Source: an uncultured Desulfobacteraceae bacterium
Lineage (GTDB): Bacteria > Desulfobacterota > Desulfobacteria > Desulfobacterales > Desulfatirhabdiaceae
Length of the DNA: 64,000 bases
Assembly (NCBI GenBank): GCA_903953895.1
Contig: CAJBLH010000081.1
Coordinates: 1 to 64,000, forward strand
Reading direction: 5' to 3'
Each line of letters opens with the position of its first letter. Within the stretch, counting starts at the first letter, position 1. This document shows positions 1 through 64,000 of this stretch, one piece after another. Below the pieces are notes generated by a model. That model worked only from the letters and a program-made list of their open reading frames with translations. It was not told the origin of the DNA and searched no databases. Position numbers and translations under genes: made by a program.

Positions 1-329
1 CCAGAGAGATCCGTGCCTTGTAGGGACGGGTCTGTCCGCCCGGTACCCAAACGACAAGAATGGATCGGCTGCCGATGATATATGGCGCCATTACAGGATG
101 GTAATTCGGTTGAATCGCATTGTGTCCCAGATTCAGAATTTTCAGACATTGCCAGGGAGATTCGCGAATGCCTCAAGAATTTGCTCTTCTCAAAAATCAT
201 CGCAAACTAAGGGCGCCCCATTAACTGCCCTTAACAATTGACACCTGTCTCAGATATCTGTAGATAACAACATATGTTCATTGTGATGCACGGGGGCGAT
301 CAAAAAATTATTGATCAGCAGGGGTTACC
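1..329. other. Left-edge non-coding stretch
   Basis: I see no convincing gene here. One plus-strand frame is open from the left edge to a stop near position 241 (about 79 codons), but it has no recognisable motif. A minus-strand frame starting near position 165 runs off the left edge; I cannot support either as a gene. The segment near 20-45 is GC-rich and resembles the short imperfect palindromes common between genes in such genomes. The right part carries the promoter-like sequence listed next. Confidence 0.5.
238..266 (+). promoter_or_regulatory. Sigma70-type promoter upstream of yjbQ-like gene
   Basis: A perfect -35 box TTGACA (238-243) is followed after exactly 17 bases by TAGATA (261-266), a 4/6 match to the -10 consensus. 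Transcription would start near 273, leaving a leader of about 55 bases before the GTG at 330. The same pair of boxes with the same spacing precedes the tRNA genes at 20318, which supports both. Confidence 0.6.
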
Positions 330-779
330 GTGAAAATGAAGAATAAATTGATTAAGATTAGGATGATGTTCAATAAAACGATGAAAATTCTTAACGTGAC
401 GTCCAAATCCCGCGATGAATTCATCGATATCACCGATAAGATTCAACAGGTGGTGTCATCTGCAGAACCCATCGAAAACGGCTATTGCATGCTGTTCGTT
501 CCGCATACCACGGCAGGCATTACTATCAATGAAAGTGCCGATCCCAGCGTTCGATTCGATATCCTGACGATACTGAACCGACTGATTCCGTGGGAAGCCG
601 GTTATCGCCACATGGAGGGAAATTCGGCGGCGCATGTCAAATCGTCGCTGGTCGGTGTGTCTCAGCAGGTGGCGGTAGCCCATAACCGGCTGCTGCTGGG
701 CACCTGGCAGGGACTTTTTTTCTGTGAATTCGATGGGCCCCGCAACCGTCAGGTACACATTCATCTGTATGGTTCATAG
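330..779 (+). CDS. YjbQ/UPF0047 family protein
   Basis: A 149-residue protein of the YjbQ (UPF0047) family, which folds as a small trimeric barrel. Some members have weak thiamine phosphate synthase activity, but the physiological role is unsettled. The family signatures are visible: HTTAG followed by NESADPSV near residues 56-72, and the C-terminal LGTWQG...EFDGPRNRQ block. The GTG at 330 is preferred because AGGGG lies 5 bases upstream. Internal ATGs at 363 and 381 would give the more usual family length of about 132-138 residues but lack a well-spaced ribosome site. It is the first gene of the window and has its own promoter at 238-266. Confidence 0.85.
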   Translation: MKMKNKLIKIRMMFNKTMKILNVTSKSRDEFIDITDKIQQVVSSAEPIENGYCMLFVPHTTAGITINESADPSVRFDILTILNRLIPWEAGYRHMEGNSAAHVKSSLVGVSQQVAVAHNRLLLGTWQGLFFCEFDGPRNRQVHIHLYGS

Positions 780-830
780 ATTGAATAATAATGGCAGTTA
801 TTTGTATTTCCGGTTTTATGCGGGAGGCTC

Positions 831-1286
831 ATGTCTCAATTTGACAAAAAAGATAAAGAAATTTTAAATCGCATCCAGTCGGATTTTCCGGTCTCATCAC
901 AGCCTTTTCTGGCGATTGCCGAAGACCTGGGGCTGACGGAAGCGGCGGTTATCGAAAGCATCACCCGGCTTAAAGATGCCGGCATCATTCGAAGAATCGG
1001 CGGCAATATCGTGCCTGGAAAAATCGGGTTTGTCAGTACACTTTGTGCGGCCAGCGTTCCGGAAGACAAAATCGACGATTTTGCCAGGCTGGTCAATCAG
1101 TTTCCAGGTGTCACCCACAATTATCAGCGGGATGACGCGTTCAATATCTGGTTTACGTTTATTGCGCCGTCCATGATGGATATCGAAGAAAATCTGAAAG
1201 TTATATCCCTGAAATCCGGCATTAGCGAAATTTTAAACCTGCCGGCGACAAAAGTTTACAAAATCAAGGCGCAATTTGATATCTAA
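831..1286 (+). CDS. ahbA: Siroheme decarboxylase subunit (AhbA/AhbB, Lrp/AsnC fold)
   Basis: A 151-residue Lrp/AsnC-like protein with an N-terminal winged helix (about residues 8-60) and a RAM-like ferredoxin-fold domain. The features GVTHNYQRDDAFNIWFT and the C-terminal LPATKVYKIKAQFD are those of siroheme decarboxylases, not of amino acid regulators. These enzymes convert siroheme to 12,18-didecarboxysiroheme, the first step of the alternative haem pathway in sulfate reducers and archaea. The usual partner subunit is not adjacent. Assignment to A rather than B is my best guess. It lies 13 bases upstream of the flavoprotein gene and probably shares its transcript. Confidence 0.78.
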   Translation: MSQFDKKDKEILNRIQSDFPVSSQPFLAIAEDLGLTEAAVIESITRLKDAGIIRRIGGNIVPGKIGFVSTLCAASVPEDKIDDFARLVNQFPGVTHNYQRDDAFNIWFTFIAPSMMDIEENLKVISLKSGISEILNLPATKVYKIKAQFDI

Positions 1287-1299
1287 AGGAGGAATACAG

Positions 1300-1878
1300 A
1301 TGAAAGTCGTATGCTTATTGGCAAGTCCAAGACCCAAGGGAAATTCGACGGCCATTGCCGGTCGTTTTTGTGAAAGGGCCGAGAAAAACGGAGCGAGCAT
1401 TCAGCGTTTTTCGTTGAACAAGCTTACTTACCGCGGATGTCAGGCATGTATGACCTGCAAGACAAAATTGGATAGATGTGTACTGAAAGATGACCTGGCC
1501 GAGGTATTGGAAGCTATCCGGGATGCCGACGTCCTGGTACTGGCCACCCCGGTCTATTTCGGGGAGGTTTCCAGCCAGTTGAAGGCGTTCATTGATCGGA
1601 CGTTTTCATATCTGACTCCCGACTATGCCACCTCCGCTGCTCCCAGCCGCCTGAAAGCCGGTAAAAGGCTGGTGTTCATTCAAACCCAGGGTCAGCCAGA
1701 TGAAAAACAGTTTGCCGATATTTTCCCCCGGTATGATTATTTTTTCAAGTGGTATGGCTTCAATGATAACCTGCTGATTCGCGGGTGCGGGCTGATGGCA
1801 GACGCCGATGCCCAGGCCCGCAGCGACATCATGGAGGCTGCTGAAAAAACAGCCGATATGCTGTTTCAGAAAAGCTGA
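1300..1878 (+). CDS. Iron-sulfur flavoprotein (NADPH-dependent FMN reductase family)
   Basis: A 192-residue flavodoxin-fold protein. The FMN phosphate loop SPRPKGNST is at residues 9-17. Residues 47-60 carry Cys47, Cys50, Cys53 and Cys60 in a C-x2-C-x2-C-x6-C pattern, which is the compact cluster-binding motif of archaeal and anaerobe iron-sulfur flavoproteins (Isf). Such proteins reduce oxygen or peroxide or act as low-potential electron carriers. The start at 1300 is chosen because AAAGGAGG lies 7 bases upstream; an in-frame ATG at 1276 falls inside the previous gene and lacks such a site. The specific partner is not shown by the sequence. Confidence 0.8.
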   Translation: MKVVCLLASPRPKGNSTAIAGRFCERAEKNGASIQRFSLNKLTYRGCQACMTCKTKLDRCVLKDDLAEVLEAIRDADVLVLATPVYFGEVSSQLKAFIDRTFSYLTPDYATSAAPSRLKAGKRLVFIQTQGQPDEKQFADIFPRYDYFFKWYGFNDNLLIRGCGLMADADAQARSDIMEAAEKTADMLFQKS

Positions 1879-1888
1879 CGGTTTTCGG

Positions 1889-2587
1889 ATGGCGATGCAG
1901 ATTGAATGTCTCGACATATCTTATCAATACCCCCAAACCGATATTTACGTATTTGATCATCTGAACTGCCGGCTGACTGGCCCAGGGTTCCATGCCCTGT
2001 TCGGCCAGTCCGGTATGGGGAAAACGACGCTGGCGCGAATGATCGCCGGTGAGTTGACCGGATATTCCGGACTGATACAATCTTCTGAGATTTCCAAAGT
2101 CCTTTATACCCACAATATGGAACGGTTTCCGGGATGGGCCGGTATCGGGGAGCTGATGGCATCCACTACGCCAGCATCAGGGCGGGACCGACTGAATGCG
2201 ATGGTAAACGCCTTCGGGATTCAGTCGGTGATGAACGCCCGATTCAGTCAATTGTCTCTCGGCCAGAAAAACCGGGCCAATCTGATCCGCTACCTGATTC
2301 AGGAATTCGACCTGCTGATCATGGACGAAAGTCTGGCCAATGTGGATGAAACCACCCGCGGCCGCATCATTATAAATCTGAAAACGCTGTATCCTGAAAA
2401 AAGCTTTTTGTATATTTCTCACAACATGATGGAAATCGCCAAATTCTGCAAACAGATCGTCGTTCTCAGAAGCCCGGGTAAGCACCCCCCAGCCCAAGTG
2501 ATTTCCGGGCGAAATCTGATGCGTGAAGACGATTTGGTGATCAAGGAACTGGAGCAAACCATGCTGGAGATCGTTCATGCTTCATAG
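1889..2587 (+). CDS. ABC transporter ATPase, NitT/TauT/SsuB type
   Basis: A 232-residue ABC ATPase. Visible motifs are Walker A GQSGMGKTT, a signature reading LSLGQ instead of LSGGQ, Walker B LLIMDESLANVD, and a switch histidine in SHNMMEIA. The start at 1889 follows the stop of the flavoprotein gene by 10 bases; upstream in-frame codons lie within that gene. It overlaps the permease gene by 11 bases, so the two are translationally coupled. With the permease and the binding protein at 3717 it forms an importer of the nitrate/taurine/sulfonate/pyrimidine class; the substrate is not known. Confidence 0.88.
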   Translation: MAMQIECLDISYQYPQTDIYVFDHLNCRLTGPGFHALFGQSGMGKTTLARMIAGELTGYSGLIQSSEISKVLYTHNMERFPGWAGIGELMASTTPASGRDRLNAMVNAFGIQSVMNARFSQLSLGQKNRANLIRYLIQEFDLLIMDESLANVDETTRGRIIINLKTLYPEKSFLYISHNMMEIAKFCKQIVVLRSPGKHPPAQVISGRNLMREDDLVIKELEQTMLEIVHAS

Positions 2588-3344
2588 GCGTATCCAGCAG
2601 TTCGTTCTCGTCTATTTTCTGGGAATCCTGGCGCTGCTTCTGGTAAAATATCTGCTGAACCTCTCCGATTATGTCATTCCGAGCCCTGTCGAAATCTGGC
2701 AAACCTGCCGTACCGTCTTTGCAAGATATGTCATCAGTGTTCTGGATACATTGTGGATAGCGATTGTCGGCCATATGATTTCGATTGCTCTGGCATTTCT
2801 GGTGGGAATTGTCGGCCGCCCGAATTCATGGTTCGGCTCTCTGATCAAGGCGGCTGCCTACAACATTCAGGCCTATCCTATCGTGGCGGTGGCCCCCATT
2901 ATCTTCATCCTTATAGGAGACGGATTGATCACCCGACTGTTGATTGCGGTGTTGATCTGTTATTTCCCCCTGCTGCTTTCGGTTATCGGCATTCTGTCCG
3001 AACCAGTGGACAGCATCGAGCATTTTTACGTCGCGACAAAACGGATGAACTGGCGGCTTCAGGTCCGGATTCGAGCCTATGAGAACATCAGCAAGCTGAT
3101 TACCGTCATTGCAGGCGGGGGAACCATGGCGGTGGTTGGCACCATCGTTGCGGAATTCATTGCGGCGGACGCCGGTATCGGCTACAGTATCCGAACGGCG
3201 CTGTATCAGAGCGATCTATCGAAAATTCTCACGGCCCTGTTTCTGATCGGTATCGGTACATCGCTCTATCTCACGGCGCTGGAATGGGTGGGAAATGTGA
3301 TTCAAAAGAGGTTAGTAAGCAGTAAGGCAACCCCAGATAAATAA
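2577..3344 (+). CDS. ABC transporter permease, NitT/TauT/SsuC type
   Basis: A 255-residue inner-membrane permease with about six hydrophobic segments. The cytoplasmic EAA loop, which docks the ATPase, lies around residues 150-185. The N-terminal segment followed by YVIPSPVEIWQT is typical of SsuC/TauC-type permeases. It overlaps the ATPase gene by 11 bases. The usual arrangement has the binding protein directly next to it, but here 372 bases filled with palindromic repeats intervene, so binding protein expression may be uncoupled. Confidence 0.88.
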   Translation: MLHRRIQQFVLVYFLGILALLLVKYLLNLSDYVIPSPVEIWQTCRTVFARYVISVLDTLWIAIVGHMISIALAFLVGIVGRPNSWFGSLIKAAAYNIQAYPIVAVAPIIFILIGDGLITRLLIAVLICYFPLLLSVIGILSEPVDSIEHFYVATKRMNWRLQVRIRAYENISKLITVIAGGGTMAVVGTIVAEFIAADAGIGYSIRTALYQSDLSKILTALFLIGIGTSLYLTALEWVGNVIQKRLVSSKATPDK

Positions 3345-3442
3345 TCTACCAGGATTCATTAAAAGATATTCACATGGATATCCAGGATGGACAGGATAAT
3401 GAAAATGATAGTTTATTTAAAGGAATCATGGTAGGTTATTTT
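3339..3442. repeat. Large imperfect palindrome after the permease gene
   Basis: Two arms of about 25 bases face each other: the left arm (3339-3364) contains AATCTACCAGGATTCATT and the right arm (about 3416-3441) is its near reverse complement, ending in TAGGTTATT and then a run of eight T. The loop of about 50 bases contains ATCCAGGATGGACAGGATAA, similar to wording often seen between genes of Desulfobacterota. It could be a dispersed palindromic element, a long-stem terminator for the ATPase-permease transcript, or both. The left arm overlaps the permease stop codon. Confidence 0.6.
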
Positions 3443-3474
3443 TTTTCAGTTGCCTAAGCAGTATGCAGTGGTTA

Positions 3475-3677
3475 TGGACTTTTCAGAAAATAATTTCGCA
3501 AGGCAGCAGGGAGGAGATATAGACTTTCAGAAAAATAATTTCGCTGCGTTATCGGTCGGGAATGGCCGAAAAGGCCTATTCCCTCCCTGCTGCCTTGCGA
3601 AATGAATTTTCTGAAAGTCTATAATACTGTTCAATCTCCGACCGATGACACCGCGAAATTATTTTTCTGAATGTCTA
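3475..3677 (-). mobile_element. MITE copy, minus orientation, interrupted by a second copy
   Basis: The outer element starts at 3475 (TGGACTTTTCAG) and ends at 3677 (CTGAATGTCTA), flanked by TA at 3473-3474 and 3678-3679. Without the inner insertion (3520-3621 plus one TA) it is about 99 bases and matches the reverse complement of the intact copy at 53083-53183. The arms share the core ATTTCGC, and the interior carries GGCAGCAGGGAGGAGATA. It has no coding capacity. TA flanks and short terminal inverted repeats suggest mobilisation by an IS630/Tc1-mariner-type transposase that is not encoded in this window. Confidence 0.85.
3520..3621 (+). mobile_element. MITE copy, nested inside another copy
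   Basis: A 102-base element running from TAGACTTTCAGAAAAATAAT to CTGAAAGTCTA, flanked by TA on both sides (3518-3519 and 3622-3623). Removing the element and one TA restores GGAGATAATACTG, which is exactly the interior of the intact copy at 53 kb read on the other strand, so the target duplication is directly visible. Its centre forms a GGGAAT-GGCC / GGCC-TATTCCC hairpin that differs from the 53 kb copy. The ends are about 25-base imperfect inverted repeats. Confidence 0.9.
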
Positions 3678-3716
3678 TAGAAATAACTGTTCAGTGGCCA
3701 CTGATAGGAAGGCGAG

Positions 3717-4694
3717 ATGAGAGGTGTCAAGACAATCGGTTGGGTGGGGATTTGGCTGGTCCTGATCGCGGGGATTGCGGACTGCGGGGACATAACACCG
3801 GTGGTCTATCGCCTGAAATGGCTGTTTAACACCAGCGTTGTCGGAGATCTTTATGCCGATGTGCAGGGGGCGTTTGCCAGACACGGGCTCCGCGTTTCCA
3901 TCAAAGAAGGGGGGCCCGAGCGCGATGCCATCAAGGAGATCGAGCTAGGCTACGCTCAGTTTGGCGTGGCGTCTGCGGATCAGGTGATTCGGGCTGTGGC
4001 AAAGGGATCTCCGATTGTTGTGATTGCTCAGCTTTTTCAGATCAATCCCCTGCAATGGGTGTATCGAACCGATAAGTTGCGTCTGGACAGTCCGTCGGAT
4101 TTCAGGGGGAAAACCCTGGGGCTGACATTCGGCGGCAATGATGAAACCATTATGCGGACCCTGCTGATCAAATTCGGCATCAGCGAAGCATCGGTCAATT
4201 TATACAGTGTTCGATACGATTACACGCCGTTTTATGAAGGAAAGGTCGATTTATGGCCGGTTTATGTCAACGCCCAGGGAATTATCATTCAGGACAAACT
4301 GGAGAAAGCCGGAGAGAGAGTCGGTTTCTTCAGCCCCGACGCGTTCGGGGTAAAATTTGTGGCCAATTCCGTGATTTCATCCCGGAAAATGTTCAGCGAA
4401 CAACAGGAACGGGTGAATGAATTCCGAAAGGCGCTGATTGAAGGCTGGCAGGATGCGCTGGCTCCGGAAAACAGCGAGAAGGCGGTTGCCGTGATCCGGC
4501 AGTTCGATAAAGATACGCCCGAGGAGATCATCCGCAGGCAACTGGCGGCGACACGTGGTCTGATCAAGCCGGAGCCGGAGCGCGCCGTCGGAAGTATCGA
4601 TGTCCATGCCTGGAACCAGACTGCTCAGATCATGCTGGATCAAAAACTGATTGCTGGGCCAGTTGCACTGGAGAAGGTTTTGAAGCTGTTTTAA
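3717..4694 (+). CDS. ABC transporter substrate-binding protein (NMT1/THI5/SsuA-like)
   Basis: A 325-residue periplasmic binding protein of the NMT1/THI5-like class. Residues 1-24 form a signal sequence ending in a cysteine, but the residues before it read IAD, a poor lipobox, so lipid attachment is uncertain. The VYRLKWLFNTSVVGDLYAD and GGPERDAIKEIELGYAQFGVASADQV blocks are typical of the class that binds pyrimidines, sulfonates or nitrate. It is presumably the partner of the ATPase and permease at 1889-3344. The nearby YjbQ-like gene might hint at thiamine precursor uptake, but I saw no thiamine riboswitch and do not assign a substrate. Confidence 0.82.
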   Translation: MRGVKTIGWVGIWLVLIAGIADCGDITPVVYRLKWLFNTSVVGDLYADVQGAFARHGLRVSIKEGGPERDAIKEIELGYAQFGVASADQVIRAVAKGSPIVVIAQLFQINPLQWVYRTDKLRLDSPSDFRGKTLGLTFGGNDETIMRTLLIKFGISEASVNLYSVRYDYTPFYEGKVDLWPVYVNAQGIIIQDKLEKAGERVGFFSPDAFGVKFVANSVISSRKMFSEQQERVNEFRKALIEGWQDALAPENSEKAVAVIRQFDKDTPEEIIRRQLAATRGLIKPEPERAVGSIDVHAWNQTAQIMLDQKLIAGPVALEKVLKLF

Positions 4695-4717
4695 TTTTAA
4701 AAGTACTTGTAACTTGG

Positions 4718-4755
4718 GCCGGCGTAGACAATCGATCATGGCGGCCGGCGGGCTT
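4718..4755 (+). terminator. Weak terminator-like hairpin after binding protein gene
   Basis: GCCGGC at 4718-4723 can pair with the same palindromic sequence at 4744-4749, followed by GGGCTTTTCC. The loop of 20 bases is long and the T tract is short, so this is only a candidate terminator. Confidence 0.3.
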
Positions 4756-4791
4756 TTCCTGTCTTTTACCGGATTTGAGATTGAAAACCGA

Positions 4792-4821
4792 TTGACAGTA
4801 TTCAATAAAATAGATTATTAA
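4792..4821 (+). promoter_or_regulatory. Candidate sigma70 promoter before the Rho-N-like gene
   Basis: TTGACA at 4792-4797 is a perfect -35 box; TATTAA at 4816-4821 lies 18 bases later and matches four of six -10 positions. It would give a leader of about 70 bases for the small gene at 4900. Confidence 0.4.
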
Positions 4822-4899
4822 TCAAACTTTATAGTGCGGAGGCAGATAGATGATTGCCTCCGCTTGTGCTTTTAACCATGAAAAGGAGAACGAGTTGTT

Positions 4900-5223
4900 A
4901 TGGGAGGCAAAAAGAAAGCTGAAAAAGAAAAACCTCTTGATAAGATGACGGTAAAAGAACTTCGGGAACTGGCCAAGGAATCCACGGACCTGATGGGTGT
5001 GTACGGGATGAACAAACCGGAACTCATTTCCGGAATCAAAAAGGCCCGAGGCATTGTGGAGGAAGTTGCAGCAAAATCCAGTTCCACGGTTCGTGAAATC
5101 AAGAAAAAGATGCGGGAATTGAAGGTGGTTCAGGCAGCCGCCGTGGGCGAAGACAATCTCCGGATGGTCCGGATTTATAAGAAAAAAATCAATCGCCTGA
5201 AAAAGCAGACCCGAAGAGCCTAA
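4900..5223 (+). CDS. Small protein with Rho N-terminal-like (SAP-like) domain
   Basis: A 107-residue, strongly basic protein. Residues 15-48 (KMTVKELRELAKE ... GVYGMNKPELISGIKKA) match the helix-extended-loop-helix of the Rho termination factor N-terminal domain, a nucleic acid binding module. The remainder is a lysine-rich helical region. AAGGAG is about 11 bases before the ATG. It is not Rho itself, which is about 420 residues. A role in RNA or DNA binding is likely; no specific target is suggested by the neighbours. Confidence 0.7.
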   Translation: MGGKKKAEKEKPLDKMTVKELRELAKESTDLMGVYGMNKPELISGIKKARGIVEEVAAKSSSTVREIKKKMRELKVVQAAAVGEDNLRMVRIYKKKINRLKKQTRRA

Positions 5224-5319
5224 CCAGGCCGGGAACCATTTTTTTAGCAAAGGCGCAAGGGCCCCTGGAAAATATGCTGCGTGTTTTCGGACTTTACGGC
5301 TTTGCGTATGGATTGAGAT

Positions 5320-5907
5320 ATGAAGATTGATCCGGATTCCATCGCATTCGATTTCGACGGTGTTCTGGCGGATACCATGACGCTGTTTCTCGATATTGCC
5401 AGAAAAGACTATCGGGTTCAGAATCTTCGGTATGAAGACATCACCTGTTACATGCTGAAAGACTGTCTTGAAATGGATGAGGGTATTATCGAGACAATCA
5501 TTCAACGGATTCAGGATGGCAGCTATACGGCGCCACTGAAGCCGATGGCAGGTGCTGCGGAGGTGTTGACCCAGCTTGAAAAATTCAGCAGCCCGATTCT
5601 GTTTGTAACGGCCCGGCCTTATACCGGGCCGATTCTGGACTGGATGCAAAACCTCTTGAAGATGAATTCCGAGTCGATCAAGGTGATTACGACCGGATCA
5701 TTTGACGCCAAGGCGGAAATTCTAAGGGATCATCGGGTTGCTTATTTTGTCGAGGATCGTCTGGAGACCTGCTTTCAGTTAAAGAATGCTGGTGTGGAGC
5801 CGGTCGTTTTCAAACAGCCCTGGAACCGGCAAGTCCATCCGTTTCGGGAAGTCGGTTCCTGGCAAGACATCCATTCACTGATCGATTGGAAAGAGGAAAC
5901 CCCGTGA
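5320..5907 (+). CDS. HAD-superfamily hydrolase (5'-nucleotidase-like)
   Basis: A 195-residue haloacid dehalogenase-type phosphatase. Motif I DFDGVLADT is at residues 10-18 with the nucleophile Asp10 and acid/base Asp12, motif II is the threonine in LFVTARPYT near residue 97, and motif IV is EDRLET near residue 145. The overall shape resembles the small 5'(3')-deoxyribonucleotidases and related phosphatases, but the substrate cannot be read from the sequence. The xerC start lies one base after its stop codon. Confidence 0.75.
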   Translation: MKIDPDSIAFDFDGVLADTMTLFLDIARKDYRVQNLRYEDITCYMLKDCLEMDEGIIETIIQRIQDGSYTAPLKPMAGAAEVLTQLEKFSSPILFVTARPYTGPILDWMQNLLKMNSESIKVITTGSFDAKAEILRDHRVAYFVEDRLETCFQLKNAGVEPVVFKQPWNRQVHPFREVGSWQDIHSLIDWKEETP

Positions 5908-5908
5908 A

Positions 5909-6820
5909 TTGAGTCCGGTAATTTCGCTGGTTCGGTATTTCATCGAAGCCCTGTCTTCTGAAAAAGGGTATTCGGCCAATACTTGCCGGGCTTATGCGCA
6001 TGACCTCGAGGAATTTGTTTCATGCAGCGCGGTGTTTCTGCAGAAGGACATCCAGGATGTCGCCATCGAACTCCTGGATGCCCTGACAATCCGACAACAT
6101 ATCGGCTATCTGTATAAAGCGAACACCAAGACATCCATCGGCAGAAAGCTTTCAGCCATCCGGTCATTTTTCAGGTTTCTCGTCAGGCAGGGCATACTGG
6201 ATGCAAATCCGGCCGAGATGATACCCAATCCCCGAACCGAAAGCCCAATCCCGGTATTTCTTCCCATCGATGAGATGTTCAGACTGCTGGATTCGGTTTC
6301 CGCCGATTCCCTATCGGATTTGAGAGATCGCTCCATTCTCGAAATGCTGTATTCCGCAGGGGTCCGCGTCTCCGAGTTGACGGCCATGAATGTCCATGAT
6401 GTGGATTTCGATCAATCCGTGATTCGGGTTCGCGGAAAAGGAAACAGGGAGCGGGTCACACCGGTGGGAAAAAAAGCCCTGGCTGCGCTGAAGACTTATC
6501 GGGAATGTCTGATACGCCAGGCCGGCAAAGGATTCGATGAAAATGGCCCCTTGTTTCTGAATCTGCGAAACAGCCGCCTGACATCCCGGTCGGTTGCCCG
6601 GATCCTGGATAAATGGGCGATGAAATGCGGTCTTTCCATGCCGGTGTTTCCGCATGCCATGCGGCATAGTTTTGCCACACATCTGCTGGATTCCGGTGCG
6701 GATTTAAGAATTGTACAGGAACTTCTGGGGCATCAACGGCTGTCCACCACCCAGAAATATACCCATGTAACCATGGACAAACTGATGGAAACCTATGACA
6801 AGGCCCATCCCAGAAAGTGA
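5909..6820 (+). CDS. xerC: Tyrosine recombinase XerC
   Basis: A 303-residue tyrosine recombinase with an N-terminal SAM-like DNA-binding domain (about 5-95) and a catalytic domain. The catalytic set is complete: Arg153 (GVRVSEL), Lys177 (RGKGNRER), His249/Arg252 (HAMRHSF), His275 (LGHQRLST) and Tyr284 (QKYTHV). Xer proteins resolve chromosome dimers at dif. The start is a TTG at 5909 placed just after the HAD stop codon, with AGAGG about 12 bases upstream. Its 3' end overlaps hslV by 26 bases. The xerC-hslV-hslU order is widespread in bacteria, which supports XerC over a phage integrase. Confidence 0.9.
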   Translation: MSPVISLVRYFIEALSSEKGYSANTCRAYAHDLEEFVSCSAVFLQKDIQDVAIELLDALTIRQHIGYLYKANTKTSIGRKLSAIRSFFRFLVRQGILDANPAEMIPNPRTESPIPVFLPIDEMFRLLDSVSADSLSDLRDRSILEMLYSAGVRVSELTAMNVHDVDFDQSVIRVRGKGNRERVTPVGKKALAALKTYRECLIRQAGKGFDENGPLFLNLRNSRLTSRSVARILDKWAMKCGLSMPVFPHAMRHSFATHLLDSGADLRIVQELLGHQRLSTTQKYTHVTMDKLMETYDKAHPRK

Positions 6821-7361
6821 GGTTCCCCGATTGGTATTTCATGGAACGACGATACTGGCGCTGCGACACAAGGGAAAGGTGATCGTTGCCGGCGATGGCC
6901 AGATAACCCTCAATACCACGATTGTCAAGCACAAGGCCAAAAAAGTCCGGCGGATCTATAACGAAAAGATCATCGTGGGCTTTGCCGGAGCCACGGCGGA
7001 TGCCCTGCATCTCTCCGAACGGCTGGAAGGCAAGCTGGAACGGTTCAACGGCAACCTGACACGGGCTGCGGTCGAGCTGGCCAGAGAGTGGCGAACCGAT
7101 AAATATCTCAGGCGCCTGGAGGCCATGATGATCGCGGTTGACGACAGCCGGACTTTTTTGATCTCTGGAAACGGCGACATTATCGAACCGGACGAGGGGG
7201 TTATCGGTATCGGCTCCGGAGGATCGATTGTTCAGGCAGCCGCAACGGCGCTGATGCGGCACTCGCCGCTCGAACCCCGAGAAATCGTAGAAAAATCCAT
7301 GGCCATTGCCGCTTCTTTGTGTATTTACACCAATCCGGACATCACCATTGAAGAATTATGA
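6795..7361 (+). CDS. hslV: ATP-dependent protease subunit HslV
   Basis: The 188-residue peptidase subunit of HslUV (ClpQY). The catalytic Thr is residue 18 in FHGTTILA, so a 17-residue propeptide must be removed, longer than the single Met in Escherichia coli. The conserved GDGQ (33-36) and the C-terminal GSGG and NPDITIEEL are present. It forms two stacked hexamers capped by HslU and degrades unfolded or damaged cytoplasmic proteins. It overlaps xerC by 26 bases and is followed by hslU. Confidence 0.95.
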   Translation: MTRPIPESEVPRLVFHGTTILALRHKGKVIVAGDGQITLNTTIVKHKAKKVRRIYNEKIIVGFAGATADALHLSERLEGKLERFNGNLTRAAVELAREWRTDKYLRRLEAMMIAVDDSRTFLISGNGDIIEPDEGVIGIGSGGSIVQAAATALMRHSPLEPREIVEKSMAIAASLCIYTNPDITIEEL

Positions 7362-7410
7362 ATTCATTATTCCTCAATTTAACATTCGTAATTCGTAATT
7401 TACTGGATAT

Positions 7411-8781
7411 ATGATGAATTCATTGAAACCATCTGAAATTGTAGTAGAGCTGGATAAATATATTGTCGGCCAGCACCGCGCCAAGCGCTCCGTGGCCATT
7501 GCTCTCAGAAATCGTTGGCGTCGGCAGCAGGTCGACGAATCCCTTCGCGATGAAATCGCTCCGAAGAATATCATCCTGATCGGGCCTACCGGTGTGGGAA
7601 AGACTGAAATCGCACGTCGACTGTCCAAACTGACGGATTCTCCGTTTTATAAAGTCGAAGCCTCCAAATTTACCGAGGTCGGTTATGTGGGCCGGGATGT
7701 CGAATCCATGATTCGGGACCTGCTGGAGCTGACCATCAACCTGATGAAGACTCGAGAACAGGAGGCAATCAAACCCAAGGCCAAATCCATTGCCGAAGAA
7801 AGAATGCTCGATCTGCTCCTGCCCCCGAAACCCAGGCAGTCGCAGGCTGAAACAGGTAAGGAAACTCAGCTCGAGGTGGTGACGACCAATGCGGACGAAT
7901 CGTTTTCAACCCGCGAAAAGCTTCGCGGCATGCTGCGGGCTGGAAAGCTGGACAGCCGGTATGTGGATCTGGATGTTCCCGACAGATCCATGCCGACGGT
8001 GGAAATTTTTTCCAATATCGGCATGGAAGAAATGGGCATCAATTTCAAGGATATGCTAGGCGGACTTTTGCCGAAGAATACGCGGCGCAGAAAGATCAAA
8101 GTTCCGGAAGCCATGGAACTGCTCTGCCAGGAAGAAGCCCAGAACTTGATTGATATGGACAAGGTTATCCGCCATGCCAAGGAAAAAGTGGAACAGTCTG
8201 GAATCATTTTTCTGGATGAAATCGACAAAATCGTCGGCAAAAGCGACAGCCACGGCCCGGATATTTCCCGGGAAGGGGTGCAGCGGGATTTGCTGCCGAT
8301 AGTGGAAGGTTCTACCGTTACCACCAAATACGGATCAGTCAAAACCGATCATATTCTGTTTATCGCTTCCGGCGCATTTCATACCATCAAACCTTCGGAT
8401 CTGATTCCAGAGCTACAGGGCCGTTTTCCCATTCGGGTGGAACTGGATTCACTGAGCCGGCAGGATTTTTTCAGAATTCTGACCGAACCCCGCAATGCCC
8501 TGGTCATTCAGTACGTGGAGCTGCTGAAAACCGAAGGCATCGAAGTGATATTTGAAACCAGCGCCATCGAACGCATCGCCGAAATTGCCGAGGAAGTCAA
8601 CACGCGGACGGAAAACATCGGCGCCAGACGGCTGCATACCCTGATGGAGTGCCTCCTCGATGACATACTCTTCGATGCGCCGGATCTGGAAGAGAAAAAA
8701 ATCGTCATCGACGGTGACCACGTCGATTTCAAACTGAAAGCCATCAAAAGCGACGAAGATCTGAGTCGGTATATTTTATAG
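7411..8781 (+). CDS. hslU: HslU ATPase, unfoldase of HslUV protease
   Basis: A 456-residue AAA+ unfoldase. The pore and N-domain segment [20 protein letters not shown] is at 17-36, Walker [10 protein letters not shown] at 58-66, Walker [11 protein letters not shown] near 266, and the sensor/C-domain [14 protein letters not shown] follows. The I domain (about 110-230) shows the expected family insertion. Two ATGs (7411 and 7414) are possible starts. Between hslV and hslU there is a 49-base AT-rich spacer containing ATTCGTAATTCGTAATTT. Confidence 0.95.
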
Positions 8782-8792
8782 AGGAACGTGTC

Positions 8793-9668
8793 ATGACCCC
8801 GAACGTTGCAGACATCCTGGTCGAATCCCTGCCCTACATCCGACGGTTTTCCGGCATGACCATCGTGGTCAAATACGGCGGCCATGCCATGGTGGATGAA
8901 CAGCTCAAAGCGGATTTCGCTCAGGACATCACGCTGCTGAAATTTATCGGCCTCAATCCCGTCATCATTCATGGCGGGGGACCCCAGATCAACTCGGTAC
9001 TGAAATGCATGGGCATCTGTCCGCAGTTTGTCCGCGGCATGCGGCTGACCGATGAGCCCACCATGGATGTCGTGGAAATGGTTCTGGGCGGAAAGCTAAA
9101 CAAAGCCATCGTGGCTCAGATCAATCACCACGGCGGCAAGGCCGTTGGCCTGAGCGGCAAGGACGGTGGGCTGATTACAGCCGAGAAACTGCATATCGTC
9201 TATCAGCCGGATGAAAACAGTCCGCCGGAAATCATCGATCCGGGACTGGTGGGTCAGGTAACGCATATCAATCCGGAAATCATTCACACCCTGACCCAGC
9301 ACGGGTTTATTCCTGTGATTGCACCAGTCGGCGCCGGGGTTGAAGGGGAAACCTACAACATCAATGCAGATCTGGTGGCCGGACACGTGGCCATGGCCCT
9401 GACCGCCGGCCGGCTGATTCTGCTGACCGATGTGGACGGCATTCTGGATGCTTCCGGCGCCCTGATTTCCTCGCTGAACGCGGAAATCGCCCATCGGATG
9501 ATTCAGGATAAAACCATTTCCGGCGGCATGATTCCCAAAGTGGAATGTGCTCTGGAGGCGGTGGAGCGCGGGGTTCAAAAAGTACACATCATCAACGGCA
9601 CCCGCCGGCATGCGCTGCTGCTGGAGCTTTTTACGGATAAGGGAATTGGAACAGAGGTGACGCTATGA
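8793..9668 (+). CDS. argB: Acetylglutamate kinase ArgB
   Basis: A 291-residue amino acid kinase that phosphorylates N-acetylglutamate, the second step of arginine synthesis. VVKYGGHAM (residues 26-34) and [11 protein letters not shown] (about 58-68) form the phosphate-binding loops; NINADLVAG binds the acyl substrate. It heads the argB-argD-argF-argG-argH run and overlaps argD by ATGA. GAGG precedes the ATG. The form looks like the arginine-sensitive hexameric type, but that would need the N-terminal helix to be checked. Confidence 0.95.
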
Positions 9669-10867
9669 CCGTGGAACGTGCGCAAATGGATACCTGCAAA
9701 TGGATGGCTGAAGCCGACCGGGTGATGGCCGCAACCTATAAGCGGACACCGGTGGTGTTTTCAAAAGGGGATGGCTGTACTCTGTGGGATACCGAAGGTC
9801 GGGCTTATCTGGATTTTGTTGCGGGGATTGCGGTATGCAATCTTGGCCATGCCCATCCTGCGGTGGCGAATGCTGTTTTTGAACAGGCCAAGACCCTGGT
9901 GCACGTCTCCAATCTGTATTATACGATACCGCAGACAGAACTTGCGGCCTGGCTGGTGGATCACAGCTTTGCCGACCGGGTCTTTTTCTGTAACAGCGGG
10001 GCCGAAGCCAACGAGGCAGCCATCAAGCTGGCCCGGAAATACTTTAAGGACCGGGGAGAGCCGGATCGGTACCGGATCATTTCCATGATCCAGTCCTTTC
10101 ATGGCAGAACCATGGGAACGCTTTCCGCGACCGGACAGGATAAAATCAAGCAAGGGTTTTCGCCCATTCTTGAAGGCTTTGATTTTGTGCCATTCAACGA
10201 TTTTGAGGCGGTACGGGAGAAAATCGGCGCCGCCACCTGCGCCATTTTGCTGGAGCCGATTCAGGGGGAAGGCGGCATCCGCAGCGCCGACCCGCAGTTT
10301 CTTGAAAATATACGGCAGCTCTGCGATGAAACCGGAACCCTGCTGATTTTTGATGAAATCCAGACCGGCATCGGCCGAACTGGAAAACTCTTTGCTTACG
10401 AACATTACGGGGTTCAGCCCGATATCATGACCCTTGCCAAGGCCCTTGCCAACGGTCTTCCCATCGGCGCCATGCTGGCCAAAGAATCCGTGGCGGCAGC
10501 ATTTGTGCCTGGGTCTCATGCATCGACGTTCGGCGGAACCCCTCTGGTAACAGCGGCGTCTCTGTGTGTTCTGAAAACGCTTGAACAGGAAAATATCATC
10601 GGCCATTGTGCGGAAGTGGGGCTGTATTTCAAAGAACGGTTGCAGGCGCTAAAACATCGGCATGATAGTGTTGTAGATATCCGCGGGCTGGGATTGCTGC
10701 TGGGAATGGAACTGAACAAGGACGGTCTGCCGCTGGTCGAGGCCTGCCTGAATAAAGGCTTTGTGATCAATTGCGTTCAGGGCAATACGCTGCGATTCGT
10801 GCCGCCGCTGATTGTCCAAAAGGCGGAAATCGACCGGCTGATTCAGTGCCTGGATGAAATTTTGTAA
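9665..10867 (+). CDS. argD: Acetylornithine aminotransferase ArgD
   Basis: A 400-residue class III PLP aminotransferase converting N-acetylglutamate semialdehyde to N-acetylornithine. The cofactor-binding [18 protein letters not shown] (about 107-124), IFDEIQTG with its Asp, and the Schiff-base lysine in [14 protein letters not shown] are present. Start ATG overlaps the argB stop. The same enzyme often serves as succinyl-DAP aminotransferase elsewhere, but here DapL provides the lysine branch. Confidence 0.94.
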
Positions 10868-10884
10868 AGACAATAGGTGCCATA

Positions 10885-11802
10885 TTGAAAAAAGACTTAC
10901 TGACACTTCTGGATCTAACGAAGTCGGATTGCGATACGCTGTTTGAAAGAGCCATTGAATTAAAGAAACGGCGAAAAAACGGCATCCGGGAAACATCGCT
11001 TGCCGGAAAGTCGCTCGGGCTGATATTCGATAAGCCCTCCACGCGAACGCGGGTATCGTTTGAGACCGCCATGATTCAACTGGGAGGCGCTCCGATTTTC
11101 ATCAGCTCCAAAGATACCCAGATTTCCCGGGATGAGCCGGTCATAGATACAGCCAGAGTACTGTCCCGTTATTTGGACGGCCTGGTTATCCGGACGTTTT
11201 CACAGGATATTCTGGAAGGCTTCGGCGCTTATGCAACGATTCCGGTCATCAATGCGCTGACGGATCTCTATCACCCGACCCAGGTACTGAGTGATCTGAT
11301 GACCGTGATCGAATACAAGGGCGGGTATGCGGGGCTCAAAATTGTCTGGGTCGGAGACGGCAACAACGTGTCTCATTCCTGGATCAATGCCGCCGCCACA
11401 TTGGGGCTGAATCTGGTTCTGGCCTGTCCGCAAGGGTATTATCCGAATGCCGCCATTTTAAAGCGAGCCATGGATATCGGCAACGGCGCCATCCGCGTGA
11501 TGTCCGATCCCATTGCGGCCGTAACCGATGCGGATGTGATCTATACCGATGTATGGGCCAGCATGGGCCAGGAAAGTGAGCATATCGCCCGAAAAAAGGT
11601 TTTCAAAGCCTATCAGGTGAATCAGGAACTGGTCCGTCACGCGCGAAACGATGCCATTGTCATGCACTGCCTGCCGGCGCACCGGGGAGAGGAAATCAGC
11701 GAAGAAATGATGGACGGACCTTCTCCGGTGATTTGGGATCAGTCCGAGAACAAAATGCACATGAACAAGGCCATTCTTGAATCGCTGATGACAAACAAAT
11801 AG
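10885..11802 (+). CDS. argF: Ornithine carbamoyltransferase ArgF
   Basis: A 305-residue transcarbamylase that makes citrulline from ornithine and carbamoyl phosphate. The carbamoyl phosphate loop STRTRVSF lies near residues 53-60, YHPTQVLSD near 131, and the ornithine loop HCLPAHRGEE near 264. It begins with TTG at 10885, with AGGTG five bases upstream, 17 bases after argD. It is part of the arginine run. Confidence 0.94.
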   Translation: MKKDLLTLLDLTKSDCDTLFERAIELKKRRKNGIRETSLAGKSLGLIFDKPSTRTRVSFETAMIQLGGAPIFISSKDTQISRDEPVIDTARVLSRYLDGLVIRTFSQDILEGFGAYATIPVINALTDLYHPTQVLSDLMTVIEYKGGYAGLKIVWVGDGNNVSHSWINAAATLGLNLVLACPQGYYPNAAILKRAMDIGNGAIRVMSDPIAAVTDADVIYTDVWASMGQESEHIARKKVFKAYQVNQELVRHARNDAIVMHCLPAHRGEEISEEMMDGPSPVIWDQSENKMHMNKAILESLMTNK

Positions 11803-11856
11803 TGAGATGGGCGATAGGTCATAGATCGATTGCCATATGGATAAGGAGAAACCCCC

Positions 11857-13056
11857 ATGTCTGATCAGATAAAAAAAGTCGTGCTGGCCTATTCGGGCGG
11901 CCTGGATACCTCGGTCATTTTGAAATGGCTCATTGAAACCTATCACTGCGAAGTGGTGACATTTTCCGCAAACATCGGCCAAGACGAGGATCTGGATCAG
12001 ATACGGCAGAATGCATTCGATACCGGGGCATCCAAAGCCTATGTGGAAGAGCTGTCCGAGACCTTCGTCAAAGATTATGTGTTCCCGGCGTTCCGGGCCA
12101 ATGCCATTTATGAAGGCCAGTATCTTCTGGGAACATCTTTGGCCAGACCTTTGATAGCCAAAAGACAGATGGAAATCGCCAATCTGGAAGCGGCGGATGC
12201 GGTCAGCCACGGAGCAACCGGAAAAGGCAACGACCAAGTTCGCTTCGAACTCACTTATTTTGCCATGAACCCACATATCCGCATCATCGCCCCCTGGCGG
12301 GAATGGAATCTGACTTCCCGAACTGCGCTGATGGAGTTTGCGGCCCGACATGGCATCAAAGTTCCCACTACCCCCGCCAAACCCTACAGCTCGGATGCGA
12401 ACCTGCTGCATATCAGCTATGAAGGCGGTATTCTCGAAGATCCCTGGGCAGCCCCCCCCGATGATATCTATACGCTCTCGGTATCTCCCAAGGATGCCCC
12501 GGATGTTCACGAAATGATCGAGATTGCCTTCGATCAGGGAAATCCGGTGGCCGTCAACGGTCAGACTCTGTCTCCGGCAGCCCTGCTGCGCGAATTGAAC
12601 CGGCTGGGTGGCAGCAACGGCATCGGCCGGGCGGATATCGTCGAAAACCGCTTTGTGGGCATGAAATCCCGTGGCGTATATGAAACACCGGGCGGAACCA
12701 TTCTTAGAGCGGCCCACATGGCCATGGAGTCCATTACACTCGATCGGGAAGTCCAGCATCTGCGCGATTCCCTGATTCCCAAATATGCGGAATTAGTATA
12801 TTATGGATTCTGGTTCTCGCCGGAAATGCGTTTGCTGCAAAACCTGATCGACGATACGCAGAAAAACGTCAGCGGCGTCGTTCGTCTCGAACTGTACAAA
12901 GGCAACTGCCGGGTGCTGGGAAGAAAATCGGATCATTCTTTGTATCGTGTAGATTTTGCAACTTTCGAAGATGATTCGGTGTATCGCCAGAAAGATGCCG
13001 AAGGATTTATCCGGCTCAATGCACTCAGGCTGCGAATTCAGAATATGCTCAGATGA
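11857..13056 (+). CDS. argG: Argininosuccinate synthase ArgG
   Basis: A 399-residue enzyme that condenses citrulline and aspartate using ATP. The PP-loop [10 protein letters not shown] lies at about residues 9-18, followed by the [12 protein letters not shown] block and [15 protein letters not shown]. It follows argF after 54 bases, with AAGGAG before the ATG. Confidence 0.95.
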
Positions 13057-13136
13057 ATGATGAAAAACAGTTCGTTAGAGCTGATAAAGGTGTGATGGTT
13101 CATCATTCAGCTCTCATCGTTCAGCATTCAAGAAAG
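13057..13136. repeat. Imperfect inverted repeat between argG and argH
   Basis: The 87-base spacer holds TGAATGATGAA and AGAGCTGA on the left and partly complementary TTCATCATTCAGCTCT and TTCAGCATTCA on the right. The wording resembles the dispersed palindromes found between genes in related genomes. It may mildly attenuate the arg transcript before argH. Confidence 0.45.
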
Positions 13137-13143
13137 GTGTTTT

Positions 13144-14535
13144 ATGATCGAAAAGCCCTGGGAAGGAAGATTTACGGAAAAGACCGATAGGAGCGTTGAG
13201 CTCTTCACCTCGTCAATTGATGTGGATAAGCGGCTTTATGCACACGATATCGATGGCAGTATCGCGCATTGCCGAATGCTGGCCCATACCGGCATCATTA
13301 CACACGAAGAGACCGAAAAGCTGATCGTAGGGCTTGGCGCCATCAAACGGGAAATACAGCGGGGTAAATTTCAGTTCGATCATGGTTTGGAAGATATCCA
13401 CATGCATATCGAAACCCGGCTGTTTCAAGAAGTTGGTAAAGTCGCGCAGAAGCTGCATACGGCCAGAAGCCGCAATGACCAGGTGGCGCTGGACTCCCGG
13501 ATGTATCTGCGGGAGGAAACCCGAAACATCGTACGGCTGCTGGATGCTTTGAGTACCGTGATCGTGACCCTGGCCGAGGCGAACCTGGATGTGATCATGC
13601 CCGGGTACACCCACCTTCAGCGGGCCCAACCGGTGCTGCTGTCGCATCATCTGATGGCTTATTTCGAGATGTTTTACCGGGACCGGGCAAGGTTCTGCGA
13701 TGCTTTGAAGCGGATCGATGTGCTGCCTCTGGGAAGTGCCGCCCTGGCCGGAACCACCTACCCGATCGACCGACAGTATACGGCCGAACTGCTCCAGTTC
13801 CCGGAGGTGTCGGCCAACAGCATCGATTCGGTTTCAGACAGGGATTTCATGCTGGAGTTTCTTTCCTTCGCCAGCATTGCCATGGTTCACTTCAGCAGGC
13901 TCTCCGAGGAGATGATTCTCTGGTCTTCCTGCGAGTTCGGATTTATCGAGCTGCCGGACGCGTTTTCAACCGGCAGCAGCATCATGCCGCAGAAAAAAAA
14001 TCCGGATGTGCCCGAGCTGGTCCGTGGAAAAGCCGGAAGGGTTTTCGGCGATCTGTTTGCGCTGCTTACGCTCATGAAATCTTTGCCTTTAGCTTACAAC
14101 CGGGACATGCAGGAAGATAAGCCCGCTGTGTTCGATGCCGTGGATACCTTAAAAGCCTGCATCGAAATTTACACGGCCATGCTGCCCCGGCTCAGGATCA
14201 ATCGGGACACCCTGTATCAGGCGACCACAACGGGATTTTTAAATGCAACGGATCTGGCCGATTATCTGGTTACCAAAGGGATGACGTTTCGTGAATCGCA
14301 CAGTTGTGTGGGAAAGGCGGTGGGATACGCCTCCAGCCGGAAAAAGGAACTCCACGAGTTGACACTGGAAGAAATGAAATCTTTTTCGTCGTTGATTGCA
14401 GAAGATATATTCGGTATCTTGACGCCCGAAGAGATGATCAACAGACGAACATCCTTTGGTGGAACTGCACAGGAAAATGTCAAAGCCGCCATTCAAACCG
14501 CCAGACAGCGGCTCTTGGAGGCCGTTTGTCCATAA
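13144..14535 (+). CDS. argH: Argininosuccinate lyase ArgH
   Basis: A 463-residue fumarase/aspartase-superfamily lyase that releases arginine and fumarate. The signature GSSIMPQKKNPDVPEL lies near residues 278-293, and TARSRNDQVALD near 107 and TTGFLNATDLADYL near 359 are further conserved blocks. AAAGGTG precedes the ATG. It ends the arginine run; the lipoprotein gene starts 20 bases later. Confidence 0.95.
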   Translation: MIEKPWEGRFTEKTDRSVELFTSSIDVDKRLYAHDIDGSIAHCRMLAHTGIITHEETEKLIVGLGAIKREIQRGKFQFDHGLEDIHMHIETRLFQEVGKVAQKLHTARSRNDQVALDSRMYLREETRNIVRLLDALSTVIVTLAEANLDVIMPGYTHLQRAQPVLLSHHLMAYFEMFYRDRARFCDALKRIDVLPLGSAALAGTTYPIDRQYTAELLQFPEVSANSIDSVSDRDFMLEFLSFASIAMVHFSRLSEEMILWSSCEFGFIELPDAFSTGSSIMPQKKNPDVPELVRGKAGRVFGDLFALLTLMKSLPLAYNRDMQEDKPAVFDAVDTLKACIEIYTAMLPRLRINRDTLYQATTTGFLNATDLADYLVTKGMTFRESHSCVGKAVGYASSRKKELHELTLEEMKSFSSLIAEDIFGILTPEEMINRRTSFGGTAQENVKAAIQTARQRLLEAVCP

Positions 14536-14555
14536 ACGGATTACAGGACGACCCA

Positions 14556-15005
14556 TTGTTATATTTTCAACGATCACAAACTGCTTTTTCCGTTCTGGTT
14601 GTCGCCATGCTCTGTCTGTACTTCCTCGGCTGCGGACGAAAGGAAATGCCGAGCGCACCCCGGCAAGTTCCGCCGCATCCGGTTACGGATCTGGCTGCCC
14701 AGGTGGTCGGCAATCAGGTTGAACTGAGTTGGTCGTATTCAGAAGCCCTTTACGGCTCGGAGCCCATCAAAGGCTTCGGCGTGTTTCGCGCATCGGAGTC
14801 GGTTTCCGAAAGCTGCGACAATTGTCCGTTTCTGTTCAAACGGGTAGCCGACATTCCCACGCTGGAAGGCCGGGACGGAACAATCGTTCTGACCTATCGG
14901 GATACGCTTGAAAAAGGATATCGTTACCGGTATAAGGTGATCGGCTATTCAACCGCAGGAATTGCCGGTAAGGATTCGAATATGGTGACGGTGGAAGGGG
15001 AGTAA
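14556..15005 (+). CDS. Lipoprotein with LptM-like N-terminus and fibronectin-III-like domain
   Basis: A 149-residue predicted lipoprotein. A TTG start at 14556 is chosen because AGGA lies 7 bases upstream and it follows argH; the open frame itself reaches back into argH out of frame. A hydrophobic signal (about residues 8-24) ends in the lipobox FLGC with Cys25. The mature start CGRKEMPSAP resembles LptM (YifL), whose gene neighbours dapF in enterobacteria. The rest (about 45-145) looks like one fibronectin type III fold (PVTDLAAQVVGNQVELSW ... YRYKVIGYS). A role in envelope or LptD assembly is only a suggestion from the neighbour pattern. Confidence 0.7.
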   Translation: MLYFQRSQTAFSVLVVAMLCLYFLGCGRKEMPSAPRQVPPHPVTDLAAQVVGNQVELSWSYSEALYGSEPIKGFGVFRASESVSESCDNCPFLFKRVADIPTLEGRDGTIVLTYRDTLEKGYRYRYKVIGYSTAGIAGKDSNMVTVEGE

Positions 15006-15007
15006 GC

Positions 15008-16261
15008 ATGCATTATTTTCAATATCGTAACAACGAAATGTTTTGTGAGGACGTTCCGGTCCAGGCAATCGCCCGGCAGGTGGGGACACCTTTTTATCTT
15101 TACAGCCACGCTACGCTGACCCGGCATTTCAATGCGTTCAACGATGCCTTCGGAGGGCTGGACCGGCTGGTGTGTTTTTCTGCCAAGGCCAATACCAGCC
15201 TGGCTGTTCTCAAACTGCTGGCGAATCTGGGAAGCGGGCTGGATATCGTGTCGGGCGGAGAGCTTTTCCGTGGACTCAAGGCAGGCTTTTCCCCCGATCG
15301 CATCGTGTATTCGGGTGTGGGAAAACGGGTGGATGAAATTGACTTTGCCTTGGAAACCGGCATTCTGATGTTCAATGTGGAGTCTCTCGAAGAGCTGGAG
15401 CTGATTCAGATGCGGGCTGAGGCGTTGCGCAAAAAGGCCCGTGTTTCCATTCGGGTGAACCCGGATGTGGATCCCAAGACGCATCCGTATATCTCAACGG
15501 GTCTGAAGAAAAATAAATTCGGAATCGACACCGAGAGCGCCATCTCCGCCTATCAGCGTGCCAGTCGGATGTCCCACATTTCAGTGGTGGGAATCGACTG
15601 CCACATCGGCTCTCAGATTACTGAAATCCAGCCGTTCGAAGATGCGTTGAAAAGTCTGAAAAACCTGATACAACGGCTGGGGAACATGGGAATCCCGATT
15701 CGGCATCTGGACATGGGCGGCGGCCTGGGGATCACCTACCGGGAAGAATCCCCGCCCCATCCGATCGACTATGCCCGGGCTATCGCCCATGTTCTCGGGG
15801 ATCTGAAGATACAACTGATTCTGGAACCCGGTCGGGTCATCGTGGGAAACGCCGGCATCCTGGTTGCCCGGGTGCTGTACCGGAAAAAAGGGCTTGCCAA
15901 GGAATTTGTCATTACGGATGCGGCCATGAACGACCTGATGCGGCCCATTCTGTATAACGCCTACCATGAAGCCATGCCGGTGGTTCGTGCCGAGGGGGAA
16001 TCCTTTACCGCAGACATTGTCGGCCCCATCTGTGAAACCGGCGATTTTCTGGCGCAGGATCGGCTGATTCCGCCGGTTCAAAGCGGCGATCTGCTCGCTT
16101 TGATGAGTGCGGGCGCATACGGATTCGTGATGTCATCCAATTATTGCTCCCGGCTCCGGGCCGCCGAAGTCATGGTGAAGGGGGATCAGTTTGTGGTAGT
16201 CAAGGACCGGGAAACCTATGCGGATCTGATTGCCGGAGAGTCTATCCCGGATTTTTTATAA
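15008..16261 (+). CDS. lysA: Diaminopimelate decarboxylase LysA
   Basis: A 417-residue PLP enzyme of the alanine racemase-like fold that decarboxylates meso-diaminopimelate to lysine. The Schiff-base lysine sits in CFSAKANTS near residue 61; GSGLDIVSGGE, HIGSQI, LDMGGGLG and the CETGDFLA active-site cysteine block from the dimer partner are all present. It starts two bases after the lipoprotein stop and precedes dapF. Confidence 0.95.
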   Translation: MHYFQYRNNEMFCEDVPVQAIARQVGTPFYLYSHATLTRHFNAFNDAFGGLDRLVCFSAKANTSLAVLKLLANLGSGLDIVSGGELFRGLKAGFSPDRIVYSGVGKRVDEIDFALETGILMFNVESLEELELIQMRAEALRKKARVSIRVNPDVDPKTHPYISTGLKKNKFGIDTESAISAYQRASRMSHISVVGIDCHIGSQITEIQPFEDALKSLKNLIQRLGNMGIPIRHLDMGGGLGITYREESPPHPIDYARAIAHVLGDLKIQLILEPGRVIVGNAGILVARVLYRKKGLAKEFVITDAAMNDLMRPILYNAYHEAMPVVRAEGESFTADIVGPICETGDFLAQDRLIPPVQSGDLLALMSAGAYGFVMSSNYCSRLRAAEVMVKGDQFVVVKDRETYADLIAGESIPDFL

Positions 16262-16273
16262 AAAAGGCAAGCG

Positions 16274-17116
16274 ATGAACCCGGTACATTTTTACAAGATG
16301 AGCGGCTGCGGCAATGATTTCATCATCATCGACAACCGGCGCTCCGTGATCGAGGAATCAGCTCTGACTGCATTTATCGTCGGCATCTGCCGCAGAAAAA
16401 TGTCGGTGGGCGCCGACGGCGTGATTCTGATCGAGAATTCGGATACGGTCGATTTCAGATGGCGGTTTTACAACTCCGATGGCAGTGTGGCGGAAATGTG
16501 CGGCAACGGCGCTAGGTGTGTCGCCCGTTTTGCTTATTTGAACGGCATTACCGGCCCGGAGCTCGCGTTTGAAACCCTGGCGGGAATTGTATCGGCATCG
16601 GTTTCCGAAACGGGTATGGTCAAAATAAAGATGACAGACCCCGTGAACCTCGAACACGACCGGCGGATTATCCTCACCAGCGGAAAATATGCTGTTGGCA
16701 GCGTCAATACGGGGGTTCCCCATGTCGTGATGGTGGTTGAGGATATTCAGAGAACGCCGGTGAAAGAAATGGGAAGGGAAATTCGGTTTCATCCGGATTT
16801 TGCTCCTGCCGGAACCAATGCCAATTTTGTTGCGCTGCAGCCGGACAATATTGTGGCGATCCGGACTTATGAACGCGGGGTCGAAGATGAAACCCTGGCC
16901 TGCGGCACCGGATGCGTTGCCAGCGCCCTGATTGTGTCCCACAAATTCGCGCTACCTTCTCCGGTAACCCTGTTGACGCGAAGCGACGGCTATCTCCGCA
17001 TTTTTTTCACCGCGCATCAAGACACATTTTCCGATGTATATATGGAAGGGGATGCCCGGCTGATATACCGCGCCGAACTCTGCGAGGAAGCCTGGCATGA
17101 TGGATATACAGGATGA
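16274..17116 (+). CDS. dapF: Diaminopimelate epimerase DapF
   Basis: A 280-residue cofactor-independent epimerase converting LL- to meso-diaminopimelate. The two catalytic cysteines are in MCGNGARC (about residues 75-82) and LACGTGCVAS (about 211-220). It follows lysA after 12 bases and precedes dapL. Confidence 0.95.
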   Translation: MNPVHFYKMSGCGNDFIIIDNRRSVIEESALTAFIVGICRRKMSVGADGVILIENSDTVDFRWRFYNSDGSVAEMCGNGARCVARFAYLNGITGPELAFETLAGIVSASVSETGMVKIKMTDPVNLEHDRRIILTSGKYAVGSVNTGVPHVVMVVEDIQRTPVKEMGREIRFHPDFAPAGTNANFVALQPDNIVAIRTYERGVEDETLACGTGCVASALIVSHKFALPSPVTLLTRSDGYLRIFFTAHQDTFSDVYMEGDARLIYRAELCEEAWHDGYTG

Positions 17117-17135
17117 TCAGAACAAGGATGATTTT

Positions 17136-18308
17136 ATGACGATTACAATTGAAAGATCCGACCGGCTCAAAGCCCTTCCCCCCTATCTTTTCAAGGAGAT
17201 TGACCGCCAGAAAACAGAAGCCCGTAAAAACGGTGTTGACATCATCGATCTTGGGGTGGGTGATCCGGACATGCCGACGCCTCCGCATATTATCGAAGCC
17301 CTGATCAAAGCGGCCTGGGATCCGGCCAACCACCGATACCCGTCCTACTCCGGAATGGGTGCATTCAACGAAGCAGTTGCCAGGTGGTATCAGCAACGCT
17401 TTCAGGTCGCACTTTCGCCGGAAACCGAAGTCGTTACCCTGATCGGGTCCAAGGAAGGCATTGCCAATATCCCCCTGGCCCTGATCAATCCGGGAGATAT
17501 CGGGCTGGCGACCAGTCCCGGATATCCCGTGTACAATACCGGCATCCAGTTTGCCGGCGGCCGGACGTATTTTATGGATCTGCTCAAGTCGAACCAGTTT
17601 CTGCCGGATCTGGCAGCCATTCCGGATTCGGTTGCCGCCAAAGCCAAACTGATGTTCATCAATTATCCCAACAATCCCACATCCGCCGTGGCGACGACAG
17701 CGTTTTTCAAGGATGTGGTGCGATTTGCGGAAAAGCACAATATCATCGTCTGTCATGACGCCGCCTATTCCGAAATGGCCTTTGATGGATATAAGCCGCC
17801 GAGTTTTCTGGAAACGGACGGCGCCAAGGATGTCGGGGTTGAATTTCATTCCCTTTCCAAAACCTATAACATGACCGGCTGGCGGTTAGGATTTGCCGTC
17901 GGCAGGGCCGAGGTGATCCAGGCGCTGGGGCAGATCAAGAGCAATATCGATTCAGGGGCATTCCAGGCAGTGCAGTTTGCCGGTATTGCCGCTCTGGATG
18001 GGGACCAGACTTGTGTTGAGAACATGAACCGCGAATATACCCTTCGCCGGAATATTCTGGTGGAAGGACTGCGTGATATCGGTCTGTCCGTCGAAACACC
18101 CCGCGCCACGTTTTATGTGTGGATCGAAGTTCCCAAAGGGTATTCTTCAACATCATTGGCCTCGCATCTGTTGACCCGTGCCGGTATCGTGGCAACGCCA
18201 GGCAACGGTTTCGGCGCTCCCGGTGAAGGATATGTCCGCATGGCCCTGACCGTGGGAACCGAGCGGATGAAAGAAGCGGTGTCCAGGATGAAGTCCGTGG
18301 GGTTCTAA
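17136..18308 (+). CDS. dapL: LL-diaminopimelate aminotransferase DapL
   Basis: A 390-residue class I PLP aminotransferase. With lysA and dapF it gives the one-step route from tetrahydrodipicolinate to LL-diaminopimelate used by many anaerobes and plants. LGVGDPDMPTPPHII near residue 35 and the lysine in HSLSKTYNMTGWRLGF near residue 235 are present. The start at 17136 has AAGGATG seven bases upstream; an ATG at 17097 inside dapF would add 13 poorly conserved residues. Other class I aminotransferases look similar, so the specificity rests on context and the LGVGDPD block. Confidence 0.85.
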   Translation: MTITIERSDRLKALPPYLFKEIDRQKTEARKNGVDIIDLGVGDPDMPTPPHIIEALIKAAWDPANHRYPSYSGMGAFNEAVARWYQQRFQVALSPETEVVTLIGSKEGIANIPLALINPGDIGLATSPGYPVYNTGIQFAGGRTYFMDLLKSNQFLPDLAAIPDSVAAKAKLMFINYPNNPTSAVATTAFFKDVVRFAEKHNIIVCHDAAYSEMAFDGYKPPSFLETDGAKDVGVEFHSLSKTYNMTGWRLGFAVGRAEVIQALGQIKSNIDSGAFQAVQFAGIAALDGDQTCVENMNREYTLRRNILVEGLRDIGLSVETPRATFYVWIEVPKGYSSTSLASHLLTRAGIVATPGNGFGAPGEGYVRMALTVGTERMKEAVSRMKSVGF

Positions 18309-18311
18309 AAC

Positions 18312-18809
18312 GTGTATCCGCACATGGCATTCATCGGCGTGGGTTCGAATCTGGGGCGACAGCAGGACAACTGCCTGATGGGGATAGCGGCCCTGACGTC
18401 GGACGGCCGCTCCCGGCTGCTGAATCAGTCCCGGATGTATCGAACAGAGCCTGTCGATTATCTGGATCAGGACTGGTTTGTCAATTGTGCGGTACAGATC
18501 GAAACCCGCCTGGACGCTTTTGAACTGCTGACCGAATTGCAGGCCATTCAGAGAAAAGCGGGCCGGATTCAGGACGCCATCCGATTCGGCCCCCGGATTC
18601 TGGATATGGACATCCTTTTTTTCGATGCAGCCGTCATCGACCACCCGCACCTGATGCTTCCGCACCCGCGCATGCACCTCAGGCGCTTTGTGTTAAAACC
18701 GCTGTGCGATATAGACCCGGATGTGCGCCATCCCATCCTTGACCAGACGGTTCAGCAGTTGCTGAATAACCTCGAAGATGCGGGACAGGGGATTGTTGAA
18801 TTATCATGA
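18312..18809 (+). CDS. folK: 6-hydroxymethyl-7,8-dihydropterin pyrophosphokinase FolK
   Basis: A 165-residue folate enzyme that pyrophosphorylates the dihydropterin. GVGSNLG (about 9-15) and the FGPRILDMDILFF block with its magnesium-binding aspartates (about 96-108) are typical. It starts with GTG at 18312, directly after dapL; an ATG at 18324 is an alternative. Its stop overlaps the next start by four bases. Confidence 0.93.
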   Translation: MYPHMAFIGVGSNLGRQQDNCLMGIAALTSDGRSRLLNQSRMYRTEPVDYLDQDWFVNCAVQIETRLDAFELLTELQAIQRKAGRIQDAIRFGPRILDMDILFFDAAVIDHPHLMLPHPRMHLRRFVLKPLCDIDPDVRHPILDQTVQQLLNNLEDAGQGIVELS

Positions 18810-19060
18810 TAAAAATCATCGTGTTCATTGCCGTCGGCTATATCGGATTTCGGTTCTTGAAATCCTGGATTGTAAAGCATATAACCATTTCACAGGCAGG
18901 GATGAATCAACCGCCTCGCGAAATAGACGATATCATGATTCAGGACCCGGTCTGTCAGGTCTATTTTCCTAAAAGAAGCGGCATTCATCTGCACCATCAC
19001 GGCAAGGATCTGTACTTTTGCAGCCCGGAATGCCGTCAGCGATATATATCCAATTCATAA
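18806..19060 (+). CDS. Small membrane protein with YHS-like metal-binding domain
   Basis: An 84-residue protein. Residues 2-19 form one membrane helix. Residues about 45-80 read DPVCQVYFP ... GIHLHHHGKDLYFCSPECRQRY, the YHS/TRASH-like pattern with Cys, His and two late cysteines that likely binds a metal ion. It resembles the PP0621-type small proteins. It overlaps folK by ATGA. The function is not known. Confidence 0.7.
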   Translation: MIKIIVFIAVGYIGFRFLKSWIVKHITISQAGMNQPPREIDDIMIQDPVCQVYFPKRSGIHLHHHGKDLYFCSPECRQRYISNS

Positions 19061-19072
19061 AGGAGCACTCCA

Positions 19073-19723
19073 TTGAAATTTTTTCTTGATACGGCCAATA
19101 TCGACGAAATCAAAGAAGCCTGCAGCATGGGCATGGTGGATGGTGTTACGACCAATCCCAGCTTGATTGCCAAGGAAGGCCGTGATTTCGAAACCATTAT
19201 TCGGGAAATCTGTGAAATTGTGGATGGCCCCATCAGCGCGGAAGTCATCAGCCTCGATGTGGACGGAATGCTGAAAGAGGCCCGCCATCTGGCGGAAATC
19301 CATCGGAATATCGTGGTGAAAGTGCCGATGACGGTCGATGGCGTCAAGGCCACCCGTATTCTTTCGCGGGAAGGCATCGACACCAATGTCACCCTGATTT
19401 TCTCGCCCCTTCAGGCCCTGATGGCCGCCAAGGCCGGCGCCACCTACGTCAGCCCGTTTATCGGGCGTCTCGATGATGTTTCCCAGGAAGGCATGGTCCT
19501 GATCGAGCAGATTGTTCAGATTTTTCAGAACTATACGTTTCATACGCAGGTGATTGTGGCCAGCGTGCGCAATCCGCTTCATGTGCTGGAATCGGCCATG
19601 CTGGGAGCTGATATTGCGACCATTCCGTTCAATGTTCTGGCAAAATTCGCCTCTCACCCCCTGACCGACAGAGGCATTCAATCCTTTTTAAACGATTGGA
19701 ACAAAGCAAAAACATGCGGCTAA
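19073..19723 (+). CDS. Small transaldolase / fructose-6-phosphate aldolase family
   Basis: A 216-residue class I aldolase of the short transaldolase family (TalC/Fsa). [11 protein letters not shown] starts the barrel, GVTTNPSL is at about 25-32, and the Schiff-base lysine lies in VVKVPMT near residue 86. It starts with TTG at 19073, with AAGGAG seven bases before. The choice between transaldolase and fructose-6-phosphate aldolase depends on active-site residues that I cannot resolve with confidence. Sedoheptulose-7-phosphate, its possible product, is also the substrate of gmhA at 33 kb. Confidence 0.85.
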
Positions 19724-20295
19724 ACAGGCTACAATGGGATGAGGCCAAAGATCTGCTGAGCCATCCGAATTTTCTGACGATGTGTCGGGTCGCCGCCATT
19801 CCGGGGATTATTCTGCTCATGCTGTGTCCGAGCCGGTTCAGCTCATTCACGGCAGCCATTCTTTTCAGTGCGGCAGCCATCACCGATTATTTCGACGGTT
19901 TTTTTGCACGAAGCCGTGGGTTGACATCCGATTTCGGGAAGCTGATGGATCCTCTGGCCGATAAACTCCTGGTTTCGTCCGCCCTTATCATGCTCGTTTC
20001 TCACGGATGGATACCCGGATGGATCATCTGCATCATCATCGGCCGGGACATTGCCATTACCGGCCTGCGGAGTGTCGTAGCCGACAACAACGAAGATGCT
20101 TCAGCCTCGAATCTGGGCAAGTACAAAACAGGCTTTCAGATCGCCGCCATCATCCCGCTGTTGATACACTATCCCTATTTCGGCATCAACCTGCATGGCA
20201 TCGGCATGTTCTTTCTGTGGGGGGCGCTGATCTATACGATCTGGTCCGGCCTGGACTATGGATATCGTTTCAAGCGGTTTCTGATGAAAACATAA
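19714..20295 (+). CDS. pgsA: CDP-diacylglycerol--glycerol-3-phosphate phosphatidyltransferase PgsA
   Basis: A 193-residue membrane enzyme of phosphatidylglycerol synthesis. The CDP-alcohol phosphotransferase motif is clear: [11 protein letters not shown] followed by [12 protein letters not shown], giving D-x2-DG-x2-AR-x8-G-x3-D-x3-D. About five to six membrane helices follow. It overlaps the transaldolase gene by ten bases when started at the ATG at 19714; a TTG at 19696 would overlap by more. Confidence 0.9.
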
Positions 20296-20317
20296 ATGCA
20301 GGAATTGAAAAAAGGGG

Positions 20318-20346
20318 TTGACAACGCTGCCGTAAAAAGTTAGATA
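20318..20346 (+). promoter_or_regulatory. Promoter of the tRNA-Gly/tRNA-Cys unit
   Basis: TTGACA at 20318-20323 and TAGATA at 20341-20346 are 17 bases apart; the tRNA-Gly gene begins 14 bases after the -10 box. The match is as good as that of the promoter at 238-266. Confidence 0.7.
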
Positions 20347-20360
20347 GATGGCGATTCTGA

Positions 20361-20435
<75 letters not shown>

Positions 20436-20443
20436 TTTTTTTT

Positions 20444-20518
20444 GGCGGCATAGCCAAGTGGTAAGGCAACGGTCTGCAAAATCGTTATTCTCCGGTTCAA
20501 ATCCGGATGCCGCCTCCA
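20444..20518 (+). tRNA. tRNA-Cys (GCA)
   Basis: The acceptor stem GGCGGCA pairs with TGCCGCC, with discriminator T and encoded CCA (20516-20518). The anticodon loop reads GTCTGCAAAAT with GCA, and the T loop GGTTCAAATCC is standard. It lies directly after tRNA-Gly. Confidence 0.97.
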
Positions 20519-20535
20519 CATTAAATCAAAAAGTT

Positions 20536-20564
20536 AAGGGCTGAATTTCATTCAGCCCTTTTTC
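20536..20564. terminator. Bidirectional rho-independent terminator
   Basis: AAGGGCTGAA and TTCAGCCCTT form a ten-base stem with a five-base loop, followed by TTTC on the plus strand. On the minus strand the hairpin is followed by AACTTTTTG. It separates the tRNA transcript from the converging glmS-like gene. Confidence 0.85.
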
Positions 20565-20596
20565 TTTGGGTCGGTCAAGGTTATTTTCTTGAGAGA

Positions 20597-23500
20597 CTAA
20601 GTGGACGTGGGGCGACTGATCAAAACATCAGTTGCCGTAAAAATGATATAATCCGCCGTTTTTTCAGCAGACTGGCCGAAAAGATCTTCCATCCGGATCG
20701 ATTCAAGGTGGGTGTCGTTCCACAAAACACTGGTTTCCTGAACAATGTTCTTGATCCGTTCGTATTTTCCGCCAAGAGCCTTGATTTTCACAGACAGCGA
20801 CACCTGTTCTTTGAAGTCAATGTGAAGCAGCATCAGGTTGCTGATGCTGCTAGCGGATGTGGCGGAGTAAATCGGGATGATGATGATATTGCGGTCGTCG
20901 TTGCGGCCCCTACCGATAAAAACATTTCCTTCCCGCACGATGATGCGTTTGGTGCCCCGAAGCTGCGAATCGATTTCAACCCTTGACGTCAATGCAGCAA
21001 TCGAACCGGTTTTCTGTTGAACCGTAATCGTGGTTCGATCGGTGATTTCGCCCAGCACATTCAGGCCGTCAATACCATATAGAATCAACCCATTTATTTT
21101 CAATACAATTTCTTGAAGATTTTTCAATACCCGGATGTTGCTGCTGGTCAATTGTGAAATGCCGAAACCGTTTTGCTCCAGTATGTCAAAAATAATTCCT
21201 TCGATTTTCTCGATGATCCGGCTGGTGCCGACGGTAACGGTTTTGGCCTGGTGTTTGATGGCATCGATGGGTCTGGCCATATAATTGATGGCTTCTCCCA
21301 GGGATTCGAACAAGGAACTCAGCATATGCTGGGCTGTTCCTTTTTTACCGAAATCAAGTTCAAAGTCTGCAACCGGAAGTCTTCCGGACAGATATTTCAA
21401 CAAGATGGACAAATCGGAGCCGGCCTGATAGCCCATCGTGGTGCAAAGGCCTTTTTGTTCATTATTTTTCTTCAACAGATAATAGAATTCAGCGACTTTT
21501 TCCCGAAAAGGCCTTTCCAGAATCAGCTCATAGACATCCATCCCATCCTGAATATATCGATCCACCGTTTGCTGCAGGTCTTCACGGAAATCATACAGGA
21601 GCTTGGAGCCATCATTGATCGCCAAGGCCGCATAATATCCCCAGATATGGCCGACCAGGGTGTTGACGATGGGCGACAGATGCTGAGGAACGGCTGGCAC
21701 ATGGAACACGTCATCTGCATACGGAGCAAAACGATCTTCGCCTTCATCGGCAATCACCAGCACCGCAGACTTATGCGCCTTGAAAATCGCCGTATCCTTG
21801 ATCACATCGCCGATGACAACCCCCCGTGTGCCGGCGGCGCAAACTATGATAAGCGGCTCTGAAGACAGATCGATGTGTTTTTTATCCTCGACAAAATCAG
21901 ATGATATGGTTTTGTAGCAGAGTTCGCTAAGTTTGATCCGGATTTCATCTGCGGAAGACTTATTGGGACCGCTTCCGACCACTGCCCAGTAAGTGCGTTT
22001 CTGAGCCAGCCGGCCGGCGGATTCTCGAATGCCGGGTTGAAGCAAGAGAATCCGGCGCATCTGCTGCGGAAGTTTCAACAGGAAGTGAAGTTCTTCAGCG
22101 ATAAACTCCGGCGACCTTTTTCCCTGAAGATCAGCCAGATACAGCCCCATCAGCGCACCAGCGACGATCTGGGAATAGAAGGCTTTGGTCGATGCCACAG
22201 ACATTTCGATATCCCGTCCGCTGCTGGTATACATCACCCCCTGAACCTTGAAGGTAATATCCGAATCCCGGCGGTTGACGATGGCAAGGGTCGCAGCACC
22301 CCGTTCCCGTACCATGTCCACGGTGCGGTTGGTATCGGCCGTGGTTCCGGACTGGGTGATGGCAATCACCAGGGCGTCGCGCATGTTGCCGGAAGTTCCC
22401 GGACTGGAAAGCTTGAATCCGCTCAGCTCAGAGGCTTTCATGGCCACTATCTGAATCGTTGGATCATCTAAATAATAATTTAAAATATCCGCACAGGCTT
22501 GGGCTGCAATACCGGCAGTGCCCTGGCCGATAAAAAAAATTCGTCGGATGGACTGTTGTGCAAAAGCCATCCGGATCTCCGGCGGAATAACATTATCGCC
22601 AAGCACAACAGCAGGCATATTGGTATCCGGATGCACCCGCCAACGATTCACCAGGGTTTTCTCGACAGATGCCGGCGCTTCAGAAATTTCCTTGAGGAAA
22701 TAGTGGGGAAACGTTTGACGGTCAATGTCCCGGGACGTGATCTGCGTGGTTTTGATATCCGACTCACGCAGAACGATCGGCGCCCCATTATAATACATGG
22801 CCTTGATTCCGGAAACGGACCCACCGGAATCCTGATCCAGAATGAAAATCTGGCCCTGGGTTTTTCCCTCTGGTCCATCGACAACCTTTTCCCCGTCCAT
22901 TTTCACGAATCGATCGGTTTCCTCAACAAAACCATACACTTCCGAAACCGGAATATAGTACTCTTTCCCAAGGCCCACGAATATCGTCTGGCCGCTGCCT
23001 TTCTGTGCCAGAAACAGCTTTCCGGGAGCCAGATCCGATGTCATAAAAATGGCATGAGATCCTTTGAACGAATTGACAGCCTGCCGGAATGCCTCTTCAA
23101 TATTCAGCCCGCTTTGCACGAACTTGTGGATCTGAAGCGGAATGATTTTGGTATCCGTGGTAATGTCGGCGGAAATCTGAATCCCATTCTGCTCAAAAGT
23201 GGCCTTCAGTTCCTGATAATTGTCGATATCTCCGTTCAGAGCGGCCTGAATGATGCCGACGTCACCAAAGCTGATTGATGATGACAGGTTATCCACAGGA
23301 TGACAGTTGGCAGGCGTTATGGCGCCTACCGACGCCCAGCGGGTATGGGCAAACACCATCAGGGAACTGCAATGAATATCCGCAATAAGATGAAGCAGCT
23401 CATCCTCGCATACCTGTTGACGGATGAACGCGATGTTATCCCCAAGTCGACCGACTTCCGCCGCCACTTTGTATGTCAAGACCATCGCAGCGCAGACCGA

Positions 23501-24376
23501 TCTGCCCTCCTGGCAGGACTCCCGCAGGCTGATTCCCCGGTTCAGCAGGACTTCCTGATTGGTACGACTCGACAGTTCGCCGGACAATCCCCGAGCTTCA
23601 ACAGCGCACTGAAACCGCTCATATTCCATGCCTTCCAACATAAACACCAAGGACATTCCGGCAGAATCACGGCCCCGGACTTCCAGGCGATCGATGCTGT
23701 TGAGGACGGTGTTGATCTTTTTAAAAACGCTGACCACACTCAGGGACGGCAGGTTTTTCCCCGGATGAACCAGTTCCCGAATCCGGTCGATGTTTTCCAG
23801 TATCTCGGATTTCAGACACCACACAACATCTTTGAGAATTTCAATCCGCTGAATCATGATATCGATGTCAGCGGTCGACAGGTGGCCCATGTTCCGATCG
23901 AGTGCAGCCGTTTCAGTTTGAATCAGGGTGTTGAGGCGCCCTGAAATCTCAGAGAGGATTTGTTGCCAGTTTGGATCGGCATAGACGGCATAAAAAGACG
24001 GAGTTCTTTTCAGCGATTGGACTTGATCGCGCAGCGACAGGGCAACCGAATCCCCTCCGAGATAGTGATCCATCAGAGGCGACGCCGATTTTTTGCACGC
24101 CACATACCCGCCGGCTTCCCCATCCGACAACGTTTTTCTCAGGCCATCCGCCAGCAGGCCCGCCGACAAATCCGATGCATCCGCCTTGCCGGGTTTAAAG
24201 GAAACAAGGCCAGAAAGACCGCAGCATAAAAATGCGGAACAGCAGGGGAAGAAAATAATCGATCGATCCGGCACGGCAGCCGGATGCCGTCCGACATAAA
24301 CGTTTGAAAACATGACAAAAGCAGCACGTTGCATAAAGGCGCATACGGAAGTCATTAAAAAATGTAATAATAACAT
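20597..24376 (-). CDS. Giant GlmS-like protein: class II amidotransferase plus SIS domains
   Basis: A 1259-residue protein, twice the length of GlmS (about 610). The N-terminal glutaminase is recognisable: Cys52 in CCGLSGLVSF as putative nucleophile, RGRDSAG (234-240), FAHTRWASVG (342-351), NGDIDNYQEL (381-390) and TDTK (407-410). About 170 residues separate Cys52 from RGRDSAG, where GlmS has about 25. Isomerase-like SIS domains follow, with HYFLKEI (558-564), QSGTTADT (675-682) and SVASTKAF (726-733). The GELKHGP region is altered to EDKKHID, and the terminal GlmS motif is replaced by about 330 residues of unknown type. AAGGTGAG precedes the ATG at 24376, so the nucleophile would need removal of 51 residues. 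It lies downstream of kdnAB; its product is not known. Confidence 0.75.
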   Translation of the reverse strand: MLLLHFLMTSVCAFMQRAAFVMFSNVYVGRHPAAVPDRSIIFFPCCSAFLCCGLSGLVSFKPGKADASDLSAGLLADGLRKTLSDGEAGGYVACKKSASPLMDHYLGGDSVALSLRDQVQSLKRTPSFYAVYADPNWQQILSEISGRLNTLIQTETAALDRNMGHLSTADIDIMIQRIEILKDVVWCLKSEILENIDRIRELVHPGKNLPSLSVVSVFKKINTVLNSIDRLEVRGRDSAGMSLVFMLEGMEYERFQCAVEARGLSGELSSRTNQEVLLNRGISLRESCQEGRSVCAAMVLTYKVAAEVGRLGDNIAFIRQQVCEDELLHLIADIHCSSLMVFAHTRWASVGAITPANCHPVDNLSSSISFGDVGIIQAALNGDIDNYQELKATFEQNGIQISADITTDTKIIPLQIHKFVQSGLNIEEAFRQAVNSFKGSHAIFMTSDLAPGKLFLAQKGSGQTIFVGLGKEYYIPVSEVYGFVEETDRFVKMDGEKVVDGPEGKTQGQIFILDQDSGGSVSGIKAMYYNGAPIVLRESDIKTTQITSRDIDRQTFPHYFLKEISEAPASVEKTLVNRWRVHPDTNMPAVVLGDNVIPPEIRMAFAQQSIRRIFFIGQGTAGIAAQACADILNYYLDDPTIQIVAMKASELSGFKLSSPGTSGNMRDALVIAITQSGTTADTNRTVDMVRERGAATLAIVNRRDSDITFKVQGVMYTSSGRDIEMSVASTKAFYSQIVAGALMGLYLADLQGKRSPEFIAEELHFLLKLPQQMRRILLLQPGIRESAGRLAQKRTYWAVVGSGPNKSSADEIRIKLSELCYKTISSDFVEDKKHIDLSSEPLIIVCAAGTRGVVIGDVIKDTAIFKAHKSAVLVIADEGEDRFAPYADDVFHVPAVPQHLSPIVNTLVGHIWGYYAALAINDGSKLLYDFREDLQQTVDRYIQDGMDVYELILERPFREKVAEFYYLLKKNNEQKGLCTTMGYQAGSDLSILLKYLSGRLPVADFELDFGKKGTAQHMLSSLFESLGEAINYMARPIDAIKHQAKTVTVGTSRIIEKIEGIIFDILEQNGFGISQLTSSNIRVLKNLQEIVLKINGLILYGIDGLNVLGEITDRTTITVQQKTGSIAALTSRVEIDSQLRGTKRIIVREGNVFIGRGRNDDRNIIIIPIYSATSASSISNLMLLHIDFKEQVSLSVKIKALGGKYERIKNIVQETSVLWNDTHLESIRMEDLFGQSAEKTADYIIFTATDVLISRPTST

Positions 24377-24514
24377 GGCTCACCTTTGAGTTGGTATCCA
24401 AGCGGCTAAAAATCACACCGACACTTCAGGACTGAAAATTGATCGATATCTTTTTAAGCAACTCTAAACATATCATTCATGATTCATATGGCAAATTATT
24501 TCATGTGAGTTGCC

Positions 24515-26778
<2,264 letters not shown>

Positions 26779-26813
26779 GAAACTCTCCTCCGATTCATGT
26801 GTTGACGGCTTTT

Positions 26814-28211
26814 TCAGCCGCGATCTTTCTGCTTCTGCTTTTGCTCTGCAGCAGCAAAATAATTTGAAAAATACTGTTTCATCAGAATTCGGGCATAATA
26901 ACCGGAACGGGTTCCGATGTATTTTTCATGCGCCACCACCACGGAAACCACCACTTTCTGTCCGCTGGCGCGATCCCAGGCAAATCCGACAAACCAGTCG
27001 AAATGCGCTTCATGGGTCTGGTTGTCCATCGACCCGGTTTTCCCGCCGATCTCGAGACGCGACAGGATGCTGTCTTTTTGATATTCCCTGAAAGCTTTTC
27101 TTCCGGTACCGGAATTTACCGTGGCCTCCATCATATGCGTCAGGGTATCGGCGGATTTTGCCGAAATCGCCTGTTTCATCGGTTCAACGCGGTTCTGATA
27201 GAGCGGATGACCTTTATTATCCGAAATTGTATCGATGATGGTGGGTTCGATCATGGCCCCCTGATTCAGGATGGCGGCGCCGATCATCGCTCCGTGAAGC
27301 GGCGATATCAAGGTGGTGCGGTTATAACCGCTGGCGATTTCAGCCAGTGGGTAGGGCGCGTCTTCAACAGACAGCTCACTGGCATCGATAGGCGCTTCAA
27401 AATCGATAGCCTGATTGAATCCAAAAGCTGCAGCGAATTGTTCGATGCCCATTTTACCGAGCAAATGGGCGCCAATTTTACCAAAAACCGCATTGACCGA
27501 TTGGGCGAAAGAATCCCTTAACGTGATGGTTTGTGCATATCTGGTATATTTATCGGTCAACTGGGATTTATAAAGCGTATGCTTGCCGCCGGTAAATGAA
27601 AGCGGCGATCCTTGATTCAAGCCGCATTTTTCAACAGCAGCGGCGGCGGTAATGATCTTGAAGATGCTGGCTGCCGGAAAAATGCTGTCCAGGCATGGAT
27701 TGTTGGCGGGGTTCACCCGGTCGAATCCGACCATGGACAGAATTCTGCCGGTTGAAGGATCGATAGCCACAATGCCGACATGACGGGCGTTTGCAGTATT
27801 CAGGTTCTTCAACATAAACTGCTGCAGGGGCATATCCAACGTCGTGACCACACGATAGGTGCGCCCGTCAACATCGGTGTCAAAGCTTTTTTGTGTCAGA
27901 TTGACAAATGAATTTCCATTCAAAAACGCCTGCACATCTTTTTTCTCGATCTGTTTTTCGCTTCTGGGCGCCACGACAGGCTCAATCGGTTGAATCTTCT
28001 CCGGCACCCGAAAATAGCTGAATACACTGGATAAATCGCTGGTGCTCTCAATTACCCAGAACCCGATAACGACTAAAATCGTGAAAACAGCAGCACAGCG
28101 GTACATCCGTCTGGTTCGCCGCCTGGCGGCGGCGATTCGATTCAATCGCGTCTGATAGTCACGCCAATCCAGTCGAACAACGGGTTCGCCTATCGAGAAT
28201 CTATCGTCCAT
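26814..28211 (-). CDS. Penicillin-binding protein, transpeptidase domain
   Basis: A 465-residue single-pass membrane protein with a helix at about 37-55 and a periplasmic transpeptidase domain. The active-site triad is complete: SIFK with Ser182 and Lys185, SVN at 238-240, and KTG in GGKTGSM near residue 393. No glycosyltransferase domain is present and the dimerisation module is short, so it looks like a small class B PBP, not PBP2 or FtsI (about 600 residues). The start at 28211 has GAGG about five bases upstream; an ATG 18 bases earlier is less well placed. It lies between metG and kdnA. Confidence 0.85.
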   Translation of the reverse strand: MDDRFSIGEPVVRLDWRDYQTRLNRIAAARRRTRRMYRCAAVFTILVVIGFWVIESTSDLSSVFSYFRVPEKIQPIEPVVAPRSEKQIEKKDVQAFLNGNSFVNLTQKSFDTDVDGRTYRVVTTLDMPLQQFMLKNLNTANARHVGIVAIDPSTGRILSMVGFDRVNPANNPCLDSIFPAASIFKIITAAAAVEKCGLNQGSPLSFTGGKHTLYKSQLTDKYTRYAQTITLRDSFAQSVNAVFGKIGAHLLGKMGIEQFAAAFGFNQAIDFEAPIDASELSVEDAPYPLAEIASGYNRTTLISPLHGAMIGAAILNQGAMIEPTIIDTISDNKGHPLYQNRVEPMKQAISAKSADTLTHMMEATVNSGTGRKAFREYQKDSILSRLEIGGKTGSMDNQTHEAHFDWFVGFAWDRASGQKVVVSVVVAHEKYIGTRSGYYARILMKQYFSNYFAAAEQKQKQKDRG

Positions 28212-28264
28212 TACTTCCTCGATGATCACATCCTGATATTACAACTTATTCCTCGAAACCGCCG

Positions 28265-30187
28265 TTATGACAACGCCGTGCCCGGCTTGACAACGCCATC
28301 CAGGGTGGCGACCGTACAACGATTATCATCCACCGCAGCCAGGAGCATTCCCTGAGACAAAATGCCCATCAGTTTGGCCGGCTGGAGATTGGCCAGCACA
28401 ATCACTTGTTTGCCCACGAGACTTTCCGGGGAATATGATCCGGCAATGCCTGCCACGATCGTCCGGATTTCTCCAAGATCAACTTCAAGTTTGAGAAGTT
28501 TTTTTGCTTTGGGTACTGCTTCGGCCTTGACGATGCGGCCGACGCGCAGGTCCACCTTTTTAAACTCCTCCAGGCTGATTTCTGGTTTAAAAATCGGCCG
28601 AACCGGCGGTGGGGGAGCTGCATCGCCGGATTCGTCATCTTTTTTGTTGACATCGATTCGGGGAAAGAGCGTGACGGATTTGGGAATCACCGTACCGGCA
28701 GCCAATCCGCCCCACTGAGATAGTAATGACAGGCGGTAGAAGGACTTTCCGGAATCCTGCCCGAGATGACGCTGCATGGAAGCCGCTGTTTCCGGCATGA
28801 TCGGATAAATAAGTCCTGAAATGATGCGAAGTCCTTCAAGAAGATTGTACATAACCGTTTCAAGCTGCTTGGCGGTGGATTTGGATTTGGCCAGTACCCA
28901 GGGAGTGGTGACATCGATATATTTGTTCATCTGGCTGATGAATTCCCAAACCGCCACCAGCGCCCTGTGAAACATGAATCCGGCCATGCCGGTTTCGAAT
29001 TCGCGAACGGCAACGGCCGCATCCGACCGAAGCCCCTGCGTGAGCAGTGGATCTCCATGGAGGTCCGGCGCCGGTACAACCCCCTTGAAATATTTATGAG
29101 CCATGGCCGTCACCCGCGAGAAGAGATTTCCGAGATCATTGGCAAGATCGGCATTGATTCTTCCCACCAGCGCCGTTTCACTGAAACCGGAATCCAGACC
29201 AAAGACCATTTCCCGTATCAAAAAATACCGGAATGCATCCAGCCCGTAAACATTTTTCAGATCTAAGGGCTCGATCACATTTCCCAAGCTTTTGGACATT
29301 TTACTCTGATCCACATTCCAGTATCCGTGGACATTCAAATGCTGATATATCGGGATACCGGCAGCCTTGAGCATGATCGGCCAGTAGATTCCGTGAGGCT
29401 TCAAAATGTCCTTGGCCACGATGTGCTGAACCTGAGGCCAAAATTTCTTGAACAACGCGCCTTCCGGATAGCCCAGCGCCGAAACGTAATTCAGAAGCGC
29501 ATCGAACCAGACATACGTGACATAGTTATCATCGAAGGGCAGTGAAATTCCCCATTCCAACCGGCTCTTCGGCCGCGAAATACACAGATCTTCGAGGGGT
29601 TCTTTCAAAAATGAAAGAACTTCGTTCCGATATCGCTCCGGCCGGATAAAATCCGGATGAGTCTCGATATATTCAATCAGCCAGTCCTGATAGCGGCTCA
29701 TCCGGAAAAAATAATTGGATTCCTTGATGATCTCCGGAGGGGTTTCATGATCCGGACATTTTCCATCCACCAGCTCGCGATCGACATAGAACCGCTCGCA
29801 TCCAAAACAGTACAGCCCTTCATACTCACTGTAGTAGATATCGCCGGCATCGTATATTTTTTGCAGAATCTGTTTGACAACCGCGATGTGCGCGGGATCC
29901 GTGGTTCGGATAAACGCCGAATTGTCGATGTTGAGCTGGGGCCACAGCCTCCTGAAAAGCTCGCTGACGCCATCTGCATAAATCCGGGGACTCAGATTTT
30001 CCTTTTTGGCCGCTCGAACGATTTTATCTCCATGTTCATCGGTTCCGGTCAGAAAAAAAACATCGCGATCCATCATCCGGGCAAAACGGCCGGCGACATC
30101 GGCGACAATTGTCGTGTAGGCATGGCCCAGATGAGGTCTGGCATTCACATAATAAATGGGAGTGGTAATATAGAAAGGGTTACACAT
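28265..30187 (-). CDS. metG: Methionyl-tRNA synthetase
   Basis: A 640-residue class I synthetase. The HIGH-type motif is PHLGHAY (about 18-24) and KMSKSLGNV lies near residue 295. A zinc knuckle CFGCERFY...CPDH is at about 127-145. The C-terminal 110 residues (DLRVGRIVKAEAVPKAKKLLKLEVDLG onward, cited here by its first residues DLRVGRIVKAE) form the EMAPII-like tRNA-binding domain that also dimerises. AGAGGAA is eight bases before the ATG, and it overlaps the ricT-like gene by eight bases. Confidence 0.95.
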   Translation of the reverse strand: MCNPFYITTPIYYVNARPHLGHAYTTIVADVAGRFARMMDRDVFFLTGTDEHGDKIVRAAKKENLSPRIYADGVSELFRRLWPQLNIDNSAFIRTTDPAHIAVVKQILQKIYDAGDIYYSEYEGLYCFGCERFYVDRELVDGKCPDHETPPEIIKESNYFFRMSRYQDWLIEYIETHPDFIRPERYRNEVLSFLKEPLEDLCISRPKSRLEWGISLPFDDNYVTYVWFDALLNYVSALGYPEGALFKKFWPQVQHIVAKDILKPHGIYWPIMLKAAGIPIYQHLNVHGYWNVDQSKMSKSLGNVIEPLDLKNVYGLDAFRYFLIREMVFGLDSGFSETALVGRINADLANDLGNLFSRVTAMAHKYFKGVVPAPDLHGDPLLTQGLRSDAAVAVREFETGMAGFMFHRALVAVWEFISQMNKYIDVTTPWVLAKSKSTAKQLETVMYNLLEGLRIISGLIYPIMPETAASMQRHLGQDSGKSFYRLSLLSQWGGLAAGTVIPKSVTLFPRIDVNKKDDESGDAAPPPPVRPIFKPEISLEEFKKVDLRVGRIVKAEAVPKAKKLLKLEVDLGEIRTIVAGIAGSYSPESLVGKQVIVLANLQPAKLMGILSQGMLLAAVDDNRCTVATLDGVVKPGTALS

Positions 30188-31001
30188 CTGCGCGTTCCTC
30201 TTGACTTTCCGTTACGATTTCATCGACTCCGATTTCAATCTCGGTTCCATCTTCCAACCGGACAGCGATTCGATAACAGATAGGATTGTGCCGGATGACT
30301 TTCGCCATGCCTTTTTGCGTCGTAACGGTTTTGCCGATTTTCGGCAGTTCGGAACGAAGTGCACGATAGGTTTCGAACTCATAGGTCAGACAACACATCA
30401 ATCTGCCGCACTGGCCGGATATTTTGGTAGGATTCAACGATAGACACTGTTCCTTGGCCATACGGATGGAAACCGGCCCGAATTTATCCAGAAATGTCGA
30501 GCAGCAAATCTCGCGGCCGCACCTGCCGATCCCGCCGCACAGCTTGGCCTGATTGCGAATGCCGACCTGACGCATTTCAATCCGGACACCAAGCTCTTTA
30601 ACCAGCATTTTGACAAGCTGTCGGAAATCGACGCGGCTTTCGGAAGTGAAAAAAAAGGTAAGCTTGCTGCCGTCAAATGCGTTTTCAACCGCAAACAGAT
30701 TCATACTCAGCCCCAATTTCTTGATGCAGGACTGGCAATAGACCATGGCTTTTTTTTCGGTTTCCAGATTAATCTCCGCCTGCAACAGATCTTCTTCAGT
30801 GGCCAGACGAAATACTTTCTTGAACACCTGGCCTTCCGGCTGATTGTCGACTGCCGACGGCGGAACAGCCACAAATCCCAGACACAATCCCTGCTTGGTC
30901 TCGACAATGACGGCATCTGCCTGCCGCAGAACGAAAATTCCCGGGTCAAAATCATAGACTTTGCCGGCCGGCTTGAAGCGAATACCTACTTTTTTGCCCA
31001 T
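30180..31001 (-). CDS. PSP1-domain protein (RicT/YaaT-like)
   Basis: A 273-residue protein with the PSP1 C-terminal domain. Two cysteine-rich blocks, LCGGIGRCGREICCS and SGQCGRLMCCLTYE, are the hallmark of RicT, which in Bacillus subtilis belongs to a complex that carries iron-sulfur clusters and influences RNase Y cleavage and development. The holB-ricT-metG order matches many bacteria. The ATG at 31001 is preferred; a TTG at 31031 overlapping holB is possible. Confidence 0.85.
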   Translation of the reverse strand: MGKKVGIRFKPAGKVYDFDPGIFVLRQADAVIVETKQGLCLGFVAVPPSAVDNQPEGQVFKKVFRLATEEDLLQAEINLETEKKAMVYCQSCIKKLGLSMNLFAVENAFDGSKLTFFFTSESRVDFRQLVKMLVKELGVRIEMRQVGIRNQAKLCGGIGRCGREICCSTFLDKFGPVSIRMAKEQCLSLNPTKISGQCGRLMCCLTYEFETYRALRSELPKIGKTVTTQKGMAKVIRHNPICYRIAVRLEDGTEIEIGVDEIVTESQEERADV

Positions 31002-31027
31002 GATATCATCTCTCTGTAAGCCTGTTG

Positions 31028-31969
31028 TCAAAGCTGCCGCCGGATCAACAGCAGTAGATGATCCATGGACAGACGGACATTCGTTTTTGCCTCGACATGG
31101 GCTCTGGCTGTTTTAATCGCATTGACACTGTGAATCAATTCGTTCGTCGTATAGCGGCCGGATACCTGCCGAACCAGATCCAGTCGATCCAGATTCATGA
31201 CTTTGGCAGGATCGCGGGTAACGATCAGAAGATCTCTGAACCAACAGAACATGATTTCAAAAACATCAGAGAGAGTTTCCCGATTTTTGGACAATTTCTC
31301 CGACAAGGCCAGAACGACATGAAGCGGACTGCTATCCAGTCGGCCAAGTTCAGCGATCAACCAGTCTCTTCGGCTCATCCAGGCGGAATGTTTCATTGCC
31401 AGCGCCCTTGAAAAACTGCCACCGGCAAGGGCGGCAACCGTCGACGCCTCATCCATACCGAATCCATGATACTGAATCAGTGCTTCAGAAAGCGATGTGC
31501 GGGCAATCGGGTTGAACCGGATATGCTGGCATCTGGAAACGATGGTCGGCAACAGATCGGAAGACTGCCCGGCGGTAAGAATCAATAGGGTCTGTTCCGG
31601 CGGCTCCTCCAGCATCTTCAGCAGTGCATTGCCCGCTGAAGGATTCATCAAATGCGCATCGACAAGGATGGCGATGCGCATATCCCCTTCAAAGGGTTTC
31701 ATCGACAGGATATGGCACAGATGGCGGATTTGAGCGATTTTAATCACCCCGCCGTCCGGAAGTACCACTGCGATGTCCGGATGGGTTCCTTCTTCAATTC
31801 GTGAACACGGACCGCACTGTCCGCAGGGGCGCTCGTTGGATTTCCCGGACAATCCGCCCGGCTGTTTCAGCACCCGATAACCCACGCAGTTGACAGCCAT
31901 GGCCAGCCGGACAGCGGCGGTCCGTTTTCCGACCCCGTCTATGCCTGTAAACAGCAATGCATGCGGCAT
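31028..31969 (-). CDS. holB: DNA polymerase III delta-prime subunit HolB
   Basis: A 313-residue clamp-loader AAA+ subunit as measured from the first ATG at 31969. Walker A is GIDGVGKRT at 9-17, a zinc knuckle CGQCGPC is near 50, NALLKMLEEPPEQT near 114, and SRC near 145. The frame stays open upstream to a stop at 32057, and those 29 codons read like the normal N-terminus of the family (FAAIVGQDPAIRSLLQILK, ending in TGR before the ATG). They hold no ATG, GTG or TTG. Translation may begin at an ATT near 32053-32056, overlapping the end of the upstream HU/IHF gene, or the family N-terminus may be lost. Confidence 0.85.
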   Translation of the reverse strand: MPHALLFTGIDGVGKRTAAVRLAMAVNCVGYRVLKQPGGLSGKSNERPCGQCGPCSRIEEGTHPDIAVVLPDGGVIKIAQIRHLCHILSMKPFEGDMRIAILVDAHLMNPSAGNALLKMLEEPPEQTLLILTAGQSSDLLPTIVSRCQHIRFNPIARTSLSEALIQYHGFGMDEASTVAALAGGSFSRALAMKHSAWMSRRDWLIAELGRLDSSPLHVVLALSEKLSKNRETLSDVFEIMFCWFRDLLIVTRDPAKVMNLDRLDLVRQVSGRYTTNELIHSVNAIKTARAHVEAKTNVRLSMDHLLLLIRRQL

Positions 31970-32048
31970 GCGACCGGTTTTCAGAATCTGGAGCAGGGAC
32001 CTGATCGCAGGGTCTTGGCCGACAATGGCTGCAAAACCAGATGAAAGC

Positions 32049-32324
32049 CTAATAATTCACCCGTTCTTTCAGTTCTTTGCCGGATTTGAAAAAAGGCAGT
32101 TTTTTCGGCTTGATCACCACTTTTTCGCCGGTTTTGGGATTTCGGCCCGTATAACTTTTATACTCTTTGACATAAAAACTGCACAGCCCCCGTATCTCTA
32201 CGCGATCGCCGCCAGCAAGGGTATCCGCCATGTTGTCGAAGAACACCTCGACAACTCTTGCCGCTTCCGATTTCGAAATATCCGTCTTGGCTTTCAGCGC
32301 AGAGATTAATTCCAGTTTATTCAT
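32049..32324 (-). CDS. HU/IHF family DNA-binding protein
   Basis: A 91-residue nucleoid protein. GRNPKTGEKV with the DNA-intercalating proline region and the C-terminal FKSGKELKERVN are closer to IHF-beta than to HU. It bends DNA as a dimer, and the partner gene is not in the window. AAGGAGGAG lies directly upstream of the ATG at 32324; an in-frame codon 21 bases earlier is rejected. It is followed by holB, whose real start may overlap its stop. Confidence 0.9.
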   Translation of the reverse strand: MNKLELISALKAKTDISKSEAARVVEVFFDNMADTLAGGDRVEIRGLCSFYVKEYKSYTGRNPKTGEKVVIKPKKLPFFKSGKELKERVNY

Positions 32325-32395
32325 TGCTCCTCCTTGAGTCCTCAATCAATCAGATGATATCCTATTAGATTTATAAAACATATTGAGATAACAAG

Positions 32396-32932
32396 TCAAG
32401 CGGTTATCAAAAGGTCATCGTGAATCACCTCGATATCATCCTCGCTGACATCCACTGCAGCATATTGCCCAAGAGCCTCGATGTTGACCAGCACCCTTCC
32501 CTTACCGCGATAGCGAACAAACACGCCCGTAACACCGGCAAAAGGCCCGATTATCACCATGACCCGATCCCCCTGTTTAAATTCCGAACCGGTCAAAATT
32601 TCCTGGTTGCCCTGAACCATTATTTTCAACGATTCAATGGATTCACGGGAAATCGGCACTGGCCCCTGACGGTTTCCCACCATTTTGACCACACCGATGG
32701 TCTTGACAATATCCAGATGGTCATAAGGATCGAGGCTGGTTTTTACAAAAAGATAGCCAGGAAACAGCGGTACTTGAATCATTTTTTTTCGGTCGACCCG
32801 TTTGCTTCGCACCGTGATTCTAGGCAGAAAGACTTCGATCTCTTTTCTCGCCAATCCGTCCAGCACCACATTTTCAAACCGGCTTCGGGTATGAAGGGCG
32901 TACCAGTTCTTGGGAAGGCCGGAAACGGTCAT
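32396..32932 (-). CDS. NusG-family transcription antiterminator (RfaH/UpxY-like paralogue)
   Basis: A 178-residue protein with the NGN domain (NWYALHTRSRFENVV at about 8-22, LFPGYLFVKT at about 55-64) and a C-terminal KOW domain (FKQGDRVMVIIGPFAGVTG). NusG itself usually sits beside secE and ribosomal protein genes. This copy lies four bases after gmhA in a long run of LPS genes, so it may act as a specialised RfaH/UpxY-like factor that keeps polymerase transcribing long envelope operons. That role is inferred from context. Confidence 0.8.
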   Translation of the reverse strand: MTVSGLPKNWYALHTRSRFENVVLDGLARKEIEVFLPRITVRSKRVDRKKMIQVPLFPGYLFVKTSLDPYDHLDIVKTIGVVKMVGNRQGPVPISRESIESLKIMVQGNQEILTGSEFKQGDRVMVIIGPFAGVTGVFVRYRGKGRVLVNIEALGQYAAVDVSEDDIEVIHDDLLITA

Positions 32933-32936
32933 TCTA

Positions 32937-33515
32937 TCAAACCACTGCAGGGTGAAGTTTATTGCGAACCGCCTGCATGATCATATGCACCACGATCATG
33001 TGCATATCCTCGATTTTCTGCATGTCATCCACGGGCACAATCCAGGCGATGTCCGCAATCGACGCCAGTTTACCGCCTGAAAAACCCGAAAGGCCAATGG
33101 TCGCCCCCTCGTGCATTCTGGCATATTCGATGGCCCGCAGCACATTGGGGGAATTGCCGCTTCCCGATATTCCGATCACCAGATCGCCGGGCAGAAAAAA
33201 ATTCTTCAATTGTTCGACAAATACCGCATCATAGGACATATCATTGGCAAGGGCAAGCAGGGTGGGCAGGTTGTCATTCAAGCAGATCATCTTGAATTTT
33301 TTATTCAGGTCCATGCAGCATCCCTTGTTGATATCGCAGGTAAAATGGGAAGCTGTCGCACCACTGCCACCATTTCCCATCACAAAAATTCGACGTTCGG
33401 AATCATAGGCATCCAGAATTTTTTCAACAATTTGCTGAAAATTGCGGGTATCGAATTTCTCGATCAGAGATTTGATTCCGGAAAGGTAATCGGCTGCAAA
33501 ATCGCTTATATTCAT
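32937..33515 (-). CDS. gmhA: Phosphoheptose isomerase GmhA
   Basis: A 192-residue SIS-domain enzyme that converts sedoheptulose-7-phosphate to D-glycero-D-manno-heptose-7-phosphate, the first step to LPS heptose. GNGGSGATASHFTCDI (about 50-65) and GISGSGNSPNVLRAIEYA (about 117-134) are the two SIS signatures. The ATG at 33515 is chosen; the open frame extends back into the palindromic repeat at 33546-33628. The ribosome site is weak. Confidence 0.88.
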   Translation of the reverse strand: MNISDFAADYLSGIKSLIEKFDTRNFQQIVEKILDAYDSERRIFVMGNGGSGATASHFTCDINKGCCMDLNKKFKMICLNDNLPTLLALANDMSYDAVFVEQLKNFFLPGDLVIGISGSGNSPNVLRAIEYARMHEGATIGLSGFSGGKLASIADIAWIVPVDDMQKIEDMHMIVVHMIMQAVRNKLHPAVV

Positions 33516-33545
33516 CTTATTTTTCGATCCATTTCGATTTTTGAT

Positions 33546-33628
33546 TTCACCGCAAAGACGCAAAGAGCGCAAAGATAAAAACCGGTTTCATTTGATTCTC
33601 TTTGCGAACTTTGCGTCTTTGCGGTGAA
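33546..33628. repeat. Palindromic intergenic element (CGCAAAGACGCAAAG type)
   Basis: Arms of about 30 bases face each other: TTCACCGCAAAGACGCAAAG at 33546-33565 and its reverse complement ending at 33628 differ at only two or three positions over the full arm. Such palindromes, with CGCAAAG or CGCAGAG wording, are dispersed between genes in many bacteria. Here it separates hddC from gmhA and could form a stable hairpin in their mRNA. Confidence 0.85.
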
Positions 33629-33680
33629 TATAAACTTAATCAATTAAAATTATGGGCCAAACAATAACCAAAGCCGGAAC

Positions 33681-34409
33681 TCAAGCGCCTGAAACCGGCC
33701 ATTCTTTCAGCGCCAGCCGATAAGATTCGATGGCGCCGATATCCCGCAGATATTCGGTGATCGGATACCCGTACATCCTGCCTATCAGAAGCGGCAAAAC
33801 ATGGTGGCCGATATCCAGAACGGACCCAGGCTCGGACAGAGGCTTCGGAAAACATCCGAAGATTTCCCGTGACGCCATATAAATGCCGGCATTGGCCAAA
33901 TCGCTTTTGGGTTTTTCCGGTTTTTCGGTAAACGCCGTGATTCTCTGATCCGCATCCAGTTCGGCAATGCCGCAGGATGACGGGTTGGGCGCATGAAACA
34001 GGCCCATCGTCAAGATGCCGTTTTTTTTCCGGCAGTGCTGATGAAATGCTCCAAATCGGTTCAAGTTGATGTTCGTCAGATTATCGGCGTAAATGATCAT
34101 GAAATCGGCTTCGCTGTCAACAAAATCCCGGCGGTGCAGGATGGTTCCGGCACTTCCCAGAAGTCGGGGTTCATAGCTGAGAACGATATGGATATCCCGG
34201 CGGTGGGAATAGTCGCGAACAAAGGCTTCCACCTGATCAGCATGATGATGGGTATTGATCAGCACCTCCCGGATGTGTTGCTGCCTGAGATGATCAAGCC
34301 ATATCTCCAGAAGCGGCTTTCCGTGAACAGGGATCAAGCATTTGGGCATTGAATCCGTATAGGGCCTGAGCCGTGTTCCTTTTCCGGCGGCCAGTAAAAA
34401 AGCTTTCAT
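33681..34409 (-). CDS. hddC: Nucleotidyltransferase, heptose-1-phosphate guanylyltransferase-like (HddC)
   Basis: A 242-residue nucleotidyltransferase fold. LLAAGKGTRLRPYTD (about 5-19), MPKCLIPVHGKPLLE, and the metal-site aspartate in IIYADNLT near 108 are present, as is FTEKPEKP. With gmhA and the HddA-like kinase it completes a GDP-D-glycero-alpha-D-manno-heptose route except for a GmhB phosphatase, which is not seen here. Mannose- or glucose-1-phosphate specificity cannot be excluded. A GTG at 34412 is an alternative start. Confidence 0.7.
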   Translation of the reverse strand: MKAFLLAAGKGTRLRPYTDSMPKCLIPVHGKPLLEIWLDHLRQQHIREVLINTHHHADQVEAFVRDYSHRRDIHIVLSYEPRLLGSAGTILHRRDFVDSEADFMIIYADNLTNINLNRFGAFHQHCRKKNGILTMGLFHAPNPSSCGIAELDADQRITAFTEKPEKPKSDLANAGIYMASREIFGCFPKPLSEPGSVLDIGHHVLPLLIGRMYGYPITEYLRDIGAIESYRLALKEWPVSGA

Positions 34410-34419
34410 CACGAAATCC

Positions 34420-35538
34420 CTATTCAGCCTTACGAATGACCTGCAGATGTTTCATGTGTTTTTCAGCATAATCCAGAATGTCTGCTTTGTTATCCTGAAG
34501 CATGAGATACGCCCAGTAATCGCGAATACTGTCTTCAACCGGATGGGTGGGTTTCCACCCCAGTGCTTGAAGTTTCTGCGTATCCGAAAAAATATGGCGG
34601 GTATCGCCATACCGGTAGTATCCGGACATCACCGGGGAACAGTTCCGGTTGACGATATGCTGCATGGTCTGGTAAAAGTCAAGAACCGTCCAGGCCTGAT
34701 TGCCGCCGATATTGAATACTTGGTAATCGGCCCGAGTGCTTTCCAGCACCAGCAGATTGGCGGCCACCACATCGTGGATATTGACAAAATCGCGGATCTG
34801 CCTGCCGTCTTCAAAAATCGTCGGCTGCCTGCCCAGCATCAGGCTGAGGGAAAATATCCTCATCGCACCGGAATAGGCATTGTAAAAAGACTGACGCGGC
34901 CCCTGAACAATGGAATAGCGCATCACGGTCGATGGAATGCTGTAACGAGACCCCAGGTGGATGGCGATCTGTTCCTGCGAATTTTTGGAAATCGCATACG
35001 GATTACACGGATGAATCACGGATTCATCCGACGGCATCCACGCCAGCGGCTGATCGCATTGCAGGCAAGAATGGTCCCACTTTCCCTGAGACAACTGGGC
35101 GTCCAGTCGAATACTGGGAAATACATCCGTTCCACAGGAATCACACCGATAACGGCCTTCTCCCATAACAGCCTGACTGGCCGCCACAATCACCTTCTGA
35201 ATTCGGGAGCCCATTCCGGTTTCAACCAGAATTTCGTAAATCAGCGCGGTGGAAACGGCATTAATCCGGAAAAACGTTGAAAAATCAGTTAGATAATCCT
35301 GATAGGCGGCAAAATGATAGACCGCATCCACGCCCTCCAGCGCAACGGAAAGTGTCTGCCTGTCGCAGACATCGCCCTCGATAAATTCAGCTTCCGGATG
35401 TAAATATTCCGGCTTTCCTTTCGGGTGAATCGTCCGCTGCAGGCTGTCCAGTATCCGCACCCGATGGCCCCCGGCGATCAGGGCATCGGCCGTATGCGAT
35501 CCAATGAAACCGGCTCCGCCGGTAATGAGGATATTCAT
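34420..35538 (-). CDS. NAD-dependent epimerase/dehydratase with four-cysteine insertion
   Basis: A 372-residue extended short-chain dehydrogenase. ITGGAGFIGSHTADAL (5-20) binds NAD and YAISK (181-185) is the catalytic YxxxK. Between the active-site strand (VIVAASQAVMGEG, about 117-128) and YAISK there is an insertion with Cys132, Cys135, Cys158 and Cys161 in two C-x2-C pairs, which looks like a zinc ribbon. AGGAG precedes the ATG at 35538. Sitting between hddC and hddA, it probably modifies a nucleotide-activated sugar, possibly GDP-heptose; its substrate is not known. Confidence 0.82.
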   Translation of the reverse strand: MNILITGGAGFIGSHTADALIAGGHRVRILDSLQRTIHPKGKPEYLHPEAEFIEGDVCDRQTLSVALEGVDAVYHFAAYQDYLTDFSTFFRINAVSTALIYEILVETGMGSRIQKVIVAASQAVMGEGRYRCDSCGTDVFPSIRLDAQLSQGKWDHSCLQCDQPLAWMPSDESVIHPCNPYAISKNSQEQIAIHLGSRYSIPSTVMRYSIVQGPRQSFYNAYSGAMRIFSLSLMLGRQPTIFEDGRQIRDFVNIHDVVAANLLVLESTRADYQVFNIGGNQAWTVLDFYQTMQHIVNRNCSPVMSGYYRYGDTRHIFSDTQKLQALGWKPTHPVEDSIRDYWAYLMLQDNKADILDYAEKHMKHLQVIRKAE

Positions 35539-35602
35539 ATATCTCCTAAAGTAATCAGTGGTCGGTAGACTATAATCTACCATCCATCATCCGCCCTCCG
35601 CC

Positions 35603-36598
35603 CTATTTGCTGGAGTAGGATGTATCGTCAAAAATGACTTTGCTGCCGCTTTCTTCAATCATGAACGGCAGTTCGCGATAAGCATTCATGGATTCAAATA
35701 CATGGTTCTGCCGCTCCCTGGGAACGATCAGCAACAGAAACCCTCCCCCGCCGGCCCCGGCGACTTTGCCGGCCAGTGCGCCTGCCGACAATGCGGTTTC
35801 ATACATGATCTGAATGGCGGAGGTGGATATCCCGGCCGCCATGGTCTGTTTCAACTCCCAGTTCTGCGCCAGCAACCGGCCGCAGACATGGATGTCGGCT
35901 TTTTTCATGGCGTCGGTAAACGGATCGACGAGAGCAACCATCGCATCCATGGTGCGCTGCTTGCCCGGCTGAATGAAATTGGCTTTCTGCTGGGCTAAAA
36001 TTGCATCCGCACTCCGGGTGATGCCGGTATAATACAGCAGCAAAGACGAAGCGAATTTACGCTTGTCTGCACTTTTGATGGTAACCGGCTCTCTTTCTGT
36101 CGTATCGTCGGCATGGAAAATGAATTTGTTGACCCCGCCATAGGCCGCAGCATACTGGTCTTGCCTGCCGATGGGTTTGCCCAGAATGTCGATCTCGATT
36201 TGACAGGCCTGCCGGGCCAACTGTTCAGCAGTAACCAGAATATTTCGATATGCATACAAAGCATGAAGCAGGGCTACGGTAATGGAGCTCGAGCTTCCCA
36301 GCCCTGATCCGGTTGAAGGAATGTCCGCCAGTGTCGTGATCTCGATGCCGTGCGTTACGCCGGTTAGTTTCATGGCTTCCCGAACCAGATCATGCCGGAT
36401 ATCCGATACCGTCTCGACACATTCTTTTTTGGAATAATTAATATAAATCAAATCATCGAAACGTTCCTTGATGATAGCATAGACGAATTTATCGATCGCC
36501 GTGCAGATCACCTTTCCGGATTTTTGCCGATAATAGTCCTTGATATCCGATCCGCCGCCGACAAAACTGAGCCGGAGAGGGGTTTTAACAATCACCAT
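35603..36598 (-). CDS. hddA: GHMP kinase, HddA-like heptose-7-phosphate kinase
   Basis: A 331-residue GHMP kinase. KTPLRLSFVGGGSD (about 5-18) and the ATP loop STGSGLGSSSSITVALLHAL (about 94-113) are present, as is the C-terminal GKVAGAGGGGFLLL. This pattern fits D-glycero-alpha-D-manno-heptose-7-phosphate 1-kinase. The third in-frame ATG (36598) is used because GGAG lies seven bases upstream. Neighbouring gmhA and hddC support the heptose assignment. Confidence 0.8.
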   Translation of the reverse strand: MVIVKTPLRLSFVGGGSDIKDYYRQKSGKVICTAIDKFVYAIIKERFDDLIYINYSKKECVETVSDIRHDLVREAMKLTGVTHGIEITTLADIPSTGSGLGSSSSITVALLHALYAYRNILVTAEQLARQACQIEIDILGKPIGRQDQYAAAYGGVNKFIFHADDTTEREPVTIKSADKRKFASSLLLYYTGITRSADAILAQQKANFIQPGKQRTMDAMVALVDPFTDAMKKADIHVCGRLLAQNWELKQTMAAGISTSAIQIMYETALSAGALAGKVAGAGGGGFLLLIVPRERQNHVFESMNAYRELPFMIEESGSKVIFDDTSYSSK

Positions 36599-36651
36599 GA
36601 TCATGCTCCACTAAATACGGATTTATCTGGATACGGATTAATCTGTTGACT

Positions 36652-38934
36652 TCATTGAGATCGAATCACCTGATAAGGCATATCGAACATCGAATTCCGG
36701 CCTCCGGTGTCACTGAAATTCGAGGAACCGCCGCCGAATCCACCAAGGCCAGAGAGATTGATGAGAAAGATATATTTGCGATCATCCACTTCATCGATAT
36801 AGCGAACATCCACAGACCAGCACTGAGACTGGTATCTCATACCGACTCCGGATTGAATCCGCGTACTGTCCCGGACGTTCTGCTCGTAATCCGTATAAGC
36901 CTGAATACGGTCGGTCAGGGCAACCAATAAATTGGTATAGACAGACTCGATCTCCTTGTTTTCATAGCGATATTCAGCGAAAACGCGGTCCCCCCGGATA
37001 TCCGATATCATGGTGCCGACATTCCTGGATTTAAATGCACTGTCATCATATGACCACTCGGCATCTGCCTGGAATCCCAGAAACCGGTAAGGCTCAAGTT
37101 GAATTTCGCCGTACAGGGGTACCCATGGCTTGGGATCGATTTGATCCGGCTGATGAATGTCGTAATCCTGCTCGATCAGAAAACGCAGGAATTCTCTGTA
37201 GGAATAAGGGGGCAAAGACCCGGCACCTCTATCCGCAATATCTTCAAGAGGTTTAAGCTTGGAAATGAAGGTGTTGGTCAGCGAAAAAGAGACCTGATTC
37301 TGTTCCTGAATCCGGTCTAACTGATCAAAATACGGATAGGCGCTCTGGCTGTATTCCGGGATGAAACGGTAGCCGATTTTTGGCATGACGGTGTGCTTGA
37401 TCCGATCGACACTCTCCCCGTTGACGTGAAATACGTTAAACAGTTCACTGGACAGATTCATATCGACATCATACATGCTTCGACTCTGAGATGTGCCGGC
37501 TTCACTCGGGCCGTTCTCGTTGTTTTCAGAATACCAGGCGGTTTCCCGAAGACCGACGGACGGCTCAACAGTGAAATACTGCTGATACCGCCAGGGGTAA
37601 GACAATCTAGGATACAGATCGGCCCGCTGTCCCTTTACGCCATCCTTTCTGTAAAAATTGGCCATTTCCGTATTGAAACCGGCAAAAAACGGCGTTTGAA
37701 ACAGATATTTTTTCGAGCCGAAAAATTGAACGACCGGCAGTCTCTGAAGACTGTCATCCGGGCCGCCCGTCTGACGGGCGATGACATCATCATACCAGCG
37801 GGTTTCGGCATTCATGGAATAGCCGGACCAGTATTTGTTGACAATCAGGCGGTTGACCCGGACCGGATCATTATAATCATCCAGATCCCTTCCAAAATGT
37901 TTATAAAAATTCATATTGGTGTCATTATATCCTAGATACATGTTCTGAAAGTCTCGAAGATAGTCCTGATCGCTGACAACATCGATATCGAGCTTGGCGG
38001 AAAATCCGGAAGAAAACGCCTGGTTGTGTTTCATCCTGAACCAGTACCGGTCCAGATTGGTGCGCAGAACATCGTCATCGGTATATCCCCATGATCCCGT
38101 TCCATCATCGACCTGCCGGTCGCGCAGATAATCCGCCATGGCGATTCCCTTTGTCTTGGCATCCAGCACATATCGGTATTCGATACCGTATTTTTCGCCA
38201 CGGTTGGCAAGCGTTCCGACGGAAATCGTGGCATCGGACTGATCATTGATGGCCCAATAAAACGGCTGGCTGTACTGGAAACCGTTTCGCTCCGAATACC
38301 CGAGTTCGGGAACCAGAAGTCCGGATTGCCGCTGCGTTTGCGCCGGAAAGATCAGGTAGGGCGAATACAGCACCGGCACCTTTTTAGCCCACAAAGCGGC
38401 ATGATGAACCGTACCGTAGCCTTCGATGGTAACGGACATGTTTTTACCCGTAATCTTCCAGTCCGGCACATCCCCATCGCAGGATGACACGCTGGCAGTA
38501 TCGGCGGAATAAGTCTTTTCACCGACTTTTTCAAGTTTGTCTCCGCGGATGTAAAAATGATTTTCTTTGATAAAAATCGTGCCTTCGTATAATGTTCCGA
38601 TCTCGGAAGCCAGATTCATTTCCAGGCTGGAGCCTGTCAATACATCCTCACCGGCCGTCATCATCACATGACCTCTGGCGTAAGCCACCATGGTTCGGTG
38701 ATCAAACCGAACATAATCGGCGGACAATTGCCGGGCTTCTTTACGGATCAGTACATTGCCATTGGCGATGTACTGGTCGGCCTGCTGATCATGGGAAATT
38801 TCGTCCGCCGTAATGTGCCAGGGCGTGTCTGGGGAATCCTGGCCGGCTGAGGCATTCGAAAATGCATGGGCAGCGACTGGGCTCAGAAAGAGAAGGCAAC
38901 AGATCATCATCACATATAAAATAAAACGGTTCAT
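36652..38934 (-). CDS. lptD: LPS assembly outer membrane protein LptD
   Basis: A 760-residue outer membrane protein. A signal peptide (1-25, cleavage near AHAF) is followed by an OstA/LptA-like beta-jellyroll (about 38-150: DTPWHITADEISHDQQADQYIANG), then a large beta-barrel domain rich in aromatic alternation. LptD with LptE inserts LPS into the outer leaflet. The start at 38934 is chosen for the signal peptide; upstream in-frame codons give no signal. It heads the long minus-strand run of LPS genes and is divergent from surE. Confidence 0.9.
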   Translation of the reverse strand: MNRFILYVMMICCLLFLSPVAAHAFSNASAGQDSPDTPWHITADEISHDQQADQYIANGNVLIRKEARQLSADYVRFDHRTMVAYARGHVMMTAGEDVLTGSSLEMNLASEIGTLYEGTIFIKENHFYIRGDKLEKVGEKTYSADTASVSSCDGDVPDWKITGKNMSVTIEGYGTVHHAALWAKKVPVLYSPYLIFPAQTQRQSGLLVPELGYSERNGFQYSQPFYWAINDQSDATISVGTLANRGEKYGIEYRYVLDAKTKGIAMADYLRDRQVDDGTGSWGYTDDDVLRTNLDRYWFRMKHNQAFSSGFSAKLDIDVVSDQDYLRDFQNMYLGYNDTNMNFYKHFGRDLDDYNDPVRVNRLIVNKYWSGYSMNAETRWYDDVIARQTGGPDDSLQRLPVVQFFGSKKYLFQTPFFAGFNTEMANFYRKDGVKGQRADLYPRLSYPWRYQQYFTVEPSVGLRETAWYSENNENGPSEAGTSQSRSMYDVDMNLSSELFNVFHVNGESVDRIKHTVMPKIGYRFIPEYSQSAYPYFDQLDRIQEQNQVSFSLTNTFISKLKPLEDIADRGAGSLPPYSYREFLRFLIEQDYDIHQPDQIDPKPWVPLYGEIQLEPYRFLGFQADAEWSYDDSAFKSRNVGTMISDIRGDRVFAEYRYENKEIESVYTNLLVALTDRIQAYTDYEQNVRDSTRIQSGVGMRYQSQCWSVDVRYIDEVDDRKYIFLINLSGLGGFGGGSSNFSDTGGRNSMFDMPYQVIRSQ

Positions 38935-39091
38935 GTGTACGCAATGATCCGATGGAATAGGGATAAGATACGGTGAGCGGTCATAACCAGCCACAGCGGC
39001 GCCCTCCCCCGGCATTCTCCCGAACGCAGAGGGGGTTGAATGAAAACGTTGATTGCAGCAATGTAAAGTAGATATAAATAATATGCATGCC

Positions 39092-39124
39092 CCTTATAAA
39101 ATCGAAGTTGAACCAAAATGTCAA
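39092..39124 (-). promoter_or_regulatory. Candidate promoter for the lptD operon
   Basis: On the minus strand TTGACA (39124-39119) is followed by an AT-rich stretch reading TTTTATAAG. Depending on spacing (18-20 bases), TTTATA or TATAAG would be the -10 box. It lies about 160 bases before the lptD start, in the divergent region with surE. Confidence 0.4.
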
Positions 39125-39183
39125 GATCTTGTTCAGAAAATACCTTCTTTAAAAATTTGCGGATTTGGTATAAGAGCAGAATA

Positions 39184-40029
39184 ATGAATATCTTGTTGAC
39201 TAATGATGATGGTATCTATGCACCCGGTCTGTGGGTACTGTATCGCCGATTTTCTTCCGCCGCCCACACGGTCACAGTGGTGGCGCCGGACAGGGAACGC
39301 AGCGCCGTCGGGCACGGCATTACACTTCATGAACCGCTTCGCGCCACACGTGTTCGTGTGCATGGAGAAGGCAAAGGGTATGCGGTGAACGGCACTCCAG
39401 CAGACTGCATCAAGCTGAGCGTTCTGGAAATCCTTAAAACCAGGCCGGATATGGTGATTTCCGGCATCAATCCCGGGGCCAATGTCGGCATCAACGCCCA
39501 CTACTCGGGAACCGTTGCCGCTGCACGTGAAGCGGCTCTGCTGGGGCTGGTGTCTTTGGCCGTATCTATCAACCGCCATCAACCGGCCTATTTCGAAGAT
39601 GCGGCTGCTTTCATCGAACGCCTTTCCCATCTGGTGATGGAAAAGGGACTGCCCTCGGGAGTGTTTTTAAATATCAATATACCCGACATTCCCATCCAGG
39701 CTGTTCGCGGCATTTCCGTCAGCAGCCAGGGAGTTTCCCTTTCCCGCGAAGGCTTTGAAAAAAGAGTGGACCCCCGGAATCGGATCTATTACTGGCAAGA
39801 ACTGGAGTCTCCTGCAGACTTCAAGGGAGCCGAGATGGACGGCAACGTACTCAGCCGTGAATCCATCTCCATCACTCCCATGCGATGCGATATGACGGAT
39901 TACGAAGTCATGGCCGACTTGAAAACCTGGAATATCGGCATATCTGCGTGCGATGTTCCAACGACTTTCACAGATCAGACACCCGGGGAGCATTCCCCCA
40001 CGCCCCAACCATCAACCAAGGTTCGTTAA
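39184..40029 (+). CDS. surE: 5'/3'-nucleotidase SurE
   Basis: A 281-residue metal-dependent nucleotidase with the family start MNILLTNDDGIYAPG (1-15), whose Asp8 and Asp9 bind metal, and VSGINPGANVG near 93-103. Length and motifs match the family (about 250-280). A longer open frame from 39118 is rejected because the conserved N-terminus begins at 39184. It is followed without a gap by the YhaM-like gene. Confidence 0.92.
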   Translation: MNILLTNDDGIYAPGLWVLYRRFSSAAHTVTVVAPDRERSAVGHGITLHEPLRATRVRVHGEGKGYAVNGTPADCIKLSVLEILKTRPDMVISGINPGANVGINAHYSGTVAAAREAALLGLVSLAVSINRHQPAYFEDAAAFIERLSHLVMEKGLPSGVFLNINIPDIPIQAVRGISVSSQGVSLSREGFEKRVDPRNRIYYWQELESPADFKGAEMDGNVLSRESISITPMRCDMTDYEVMADLKTWNIGISACDVPTTFTDQTPGEHSPTPQPSTKVR

Positions 40030-40983
40030 ATGCCAAAAAAACAATTTGTCAACACTTTGAAACCCGGTGAAACCGTAGATGACGTTTTTGTGCTGTCTGA
40101 AAAGAATCTGGCGCAGAAAAAAGACGGGAAAAACTATCTGAATCTTACCTTCGTGGATCGAACCGGCAGCATCAAGGCCGTACTCTGGGACAATGTCGAG
40201 GATACGGCCGAGCAGATCGCCGCTGGCGACTATGTCATGGTGAAAGGCAGTGTTTCAGAGTACCGGGGAATGCTGCAACTGGTTATTCGAACGGTAATCC
40301 GATCCGAAGCCGAAGACTTTGCCCCCGCTGATTTTCTGCCGGTGACAACCCGTAACATCGATGCCATGTTTGAAAAGCTGATCCAGATCACTGAGACACT
40401 TAAAACCCCTTGTTTTTATGAACTGTTCAAACAGTTTTGGTCGGATGCCGATCTGGTTCGTCTTTTAAAAGCCGCACCGGCGGCCAAAAAAATGCACCAT
40501 GCCTATATCGGCGGACTGCTGGAGCATACCCTTTCCATGGCGATTCTCGTTGACAGGATTGCCGGCCATTATACAGGCGTTGATCGGGATTTGCTGCTGG
40601 CTGGGGCCATTCTTCACGATATCGGCAAAATCCGGGAATTTGAATTCACCACCCACATAGACTATACCAGCGAAGGCAGACTCCTCAGCCACATCGTGAT
40701 CGGCATACAGATCATCGATGAAAAAATGAGGCTGGTCAAAGACTTCCCCGAAGAGCAAGCAGTTCTCTTAAGACATCTTCTGGTCAGTCATCACGGCGTC
40801 CGGAACTTCGGCTCTCCGGAACCGCCCAAAACCATTGAAGCCGTCTTGCTGAATCATATCGATGAAATCGATTCCAAAGTAAAGGGGATTCGGGAGTTCA
40901 TGGCCTCCGAAGACCCGAATGCCGCCTGGACATCTTTTCATAAACTGCTGGATCGGCATTTTTACATGGGGAAAAAAAGTTGA
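40030..40983 (+). CDS. OB-fold/HD-domain 3'-5' exoribonuclease, YhaM-like
   Basis: A 317-residue protein. An N-terminal OB fold (about 15-95, NLTFVDRTGSIKAVLWDN) is followed by an HD phosphohydrolase domain with HHAYIGGLLEHTLSMA (about 156-171) and the metal-binding AILHDIGKIREFE (about 197-209). This arrangement and length match YhaM of Firmicutes, a 3'-5' exoribonuclease, and related proteins common in Desulfobacterota. It starts directly after the surE stop. Confidence 0.85.
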   Translation: MPKKQFVNTLKPGETVDDVFVLSEKNLAQKKDGKNYLNLTFVDRTGSIKAVLWDNVEDTAEQIAAGDYVMVKGSVSEYRGMLQLVIRTVIRSEAEDFAPADFLPVTTRNIDAMFEKLIQITETLKTPCFYELFKQFWSDADLVRLLKAAPAAKKMHHAYIGGLLEHTLSMAILVDRIAGHYTGVDRDLLLAGAILHDIGKIREFEFTTHIDYTSEGRLLSHIVIGIQIIDEKMRLVKDFPEEQAVLLRHLLVSHHGVRNFGSPEPPKTIEAVLLNHIDEIDSKVKGIREFMASEDPNAAWTSFHKLLDRHFYMGKKS

Positions 40984-41006
40984 TTTAGCCTTATTTAGAT
41001 CCAATA

Positions 41007-41690
41007 ATGAGCCATATGTTTATCACACTCGAAGGCATTGAAGGATCGGGCAAATCAACACAGATTCTTCATATATTTCATTTTCTGAATACATCGGGGC
41101 TTAAATGCGTCATGACGCGGGAGCCCGGTGGAACACAGATCGGGAAAAAAATCCGGTCCATTCTGCTGGACCCGGACAGTGCGGTCATGAATTCCGCTGC
41201 GGAGCTTCTCCTGTATACCGCGGATCGGATACAGCACATTCAGGAAATCATCCTTCCCGCGATCGCAGAAGGCGGCACGATCGTCTGCGACCGATATTTC
41301 GATGCAACCCTCGCCTATCAGGGATTCGCCAGGGGTTTGGACATGACATTGATTCAGAATCTGCATCAACTGATCTGCCGGAATCTAATGCCGGACCTGA
41401 CCTTTCTTCTGGATCTGTCTCCTGAAATCGGTCTGCGGCGGGCATGGAATCAACTGAGATCCGGGTCCCGGGTGGATACCGAATCCCGGTTCGAGAAAGA
41501 AGCCATTGCTTTTCATGAACGCGTCCGTACCGGATACCTGACAATTGCCGAGAACGAACCCGAACGATTCCGAATTATCGATGCCGCTCAAAATGAGGAC
41601 CACGTACAGTCTCAAATCATTCGGATACTGGAATCCGAAATCCGGCAATTCGGCGATCAATCCGTACAGGATACCCACATATGCACATGA
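41007..41690 (+). CDS. tmk: Thymidylate kinase
   Basis: A 227-residue dTMP kinase. P-loop GIEGSGKST (about 10-18), TREPGGTQIG (about 37-46), and DRYFDATLAYQG (about 97-108) are typical; the lid region lies near 150-160. It overlaps the cysteine synthase fusion gene by ten bases. ATGs at 41007 and 41016 are both possible starts. Confidence 0.93.
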   Translation: MSHMFITLEGIEGSGKSTQILHIFHFLNTSGLKCVMTREPGGTQIGKKIRSILLDPDSAVMNSAAELLLYTADRIQHIQEIILPAIAEGGTIVCDRYFDATLAYQGFARGLDMTLIQNLHQLICRNLMPDLTFLLDLSPEIGLRRAWNQLRSGSRVDTESRFEKEAIAFHERVRTGYLTIAENEPERFRIIDAAQNEDHVQSQIIRILESEIRQFGDQSVQDTHICT

Positions 41691-43966
41691 CATATTCTTC
41701 CATACTGGATACCATTGGAAATACGCCTCTGGTTGAGATCAGACATTTGAATCCCAATCCGCGGGTCCGCATTTTTGCCAAACTGGAGTATTTCAATCCT
41801 GGCGGCTCCATCAAGGACCGACCTGCCCGGGCGATGATCGAAGCCGGTGAGGCATCCGGCAACCTGACACCGGGTAAAACCGTTGTAGAGGCAACCAGCG
41901 GAAACACAGGCATCGGACTGGCGCTGGTCTGTTCGGTGAAAGGGTATAAACTGCTCTTGACCATGTCCGATGCCGTCAGCATGGAACGCCAGAAAATTTT
42001 AAAAGCCAGAGGCGCTGAAATCATGCTGACACCGGGACATCTCGGAACGGACGGTGCTATCGAAGAGGTATACCGCCTGGCCCGGGAAAATCCACAGACA
42101 TATTTCATGGCGGATCAGTACAACAATCCGGCCAATTGGCAGTCCCATTATCTCGGCACGGCAGTCGAGGTATGGGAACAGACGCAGGGTCAAATCACCC
42201 ATCTGGTGGCCACCATGGGAACATCCGGCACCCTGATGGGCATGTCGAGAAAATTGAAGGAATATAATCCCAATATTTCCATCATCGGCGTCGAACCGTA
42301 TCTCGGGCATAAAATCCAGGGGCTGAAAAACATGAAGGAAGCCTATCAGCCTGAAATTTACGACAAGAACCGACTCGACAAAAAAAGCAATATCGACGAT
42401 GAAGATGCCTTTGACATGACACGCCGACTGGCCCGAGAAGAAGGAATCTTTGTCGGGATGAGCAGCGGTGCGGCCATGGCAATTGCCGCCAAAGAGGCGG
42501 AACAGTTGACAGAAGGCCAGATCGTGGTCATTTTTCCGGATTCCGGCGAGCGCTATCTCAGCACCCCGCTGTTTGCGGTGCGTGAAAAAATCGAAATGAA
42601 TCTGTTCAACACCTTGACCCGCCGAAAAGAACCTTTTCTGTCTCTGGTTCCGGGGAAAGTTTCGATGTATTCCTGCGGCCCTACCGTCCATGCACGGATG
42701 CATATCGGCGAATGCCGGCGCTTTGTGTTTTCGGATCTGCTCTGCCGGTATCTGGATTTCAGAGGATTCGACGTTACCCACATCATGAATATTACCGATC
42801 TGGATGACAAAACCATCGAAGGCTCTGAAGCGGCCGGCATGAGCCTGCCCGATTTTACCCAGCAATATATCGACCTGTTTTACCGGGATATCGCCGACCT
42901 GAAAATCAAGCCTGCAACCTGTTATCCGAAAGCCAGCGAGCATCTTCAGGATATGGTGGATCTTTCTGAACAACTGGCCCGCAAAGGATTTGCCTACGAA
43001 AAACTGCATTCCCTGTATTTTGATATTTCTCGACTGCCCGACTATGGTAGGCTCTCCGGCATCGATCTGAACAAAATCCGCATAGGCGCCACAGTGGACC
43101 TGGATGAATACGAAAAAGACAACCCCCGGGATTTCACCCTGCTGAAACGATCCCGTCTTTCCGAACTGAAACGGGGGATTTACACCAAGACCCCCTGGGG
43201 AAATGTTCGGCCATCGTGGCATCTGCAATGCGCTGCCATGTCCATGAAATACCTGGGGCCGTCTTTCGATATTCATACCAGCGGACGGGAACTGATGTTT
43301 CCCCACCATGAAAACGAAATCGCCATTGCAGCCGCCTTGAACGGAAAACCCCTGGCCCGTTTCTGGGTGCATTGCGACCGGGTACTCATCGACGGGAAAA
43401 AAGTGGATGAAAAAAAGGCCCGCATTACCCTGGAAAGCCTCGCGGCAATGGGCTATTCGGGTCGCTCCATCCGGTACTGGCTGCTTTCCGGCCATTATCG
43501 AAAACCGCTGACTTTTTCCAGAGATCGGCTCGATGAGGCCCGCAAATCGCTGAACCGACTGGATACCTTTATGGAGAATCTCGATCTGGTTCGAACCGGT
43601 GCTGCCTACCCGGAAATCGATCAGCTCATTTATGATATCCGCAGCGGTTTTATTACCGCCATGGATGATGATTTAAACATCTCCGCCGCGCTGGCGTCCT
43701 TGTTTAACCGCATCAAGCAGATCAACAGTCTGATTCAGCATCAAGCCATCGACCCGGATGGTGCGGCCAAAATTCTTGCCGCTGTTCGACAGATCGATGG
43801 CGTGCTTCACGTATTGCGAAGCGATACCGAGACATTGCCTCGGGATATTCTGGAACTGATCGAAAACAGAAACCGGGCCAGACAAGAGAAAAACTGGGCG
43901 CTGGCCGATCATATCCGGGATGCGCTGGTGATTGGCGGTGTTGTGTTGCGCGACGACAAGATGTAA
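41681..43966 (+). CDS. Cysteine synthase fused to a CysRS-like domain lacking KMSKS
   Basis: A 761-residue two-part protein. Residues about 5-300 are a CysK/CysM-type PLP synthase, with Lys45 (GGSIKDR), TSGNTGIGL (72-80), GTSGTLMG (180-187) and SSGAAMA (261-267). Residues about 306-761 resemble cysteinyl-tRNA synthetase. The zinc ligands are kept (Cys332 in YSCGPTV, Cys517 in WHLQCAAMS, HHENE at 542-546), but HIGH reads HIGE (341-344) and KMSKS is replaced by KVDEK (574-578). The catalytic ATP motifs are therefore damaged and the second half may not charge tRNA. It overlaps tmk; an ATG at 41687 is an alternative start. Confidence 0.88.
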   Translation: MHMTYSSILDTIGNTPLVEIRHLNPNPRVRIFAKLEYFNPGGSIKDRPARAMIEAGEASGNLTPGKTVVEATSGNTGIGLALVCSVKGYKLLLTMSDAVSMERQKILKARGAEIMLTPGHLGTDGAIEEVYRLARENPQTYFMADQYNNPANWQSHYLGTAVEVWEQTQGQITHLVATMGTSGTLMGMSRKLKEYNPNISIIGVEPYLGHKIQGLKNMKEAYQPEIYDKNRLDKKSNIDDEDAFDMTRRLAREEGIFVGMSSGAAMAIAAKEAEQLTEGQIVVIFPDSGERYLSTPLFAVREKIEMNLFNTLTRRKEPFLSLVPGKVSMYSCGPTVHARMHIGECRRFVFSDLLCRYLDFRGFDVTHIMNITDLDDKTIEGSEAAGMSLPDFTQQYIDLFYRDIADLKIKPATCYPKASEHLQDMVDLSEQLARKGFAYEKLHSLYFDISRLPDYGRLSGIDLNKIRIGATVDLDEYEKDNPRDFTLLKRSRLSELKRGIYTKTPWGNVRPSWHLQCAAMSMKYLGPSFDIHTSGRELMFPHHENEIAIAAALNGKPLARFWVHCDRVLIDGKKVDEKKARITLESLAAMGYSGRSIRYWLLSGHYRKPLTFSRDRLDEARKSLNRLDTFMENLDLVRTGAAYPEIDQLIYDIRSGFITAMDDDLNISAALASLFNRIKQINSLIQHQAIDPDGAAKILAAVRQIDGVLHVLRSDTETLPRDILELIENRNRARQEKNWALADHIRDALVIGGVVLRDDKM

Positions 43967-43971
43967 GGGAA

Positions 43972-43990
43972 CCGGCATGAATCATGCCGG
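43972..43990 (+). terminator. Short perfect hairpin after the cysteine fusion gene
   Basis: CCGGCATGA and TCATGCCGG are perfectly complementary across one base. There is no T tract after it, so it may stabilise the 3' end or act as a weak terminator. Confidence 0.4.
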
Positions 43991-44091
43991 GCTTCACCCC
44001 AAAGCATGAAAATTTCACGATGCATTTTTTTCGTGTATATCCATGTAGAAATTATTTAACCAAGTCAGAAAATCAGAAGGAAATATTGTTC

Positions 44092-45090
44092 ATGACCCCG
44101 ATCTATTTTCCATTTACCTGGGCCGATGCGTCCACAGTTCAGGCAATTACGGCCGTTTTCCCTAAAATCGCCGTTTATCACCCCCTGATTCGAAGCCTTC
44201 CTTCACGGCTGAAACTGTTTGAACAGGCCGGAAATCTTGAAATCCGCGTACCGGTTACTGCAGACAGCGACAAACTGGAAATGCTGGCAGCCGATTATCA
44301 GAATTGGGCCAGACTGCACCAGGGAAGCGACCTGGCGTTTTTGAAAATCCGGCAACCCGATGCGCCGTTCATGGACCATCTGTCATCCCGCATCCAATCT
44401 GAAATTCTGCATTACCAGGAAACTGCACCGGATCAATCCGGAAATTCGGTTTTTAATGCCAGACTTTTCCTTGAAATCGCAGCAACTTACGATGCCCAAC
44501 AGACCGAGATCAATTGTGACCTGTCAAACATCCGGAATATGGAAAAACGCTTTATGGCGGCATTGGGAGACCCTGCAGAAATGGAAGCGCCGGCTTCTCT
44601 GGGTAATCTGCCGCTCACCCAGGATGATCCCCGAGAGTATATGCTCTCTGAAAGACTTCAGGCATGGTCCACATTGTTTCTTCAGGACAGCCGGTGTACG
44701 GACGCAGGTCTGTGGGTTACTTCCCGCGCATCTGTTATCGAGTGGATTCAAGATGAGGTCGATATGGCGCCGGTATTGGAAATAAACTGTATTCCCATTC
44801 ATCAAACCATCGATGACAGCACCCGTTTCTGGCAGGAAAGCATCCTGACATATCTGTCGCAGCTGCAGAAAACGCCGTGGCCGTCCGCCGTCAAAACGTT
44901 CGAACCGCCTTCTTCGGATTATGCATGGGAAAATGCGGTTTCAGTGAAAGGTTTTATCATTCCGAACCAGACACCGTCGGTTTTTTTTCGGAAACTGGCG
45001 GCAGTACCGGAGGCTTCATCATCTTCGTTGAATATAATGTCCTCAAAGCCGGCCATGCATACAATAGCAATTTATATCAGCATGCTATAG
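44092..45090 (+). CDS. Hypothetical protein, no family recognised
   Basis: A 332-residue soluble, mostly helical protein without signal peptide, membrane segment or motif that I recognise. The start at 44092 is chosen because AGAAGGA lies about ten bases upstream and the text upstream (from 43984) overlaps the hairpin after the fusion gene. Its opening TPIYFPFTWADASTVQ and the tandem AVFPKIAVYHPL are distinctive. It follows the cysteine synthase fusion on the same strand and converges with moaE. Confidence 0.7.
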   Translation: MTPIYFPFTWADASTVQAITAVFPKIAVYHPLIRSLPSRLKLFEQAGNLEIRVPVTADSDKLEMLAADYQNWARLHQGSDLAFLKIRQPDAPFMDHLSSRIQSEILHYQETAPDQSGNSVFNARLFLEIAATYDAQQTEINCDLSNIRNMEKRFMAALGDPAEMEAPASLGNLPLTQDDPREYMLSERLQAWSTLFLQDSRCTDAGLWVTSRASVIEWIQDEVDMAPVLEINCIPIHQTIDDSTRFWQESILTYLSQLQKTPWPSAVKTFEPPSSDYAWENAVSVKGFIIPNQTPSVFFRKLAAVPEASSSSLNIMSSKPAMHTIAIYISML

Positions 45091-45148
45091 AACATGCATC
45101 ACTCCGGAAGCCTCATAGAGGTATGTGGCTTAATGCCGTCAGCAAGTG

Positions 45149-45508
45149 CTACACAAAATACTGGGTTTTCTGCGTCACTGTCGCTTTGATGGTATTCAGA
45201 GTATCCTCGAGCGCCGAGATGACATTCTCCCGGATATCTCCGGCCACCACGATGAACATGACATCCTCCCCTACCTTTAAATCCTTAACGGCATTGATAT
45301 GGACGAGAATCTCCATGATGCCCTCACGGCTTTTGTGCGCATCGATGACCTGTTGCAGTTTTTCCTGGTCAACCACGATGCGAAGGCCGGATACCTGCCG
45401 TCCATCCCGAGAGGTGGAACGCACCACGCCATTGTGACAGAGAATCATCCCGACCCTGGGATAATCCGGATGCTGTTTGATTCTTTCAATCAACTGGGTT
45501 AAGTTCAT
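45149..45508 (-). CDS. Divergent MoaE-like protein (molybdopterin synthase large subunit family)
   Basis: A 119-residue protein with the overall MoaE layout: GMILCHNGVVRSTSR (about 20-34) equals the first strand and VR motif, KVGEDVMFIVVAGDIRENV the central strand, and NTIKATVTQKTQYF the C-terminal lysine segment. It is about 30 residues shorter than Escherichia coli MoaE, and the HRxG motif reads HINA, so activity as molybdopterin synthase is uncertain. It overlaps mobA by ATGA, with AAGGAG upstream, which supports a molybdenum cofactor role. Confidence 0.7.
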   Translation of the reverse strand: MNLTQLIERIKQHPDYPRVGMILCHNGVVRSTSRDGRQVSGLRIVVDQEKLQQVIDAHKSREGIMEILVHINAVKDLKVGEDVMFIVVAGDIRENVISALEDTLNTIKATVTQKTQYFV

Positions 45509-46119
45509 ACCGTCTCCTTTTCCAAAGATTTGACAGCCATCAGATCTTCGGGGGTATTGATGTTGACAAACGAGACCAGATCAGGGTCTGCTTTTCGCAC
45601 TCTTGCCTCGGAAATTCTATTGATTCGGGATTCCTGAAATACCCGCTGAATTTTCAGCTTTTCCTGCTGAATATGCGATTCGATGGTTTTCATGCAGGAT
45701 TTGGAATAGACGGCGCAGAGTGGCTCCAGGCCATTGGCCGTTTCCGGAATCACGGCATCTGTTCCGGGTCTGGCCTGTGAAATCAGCAACTGGACCAGTT
45801 CCGGCTTTATAAACGGGGCGTCACAGGCGCTGACAAAAACATAGGGCCGGGAAGCGTAAAACAAACCTGCATGGATTCCGGTTAAAGAGCTGCGAACGGT
45901 AAGCAGATCGGTTACCGTCAGCATGTTCCAGTTCAGATACGCCTGGGGTGTATTGGTCACCAGAATGATTTCGCTGAAAATATCTGAATACACCGCAACA
46001 ATATGATCCAGAATCGGTTTTCCGTGGATCGCGATCATGGCCTTGTCTCTGCCGTTAAGCCGCTTGCTCAGGCCGCCGGCAAGAATGACACCCGAACATT
46101 TATCGCCGATTGGGTTCAT
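45505..46119 (-). CDS. mobA: Molybdenum cofactor guanylyltransferase MobA
   Basis: A 204-residue nucleotidyltransferase. GVILAGGLSKRLNGRDKAMI (about 10-29) is the GTP-binding motif with its lysine, VFVSACDAPFI (about 94-104) supplies the metal-binding aspartate, and NINTPEDL is the typical C-terminus. It attaches GMP to molybdopterin for DMSO reductase-family enzymes such as formate dehydrogenases. It is translationally coupled to the MoaE-like gene. Confidence 0.88.
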   Translation of the reverse strand: MNPIGDKCSGVILAGGLSKRLNGRDKAMIAIHGKPILDHIVAVYSDIFSEIILVTNTPQAYLNWNMLTVTDLLTVRSSLTGIHAGLFYASRPYVFVSACDAPFIKPELVQLLISQARPGTDAVIPETANGLEPLCAVYSKSCMKTIESHIQQEKLKIQRVFQESRINRISEARVRKADPDLVSFVNINTPEDLMAVKSLEKETV

Positions 46120-46164
46120 ATTGTTGTTGATGCCTGTGAAACTATAATGGTTCGAAATGATCTA

Positions 46165-46184
46165 TATAGACATTCAGAAAAATA
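46165..46184 (+). mobile_element. MITE left-end fragment
   Basis: TATAGACATTCAGAAAAATA is identical to the first 20 bases of the copy at 53081, including the TA flank, and then the match stops. No second end is found nearby. It is a truncated or decayed copy upstream of the CDH-like gene. Confidence 0.7.
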
Positions 46185-46405
46185 CAATGCGACGGGTTAT
46201 GAATGATTTTTTATAAAAATGCAAATAGTTCTCTCTGGTCTTGTCGAAACCGTTACGCGGGTCATTTCGGATAAATGTAAGCTGGGTAAAGTGATGTATT
46301 GCCATCCCGGATTTCCTGTAATAAATGGGGAGGATATAAAGGCGCAGAAATCAGTCAAAACACGCGCAATCCATGCAACTACCGGGAATTTCAAGGAGAA
46401 ACGTT

Positions 46406-47167
46406 ATGGTTTATGGAGAGATACCAATAATGGAATTATCGACACGCCGCACTGAACACAAAACATCACGATTTCATTTCCTTTTCTATCCATGGGTTCG
46501 GGCGCTTATATTCAGCTTGCTGATTATTTCAGGCAATTCTGTTGGATTGCCGGCAGTTGCAGAGGGTGCCAGGGATGCGCTCTGGGAAATCATCTCGTCG
46601 TGCCTTGAACCCACAGTCGCAGATTACTGCAAATCCTGCCGCTGGCCGAGAGCTGAATCAGCATGCCCCCATGATGGCAACTGCACCCGTACAACAGAGG
46701 TATGGGCAGAGACCCGGGATTTTGCCGTTATCCGGGATCTAAAAATGTGCGGCTGCCCCGAAGGGTTTGTGCATGGGCTTGCCATTCCCCGTACACGGGT
46801 TACGGGCGTTGAAGACCCGAATCGCCCGGACGGCATCTGGCGATTTGCCTGGGATGCTGCACGAAATAAAATCGACGCCCCGTCCGCCATCGCACTGGCC
46901 GTGAATCCGCCGAATCTGCGAAGCCAAGATCAACTCCACGTCCATATTGTGCGCCTCAAACAAGATGCCCGCAGGCAACTTAACGAACCGCCATCATCTC
47001 GGTTGCAGGACCTCGACGGCGTCTGGCGTGCCGCCGCCCAGAGCGCCAAAGAAAGGAACCTGATCGACTACGGCGTAATCGTTGTCAGCCACCCCGATGG
47101 CGGATTTCTGGTTCGGGTTGAAAAAGACAGCCCCGAGTGGCTCTACACCGAAGCAACATGCCGATAA
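46406..47167 (+). CDS. CDP-diacylglycerol diphosphatase-like (CDH family) secreted protein
   Basis: A 253-residue protein with a signal anchor or signal peptide (about 20-50, after a basic N-terminus). HGLAIPRTRVTGVEDP (about 124-139), FAWDAARNKI and SQDQLHVHI (about 178-186) match the CDH family of the HIT superfamily, where HxH serves as catalytic site. Residues about 72-92 hold a cysteine-rich insert (CKSC...CPHDGNC) that is not typical. AAGGAG lies eight bases before the ATG at 46406. The natural substrate could be CDP-diacylglycerol or another nucleotide. Confidence 0.75.
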   Translation: MVYGEIPIMELSTRRTEHKTSRFHFLFYPWVRALIFSLLIISGNSVGLPAVAEGARDALWEIISSCLEPTVADYCKSCRWPRAESACPHDGNCTRTTEVWAETRDFAVIRDLKMCGCPEGFVHGLAIPRTRVTGVEDPNRPDGIWRFAWDAARNKIDAPSAIALAVNPPNLRSQDQLHVHIVRLKQDARRQLNEPPSSRLQDLDGVWRAAAQSAKERNLIDYGVIVVSHPDGGFLVRVEKDSPEWLYTEATCR

Positions 47168-47306
47168 TATCTGGAAAGTATATCTGTTTGATCCTGGAGG
47201 GATTCCGGAAAGCATTGCGCTTGATCCCTTCTTTCGTCTCTGTTATTAACTCCACCACAGAAAAACGATCCCCTGCTTTCAAAGAAAATTAACAACTGGA
47301 GGATAT

Positions 47307-48455
47307 ATGCTGGAAAAAGGAGCTTTAACCGGAATCACCGTCTTGGACCTTTCAAGACTTCTGCCGGGGCCGTACAGTTCGATGATCCTGGCGGATCACG
47401 GCGCAAGGGTGATTTCCATCGAAGACAAACGCTTTATTGCAGACGGTTTTTTCATCACGACCGTAAACCGGAACAAGGAGCACCTTTCCCTGGATTTGAA
47501 GACCGCCGAGGGGCAGGAAATTTTTTTTCGCCTGGCGAAAACCGCGGATGTGATCATGGAAGGATTTCGACCGGGCGTGGTGCAGAGACTTGGCGTCGAT
47601 TACGATACGGTCTCCAAAATGAATCCGGGCATCATTTACTGTTCCATTACCGGCTATGGTCAGACAGGGCCTTACATGAATCGGGTCGGCCACGATATCA
47701 ATTACCTGAGTACTGCGGGAATCCTTGATTTAAACGGTGATCCGGAATCGCCTCCCACCATTCCCGGTGTTCAAGTAGCAGACATTGCCGGCGGCGGAAT
47801 GAATGCAGTGATCGGCATTCTACTGGCGCTTATTGCCAGAAATCAGACCGGCAAGGGCCAGTATATCGATATTTCCATGACCGACGGCACCCTGGGGCTT
47901 CTGTCCATCCCCCTTTTCTTTTATCAACTGACCAACCGGATTTCCACCCGCTCCGACAGCGTGCTGTCTCATCGGTATGCCTGTTACAATACTTATGAAA
48001 CCGCAGACGGACGATATTTATCCATTGGCGCCGTTGAACACCGCTTCTGGAAAAAGCTTTGCGATCATCTGGAATATCCCGAATATATCGACCTGCAATA
48101 TGACGATAGCAGGCGCCTTGAGATTATCGACACCCTGCGCGCCGTCTTCCGCCAGAAAACCATTGATCAGTGGAACAGCGAATTTGGAGAAATAGATATC
48201 TGCTGGAGCAAAGTTCAGAACATCGAAGAAGTACTCAAGGACCCGCTCTTCAGAGATAGAGAAATGGTCGTCGACCTGGAAGGTAACGATGGAAAAACAA
48301 CACCGGTTTTCGGCGTTTCCGTCAAGTTGAGCCAAACACCGGGCAACGTCCGCACCCCGGCTGTGGGTTTTGGAGAAAGCACGGTTTCCATTTTGCGGGA
48401 AATCGGTTATGCTGAAGATGTTATCGCTATGTTTCAGAAAAACTGCGTCGTGTAA
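47307..48455 (+). CDS. Class III CoA-transferase (CaiB/BaiF) family
   Basis: A 382-residue CoA transferase or acyl-CoA racemase family protein. [21 protein letters not shown] (cite: [11 protein letters not shown] at 14-24), [17 protein letters not shown] near 85-101, and [11 protein letters not shown] with the catalytic aspartate near 128 are typical. GGAGG is upstream of the ATG. The family includes formyl-, carnitine- and benzylsuccinate-CoA transferases and alpha-methylacyl-CoA racemases; the substrate cannot be read. Confidence 0.87.
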
Positions 48456-48472
48456 TACGGAAGGCATTTGAT

Positions 48473-48850
48473 ATGCTGGTCGCAACAAGAGAAAGAATGG
48501 AAGTTCTGCAGGGAGATATCACGCTGCTGACAGTCGATGCCATTGTCAACGCCGCCAACAGTTCGCTGCTGGGCGGCGGCGTGGACGACGCCATACACCG
48601 TGCAGCCGGCAGAGAGCTTCTATCCGAATGCCGAACCATCGGCGGATGCCCGGTCGGTGAAGCCCGCATTACCCGGGGATACCGTCTGCCGGCTCGCCAT
48701 GTCATTCATACAGTCGGGCCGATTTATCGAGGAAAGCCCGAGGATGCCATGCTGCTTTCCCGCTGCTACGACAACAGCCTGAAGCTAAATTCGTCCAGGG
48801 GCAATCGGTCTATCAGGCCGGGCCACACACATGAAACAACTTTACTATAA
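48473..48850 (+). pseudogene. Truncated macro-domain protein
   Basis: A 125-residue frame whose first 110 residues are a clear macro domain: [33 protein letters not shown] (cite: [12 protein letters not shown] at 21-32), [11 protein letters not shown], and CYDNSLKL. Homology ends near RSI (about residue 113) and the last third, which normally contains the second ADP-ribose loop (PAISTGVYGYP type), is missing. The frame then runs into the start region of the next gene, overlapping it by 20 bases. A 3' deletion is likely, so the protein is probably not functional. Confidence 0.75.
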
Positions 48851-50549
48851 GCCCGCTTTTCCGCCGAGGCCTGCTTTTACCATCGGTGACGCCCTGATTC
48901 TGCTGGGACTGGCGGCGATTCTCTATGGCGGAATAAGGCTTGCCTTCGATGCGCCTTCCGTTGTTTCCGGCCCGGAGATTTCCCTGTCCCCCTGGGCTCT
49001 ACCCTGGTATGCGCTGCTCTCGATAGGCCGGATGGCAATCGCTTTTTTTCTATCACTACTCTTCAGCCTCTTTTATGGATACGCGGCTGCACGGAATCCC
49101 GGGGCTAGAAAAGTTTTACTGCCGGTTCTGGACGTGTTGCAATGCGTTCCGATTCTTTCATTCTTGCCAGTAGTACTGCTGAGCCTGACCGCCATTCTTC
49201 CGGAACAGTTCGCATCGGAAATATCCGCTATCGTGTTGATATTTACATCTCAGGCATGGAATATCACCTTCAGCTATTATCAGTCCCTGACCACCATTCC
49301 CAGCGAACTGCAGGAAGCATCCGACATTTTTCGTTTTTCTTCCTGGCTCCGATTCAAGGAATTGGAGCTTCCCTTTGCCGCCACAGGTCTGATATGGAAC
49401 AGTATGATGAGCTGGGCCGGAGGCTGGTTTTTTTTAATGGCGGCTGAAATTTTTCATGTCGGTTCCTACGATTTTCGTTTGCCGGGCCTGGGGTCATATT
49501 TAAAAACCGCGGCGGCTCAGGGAGATATCATGGCTGTTCTGGCAGGTACAGGTGTTCTGATTCTGATCATTGTTTTACTGGATCAGTTTATCTGGCGGCC
49601 GCTGCTGGCATGGGCGGACAAATTTAAGCTTGAAATGGTGGAAGGCAGTGCAGAACCGTCATCCTGGTTTCTGGATATTCTTTACCGTTCGTGGCTGATG
49701 GACTTTTTCCAGCGCAAGATGGCGCCACTGAATGAGTGGATGGATCAGACATCTCGGGAGAAAGAGGCGACGCATCCTGCGCCCGTCTTATCCCTGAATG
49801 AAAAACGGCCGCTGTGGCTCCTCGCGCTGTTGATCATTGGCCTCATAGCGATAGTTTATGGTGGATTCATGGCCATCGCCATGATGATGACCATTTCCAT
49901 CAATGATTGGATAGAACTGGGTATTGGCATCTTGGCCACGCTTTCCCGTGTCTTCTCTTCTTTATTGATTGCAATGCTGTGGACCATTCCGGTTGGAGTC
50001 GCCATCGGCACCAATCGTCGTCTGGCCAAGCTGCTTCAACCCCTGGTTCAGGTGGTAGCGGCCATTCCGGCAACCGCTCTCTTTCCCGTATTGCTGCTGG
50101 CGCTTTTGCGTGTTTACGGCGGTTTGAATATTGCCGCAATCGCCCTGATGCTGATGGGCACCCAATGGTATTTGTTGTTCAATGTCATTGCGGGTGCCGC
50201 AGCCATTCCACAGGACCTTCGATTTACGGCCGATCTGCTGGGATTGTCCGTACTGGATCGTTGGCGAAATTTGATCATTCCGAGCATCTTTCCCTATATT
50301 ATCACCGGATCGATCACCGCCAGTTGCGGCGCTTGGAATGCCAGCGTCGTAGCGGAGTATGTTGAATTCGGCGGCAAGACATACGCCACTACCGGCATCG
50401 GAGCAACGATAGCCCGTGCCACAGATACCGGCAATTACGCACTCCTGCTGGCTGCTACACTGGTCATGGTTATCAGCGTAATTTTGATAAACCAATTGTT
50501 CTGGCAGCGGCTTTATTATCTGGCGGAAGAACGGTATCGCATGGAGTAG
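48831..50549 (+). CDS. ABC transporter permease, fused double NitT/TauT type
   Basis: A 572-residue membrane protein made of two permease units (about 20-265 and 320-565), each with the six-helix BPD_transp pattern and an EAA-type loop ([21 protein letters not shown]-like at about 160-180, cited by [10 protein letters not shown]; and [14 protein letters not shown] at about 458-471). Such fused permeases pair with the next gene. No binding protein is adjacent, unlike the importer at 1.9-4.7 kb. The start overlaps the truncated macro gene. Confidence 0.88.
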
Positions 50550-50572
50550 CCCTTGAAAGTAAGGAAAATCAA

Positions 50573-51871
50573 ATGTCAGCAAAAACCGGAATCAAATCAG
50601 CCGAGATCCTGCTGCATCTGGATCTTGTCTGTAAGGGCTACGGAAGCGGCCCCAAACAGTTTTTGGCAGTTAAAGATATTTCTCTCGACCTGAAAGCCGG
50701 CGAATTTGTATCGCTTCTGGGTCCGTCCGGTTGCGGAAAATCGACACTGCTGCGCATCGTAACCGGATTGAACACCGCAACATCCGGAACCGTACAATAC
50801 AGAGGCGAAGCACTGAAAGGCATCAATCCGCATGCAACCATCGTATTTCAGACATTTGCACTCTTTCCCTGGTTGACCGTTGAAGAAAATGTTGAAATTG
50901 CACTGAAAGCCCGTGGCGTTCCATCTTCGGTCCGGCAGGAAAGGGCCAGGAAACTGATTGATATCATTGGATTGGATGGTTTTGAATCCGCCTATCCCCG
51001 GGAACTTTCCAGCGGAATGCGTCAGAAAGTCGGTTTTGCCAGAGCCCTGGCGGTGGAGCCGGAATTGCTGTGTCTGGATGAGCCTTTCTCTGCGCTTGAC
51101 ATCCTGTCGGCGGAATCGCTGCGCGGCGAGTTGATGGAATTGTGGCTGAACAAATCCATCAACTCCCAGGCAATTTTGATGGTTACCCACAATATCGAAG
51201 AAGCGGTTCTGATGGCCGACCGGATCGTGGTCATGGGAAAAGATCCTGGCCGTATCGTATCCGAAATACAGGTATCTCTTCGCCACCCGAGGCACCGAAA
51301 GGATGTGTCTTTTCAGCGTCTGGTGGATAGCGTATATGCCGCGGTTGCCGGCCAGACCCGTCCGGAAACCGAATCTCTGGGTACGGCGCCAGGTCAGCCG
51401 GGCGCCACCCGGCGCCTTCCCCGCGCATTGTTGAATCAGTTGGCAGGTCTCGTTGAAAAACTCTCCGATGAACACGGCCGAGCCGATCTCTACCGGATTG
51501 CAGGGGAGCTCTCACTGGAACTCGATGATTTATTGCCCATTGTCGAAGCCGGGGGCCTTCTGGGATTTCTCTCGGTTCAGGAAGGGGATTTGCTGCTGGC
51601 CCTTCTGGGACAGACTTATGCCGAAGCCAGCATTCTTGCCAGAAAGGAAATGCTGGCCGGCCGGGTACTCAGAATGCCGGTTATTGCATGGATTTATGAA
51701 TCCCTGAGAAGGGATGAGAACCACAGACTGGCCTGGGAGTATTTTCTCGATAAACTTCAGGCCGATTTCGGCAACCGTGCCGAAGATCAGCTCGATATCG
51801 CCATCAGTTGGGGACGACATGCCGAGCTGTTTGCCTATGATGACGACACCGGAGAATTGTATCTGGAATAG
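50573..51871 (+). CDS. ABC transporter ATPase with AAA-associated C-terminal domain
   Basis: A 432-residue ATPase. Walker A GPSGCGKST (about 50-58), signature ELSSGMRQKV (about 143-152), Walker B LLCLDEPFSALD (about 163-174) and the switch THNIEEAVL are complete. Residues about 285-430 form the AAA-associated C-terminal domain common in this NitT/TauT subgroup, with LPRALLNQLAGLVEKL and EWYLD-like helices. AGTAAGGAA is upstream. It forms a two-gene transporter with the double permease; substrate unknown. Confidence 0.87.
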   Translation: MSAKTGIKSAEILLHLDLVCKGYGSGPKQFLAVKDISLDLKAGEFVSLLGPSGCGKSTLLRIVTGLNTATSGTVQYRGEALKGINPHATIVFQTFALFPWLTVEENVEIALKARGVPSSVRQERARKLIDIIGLDGFESAYPRELSSGMRQKVGFARALAVEPELLCLDEPFSALDILSAESLRGELMELWLNKSINSQAILMVTHNIEEAVLMADRIVVMGKDPGRIVSEIQVSLRHPRHRKDVSFQRLVDSVYAAVAGQTRPETESLGTAPGQPGATRRLPRALLNQLAGLVEKLSDEHGRADLYRIAGELSLELDDLLPIVEAGGLLGFLSVQEGDLLLALLGQTYAEASILARKEMLAGRVLRMPVIAWIYESLRRDENHRLAWEYFLDKLQADFGNRAEDQLDIAISWGRHAELFAYDDDTGELYLE

Positions 51872-51949
51872 GGACCATATTTTTTTCGCATGCGAAAGCG
51901 TGAAGAATTTATTGTTTCGTGGTTTCAATTATTTTCATGGCAACAATTC

Positions 51950-51980
51950 TTGACAGCTCCCGTTCAAAATTCCTTGTACT
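51950..51980 (+). promoter_or_regulatory. Candidate promoter for argC
   Basis: TTGACA at 51950-51955 is perfect; TGTACT at 51975-51980 lies 19 bases later and matches four of six -10 positions. It would give a leader of about 50 bases before argC. Confidence 0.4.
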
Positions 51981-52037
51981 AACCGATCATCTTTGCTAAA
52001 AAGACGAGTTGTATCAATCATGTCAAAAGGAGAGAAT

Positions 52038-53075
52038 ATGATCCGCGTGGGAATCGTTGGGGCTACCGGGTATGCGGGCGCTGAACTGGTCCGGCTGCTG
52101 GCCGGCCATCCGGCTGTCGAGATAACGCTGTTAACTTCCCGTCAGTATGCAGGCACACGGTTTGACGCAGTTTATCCGTCCATGGCCGGTTGTGTCGATC
52201 TGGTCTGCCAGGATTATTCCCTCGATGCAGCCTGCAATCAGACCGACATCATTTTTATGGCGCTGCCGCATCAGCTTCCCATGAAATTCATCCCGCCGCT
52301 TCTGGAAAACGGCAAGCGGGTGATCGACCTATCGGCGGATTTCCGATTTCGGGATGTCACCGTATATGAACGGCATTATCAGCCGCACCAGGCCCCTCAT
52401 CTCATCGCTGAATCGATTTACGGACTGAGCGAAGTTTATAGAGAGAGGATCGAGCAGGCGCGTATTATCGGAAACCCGGGCTGCTATCCCACCAGCGTTC
52501 TGCTCCCGCTTATTCCGCTGTTGAAAAAAGGTCTCATCAAAACTGATATGATCATCGCCGACTCAAAATCCGGCGTCAGCGGTGCAGGCCGCTCTCTTTC
52601 CCTGACAGCTCATTATTGTGAAGTCCAGGAATCCTTCAAAGCCTATAAAGTCGGCCAGCACCGCCATAACCCTGAGATGGACGAGGTGTTGAGTATTGAA
52701 TCCGGCAAACCAGTTTCGATCACCTTTGTTCCCCACCTGGTCCCCATGAGCCGGGGAATGCTGACCACGCTATATGCGACTCCGGAAAAGTCGATGGTGC
52801 CGGAAGACATCCGCAACTGCCTGGCAACTTTTTATGCCGGATGTCATTTTGTTCGATTGTGTCCGGACAACAAACCGCCGGACACCCGCAATGTGCGCGG
52901 CACCAATTTCTGTGATATCGGATTTGCACTGGATATTCCCCGAAACCGCCTGATCCTGATTTCGGCCATCGACAATCTGGTAAAGGGCGCAGCCGGGCAG
53001 GCCGTTCAAAATATGAATATCATGCTGGGCATGGATGAAACGACAGGGCTCCGGCAGATTCCTTATCCTGTTTGA
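52038..53075 (+). CDS. argC: N-acetyl-gamma-glutamyl-phosphate reductase ArgC
   Basis: A 345-residue NADP-dependent enzyme of arginine synthesis, acting between ArgB and ArgD. GATGYAGAEL (8-17) binds NADP and the catalytic Cys149 is in GNPGCYPTS; HRHNPE and VPHLVPMSRGM further support it. AAAGGAG precedes the ATG at 52038; upstream ATGs at 51993 and 52020 are less well placed. It lies 38 kb from the argBDFGH block, so regulation of the pathway is split. Confidence 0.94.
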   Translation: MIRVGIVGATGYAGAELVRLLAGHPAVEITLLTSRQYAGTRFDAVYPSMAGCVDLVCQDYSLDAACNQTDIIFMALPHQLPMKFIPPLLENGKRVIDLSADFRFRDVTVYERHYQPHQAPHLIAESIYGLSEVYRERIEQARIIGNPGCYPTSVLLPLIPLLKKGLIKTDMIIADSKSGVSGAGRSLSLTAHYCEVQESFKAYKVGQHRHNPEMDEVLSIESGKPVSITFVPHLVPMSRGMLTTLYATPEKSMVPEDIRNCLATFYAGCHFVRLCPDNKPPDTRNVRGTNFCDIGFALDIPRNRLILISAIDNLVKGAAGQAVQNMNIMLGMDETTGLRQIPYPV

Positions 53076-53082
53076 TTTTGTA

Positions 53083-53183
53083 TAGACATTCAGAAAAATA
53101 ATTTCGCGGCGTTATCGGTCGGAGATATACTACAGTATTATCTCCTCCCTGCTGCCTTGCGAAATGAATTTTCTGAAAGTCTA
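53083..53183 (+). mobile_element. MITE copy, intact, 101 bases
   Basis: TAGACATTCAGAAAAATAAT starts it, and TTTTCTGAAAGTCTA ends it, with TA on both sides (53081-53082, 53184-53185). The ends are imperfect inverted repeats of about 25 bases; the centre GGAGATA...TATCTCC also pairs, so the whole element can fold into one hairpin. It is the reference for the nested pair at 3475-3677 and the fragment at 46165. It lies between argC and folD. Confidence 0.9.
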
Positions 53184-53192
53184 TAGCATAAA

Positions 53193-53241
53193 TATAGCTT
53201 TTAAGAATAACGCACCCAAAATCTTTATCCGGAAAGCTATA
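53193..53241. repeat. Small inverted repeat beside the MITE
   Basis: TATAGCTTTT at 53193 and GAAAGCTATA ending at 53241 form about ten-base arms around a 29-base loop. Both ends start with TA-TAGC, reminiscent of the neighbouring MITE ends but with different sequence. It may be another decayed element or part of the folD leader. Confidence 0.45.
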
Positions 53242-53307
53242 GATAACGTTGAGTAGCATCAGGTCAATTGCACAGCACCCACATTTACCCAAAAAAGGAG
53301 ATTCAAC

Positions 53308-54216
53308 ATGACAGCAAAGTTAATCCTGGGCACAGAAATCCGCGAGCAGATCCTGGAAGAAATTACGGCCGAAGTCAAGGCAATCAAGGCAAAACATGGC
53401 GTGGTACCGGGACTGGTAACCATCTTAATCGGTGAAAATCCGGCTTCGATGTCTTATGTCACCTTGAAAATTCAAACCGCGCACCGGGTTGGATTCACCG
53501 AAGTTCAGGATTCTCAGCCGGTGGATATTTCAGAGGCGGATCTTCTGGCCCTTATCGATAAATACAACAAGGACGACTCCATCAACGGAATTCTGGTTCA
53601 ATTGCCGCTTCCCAAGCACATCAATGAAAAGAAAGTGCTGAACGCCATCGATCCAGACAAGGATGTCGATGGATTTCATCCGGTGAATGTCGGACGATTG
53701 ATGATCGGCGGTTCCGAAGTCAGATTTCCGCCCTGCACCCCTGCCGGAATTCAGGAAATGATCGTACGGGCCGGCGTGGAAACCAAGGGTGCGGAAGTTG
53801 TGGTGGTCGGCCGTTCCAACATCGTCGGCAAACCCATCGCCAACATGATGCTTCAGAAAGGTGCGGGCGCCAACTCCACCGTAACGATCGTTCATACCGG
53901 CACCAAGAATATGGATGCCCATTGCAAACGGGCGGATATTTTGATTGTGGCTGCCGGCGTTCCCGGCCTGGTCAAACCCGAATGGATCAAACCCGGCGCC
54001 TGCGTCATCGATGTCGGCGTCAACCGGGTGGGTGAGAAAGTCAGTGAAAAAACCGGCAAAAAAATCGCCATTCTCAAAGGCGATGTGGATTTTGATGCGG
54101 CCAAGGAAATCGCCGGCTCCATTACACCTGTTCCCGGCGGTGTCGGCCCCATGACCATCACCATGCTGATGAAAAATACGCTTAAATCGTTGAAATTCAA
54201 ACTGGGAATCGCATAG
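53308..54216 (+). CDS. folD: Methylenetetrahydrofolate dehydrogenase/cyclohydrolase FolD
   Basis: A 302-residue bifunctional one-carbon enzyme. The catalytic Tyr50 and Lys54 are in SYVTLK, ILVQLPLPKHI (about 95-105) and DKDVDGFHPVN form the folate site, and VVGRSNIVGKP the NADP site; PVPGGVGPMT is the C-terminal signature. In acetogens and sulfate reducers it also serves the carbonyl branch. AAAAGGAG lies before the ATG. A terminator follows. Confidence 0.95.
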   Translation: MTAKLILGTEIREQILEEITAEVKAIKAKHGVVPGLVTILIGENPASMSYVTLKIQTAHRVGFTEVQDSQPVDISEADLLALIDKYNKDDSINGILVQLPLPKHINEKKVLNAIDPDKDVDGFHPVNVGRLMIGGSEVRFPPCTPAGIQEMIVRAGVETKGAEVVVVGRSNIVGKPIANMMLQKGAGANSTVTIVHTGTKNMDAHCKRADILIVAAGVPGLVKPEWIKPGACVIDVGVNRVGEKVSEKTGKKIAILKGDVDFDAAKEIAGSITPVPGGVGPMTITMLMKNTLKSLKFKLGIA

Positions 54217-54249
54217 TACCTGAAAAATCAGCTTTTTCCTCAATCCCTG

Positions 54250-54285
54250 GATGGCCCGTTGAATCAAAACCTTCGGGCCATCTTT
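54250..54285 (+). terminator. Terminator hairpin between folD and nitrilase genes
   Basis: GATGGCCCG (54250-54258) pairs with CGGGCCATC (54274-54282), followed by TTT. It lies between two converging genes. The T tract is short, and on the minus strand no T run follows, so it mainly serves folD. Confidence 0.6.
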
Positions 54286-55084
54286 ATGCATAAAGCTCAG
54301 GCCGTCTGTCTTTCAGCACCGTCATGTTCGCTCGGATTTCTTTGACTCGGTCCATACAGATCGTAGCCGTCAGCAGCATTTCATCGGTTTCACAAGCCTC
54401 GATCACAGTCCGTCCCCAGGGATCGATGATCACGGAATCGCCGAAATAGGTGACAACGCCATCCGGCCCGAAGTCCTCGCTGCCGACCTGATTGATGCCG
54501 GCAACAAACATCTGGTTTTCGATCGCACGCGCACGCACGAGAATTTTCCAGTGATCGAGACGCGGATAAGGAAACGCCATGGGACAGAACACGATTTCGA
54601 CACCTTTCAACGCATAAGCTCGAAACATCTCCGGGAAACGGATGTCATAGCAGATCGCCAACCCCACCCGCGCCCAAGGGGTATCCACTACCGTCAAGTG
54701 TTCTCCCGGCGCCATATGATCGTTCTCATGCAGCAGGCTGAACAAATGGATCTTGCGATAAAGCCCTGCCTGCTCCCCATCTGCATTGAACAAAAACGAA
54801 GTATTGGAGACCTTGCCCGCTTCATTCAAAGCCAGCATGGACCCGTTGATCCAGATGCCATAGGTTTTTGCCAGGGCCGCAACACGATTCACGATTTTAT
54901 CGTGATCCGCCGCCATCCGCTCATTGTTCAGCCAATTGAAACCCGTGGTCCACATCTCCGGAAAGCAGATCACCTGGCTGCCCCGTCGCGATGCCTCGGC
55001 AATCCAGAGCTCGGCCTTTATCAGATTTTCCTCAGGATTGGATACTGCGACACGCATCTGAGCTATGGATACGGTAAGGTTCAT
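54284..55084 (-). CDS. Carbon-nitrogen hydrolase (nitrilase superfamily)
   Basis: A 266-residue nitrilase-fold amidohydrolase with the complete triad: Glu43 (FPEMW), Lys111 (YRKIHLF) and Cys145 (ICYDIRFPE). It resembles omega-amidases and related small amidases; substrate unknown. Its ATG overlaps the stop of the 1017-residue gene (ATGA), with AGGAGG upstream, so it is the last member of that unit. Confidence 0.88.
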   Translation of the reverse strand: MNLTVSIAQMRVAVSNPEENLIKAELWIAEASRRGSQVICFPEMWTTGFNWLNNERMAADHDKIVNRVAALAKTYGIWINGSMLALNEAGKVSNTSFLFNADGEQAGLYRKIHLFSLLHENDHMAPGEHLTVVDTPWARVGLAICYDIRFPEMFRAYALKGVEIVFCPMAFPYPRLDHWKILVRARAIENQMFVAGINQVGSEDFGPDGVVTYFGDSVIIDPWGRTVIEACETDEMLLTATICMDRVKEIRANMTVLKDRRPELYA

Positions 55085-58000
55085 CTCAACGCCTCCTGGT
55101 TTGAAAGCTCTTTTTGTTCTACAGGATCACCCAGTATCTTCTGAACATCTCCGAGATACTGACCGGCTGAATTCAGATAAAAGGCAAGTCCACTGGAATA
55201 ATTTTTGCCGATAATGCCGTCTATAAAGAGCATGCTGATTTCGCGCTGCTTTTTAAGGATGTGCAACGAACCCAAAAGAATCCGGCATTCTTCCGGTGAA
55301 AGGCTTTTGGCCAACATGATTAGGGCCGTACGCCCCCTCGGCTGATAATTCCAGAAAAAAAGCAAGTCCAGAGCATGGATGATCATGATCAGTTCCAGCT
55401 CCTTGGCGTCACCCGACAGGCTTTTGTTCATATCGCTGAGCGTTTCCATGACTTTCTTGTCTGGAAAAAGCAGTTCGAGGCTGGTATAGACCTCCAGAAT
55501 CTGGGTCAACTTGTCTCGATAGTCACGCAGCCGCAGATGGATGTTTCGGTACCGGTCGGCAGCACCCTCGATGACGCCGGCAACAAAATCTGAGGCGGAC
55601 TTGGAGATGACGGCTGCCCATTTCTGCAACACATCATCGATTCCGGAAATCCCGGCTGCAGACAGAAGCGTGGCAATTACGCCATTAAAAACAATGGCAA
55701 CAGGAATCGAAAGAATGCTTCGAAAAAAATTGCCTGCGATGACAGTCTTGGGAAAGCCCCGAAATGCGTTATGACAGGAAAGATACAGGCCGTTGGACAG
55801 CGCCATGATGGCATAGAGCTCCGAAGGATTGGTGGTTGTCGTGATTTCAAAGGTTCTTTCCAGGATCAAGGTTTTGATCACCCAGTCGAGCAGCGGTACA
55901 GAAAAGCCCGTATAGAGCAATGAATCGCCGATCCGCTCCCAACTGATATAATCTTTCCATCCCAAAAGCGGCGAACTGCGCAATCCACCGCCGCCAAGAA
56001 CGGATTGCAGAATATTGCGCACGCCGGTAATGCCAAACCAGATGAAAGCGCCGCCGAATTTAAGCACCCACCAGTCATAACGCAGGGCAAAGGCCAGAAA
56101 CGCCGGGATGAAACCAATCATCATCTTGATGATGATTTTTGCCAGAGTGTTTAAATACGGCCAGGACAGCCGAATGGTCTCCTGCATCACCTGGGGGGGG
56201 CAAAGATACAGATTGTTGCCGGCATCTTCATGAATTCCGCCCAGCGTCACGATATTGCCGGGGGACTCCATGCGGGTGGTGTGTTCCATAGCCAGCCAAT
56301 CCAGATGATGTTCATGGACCATCCAGTTGATCCCCGGAATCGATTTCGCCCGACTGAAGAAACGATTGACAAGTGGCGTGAAGCCTTTGCGCGGAACATA
56401 GGTTACCCGTCGATAAGCGGTCATCCGGAAAGGAATGATCATGCGTTCCGTGTTCGGTTGAAAGACTTCCCGGAGTGCCCGGCCGGGCAGGGTTTCCATG
56501 ACCGCCATCCCCATACCGTGCATGCGCGGCGACATGCCTGTGGAATCACTGCCGATTCTGGATTTCAGGGGAGTGCCCTTGTACATCAGACGAAGCGTAT
56601 TGATATCATGAAGAATTGCTTCCAGTTTCTCCAGACGGTTAGATTTATCCGGACTGGAGGACGCTGCTGTCTGCTCCATGATACTAAGAATAATACGCTT
56701 GAGCGTAATGACATTGCCCTCGTTGATCGCAACCTGCAGCCGGCTGATCTCCGGAACAAGGGCTGTTTTGCCGCCCGTGTAGTCCTTGAGGTTGAATGTC
56801 TCCAGCCGTGTAATCAACCCTTCGCAATCATAGATTATTTCCAGCACGTCTTCGGGACGCAGATCGGTGAGGTTCAGGGTGATTCGATATCCGATATGCA
56901 ATTGAACCAGGCGTAGAAGCATATCGCGGGGGGACAGCCGAAGCAGGGGGGGCACATCCGGTCCGTCCTGTACGATCTGCGGGTCTGGCAGGTCCGGATT
57001 CTGCGCCGGGTTTAGAAAACGATCCAGAATGTTATCGAAATCCAGGCGATTCATGTCTTCCACAAGTGTATCAATCAAGGTCTGCGCTTGCGGATCTGCT
57101 GAATCATACTGAATGCGCAGGTCGGTAAGTTTTTTCTTCAGCTCTGGAAGCAGTTGCGTGTGAATGTATTTCGCCAGGTGAAGCAGAGACGTCTGGCCGG
57201 GCTTGACAAAAGTCAAAAAAGCGGCCGGATCGATGGGTTTCAGCGAAATGCCGTATGTTTCATTAACCACCGGAAGATGGCGCCGGTTGAACGCATCCAG
57301 AACCTCCAACACCTGCTGCTGTCGGTATTCAGAAACCCGGCGGCCTTCTTCCATCAGGTTTCGGACAGGCGCTTCCGTTAAAAAACAGAGAAATGCCTGG
57401 GTATCGATAAAGCCTCTGGGAACCCAGATCAATTGCACATAACGGCCGCGGAACCGTGCGGCATATTCGATGCCGATGCGCAACGTTATGCCCATGATTT
57501 CAGCGGCTTCCAGAAGTTCGGCGGCGGATGGCGCCTGAATGTAATTGTAGTAGACCACACGCAGCCGCCGAATCCCCTTGATCCAGGCATCCATAATCAA
57601 GTGCGTGGCAGACTTGCGGCCTTTGGTATTCACATCGTGAACGTGATCGTCAAACGCCAGTTGATTCCATTCTTCGGGCATTTCCAGCAAGTGGTAGCAA
57701 CGCAGTTGCTTTCGCACCATGCGGGGCTTTCCTGTGGCCGTCACTCTGAAATCGTGAGCCAGTTGAAGCTGGCGGTTATAGTCTCCTTGAGATCGGACCA
57801 GTTCCTTCATGATCTGCAGCAGGGCTCGGGCCGTATTTTTGGGCATGGTACCGTCCGAGGCGTTGAGTACCTCGTCCCGCAAAGCCCGCAGGGCGCCGAT
57901 GCGCTCATCCTGTTTACCGGCCTCGAGGGACTCCAGAAGGTGGATAACGGCATAGGCGATACGCAGCCCTCTGGATTCAGCCAGTTTCTTGATGCCGTGA

Positions 58001-58134
58001 GGGTGAAAATGGGGATAAAACTTGCGTTTGTTATATTCCTGACGTTTATCCCGGTTCAACACATCATTGACGATGGTCAACAACCCGTGATCCCGTCTGT
58101 CAAACATGATGCCGGACAATTTTTGTTTGCTCAA
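55081..58134 (-). CDS. Large PHP-like and membrane domain protein, function unknown
   Basis: A 1017-residue protein of no family I can name. Residues about 158-240 resemble a PHP phosphoesterase core: FDDHVHDVNTKG (161-172), a helix, then GITLRIGIEYAARF (215-228). The DxHxH motif is kept, but the TDH and later histidine positions are changed (YYN, QLIWVP). The middle (240-660) is soluble and helical. Hydrophobic segments at about 664-685, 690-708, 735-755 and 803-827 suggest a membrane domain, followed by a helical tail. The TTG start at 58134 has AGAGG six bases upstream. It is coupled to the nitrilase gene and sits 219 bases after the small gene start at 58356. Confidence 0.75.
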   Translation of the reverse strand: MSKQKLSGIMFDRRDHGLLTIVNDVLNRDKRQEYNKRKFYPHFHPHGIKKLAESRGLRIAYAVIHLLESLEAGKQDERIGALRALRDEVLNASDGTMPKNTARALLQIMKELVRSQGDYNRQLQLAHDFRVTATGKPRMVRKQLRCYHLLEMPEEWNQLAFDDHVHDVNTKGRKSATHLIMDAWIKGIRRLRVVYYNYIQAPSAAELLEAAEIMGITLRIGIEYAARFRGRYVQLIWVPRGFIDTQAFLCFLTEAPVRNLMEEGRRVSEYRQQQVLEVLDAFNRRHLPVVNETYGISLKPIDPAAFLTFVKPGQTSLLHLAKYIHTQLLPELKKKLTDLRIQYDSADPQAQTLIDTLVEDMNRLDFDNILDRFLNPAQNPDLPDPQIVQDGPDVPPLLRLSPRDMLLRLVQLHIGYRITLNLTDLRPEDVLEIIYDCEGLITRLETFNLKDYTGGKTALVPEISRLQVAINEGNVITLKRIILSIMEQTAASSSPDKSNRLEKLEAILHDINTLRLMYKGTPLKSRIGSDSTGMSPRMHGMGMAVMETLPGRALREVFQPNTERMIIPFRMTAYRRVTYVPRKGFTPLVNRFFSRAKSIPGINWMVHEHHLDWLAMEHTTRMESPGNIVTLGGIHEDAGNNLYLCPPQVMQETIRLSWPYLNTLAKIIIKMMIGFIPAFLAFALRYDWWVLKFGGAFIWFGITGVRNILQSVLGGGGLRSSPLLGWKDYISWERIGDSLLYTGFSVPLLDWVIKTLILERTFEITTTTNPSELYAIMALSNGLYLSCHNAFRGFPKTVIAGNFFRSILSIPVAIVFNGVIATLLSAAGISGIDDVLQKWAAVISKSASDFVAGVIEGAADRYRNIHLRLRDYRDKLTQILEVYTSLELLFPDKKVMETLSDMNKSLSGDAKELELIMIIHALDLLFFWNYQPRGRTALIMLAKSLSPEECRILLGSLHILKKQREISMLFIDGIIGKNYSSGLAFYLNSAGQYLGDVQKILGDPVEQKELSNQEALR

Positions 58135-58143
58135 TTTTCGCCT

Positions 58144-58356
58144 CTATTGGTCAAGACACCTCAGACAGTCCTGGGGAATCCGAAATGTGCCTTTTCCCAC
58201 CAAGCTGACCTCGATCAGCGCGTCAGAATCATTGATGGCGGTATCCGGATCAGTGATAATGCCATGGGTACCGATAAAAGCATCCATGAAACTTTCCCAT
58301 CCATCGTCCGTAGACTTTTTATAAATCTCGATTTTTTGTCCTTTGCGAAATCCCAT
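58144..58356 (-). CDS. Small 70-residue beta-rich protein, function unknown
   Basis: A protein of about 70 residues started at the ATG at 58356, which has TTGGAGG about seven bases before it; a longer frame to 58455 overlaps the upstream gene. The sequence MGFRKGQKIEIYKK ... GTHGIITDPDTAINDSDALIEV (only ends cited) reads like a small SH3-like or KOW-like barrel. It lies nine bases upstream of the 1017-residue gene and appears part of the same unit. Confidence 0.65.
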   Translation of the reverse strand: MGFRKGQKIEIYKKSTDDGWESFMDAFIGTHGIITDPDTAINDSDALIEVSLVGKGTFRIPQDCLRCLDQ

Positions 58357-58447
58357 AATATCCTCCAAATTTAACATGATGAGATAATTATCAATTATTT
58401 GATCATTCCTATGGCCCCGCATCGACCGCCACCCCTCCCAGCCTCGA

Positions 58448-61132
58448 TTATTCATACTGCCGCAGCCGGGATGTCGTATATGCAGCCATCGCTTTCCGAG
58501 AGCAGTCGAAACACCGGGTGCGCGGATCAGTGACCTGTATGAGGGGCTGATGCCTGTTTCGAATATATGAAAGATATCCGGCGGTTCCCATGGCCGCTCC
58601 GCAGCTCTGGCAATAAATCAGGCTCTGCCGGTTCAGTATCGTTCCGCATAACGACAGAATCCGCTCTCCATGGCGATCCTCCATCCGCATCGCCCCGGTG
58701 GGACAGTTGACGGCGCAGGCGCCGCATAAAATACATCTTACCTCGGCAATGGAAAAATCGGTCGGAACCGGGCGGTCAAAATCAAGATAGCCCATCTTCA
58801 GAGCGTTGACTTTTATCATGTCCCGGCAGATTTCCATACAGCGCCCGCAGCGGGTGCAAATATCACAGCGAAGGCAGCGGGCAGCCTCTTGCCGCACCAT
58901 TTTTTCGGAATAGCCGATTTCCACCTGTTGAAAGGTTTTTCGCCTGCGATTGATGGGCAGAAGGGTCATGACTGGCCGTTTCAATTCCATTTTAACTTTA
59001 GCCGGTACCTCTATCCATTCGATTCTTCCCCTACGGACCGGAACCGGTGGGATTCTGGGCTGTGGGATTTCCGACAGATAGCGCTCAATGGCATCTGCTG
59101 CACGTTTGCCGCCGCCGATGGCTTCAATCACGGTTGCAGGCCCCGAAACCGCATCGCCGGCTGCAAAGACGCCGGGAACTGATGTTTTCATGTTGACTAA
59201 GCTTGCGAAAATGGTGTTTCTTCGAGTCCATTTAAGTCTGGGAATCGACGAGAGGCAGTCCTGATCCACCTGCTGCCCGATCGCGGAAATCACGGCATCG
59301 GTTTCAATCAAATAGTCACTGCCCTCGATCGGTACCGGAACTTTCCGGCTGCTGCCTTCCTGTATGATCGATGCCGCCTGCACACAGCGAAGTGCCGTCA
59401 CCCGGCCACCGCGACCGATAATTTCAACCGGGATGGTCAAAAAGGATATCTTGACCCCTTCTTCCGCCGCCTGCTCAACTTCCTCGACATCCGCCGGCAT
59501 GTCGGAGCGTTCTCTTCGGTATGCCATAATGACTTCCTTACAGCCCAGCCGAAGGCAGGTTCTAGCAGCATCGATAGCCACATTCCCACCACCGATCACG
59601 ACAACCCGCTGACCCGGAATTTTCCAGTCTCCCAAAGCCACACGCCGCAACAGATCGATTGCCTGAATGACATCTGGATAATCCGGCTCTCCGGGAATAT
59701 TGAGCTTGAAAGAATTATGGGCGCCGATCGCAAAAAAGAAGGCTTCAAATCCTTCTGCAGTCAAGGAATCCAGGGTAACGTCTTTTCCAAAAAATGTATC
59801 GAAATGGAAATCCACACCCAGTTCTTCAAGCATGCTCACTTCCAGGTCGATGATTCGGCAGGGGAGCCTGTATCTGGGAATCCCCAGCAGCATCATTCCC
59901 CCGGCCGTAGGCAGCGCTTCAATCACCCGAACGCCGTACCCCTTCAGACACAGGTAATAGGCAGCGCTCATGCCGGCAGGACCTGCGCCGATGATACAAA
60001 CCCTCTGATTTTTGTCTGGTTCTTTGGCAGGATTGAGATACCGCCCTTCGCGCATCAGTTTCTCTGCGGAAAAGGCCTTGAGATATCGAATGGAAACCGG
60101 TTGATCAATTCTGCCCCGCACGCACATGAGTTCACAGGGCCGGGTGCAGACCAGCCCGCATACCCAGGGAAACGGATTGTCTTTTCGAATCACTTCGATG
60201 GCTTCGGCATCCCGCCCCATGCCGATCAATGTGACATAAGTCGGAATGTCGATTCCGGCCGGGCAAGTCATCTGACAGGGTGCGGGCGCCATCTTGACAC
60301 ATTCACCCGTCGGGCAATTGTTGGTCTGGATATGACTGACAAACGCCTCATGATGCTCGGTAAGCTTTTCGTCCACAAACTGCCCGGTTTTTCGGCTGAT
60401 ATCATCCGGGCCTTCGTCAATGATTTTCTGTGCAAAGGACGCCATGGACTGCAAATGATCCGCCCCTGCCCTTCCCCAGGCCACATCCTGCAGAAGATCC
60501 AGTATGATTCCTGTTCTGCGATGTGTTTTGGGGTCGCTCAGCCCTCCGATATCCAGGAGGCGCTCCAGTTGAGCGATTGTGGCCTTCACCGGGCATCCTG
60601 ATTCCGGAACGGTTTCAGCGATTACTTCCTCCAGTACCGGTGTGCTGGGCGGAATCGGTATTTTAAACGATTTCGGCATGTTCTGTTCAATTGTGACAAA
60701 TTTCAGACAGTGTGAGACACACGCCGTCACACAGGCTGGTTTCAGCCCCCGATCAATTCGGTCTAAACAGAAATCGCATTTCACTGCCTGGCGTTTTTCC
60801 GGATTCCACTGAACCGATCCCCAGGGACATGCCGTCATGCAGGCTTTACAGCCAATGCAAAGCAACGGGTCCACGTATACGATACCATCCGTGGGGCGTT
60901 TTTTCATAGCGCCTGCCGGACAAGCCGCCACACACCAGGGTGTTTTGCAATGAAAGCATGACATCAGAACATGGGATACTCTGGGCAGCCCATCGGCGCT
61001 ATCGGGTCCGTCTGAAACAATCTGGCAGAGTCTTGATCCGGACGGAAGGAATTTGCTGCTTTCGCACTGAATTTCGCAGCTATGGCACCCGATACATTTC
61101 TTTCTATCCTGAAACAAGTTGTAGTTGCTCAT
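58448..61132 (-). CDS. Multi-domain iron-sulfur FAD oxidoreductase (DmsB-like plus GltD-like)
   Basis: An 894-residue cytoplasmic redox protein. Residues 13-140 form a DmsB/HycB-type ferredoxin with four cysteine clusters (CIGCHSCEIQC, CFHCKTPWCVAAC, CIGCKACMTAC, CDFCLDRI). Residues about 180-275 look like the helical iron-sulfur domain of NuoF with most cysteines missing. Residues about 286-730 are GltD-like with CQMTCPAGIDIP, the FAD loop IGAGPAGMSAAYYL and the NAD(P) loop VIGGGNVAIDAAR. The C-terminal part has CLRCDICTRCGRCMEIC and CILCGACAVNCPTGAM ferredoxin clusters and a final pair of C-x2-C motifs. GGGAGG precedes the ATG. It may pass electrons between NAD(P)H and ferredoxin-type partners; no catalytic partner is encoded nearby. 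Confidence 0.8.
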   Translation of the reverse strand: MSNYNLFQDRKKCIGCHSCEIQCESSKFLPSGSRLCQIVSDGPDSADGLPRVSHVLMSCFHCKTPWCVAACPAGAMKKRPTDGIVYVDPLLCIGCKACMTACPWGSVQWNPEKRQAVKCDFCLDRIDRGLKPACVTACVSHCLKFVTIEQNMPKSFKIPIPPSTPVLEEVIAETVPESGCPVKATIAQLERLLDIGGLSDPKTHRRTGIILDLLQDVAWGRAGADHLQSMASFAQKIIDEGPDDISRKTGQFVDEKLTEHHEAFVSHIQTNNCPTGECVKMAPAPCQMTCPAGIDIPTYVTLIGMGRDAEAIEVIRKDNPFPWVCGLVCTRPCELMCVRGRIDQPVSIRYLKAFSAEKLMREGRYLNPAKEPDKNQRVCIIGAGPAGMSAAYYLCLKGYGVRVIEALPTAGGMMLLGIPRYRLPCRIIDLEVSMLEELGVDFHFDTFFGKDVTLDSLTAEGFEAFFFAIGAHNSFKLNIPGEPDYPDVIQAIDLLRRVALGDWKIPGQRVVVIGGGNVAIDAARTCLRLGCKEVIMAYRRERSDMPADVEEVEQAAEEGVKISFLTIPVEIIGRGGRVTALRCVQAASIIQEGSSRKVPVPIEGSDYLIETDAVISAIGQQVDQDCLSSIPRLKWTRRNTIFASLVNMKTSVPGVFAAGDAVSGPATVIEAIGGGKRAADAIERYLSEIPQPRIPPVPVRRGRIEWIEVPAKVKMELKRPVMTLLPINRRRKTFQQVEIGYSEKMVRQEAARCLRCDICTRCGRCMEICRDMIKVNALKMGYLDFDRPVPTDFSIAEVRCILCGACAVNCPTGAMRMEDRHGERILSLCGTILNRQSLIYCQSCGAAMGTAGYLSYIRNRHQPLIQVTDPRTRCFDCSRKAMAAYTTSRLRQYE

Positions 61133-61309
61133 AATCAACCTCCCCATCAGACGGGTTTCAGAAAGTGATGAACATTCCCTTTAAAATCAGCTTATCGTAG
61201 GCTCTATCTTTTATCAAGCTGGATGAATGGTTCGATTCCGGCATTGCCGTACCCGAATATGTGCCAAGAAAAACAGGTCTGGATTACCTGAGATTTCAGC
61301 AGATATTTT

Positions 61310-61492
61310 TTACCATTCCGGATTTTGTCGCTGCATCTCGATGTGTTCGCAGATTTCCTTAAGCACAAAATACCGGGTCAGCGCTCTGGCAATCTCAGCA
61401 TCGGTGGAATCCTGACCGGTTATTTCCGCAACATATTTTCGAATGGTGTCAATAGCGGTTTCTATCTGTTTTTCAGATACTTCCTGCGTCAT
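61310..61492 (-). CDS. Small 60-residue helical protein downstream of MFS gene
   Basis: A 60-residue acidic, helical protein without recognised family. Its ATG overlaps the MFS stop (ATGA) and AAAGGAG lies six bases upstream, strong signs of real translation. The sequence carries alternating charge and ends in EMQRQNPEW. Confidence 0.6.
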   Translation of the reverse strand: MTQEVSEKQIETAIDTIRKYVAEITGQDSTDAEIARALTRYFVLKEICEHIEMQRQNPEW

Positions 61493-62700
61493 ACTGGCTC
61501 CTTTTGCCTGTTTTGAAATTGAATCTGATACAGTTTCATGATCATCCCGCCGGTTATTGCAATTCCCCCGCTAGTCATGAACAGCGCATGAGAGCCGAGC
61601 GTTTCGTAAAGATATCCACTTAAAAAGAACCCGGCCATAAGCCCCAAACCATAGCTGACTGCATTGTTGACCGCCTGACCGAGTGTTTTGGATGCCTGTG
61701 AAGACAACGCATCCACATACAGAATACTTGACATGTGAAATGCGCCATATGTAAATGCGTGCAGCACCTGGGTAGCCAATATGACAGGCCCGCTGTCGAC
61801 GAATGCCAACAAGAACCACCGCAACGCTGCAACTGAAAAAGAAAAGACCATAATGGATTCCAGGGAAAATTGTTTGAACAGCCGTCCGGAATGGAGCATC
61901 ACGAAAATTTCGGCAGTTGATGCCACTGCCCACGAAATACCGATAAATGTCTTCCCATAGCCCAATTTATCGAGATGAATCGAGAAAAATCCATAATAGG
62001 CGCCGTGGCTGAGCAGCATCAAAAAGGCGCAGGTCAAAAAGACGATGCTCTTGCGGTTCACCAAAAACCCGGCGCCCCGGGTCAGCTCCTGGCGCCTGGC
62101 AGTGCGAACAGACGGCGCCCCCAGCGAAACCGCAGATTGAACAAGTGATCCTACCAGGATAAGCGGCAGAATGATTCCAACCGGATAGACGTCTATCATG
62201 CCGCCCACCAGAAGCACGACGGCAATGAAGGCGATGGAGCCCCACGCCCGGGTCTGACCGTATCGCTGCTTTTCCTTACCCAGCACATCCATGGTAATGG
62301 CTTCCAGAAACGAGATGATGGGGGAGAAGAAAATTCCGTATCCAAGGGTTATCACCACCAGCCACTCGAAACGGGTCGTAACCAGATACAGAGAGCAGAG
62401 CAGAGCGCTGACAATATTACACGAAATATAAATGGATCTTCTGGCTTGAAGACGGTCGGCCAGTATCCCCCAGAGAACCGGAAAAATCACCAGTAGTACG
62501 GAGCGCAGGGCGGATATCACACCGATCTGAAACCCGTTGAGCTGGATGTGATAAAGATAGAGATTGAAATAAGGCAGATAAATGCCCATGACCCCGAAAT
62601 ATAGAAAATACTGGGCTCGGATCAACAGCTTCAATCTGCCGGAAGGTCCACCCGGTATCATCTGCTCAGGGATAGTCGGCGACAGCTCATTTCTATTCAA
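61489..62700 (-). CDS. MFS transporter (phenylpropionate/nucleoside permease-like)
   Basis: A 403-residue protein with twelve hydrophobic segments, of the MFS_1-like group that includes HcaT and related permeases. GILADRLQARR (about 78-88) is the family loop motif, and HAFTYGAFHMSS (about 296-307) is typical. The TTG at 62700 is the conventional choice, but AGGGAGGTG lies about 15 bases upstream; a CTG at 62715 would sit ideally behind it, so the true start is uncertain. Substrate unknown. Confidence 0.8.
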   Translation of the reverse strand: MNRNELSPTIPEQMIPGGPSGRLKLLIRAQYFLYFGVMGIYLPYFNLYLYHIQLNGFQIGVISALRSVLLVIFPVLWGILADRLQARRSIYISCNIVSALLCSLYLVTTRFEWLVVITLGYGIFFSPIISFLEAITMDVLGKEKQRYGQTRAWGSIAFIAVVLLVGGMIDVYPVGIILPLILVGSLVQSAVSLGAPSVRTARRQELTRGAGFLVNRKSIVFLTCAFLMLLSHGAYYGFFSIHLDKLGYGKTFIGISWAVASTAEIFVMLHSGRLFKQFSLESIMVFSFSVAALRWFLLAFVDSGPVILATQVLHAFTYGAFHMSSILYVDALSSQASKTLGQAVNNAVSYGLGLMAGFFLSGYLYETLGSHALFMTSGGIAITGGMIMKLYQIQFQNRQKEPV

Positions 62701-62746
62701 AAGTTTCTTGACCAGAACACCTCCCTTAATAAGCCTTAATTTCTAC

Positions 62747-63676
62747 TCAGGACACCACCCAAAGCGCACAAGTGGCGGATTTTCCAATCACGGTTCGAGA
62801 GATGCTGCCCATGAAAAAGGCTTTGCCAGATCCACGTCGTCCCACCACCACCGTGCCGAAATTGCCTGCCTTGGCTTCGTCTACAATGGCGCTGCCGATA
62901 TTATACATGCAATCGGTCATTTTCAGTTGAATCTGCCTGTCTTGAAAACCGGCTTCTTTAAACCGCTGCATCGCAATCGCATAAAATTGATCGATGCAGC
63001 GTTTGTCTCCCTGAATGAGGATTTTCTCGATTTTATCCGTTGGCTCTTTGATTTCAATCGGACAAAAATCGCTGAATTTCGGCATCACATGAAAAAGGGT
63101 AATCACGATATCAGCATTGCCGGCTGTCATGAAACAAAGATGATCGACGGCTCTGAGCGAACTCTCGGACCCATCGACAGCCAGCATGATGCGAGTGGAT
63201 GTAATCTGACCGTCAATAACCCACACCGGTATGACCCTGGAGTGTTCCAGAATGTTTGACGTGATACTTCCCGCAAACGTTTCCTGAAACCGGGAAATCC
63301 CCCTTCTGCCAACGGCAATGGCATCGTAATGATCCTGCTGAGCATATTCGATAATGTCTTTGGCACATCCAATTTTTCTGGGTTGGGTGATCACCTGAAT
63401 ATGCTCTGGCTTGACCCCCAAATCCACCATGCTCTTTTTGCATTTATCGAGCAACGATTGTGAAGCGTCTTCTTGTTTCTGTGTCAGACGTTTCAGTTCC
63501 TGTTGTTTCGATCCATCTTTTTTGGCTTCATCCAGTAAAAAATCCGAAATGGGGGGCTGCACATGAAGCAATGTATAAGTAAGATTTTTTACCGCAGAAG
63601 AAATCTTGACAGCATAGTGAACAGCGTTTCTGGAATGAATCGAATCATCTATTGCAAGCAGTATTTTTTTTTCCAT
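62747..63676 (-). CDS. Tandem universal stress protein (UspA) domains
   Basis: A 309-residue protein of two Usp domains (about 1-155 and 160-309). The ATP-binding G-2x-G-9x-G(S/T) type loop is seen in each: GRRGISRFQETFAGSIT (about 123-139) and GRRGSGKAFFMGSIS (about 286-300). Each domain begins with a strand and ILLAIDDS or IMLAVDGSESS. GAGGG precedes the ATG. Tandem Usp proteins respond to starvation or redox stress; no partner is obvious. Confidence 0.88.
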   Translation of the reverse strand: MEKKILLAIDDSIHSRNAVHYAVKISSAVKNLTYTLLHVQPPISDFLLDEAKKDGSKQQELKRLTQKQEDASQSLLDKCKKSMVDLGVKPEHIQVITQPRKIGCAKDIIEYAQQDHYDAIAVGRRGISRFQETFAGSITSNILEHSRVIPVWVIDGQITSTRIMLAVDGSESSLRAVDHLCFMTAGNADIVITLFHVMPKFSDFCPIEIKEPTDKIEKILIQGDKRCIDQFYAIAMQRFKEAGFQDRQIQLKMTDCMYNIGSAIVDEAKAGNFGTVVVGRRGSGKAFFMGSISRTVIGKSATCALWVVS

Positions 63677-64000
63677 TGTTACCCTCGGCCCTTTGGGTTA
63701 AAAAAGTTACACCATGATTTTACAAATCAAGCCATCATAAATTCGATATGTTCCTTTTCCCGGTTCATGCATGTTGTGTGTAATGGGAAGGGATAAAAAT
63801 AAAAACAGTTGGCGGAAAGTAGCAAGAGACAATGAAATGATCAAGCGGTATCTGCTGCAAATACATTGTCTTTAGGCATTCTGCGAGCGAACGGAAACTG
63901 CATTTTTGATAAATGTTTTCCACGAGGAACGCATTGTTTAACAGACATAGAGATTCTAACATGATGTAATTGGCGCTTCCAAATCGACGCAAATTTAGTT
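63677..64000. other. Right-edge non-coding stretch
   Basis: Upstream of the Usp gene I see an AT-rich stretch without convincing ORF, repeat or RNA. A 75-codon minus-strand frame exists near 63765-63992 but lacks a ribosome site and a recognisable sequence. The Usp promoter probably lies within 63690-63760, though no clear pair of boxes is visible. Confidence 0.5.

Follow-up and report, generated by a model that had tools for sequence, protein, structure and literature searches.

An enlarged GlmS, probably made as a precursor, replaces the canonical enzyme through nearly a whole bacterial class

The window, the whole stretch of 64,000 nucleotides analyzed here from an uncultured Desulfobacteraceae bacterium, carries on its minus strand (20597 to 24376) a complete open reading frame of 1259 amino acids, which we judged genuine and which has orthologues order-wide. 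Its product is very probably an enlarged form of the cellular glucosamine-6-phosphate (GlcN-6-P) synthase, GlmS, made as a precursor from which a leader is removed, exposing Cys52, so that the mature enzyme makes GlcN-6-P. GlmS catalyzes the entry step to the amino sugars of peptidoglycan and lipopolysaccharide. The long form replaces canonical GlmS through nearly the whole class, and such a replacement of an entry-step enzyme by a protein of twice the size makes it a noteworthy version of this textbook enzyme. Conserved residues and predicted structures support the role as GlmS well, and from the sequence we infer GlmS activity.

GlcN-6-P synthases of 589 to 716 amino acids have been reported (PMC9272926). 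The protein is longer here because it has a leader of ~50 residues, two inserts within its glutaminase domain, a third, helical one ahead of the C-tail, and an extension at the C terminus, none of which belongs to the canonical layout. An alignment of 47 homologues, to which all conservation counts refer unless stated otherwise, gave one order of parts, all on the minus strand. The leader (residues 1 to 51; 24224 to 24376) has a variable half and a conserved half (26 to 51) and is followed by the strand with Cys52 (24221 to 24223), the predicted residue 1 of the mature protein. Insert 1 (about 62 to 216; 23729 to 24193), all helical in the model, precedes a conserved helix and VRGRDSAG (about 217 to 240; 23657 to 23728). 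The alignment then places a stretch with insert 2 (about 241 to 338; 23363 to 23656), ~60 residues longer than its canonical counterpart, before the main part of the glutaminase domain (339 to 510; 22847 to 23362), which contains HTRWAS, NCHP, LNGDIDNY, and TTDTK and is recognized by Pfam, conservation, and modeling. A linker leads to the synthase/isomerase half, two SIS domains (549 to 923; 21608 to 22732) defined by the same three kinds of evidence and holding catalytic K815, E818, and H834. Insert 3, helical in the models (924 to 1034; 21275 to 21607), separates the second SIS domain from the C-tail (about 1035 to 1050; 21227 to 21274), and the extension (1051 to 1259; 20600 to 21226) follows. 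The earlier note had described the frame, the 51-residue leader, RGRDSAG, and the glutaminase and SIS motifs in this way; Cys52 (in CGLSG) and RGRDSAG (234 to 240) lie about 180 residues apart.

Pfam found both a class II glutaminase domain and SIS, the latter above its cutoff. NCBIfam GlmS models covered residues 325 to 919 with scores below their cutoffs; TIGR01135 gave 241.5 bits against a curated cutoff of 418 bits, which is an annotation threshold and not a biochemical feature. The low score results from the inserts and the split N terminus, and automatic annotation by TIGR01135 would therefore miss the protein, so that genomes of the class would appear to lack glmS.

Four residues named as catalytic in E. 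coli GlmS, Cys1, Glu488, His504, and Lys603 (PMC9272926, whose residue table has an N-terminal numbering one off from E. coli), correspond to Cys52, Glu818, His834, and Lys1045, none of which varies in the 47 homologues. The same holds for K815 (E. coli K485) and for the glutaminase residues R346, W347, N381, G382, and D408 (R73, W74, N98, G99, and D123). Two residues of the sugar-phosphate region, Ser303 and E351 of E. coli, are Ala621 and Thr678 in all 47, and substrate handling may therefore differ from that of E. coli GlmS.

An unknown C terminus of 330 residues had been thought to replace the normal end of the enzyme. This cannot stand, as the catalytic C-tail with the Lys603 equivalent, overlooked before, is kept inside the protein. 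The canonical PRNLAKSVTVE is present as RPIDAIKHQAKTVTVG at about 1035 to 1050, preceded by ~110 added residues and followed by ~200, whereas in canonical GlmS this tail forms the C terminus. The block is the most conserved part of the alignment, with 94% mean identity to the window protein and 13 of 16 columns invariant. When the inserts were spliced out, the profile alignment reached the last canonical GlmS residue with a score of 450.6, while 10 control blocks gave 434.5 at most, which shows that the normal end is retained.

An AlphaFold2 model of the mature form (residues 52 to 1246) had a mean pLDDT of 85.4 and a pTM of 0.75. Model residues 1 to 995 superposed on E. coli GlmS (1jxa), matching 594 of 608 residues with a Z of 43.0, from residue 1 through the C-tail. 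For the glutaminase domain 1xff, 237 of 239 residues were matched (Z 27.9; rmsd 1.7), and the match to the isomerase domain 1moq ran to its last residue, 608. In this predicted structure Cys52 therefore occupies the place of Cys1, and with its invariance this bears out the earlier proposal that it is the nucleophile; on sequence and model together, Cys52 is the predicted glutaminase nucleophile. The likeness to canonical GlmS (TIGR01135, 1jxa) thus extends over the whole chain, with glutaminase, two SIS domains, and C-tail in the same order and every catalytic residue present. Model confidence in the C-tail is low (36 to 48), in keeping with a mobile loop.

The C-terminal part, modeled separately (mean pLDDT 89, pTM 0.58), combines a bundle of helices with an alpha/beta domain. 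Residues about 1059 to 1190 matched many PAS/GAF chains at Z 5.5 to 6.6, a range in which the likeness may be no more than one of general arrangement, and the best fold match of the extension, to the N-terminal part of a large glutamate dehydrogenase, had a Z of 8.4, too low to decide. Foldseek matches were weak (best E 0.03). The predicted fold thus resembles PAS/GAF sensor domains, but the extension has no sequence relative in Pfam or PDB. The inserts and the extension lie around a catalytic core that is itself complete, and their role is probably in assembly or regulation.

We searched 57 relatives and found a match in 55, almost always the same long protein, which excludes chance and artefact; one relative (G012) has only a canonical GlmS of 614 amino acids. 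In a class sample of 147 genomes, the long form occurred in 142. Canonical GlmS exceeded the curated cutoff in two (G064 and G125), both without the long form, and no genome had both. Three genomes that are 97 to 98% complete (G027, G048, and G069) had neither, which would reflect either an assembly gap or another route to GlcN-6-P. The window's own genome has no GlmS candidate besides the long protein; its other SIS matches are frames of 326 and 216 amino acids, which by their size alone we take to be KdsD-like and GmhA-like. It contains glmM, and no bifunctional GlmU was found above the cutoff. A 263-aa frame (G000:C49:46397-47134) matches only the uridyltransferase half of GlmU, and the other half is matched by a frame near glmM that contains one in-frame TGA (G000:C87:2017-2700).

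Across the wider phylum sample, a second clade of long proteins showed 43 to 45% identity, four genomes had deeper relatives of about 40% identity with open frames of about 1060 to 1170 amino acids, and most other genomes had proteins of ~610 amino acids whose identity to the SIS and glutaminase parts was about 30%. Three homologues of about 1130 to 1160 amino acids (L057, L058, and L059) carry the same internal C-tail signature, RPIDTIRHQAKTVTVG in two and RPIDSIRHQAKTVTVG in one, and their C-terminal extension has diverged. One genome of the phylum sample (G344) encodes both forms, a long GlmS in a 1277-aa frame (L064) and a canonical one of 616 amino acids (L060). Named records belong to Desulfobacterales and relatives, including Desulfosarcina, Desulfatitalea, Desulfobacula, and Desulfospira.

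In the window protein, the leader's conserved half reads VYVGR-x5-VP-xx-SIIFFP-x5-LC, and the consensus of its last ~26 residues among homologues is [VI][YF]xG[RK]x5VPxx[SA][IV][VI]FFPx5Lx, followed by Cys. F43 and P44 are each present in 44 of the 47 homologues. In 104 leadered homologues the N-terminal half of the leader is basic, with 19.6% Lys/Arg and 3.2% Asp/Glu where the mature part has 11.8% and 13.0%, and in 96 of them it is more amphipathic than its own shuffles. The leader is missing in 15 of the 125 sequences in a quick tree (FastTree), on which its state changes seven times, at least four of these changes being forced by well-supported branches. Genes of leaderless homologues start with ATG-TGC, placing Met directly before the Cys, and most have a Shine-Dalgarno-like sequence ahead of this start. 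L057 to L059, the deepest relatives, lack the leader; a single gain with several later losses would fit this, on a tree that does not separate gain from loss.

Glutaminase activity in class II amidotransferases requires a free N-terminal Cys. Use of an N-terminal Cys is documented for this class (PMC7948480), and self-processing is known for PurF-type enzymes and for precursors of glutamate synthase (MEROPS C44; PMC7056826, PMC5753285). Because of this need, this self-processing, and the leaderless Met-Cys genes, the most economical reading of the leader is a removed propeptide, and it is best read so by analogy with PurF and glutamate synthase. The earlier note had held that the leader must come off for glutaminase activity; an invariant Cys52 at the Cys1 position accords with this, and sequence and analogy together argue strongly for removal that exposes Cys52. 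Like PurF and glutamate synthase, the long GlmS is a class II amidotransferase with a translated leader before its catalytic Cys, and, as in PurF, some relatives are leadered and others are not. The likeness concerns the presence of a leader; the enzyme is a different one, and its leader of ~51 residues has a basic amphipathic start and a conserved motif of its own. PurF propeptides are removed autocatalytically, whereas for the long GlmS cleavage is what we infer. In the literature searched, whose coverage of subscription journals was partial, we found no relevant report of a GlmS with a propeptide and none joining GlcN-6-P synthase with Desulfobacterales. A propeptide on GlmS, if true, would place it with PurF and glutamate synthase among the processed amidotransferases, and the natural mix of leadered and leaderless forms allows a direct test of whether an N-terminal Cys is needed.

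On this reading the precursor would be translated with its ~51-residue leader, which either the protein itself or a protease would take off, leaving Cys52 as the N-terminal nucleophile. The N-terminal domain of the mature enzyme would then hydrolyze glutamine and pass ammonia to the SIS half, which with the C-tail would form GlcN-6-P by means of E818, H834, and K1045, while inserts and extension would act in assembly or regulation around the complete core. An elaboration that we hold to be rather unlikely would make the precursor in this class a zymogen, held by its basic amphipathic leader, perhaps at the membrane near the cell-wall transpeptidase of the adjacent gene, until removal activates the glutaminase, with the PAS/GAF-like domain sensing a metabolite and adjusting amino-sugar flux.

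It is extremely improbable that the leader is untranslated and that an unrecognized codon next to Cys52 is the true start. Codons 1 to 21 lack any codon-position pattern among three close homologues, as would be expected then, but in the same three, codons 22 to 51 differ by 0.24, 0.089, and 0.333 at first, second, and third positions. Second positions thus change least, the pattern of a coding sequence, which indicates that these codons are translated, and the motif persists even in homologues at ~43% identity. M1 is an ATG with a Shine-Dalgarno-like AAAGGTGAG close 5' of it, a plausible ribosome-binding site. The codon before the Cys in leadered genes (TGC, AAT, TCG, GGA, and others) is no usual start codon; together with the conserved translated leader, this led us to reject a normal GlmS layout from another start. 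We looked among the homologues for such a layout and for loss of Cys52, and found neither. A retained leader with an inactive glutaminase and an enzyme that uses free ammonia is also very unlikely. The residue before the Cys varies (C, S, N, A, G, F, Y, H, or P) and no cleavage consensus at −1 was seen in the leadered homologues, which would fit retention, and given the requirement for a free N-terminal Cys a retained leader would indeed abolish glutaminase activity. However, the invariance of Cys52, N381, G382, D408, R346, and W347 indicates that glutaminase function is under selection, and in the leaderless homologues Met aminopeptidase would expose the Cys. When self-processing marks were sought in the mature part, no column was at least 95% conserved in leadered and below 60% in leaderless sequences.

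The neighboring genes bear on whether the protein might be a GlmS paralogue with another product, such as an amino sugar that would go into the 8-amino-Kdo lipopolysaccharide of kdnA and kdnB. Directly upstream in the window, on the minus strand, are kdnB (Kdo 8-oxidase; 24515 to 25579) and kdnA (8-amino-Kdo transaminase; 25585 to 26778), for which the solved enzymes 5k8c (E 6e-145) and 5k8b (E 1e-158) rank first or second among PDB matches. The earlier note had taken these genes as a hint at amino-sugar metabolism; they were correctly named, but the adjacency is not general. Among 74 loci, the gene directly upstream of the long GlmS is a transpeptidase gene in 28 and kdnB in 17, the window included, so the kdn genes are optional neighbors, and we rejected a general link; metG with the transpeptidase gene is the more constant and most frequent upstream context. 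The fixed changes to A621 and T678 could also point to another product. Against this, most genomes of the class offer no other GlmS candidate, long and canonical GlmS are exchanged for one another, and the long protein keeps every GlmS catalytic residue. We therefore regard a paralogue as very unlikely, and the protein is best explained as the general GlmS of the cell rather than a special 8-amino-Kdo enzyme. Just 3' of its gene, on the opposite strand (20361 to 20518, plus), lie genes for tRNA-Gly (GCC) and tRNA-Cys (GCA).
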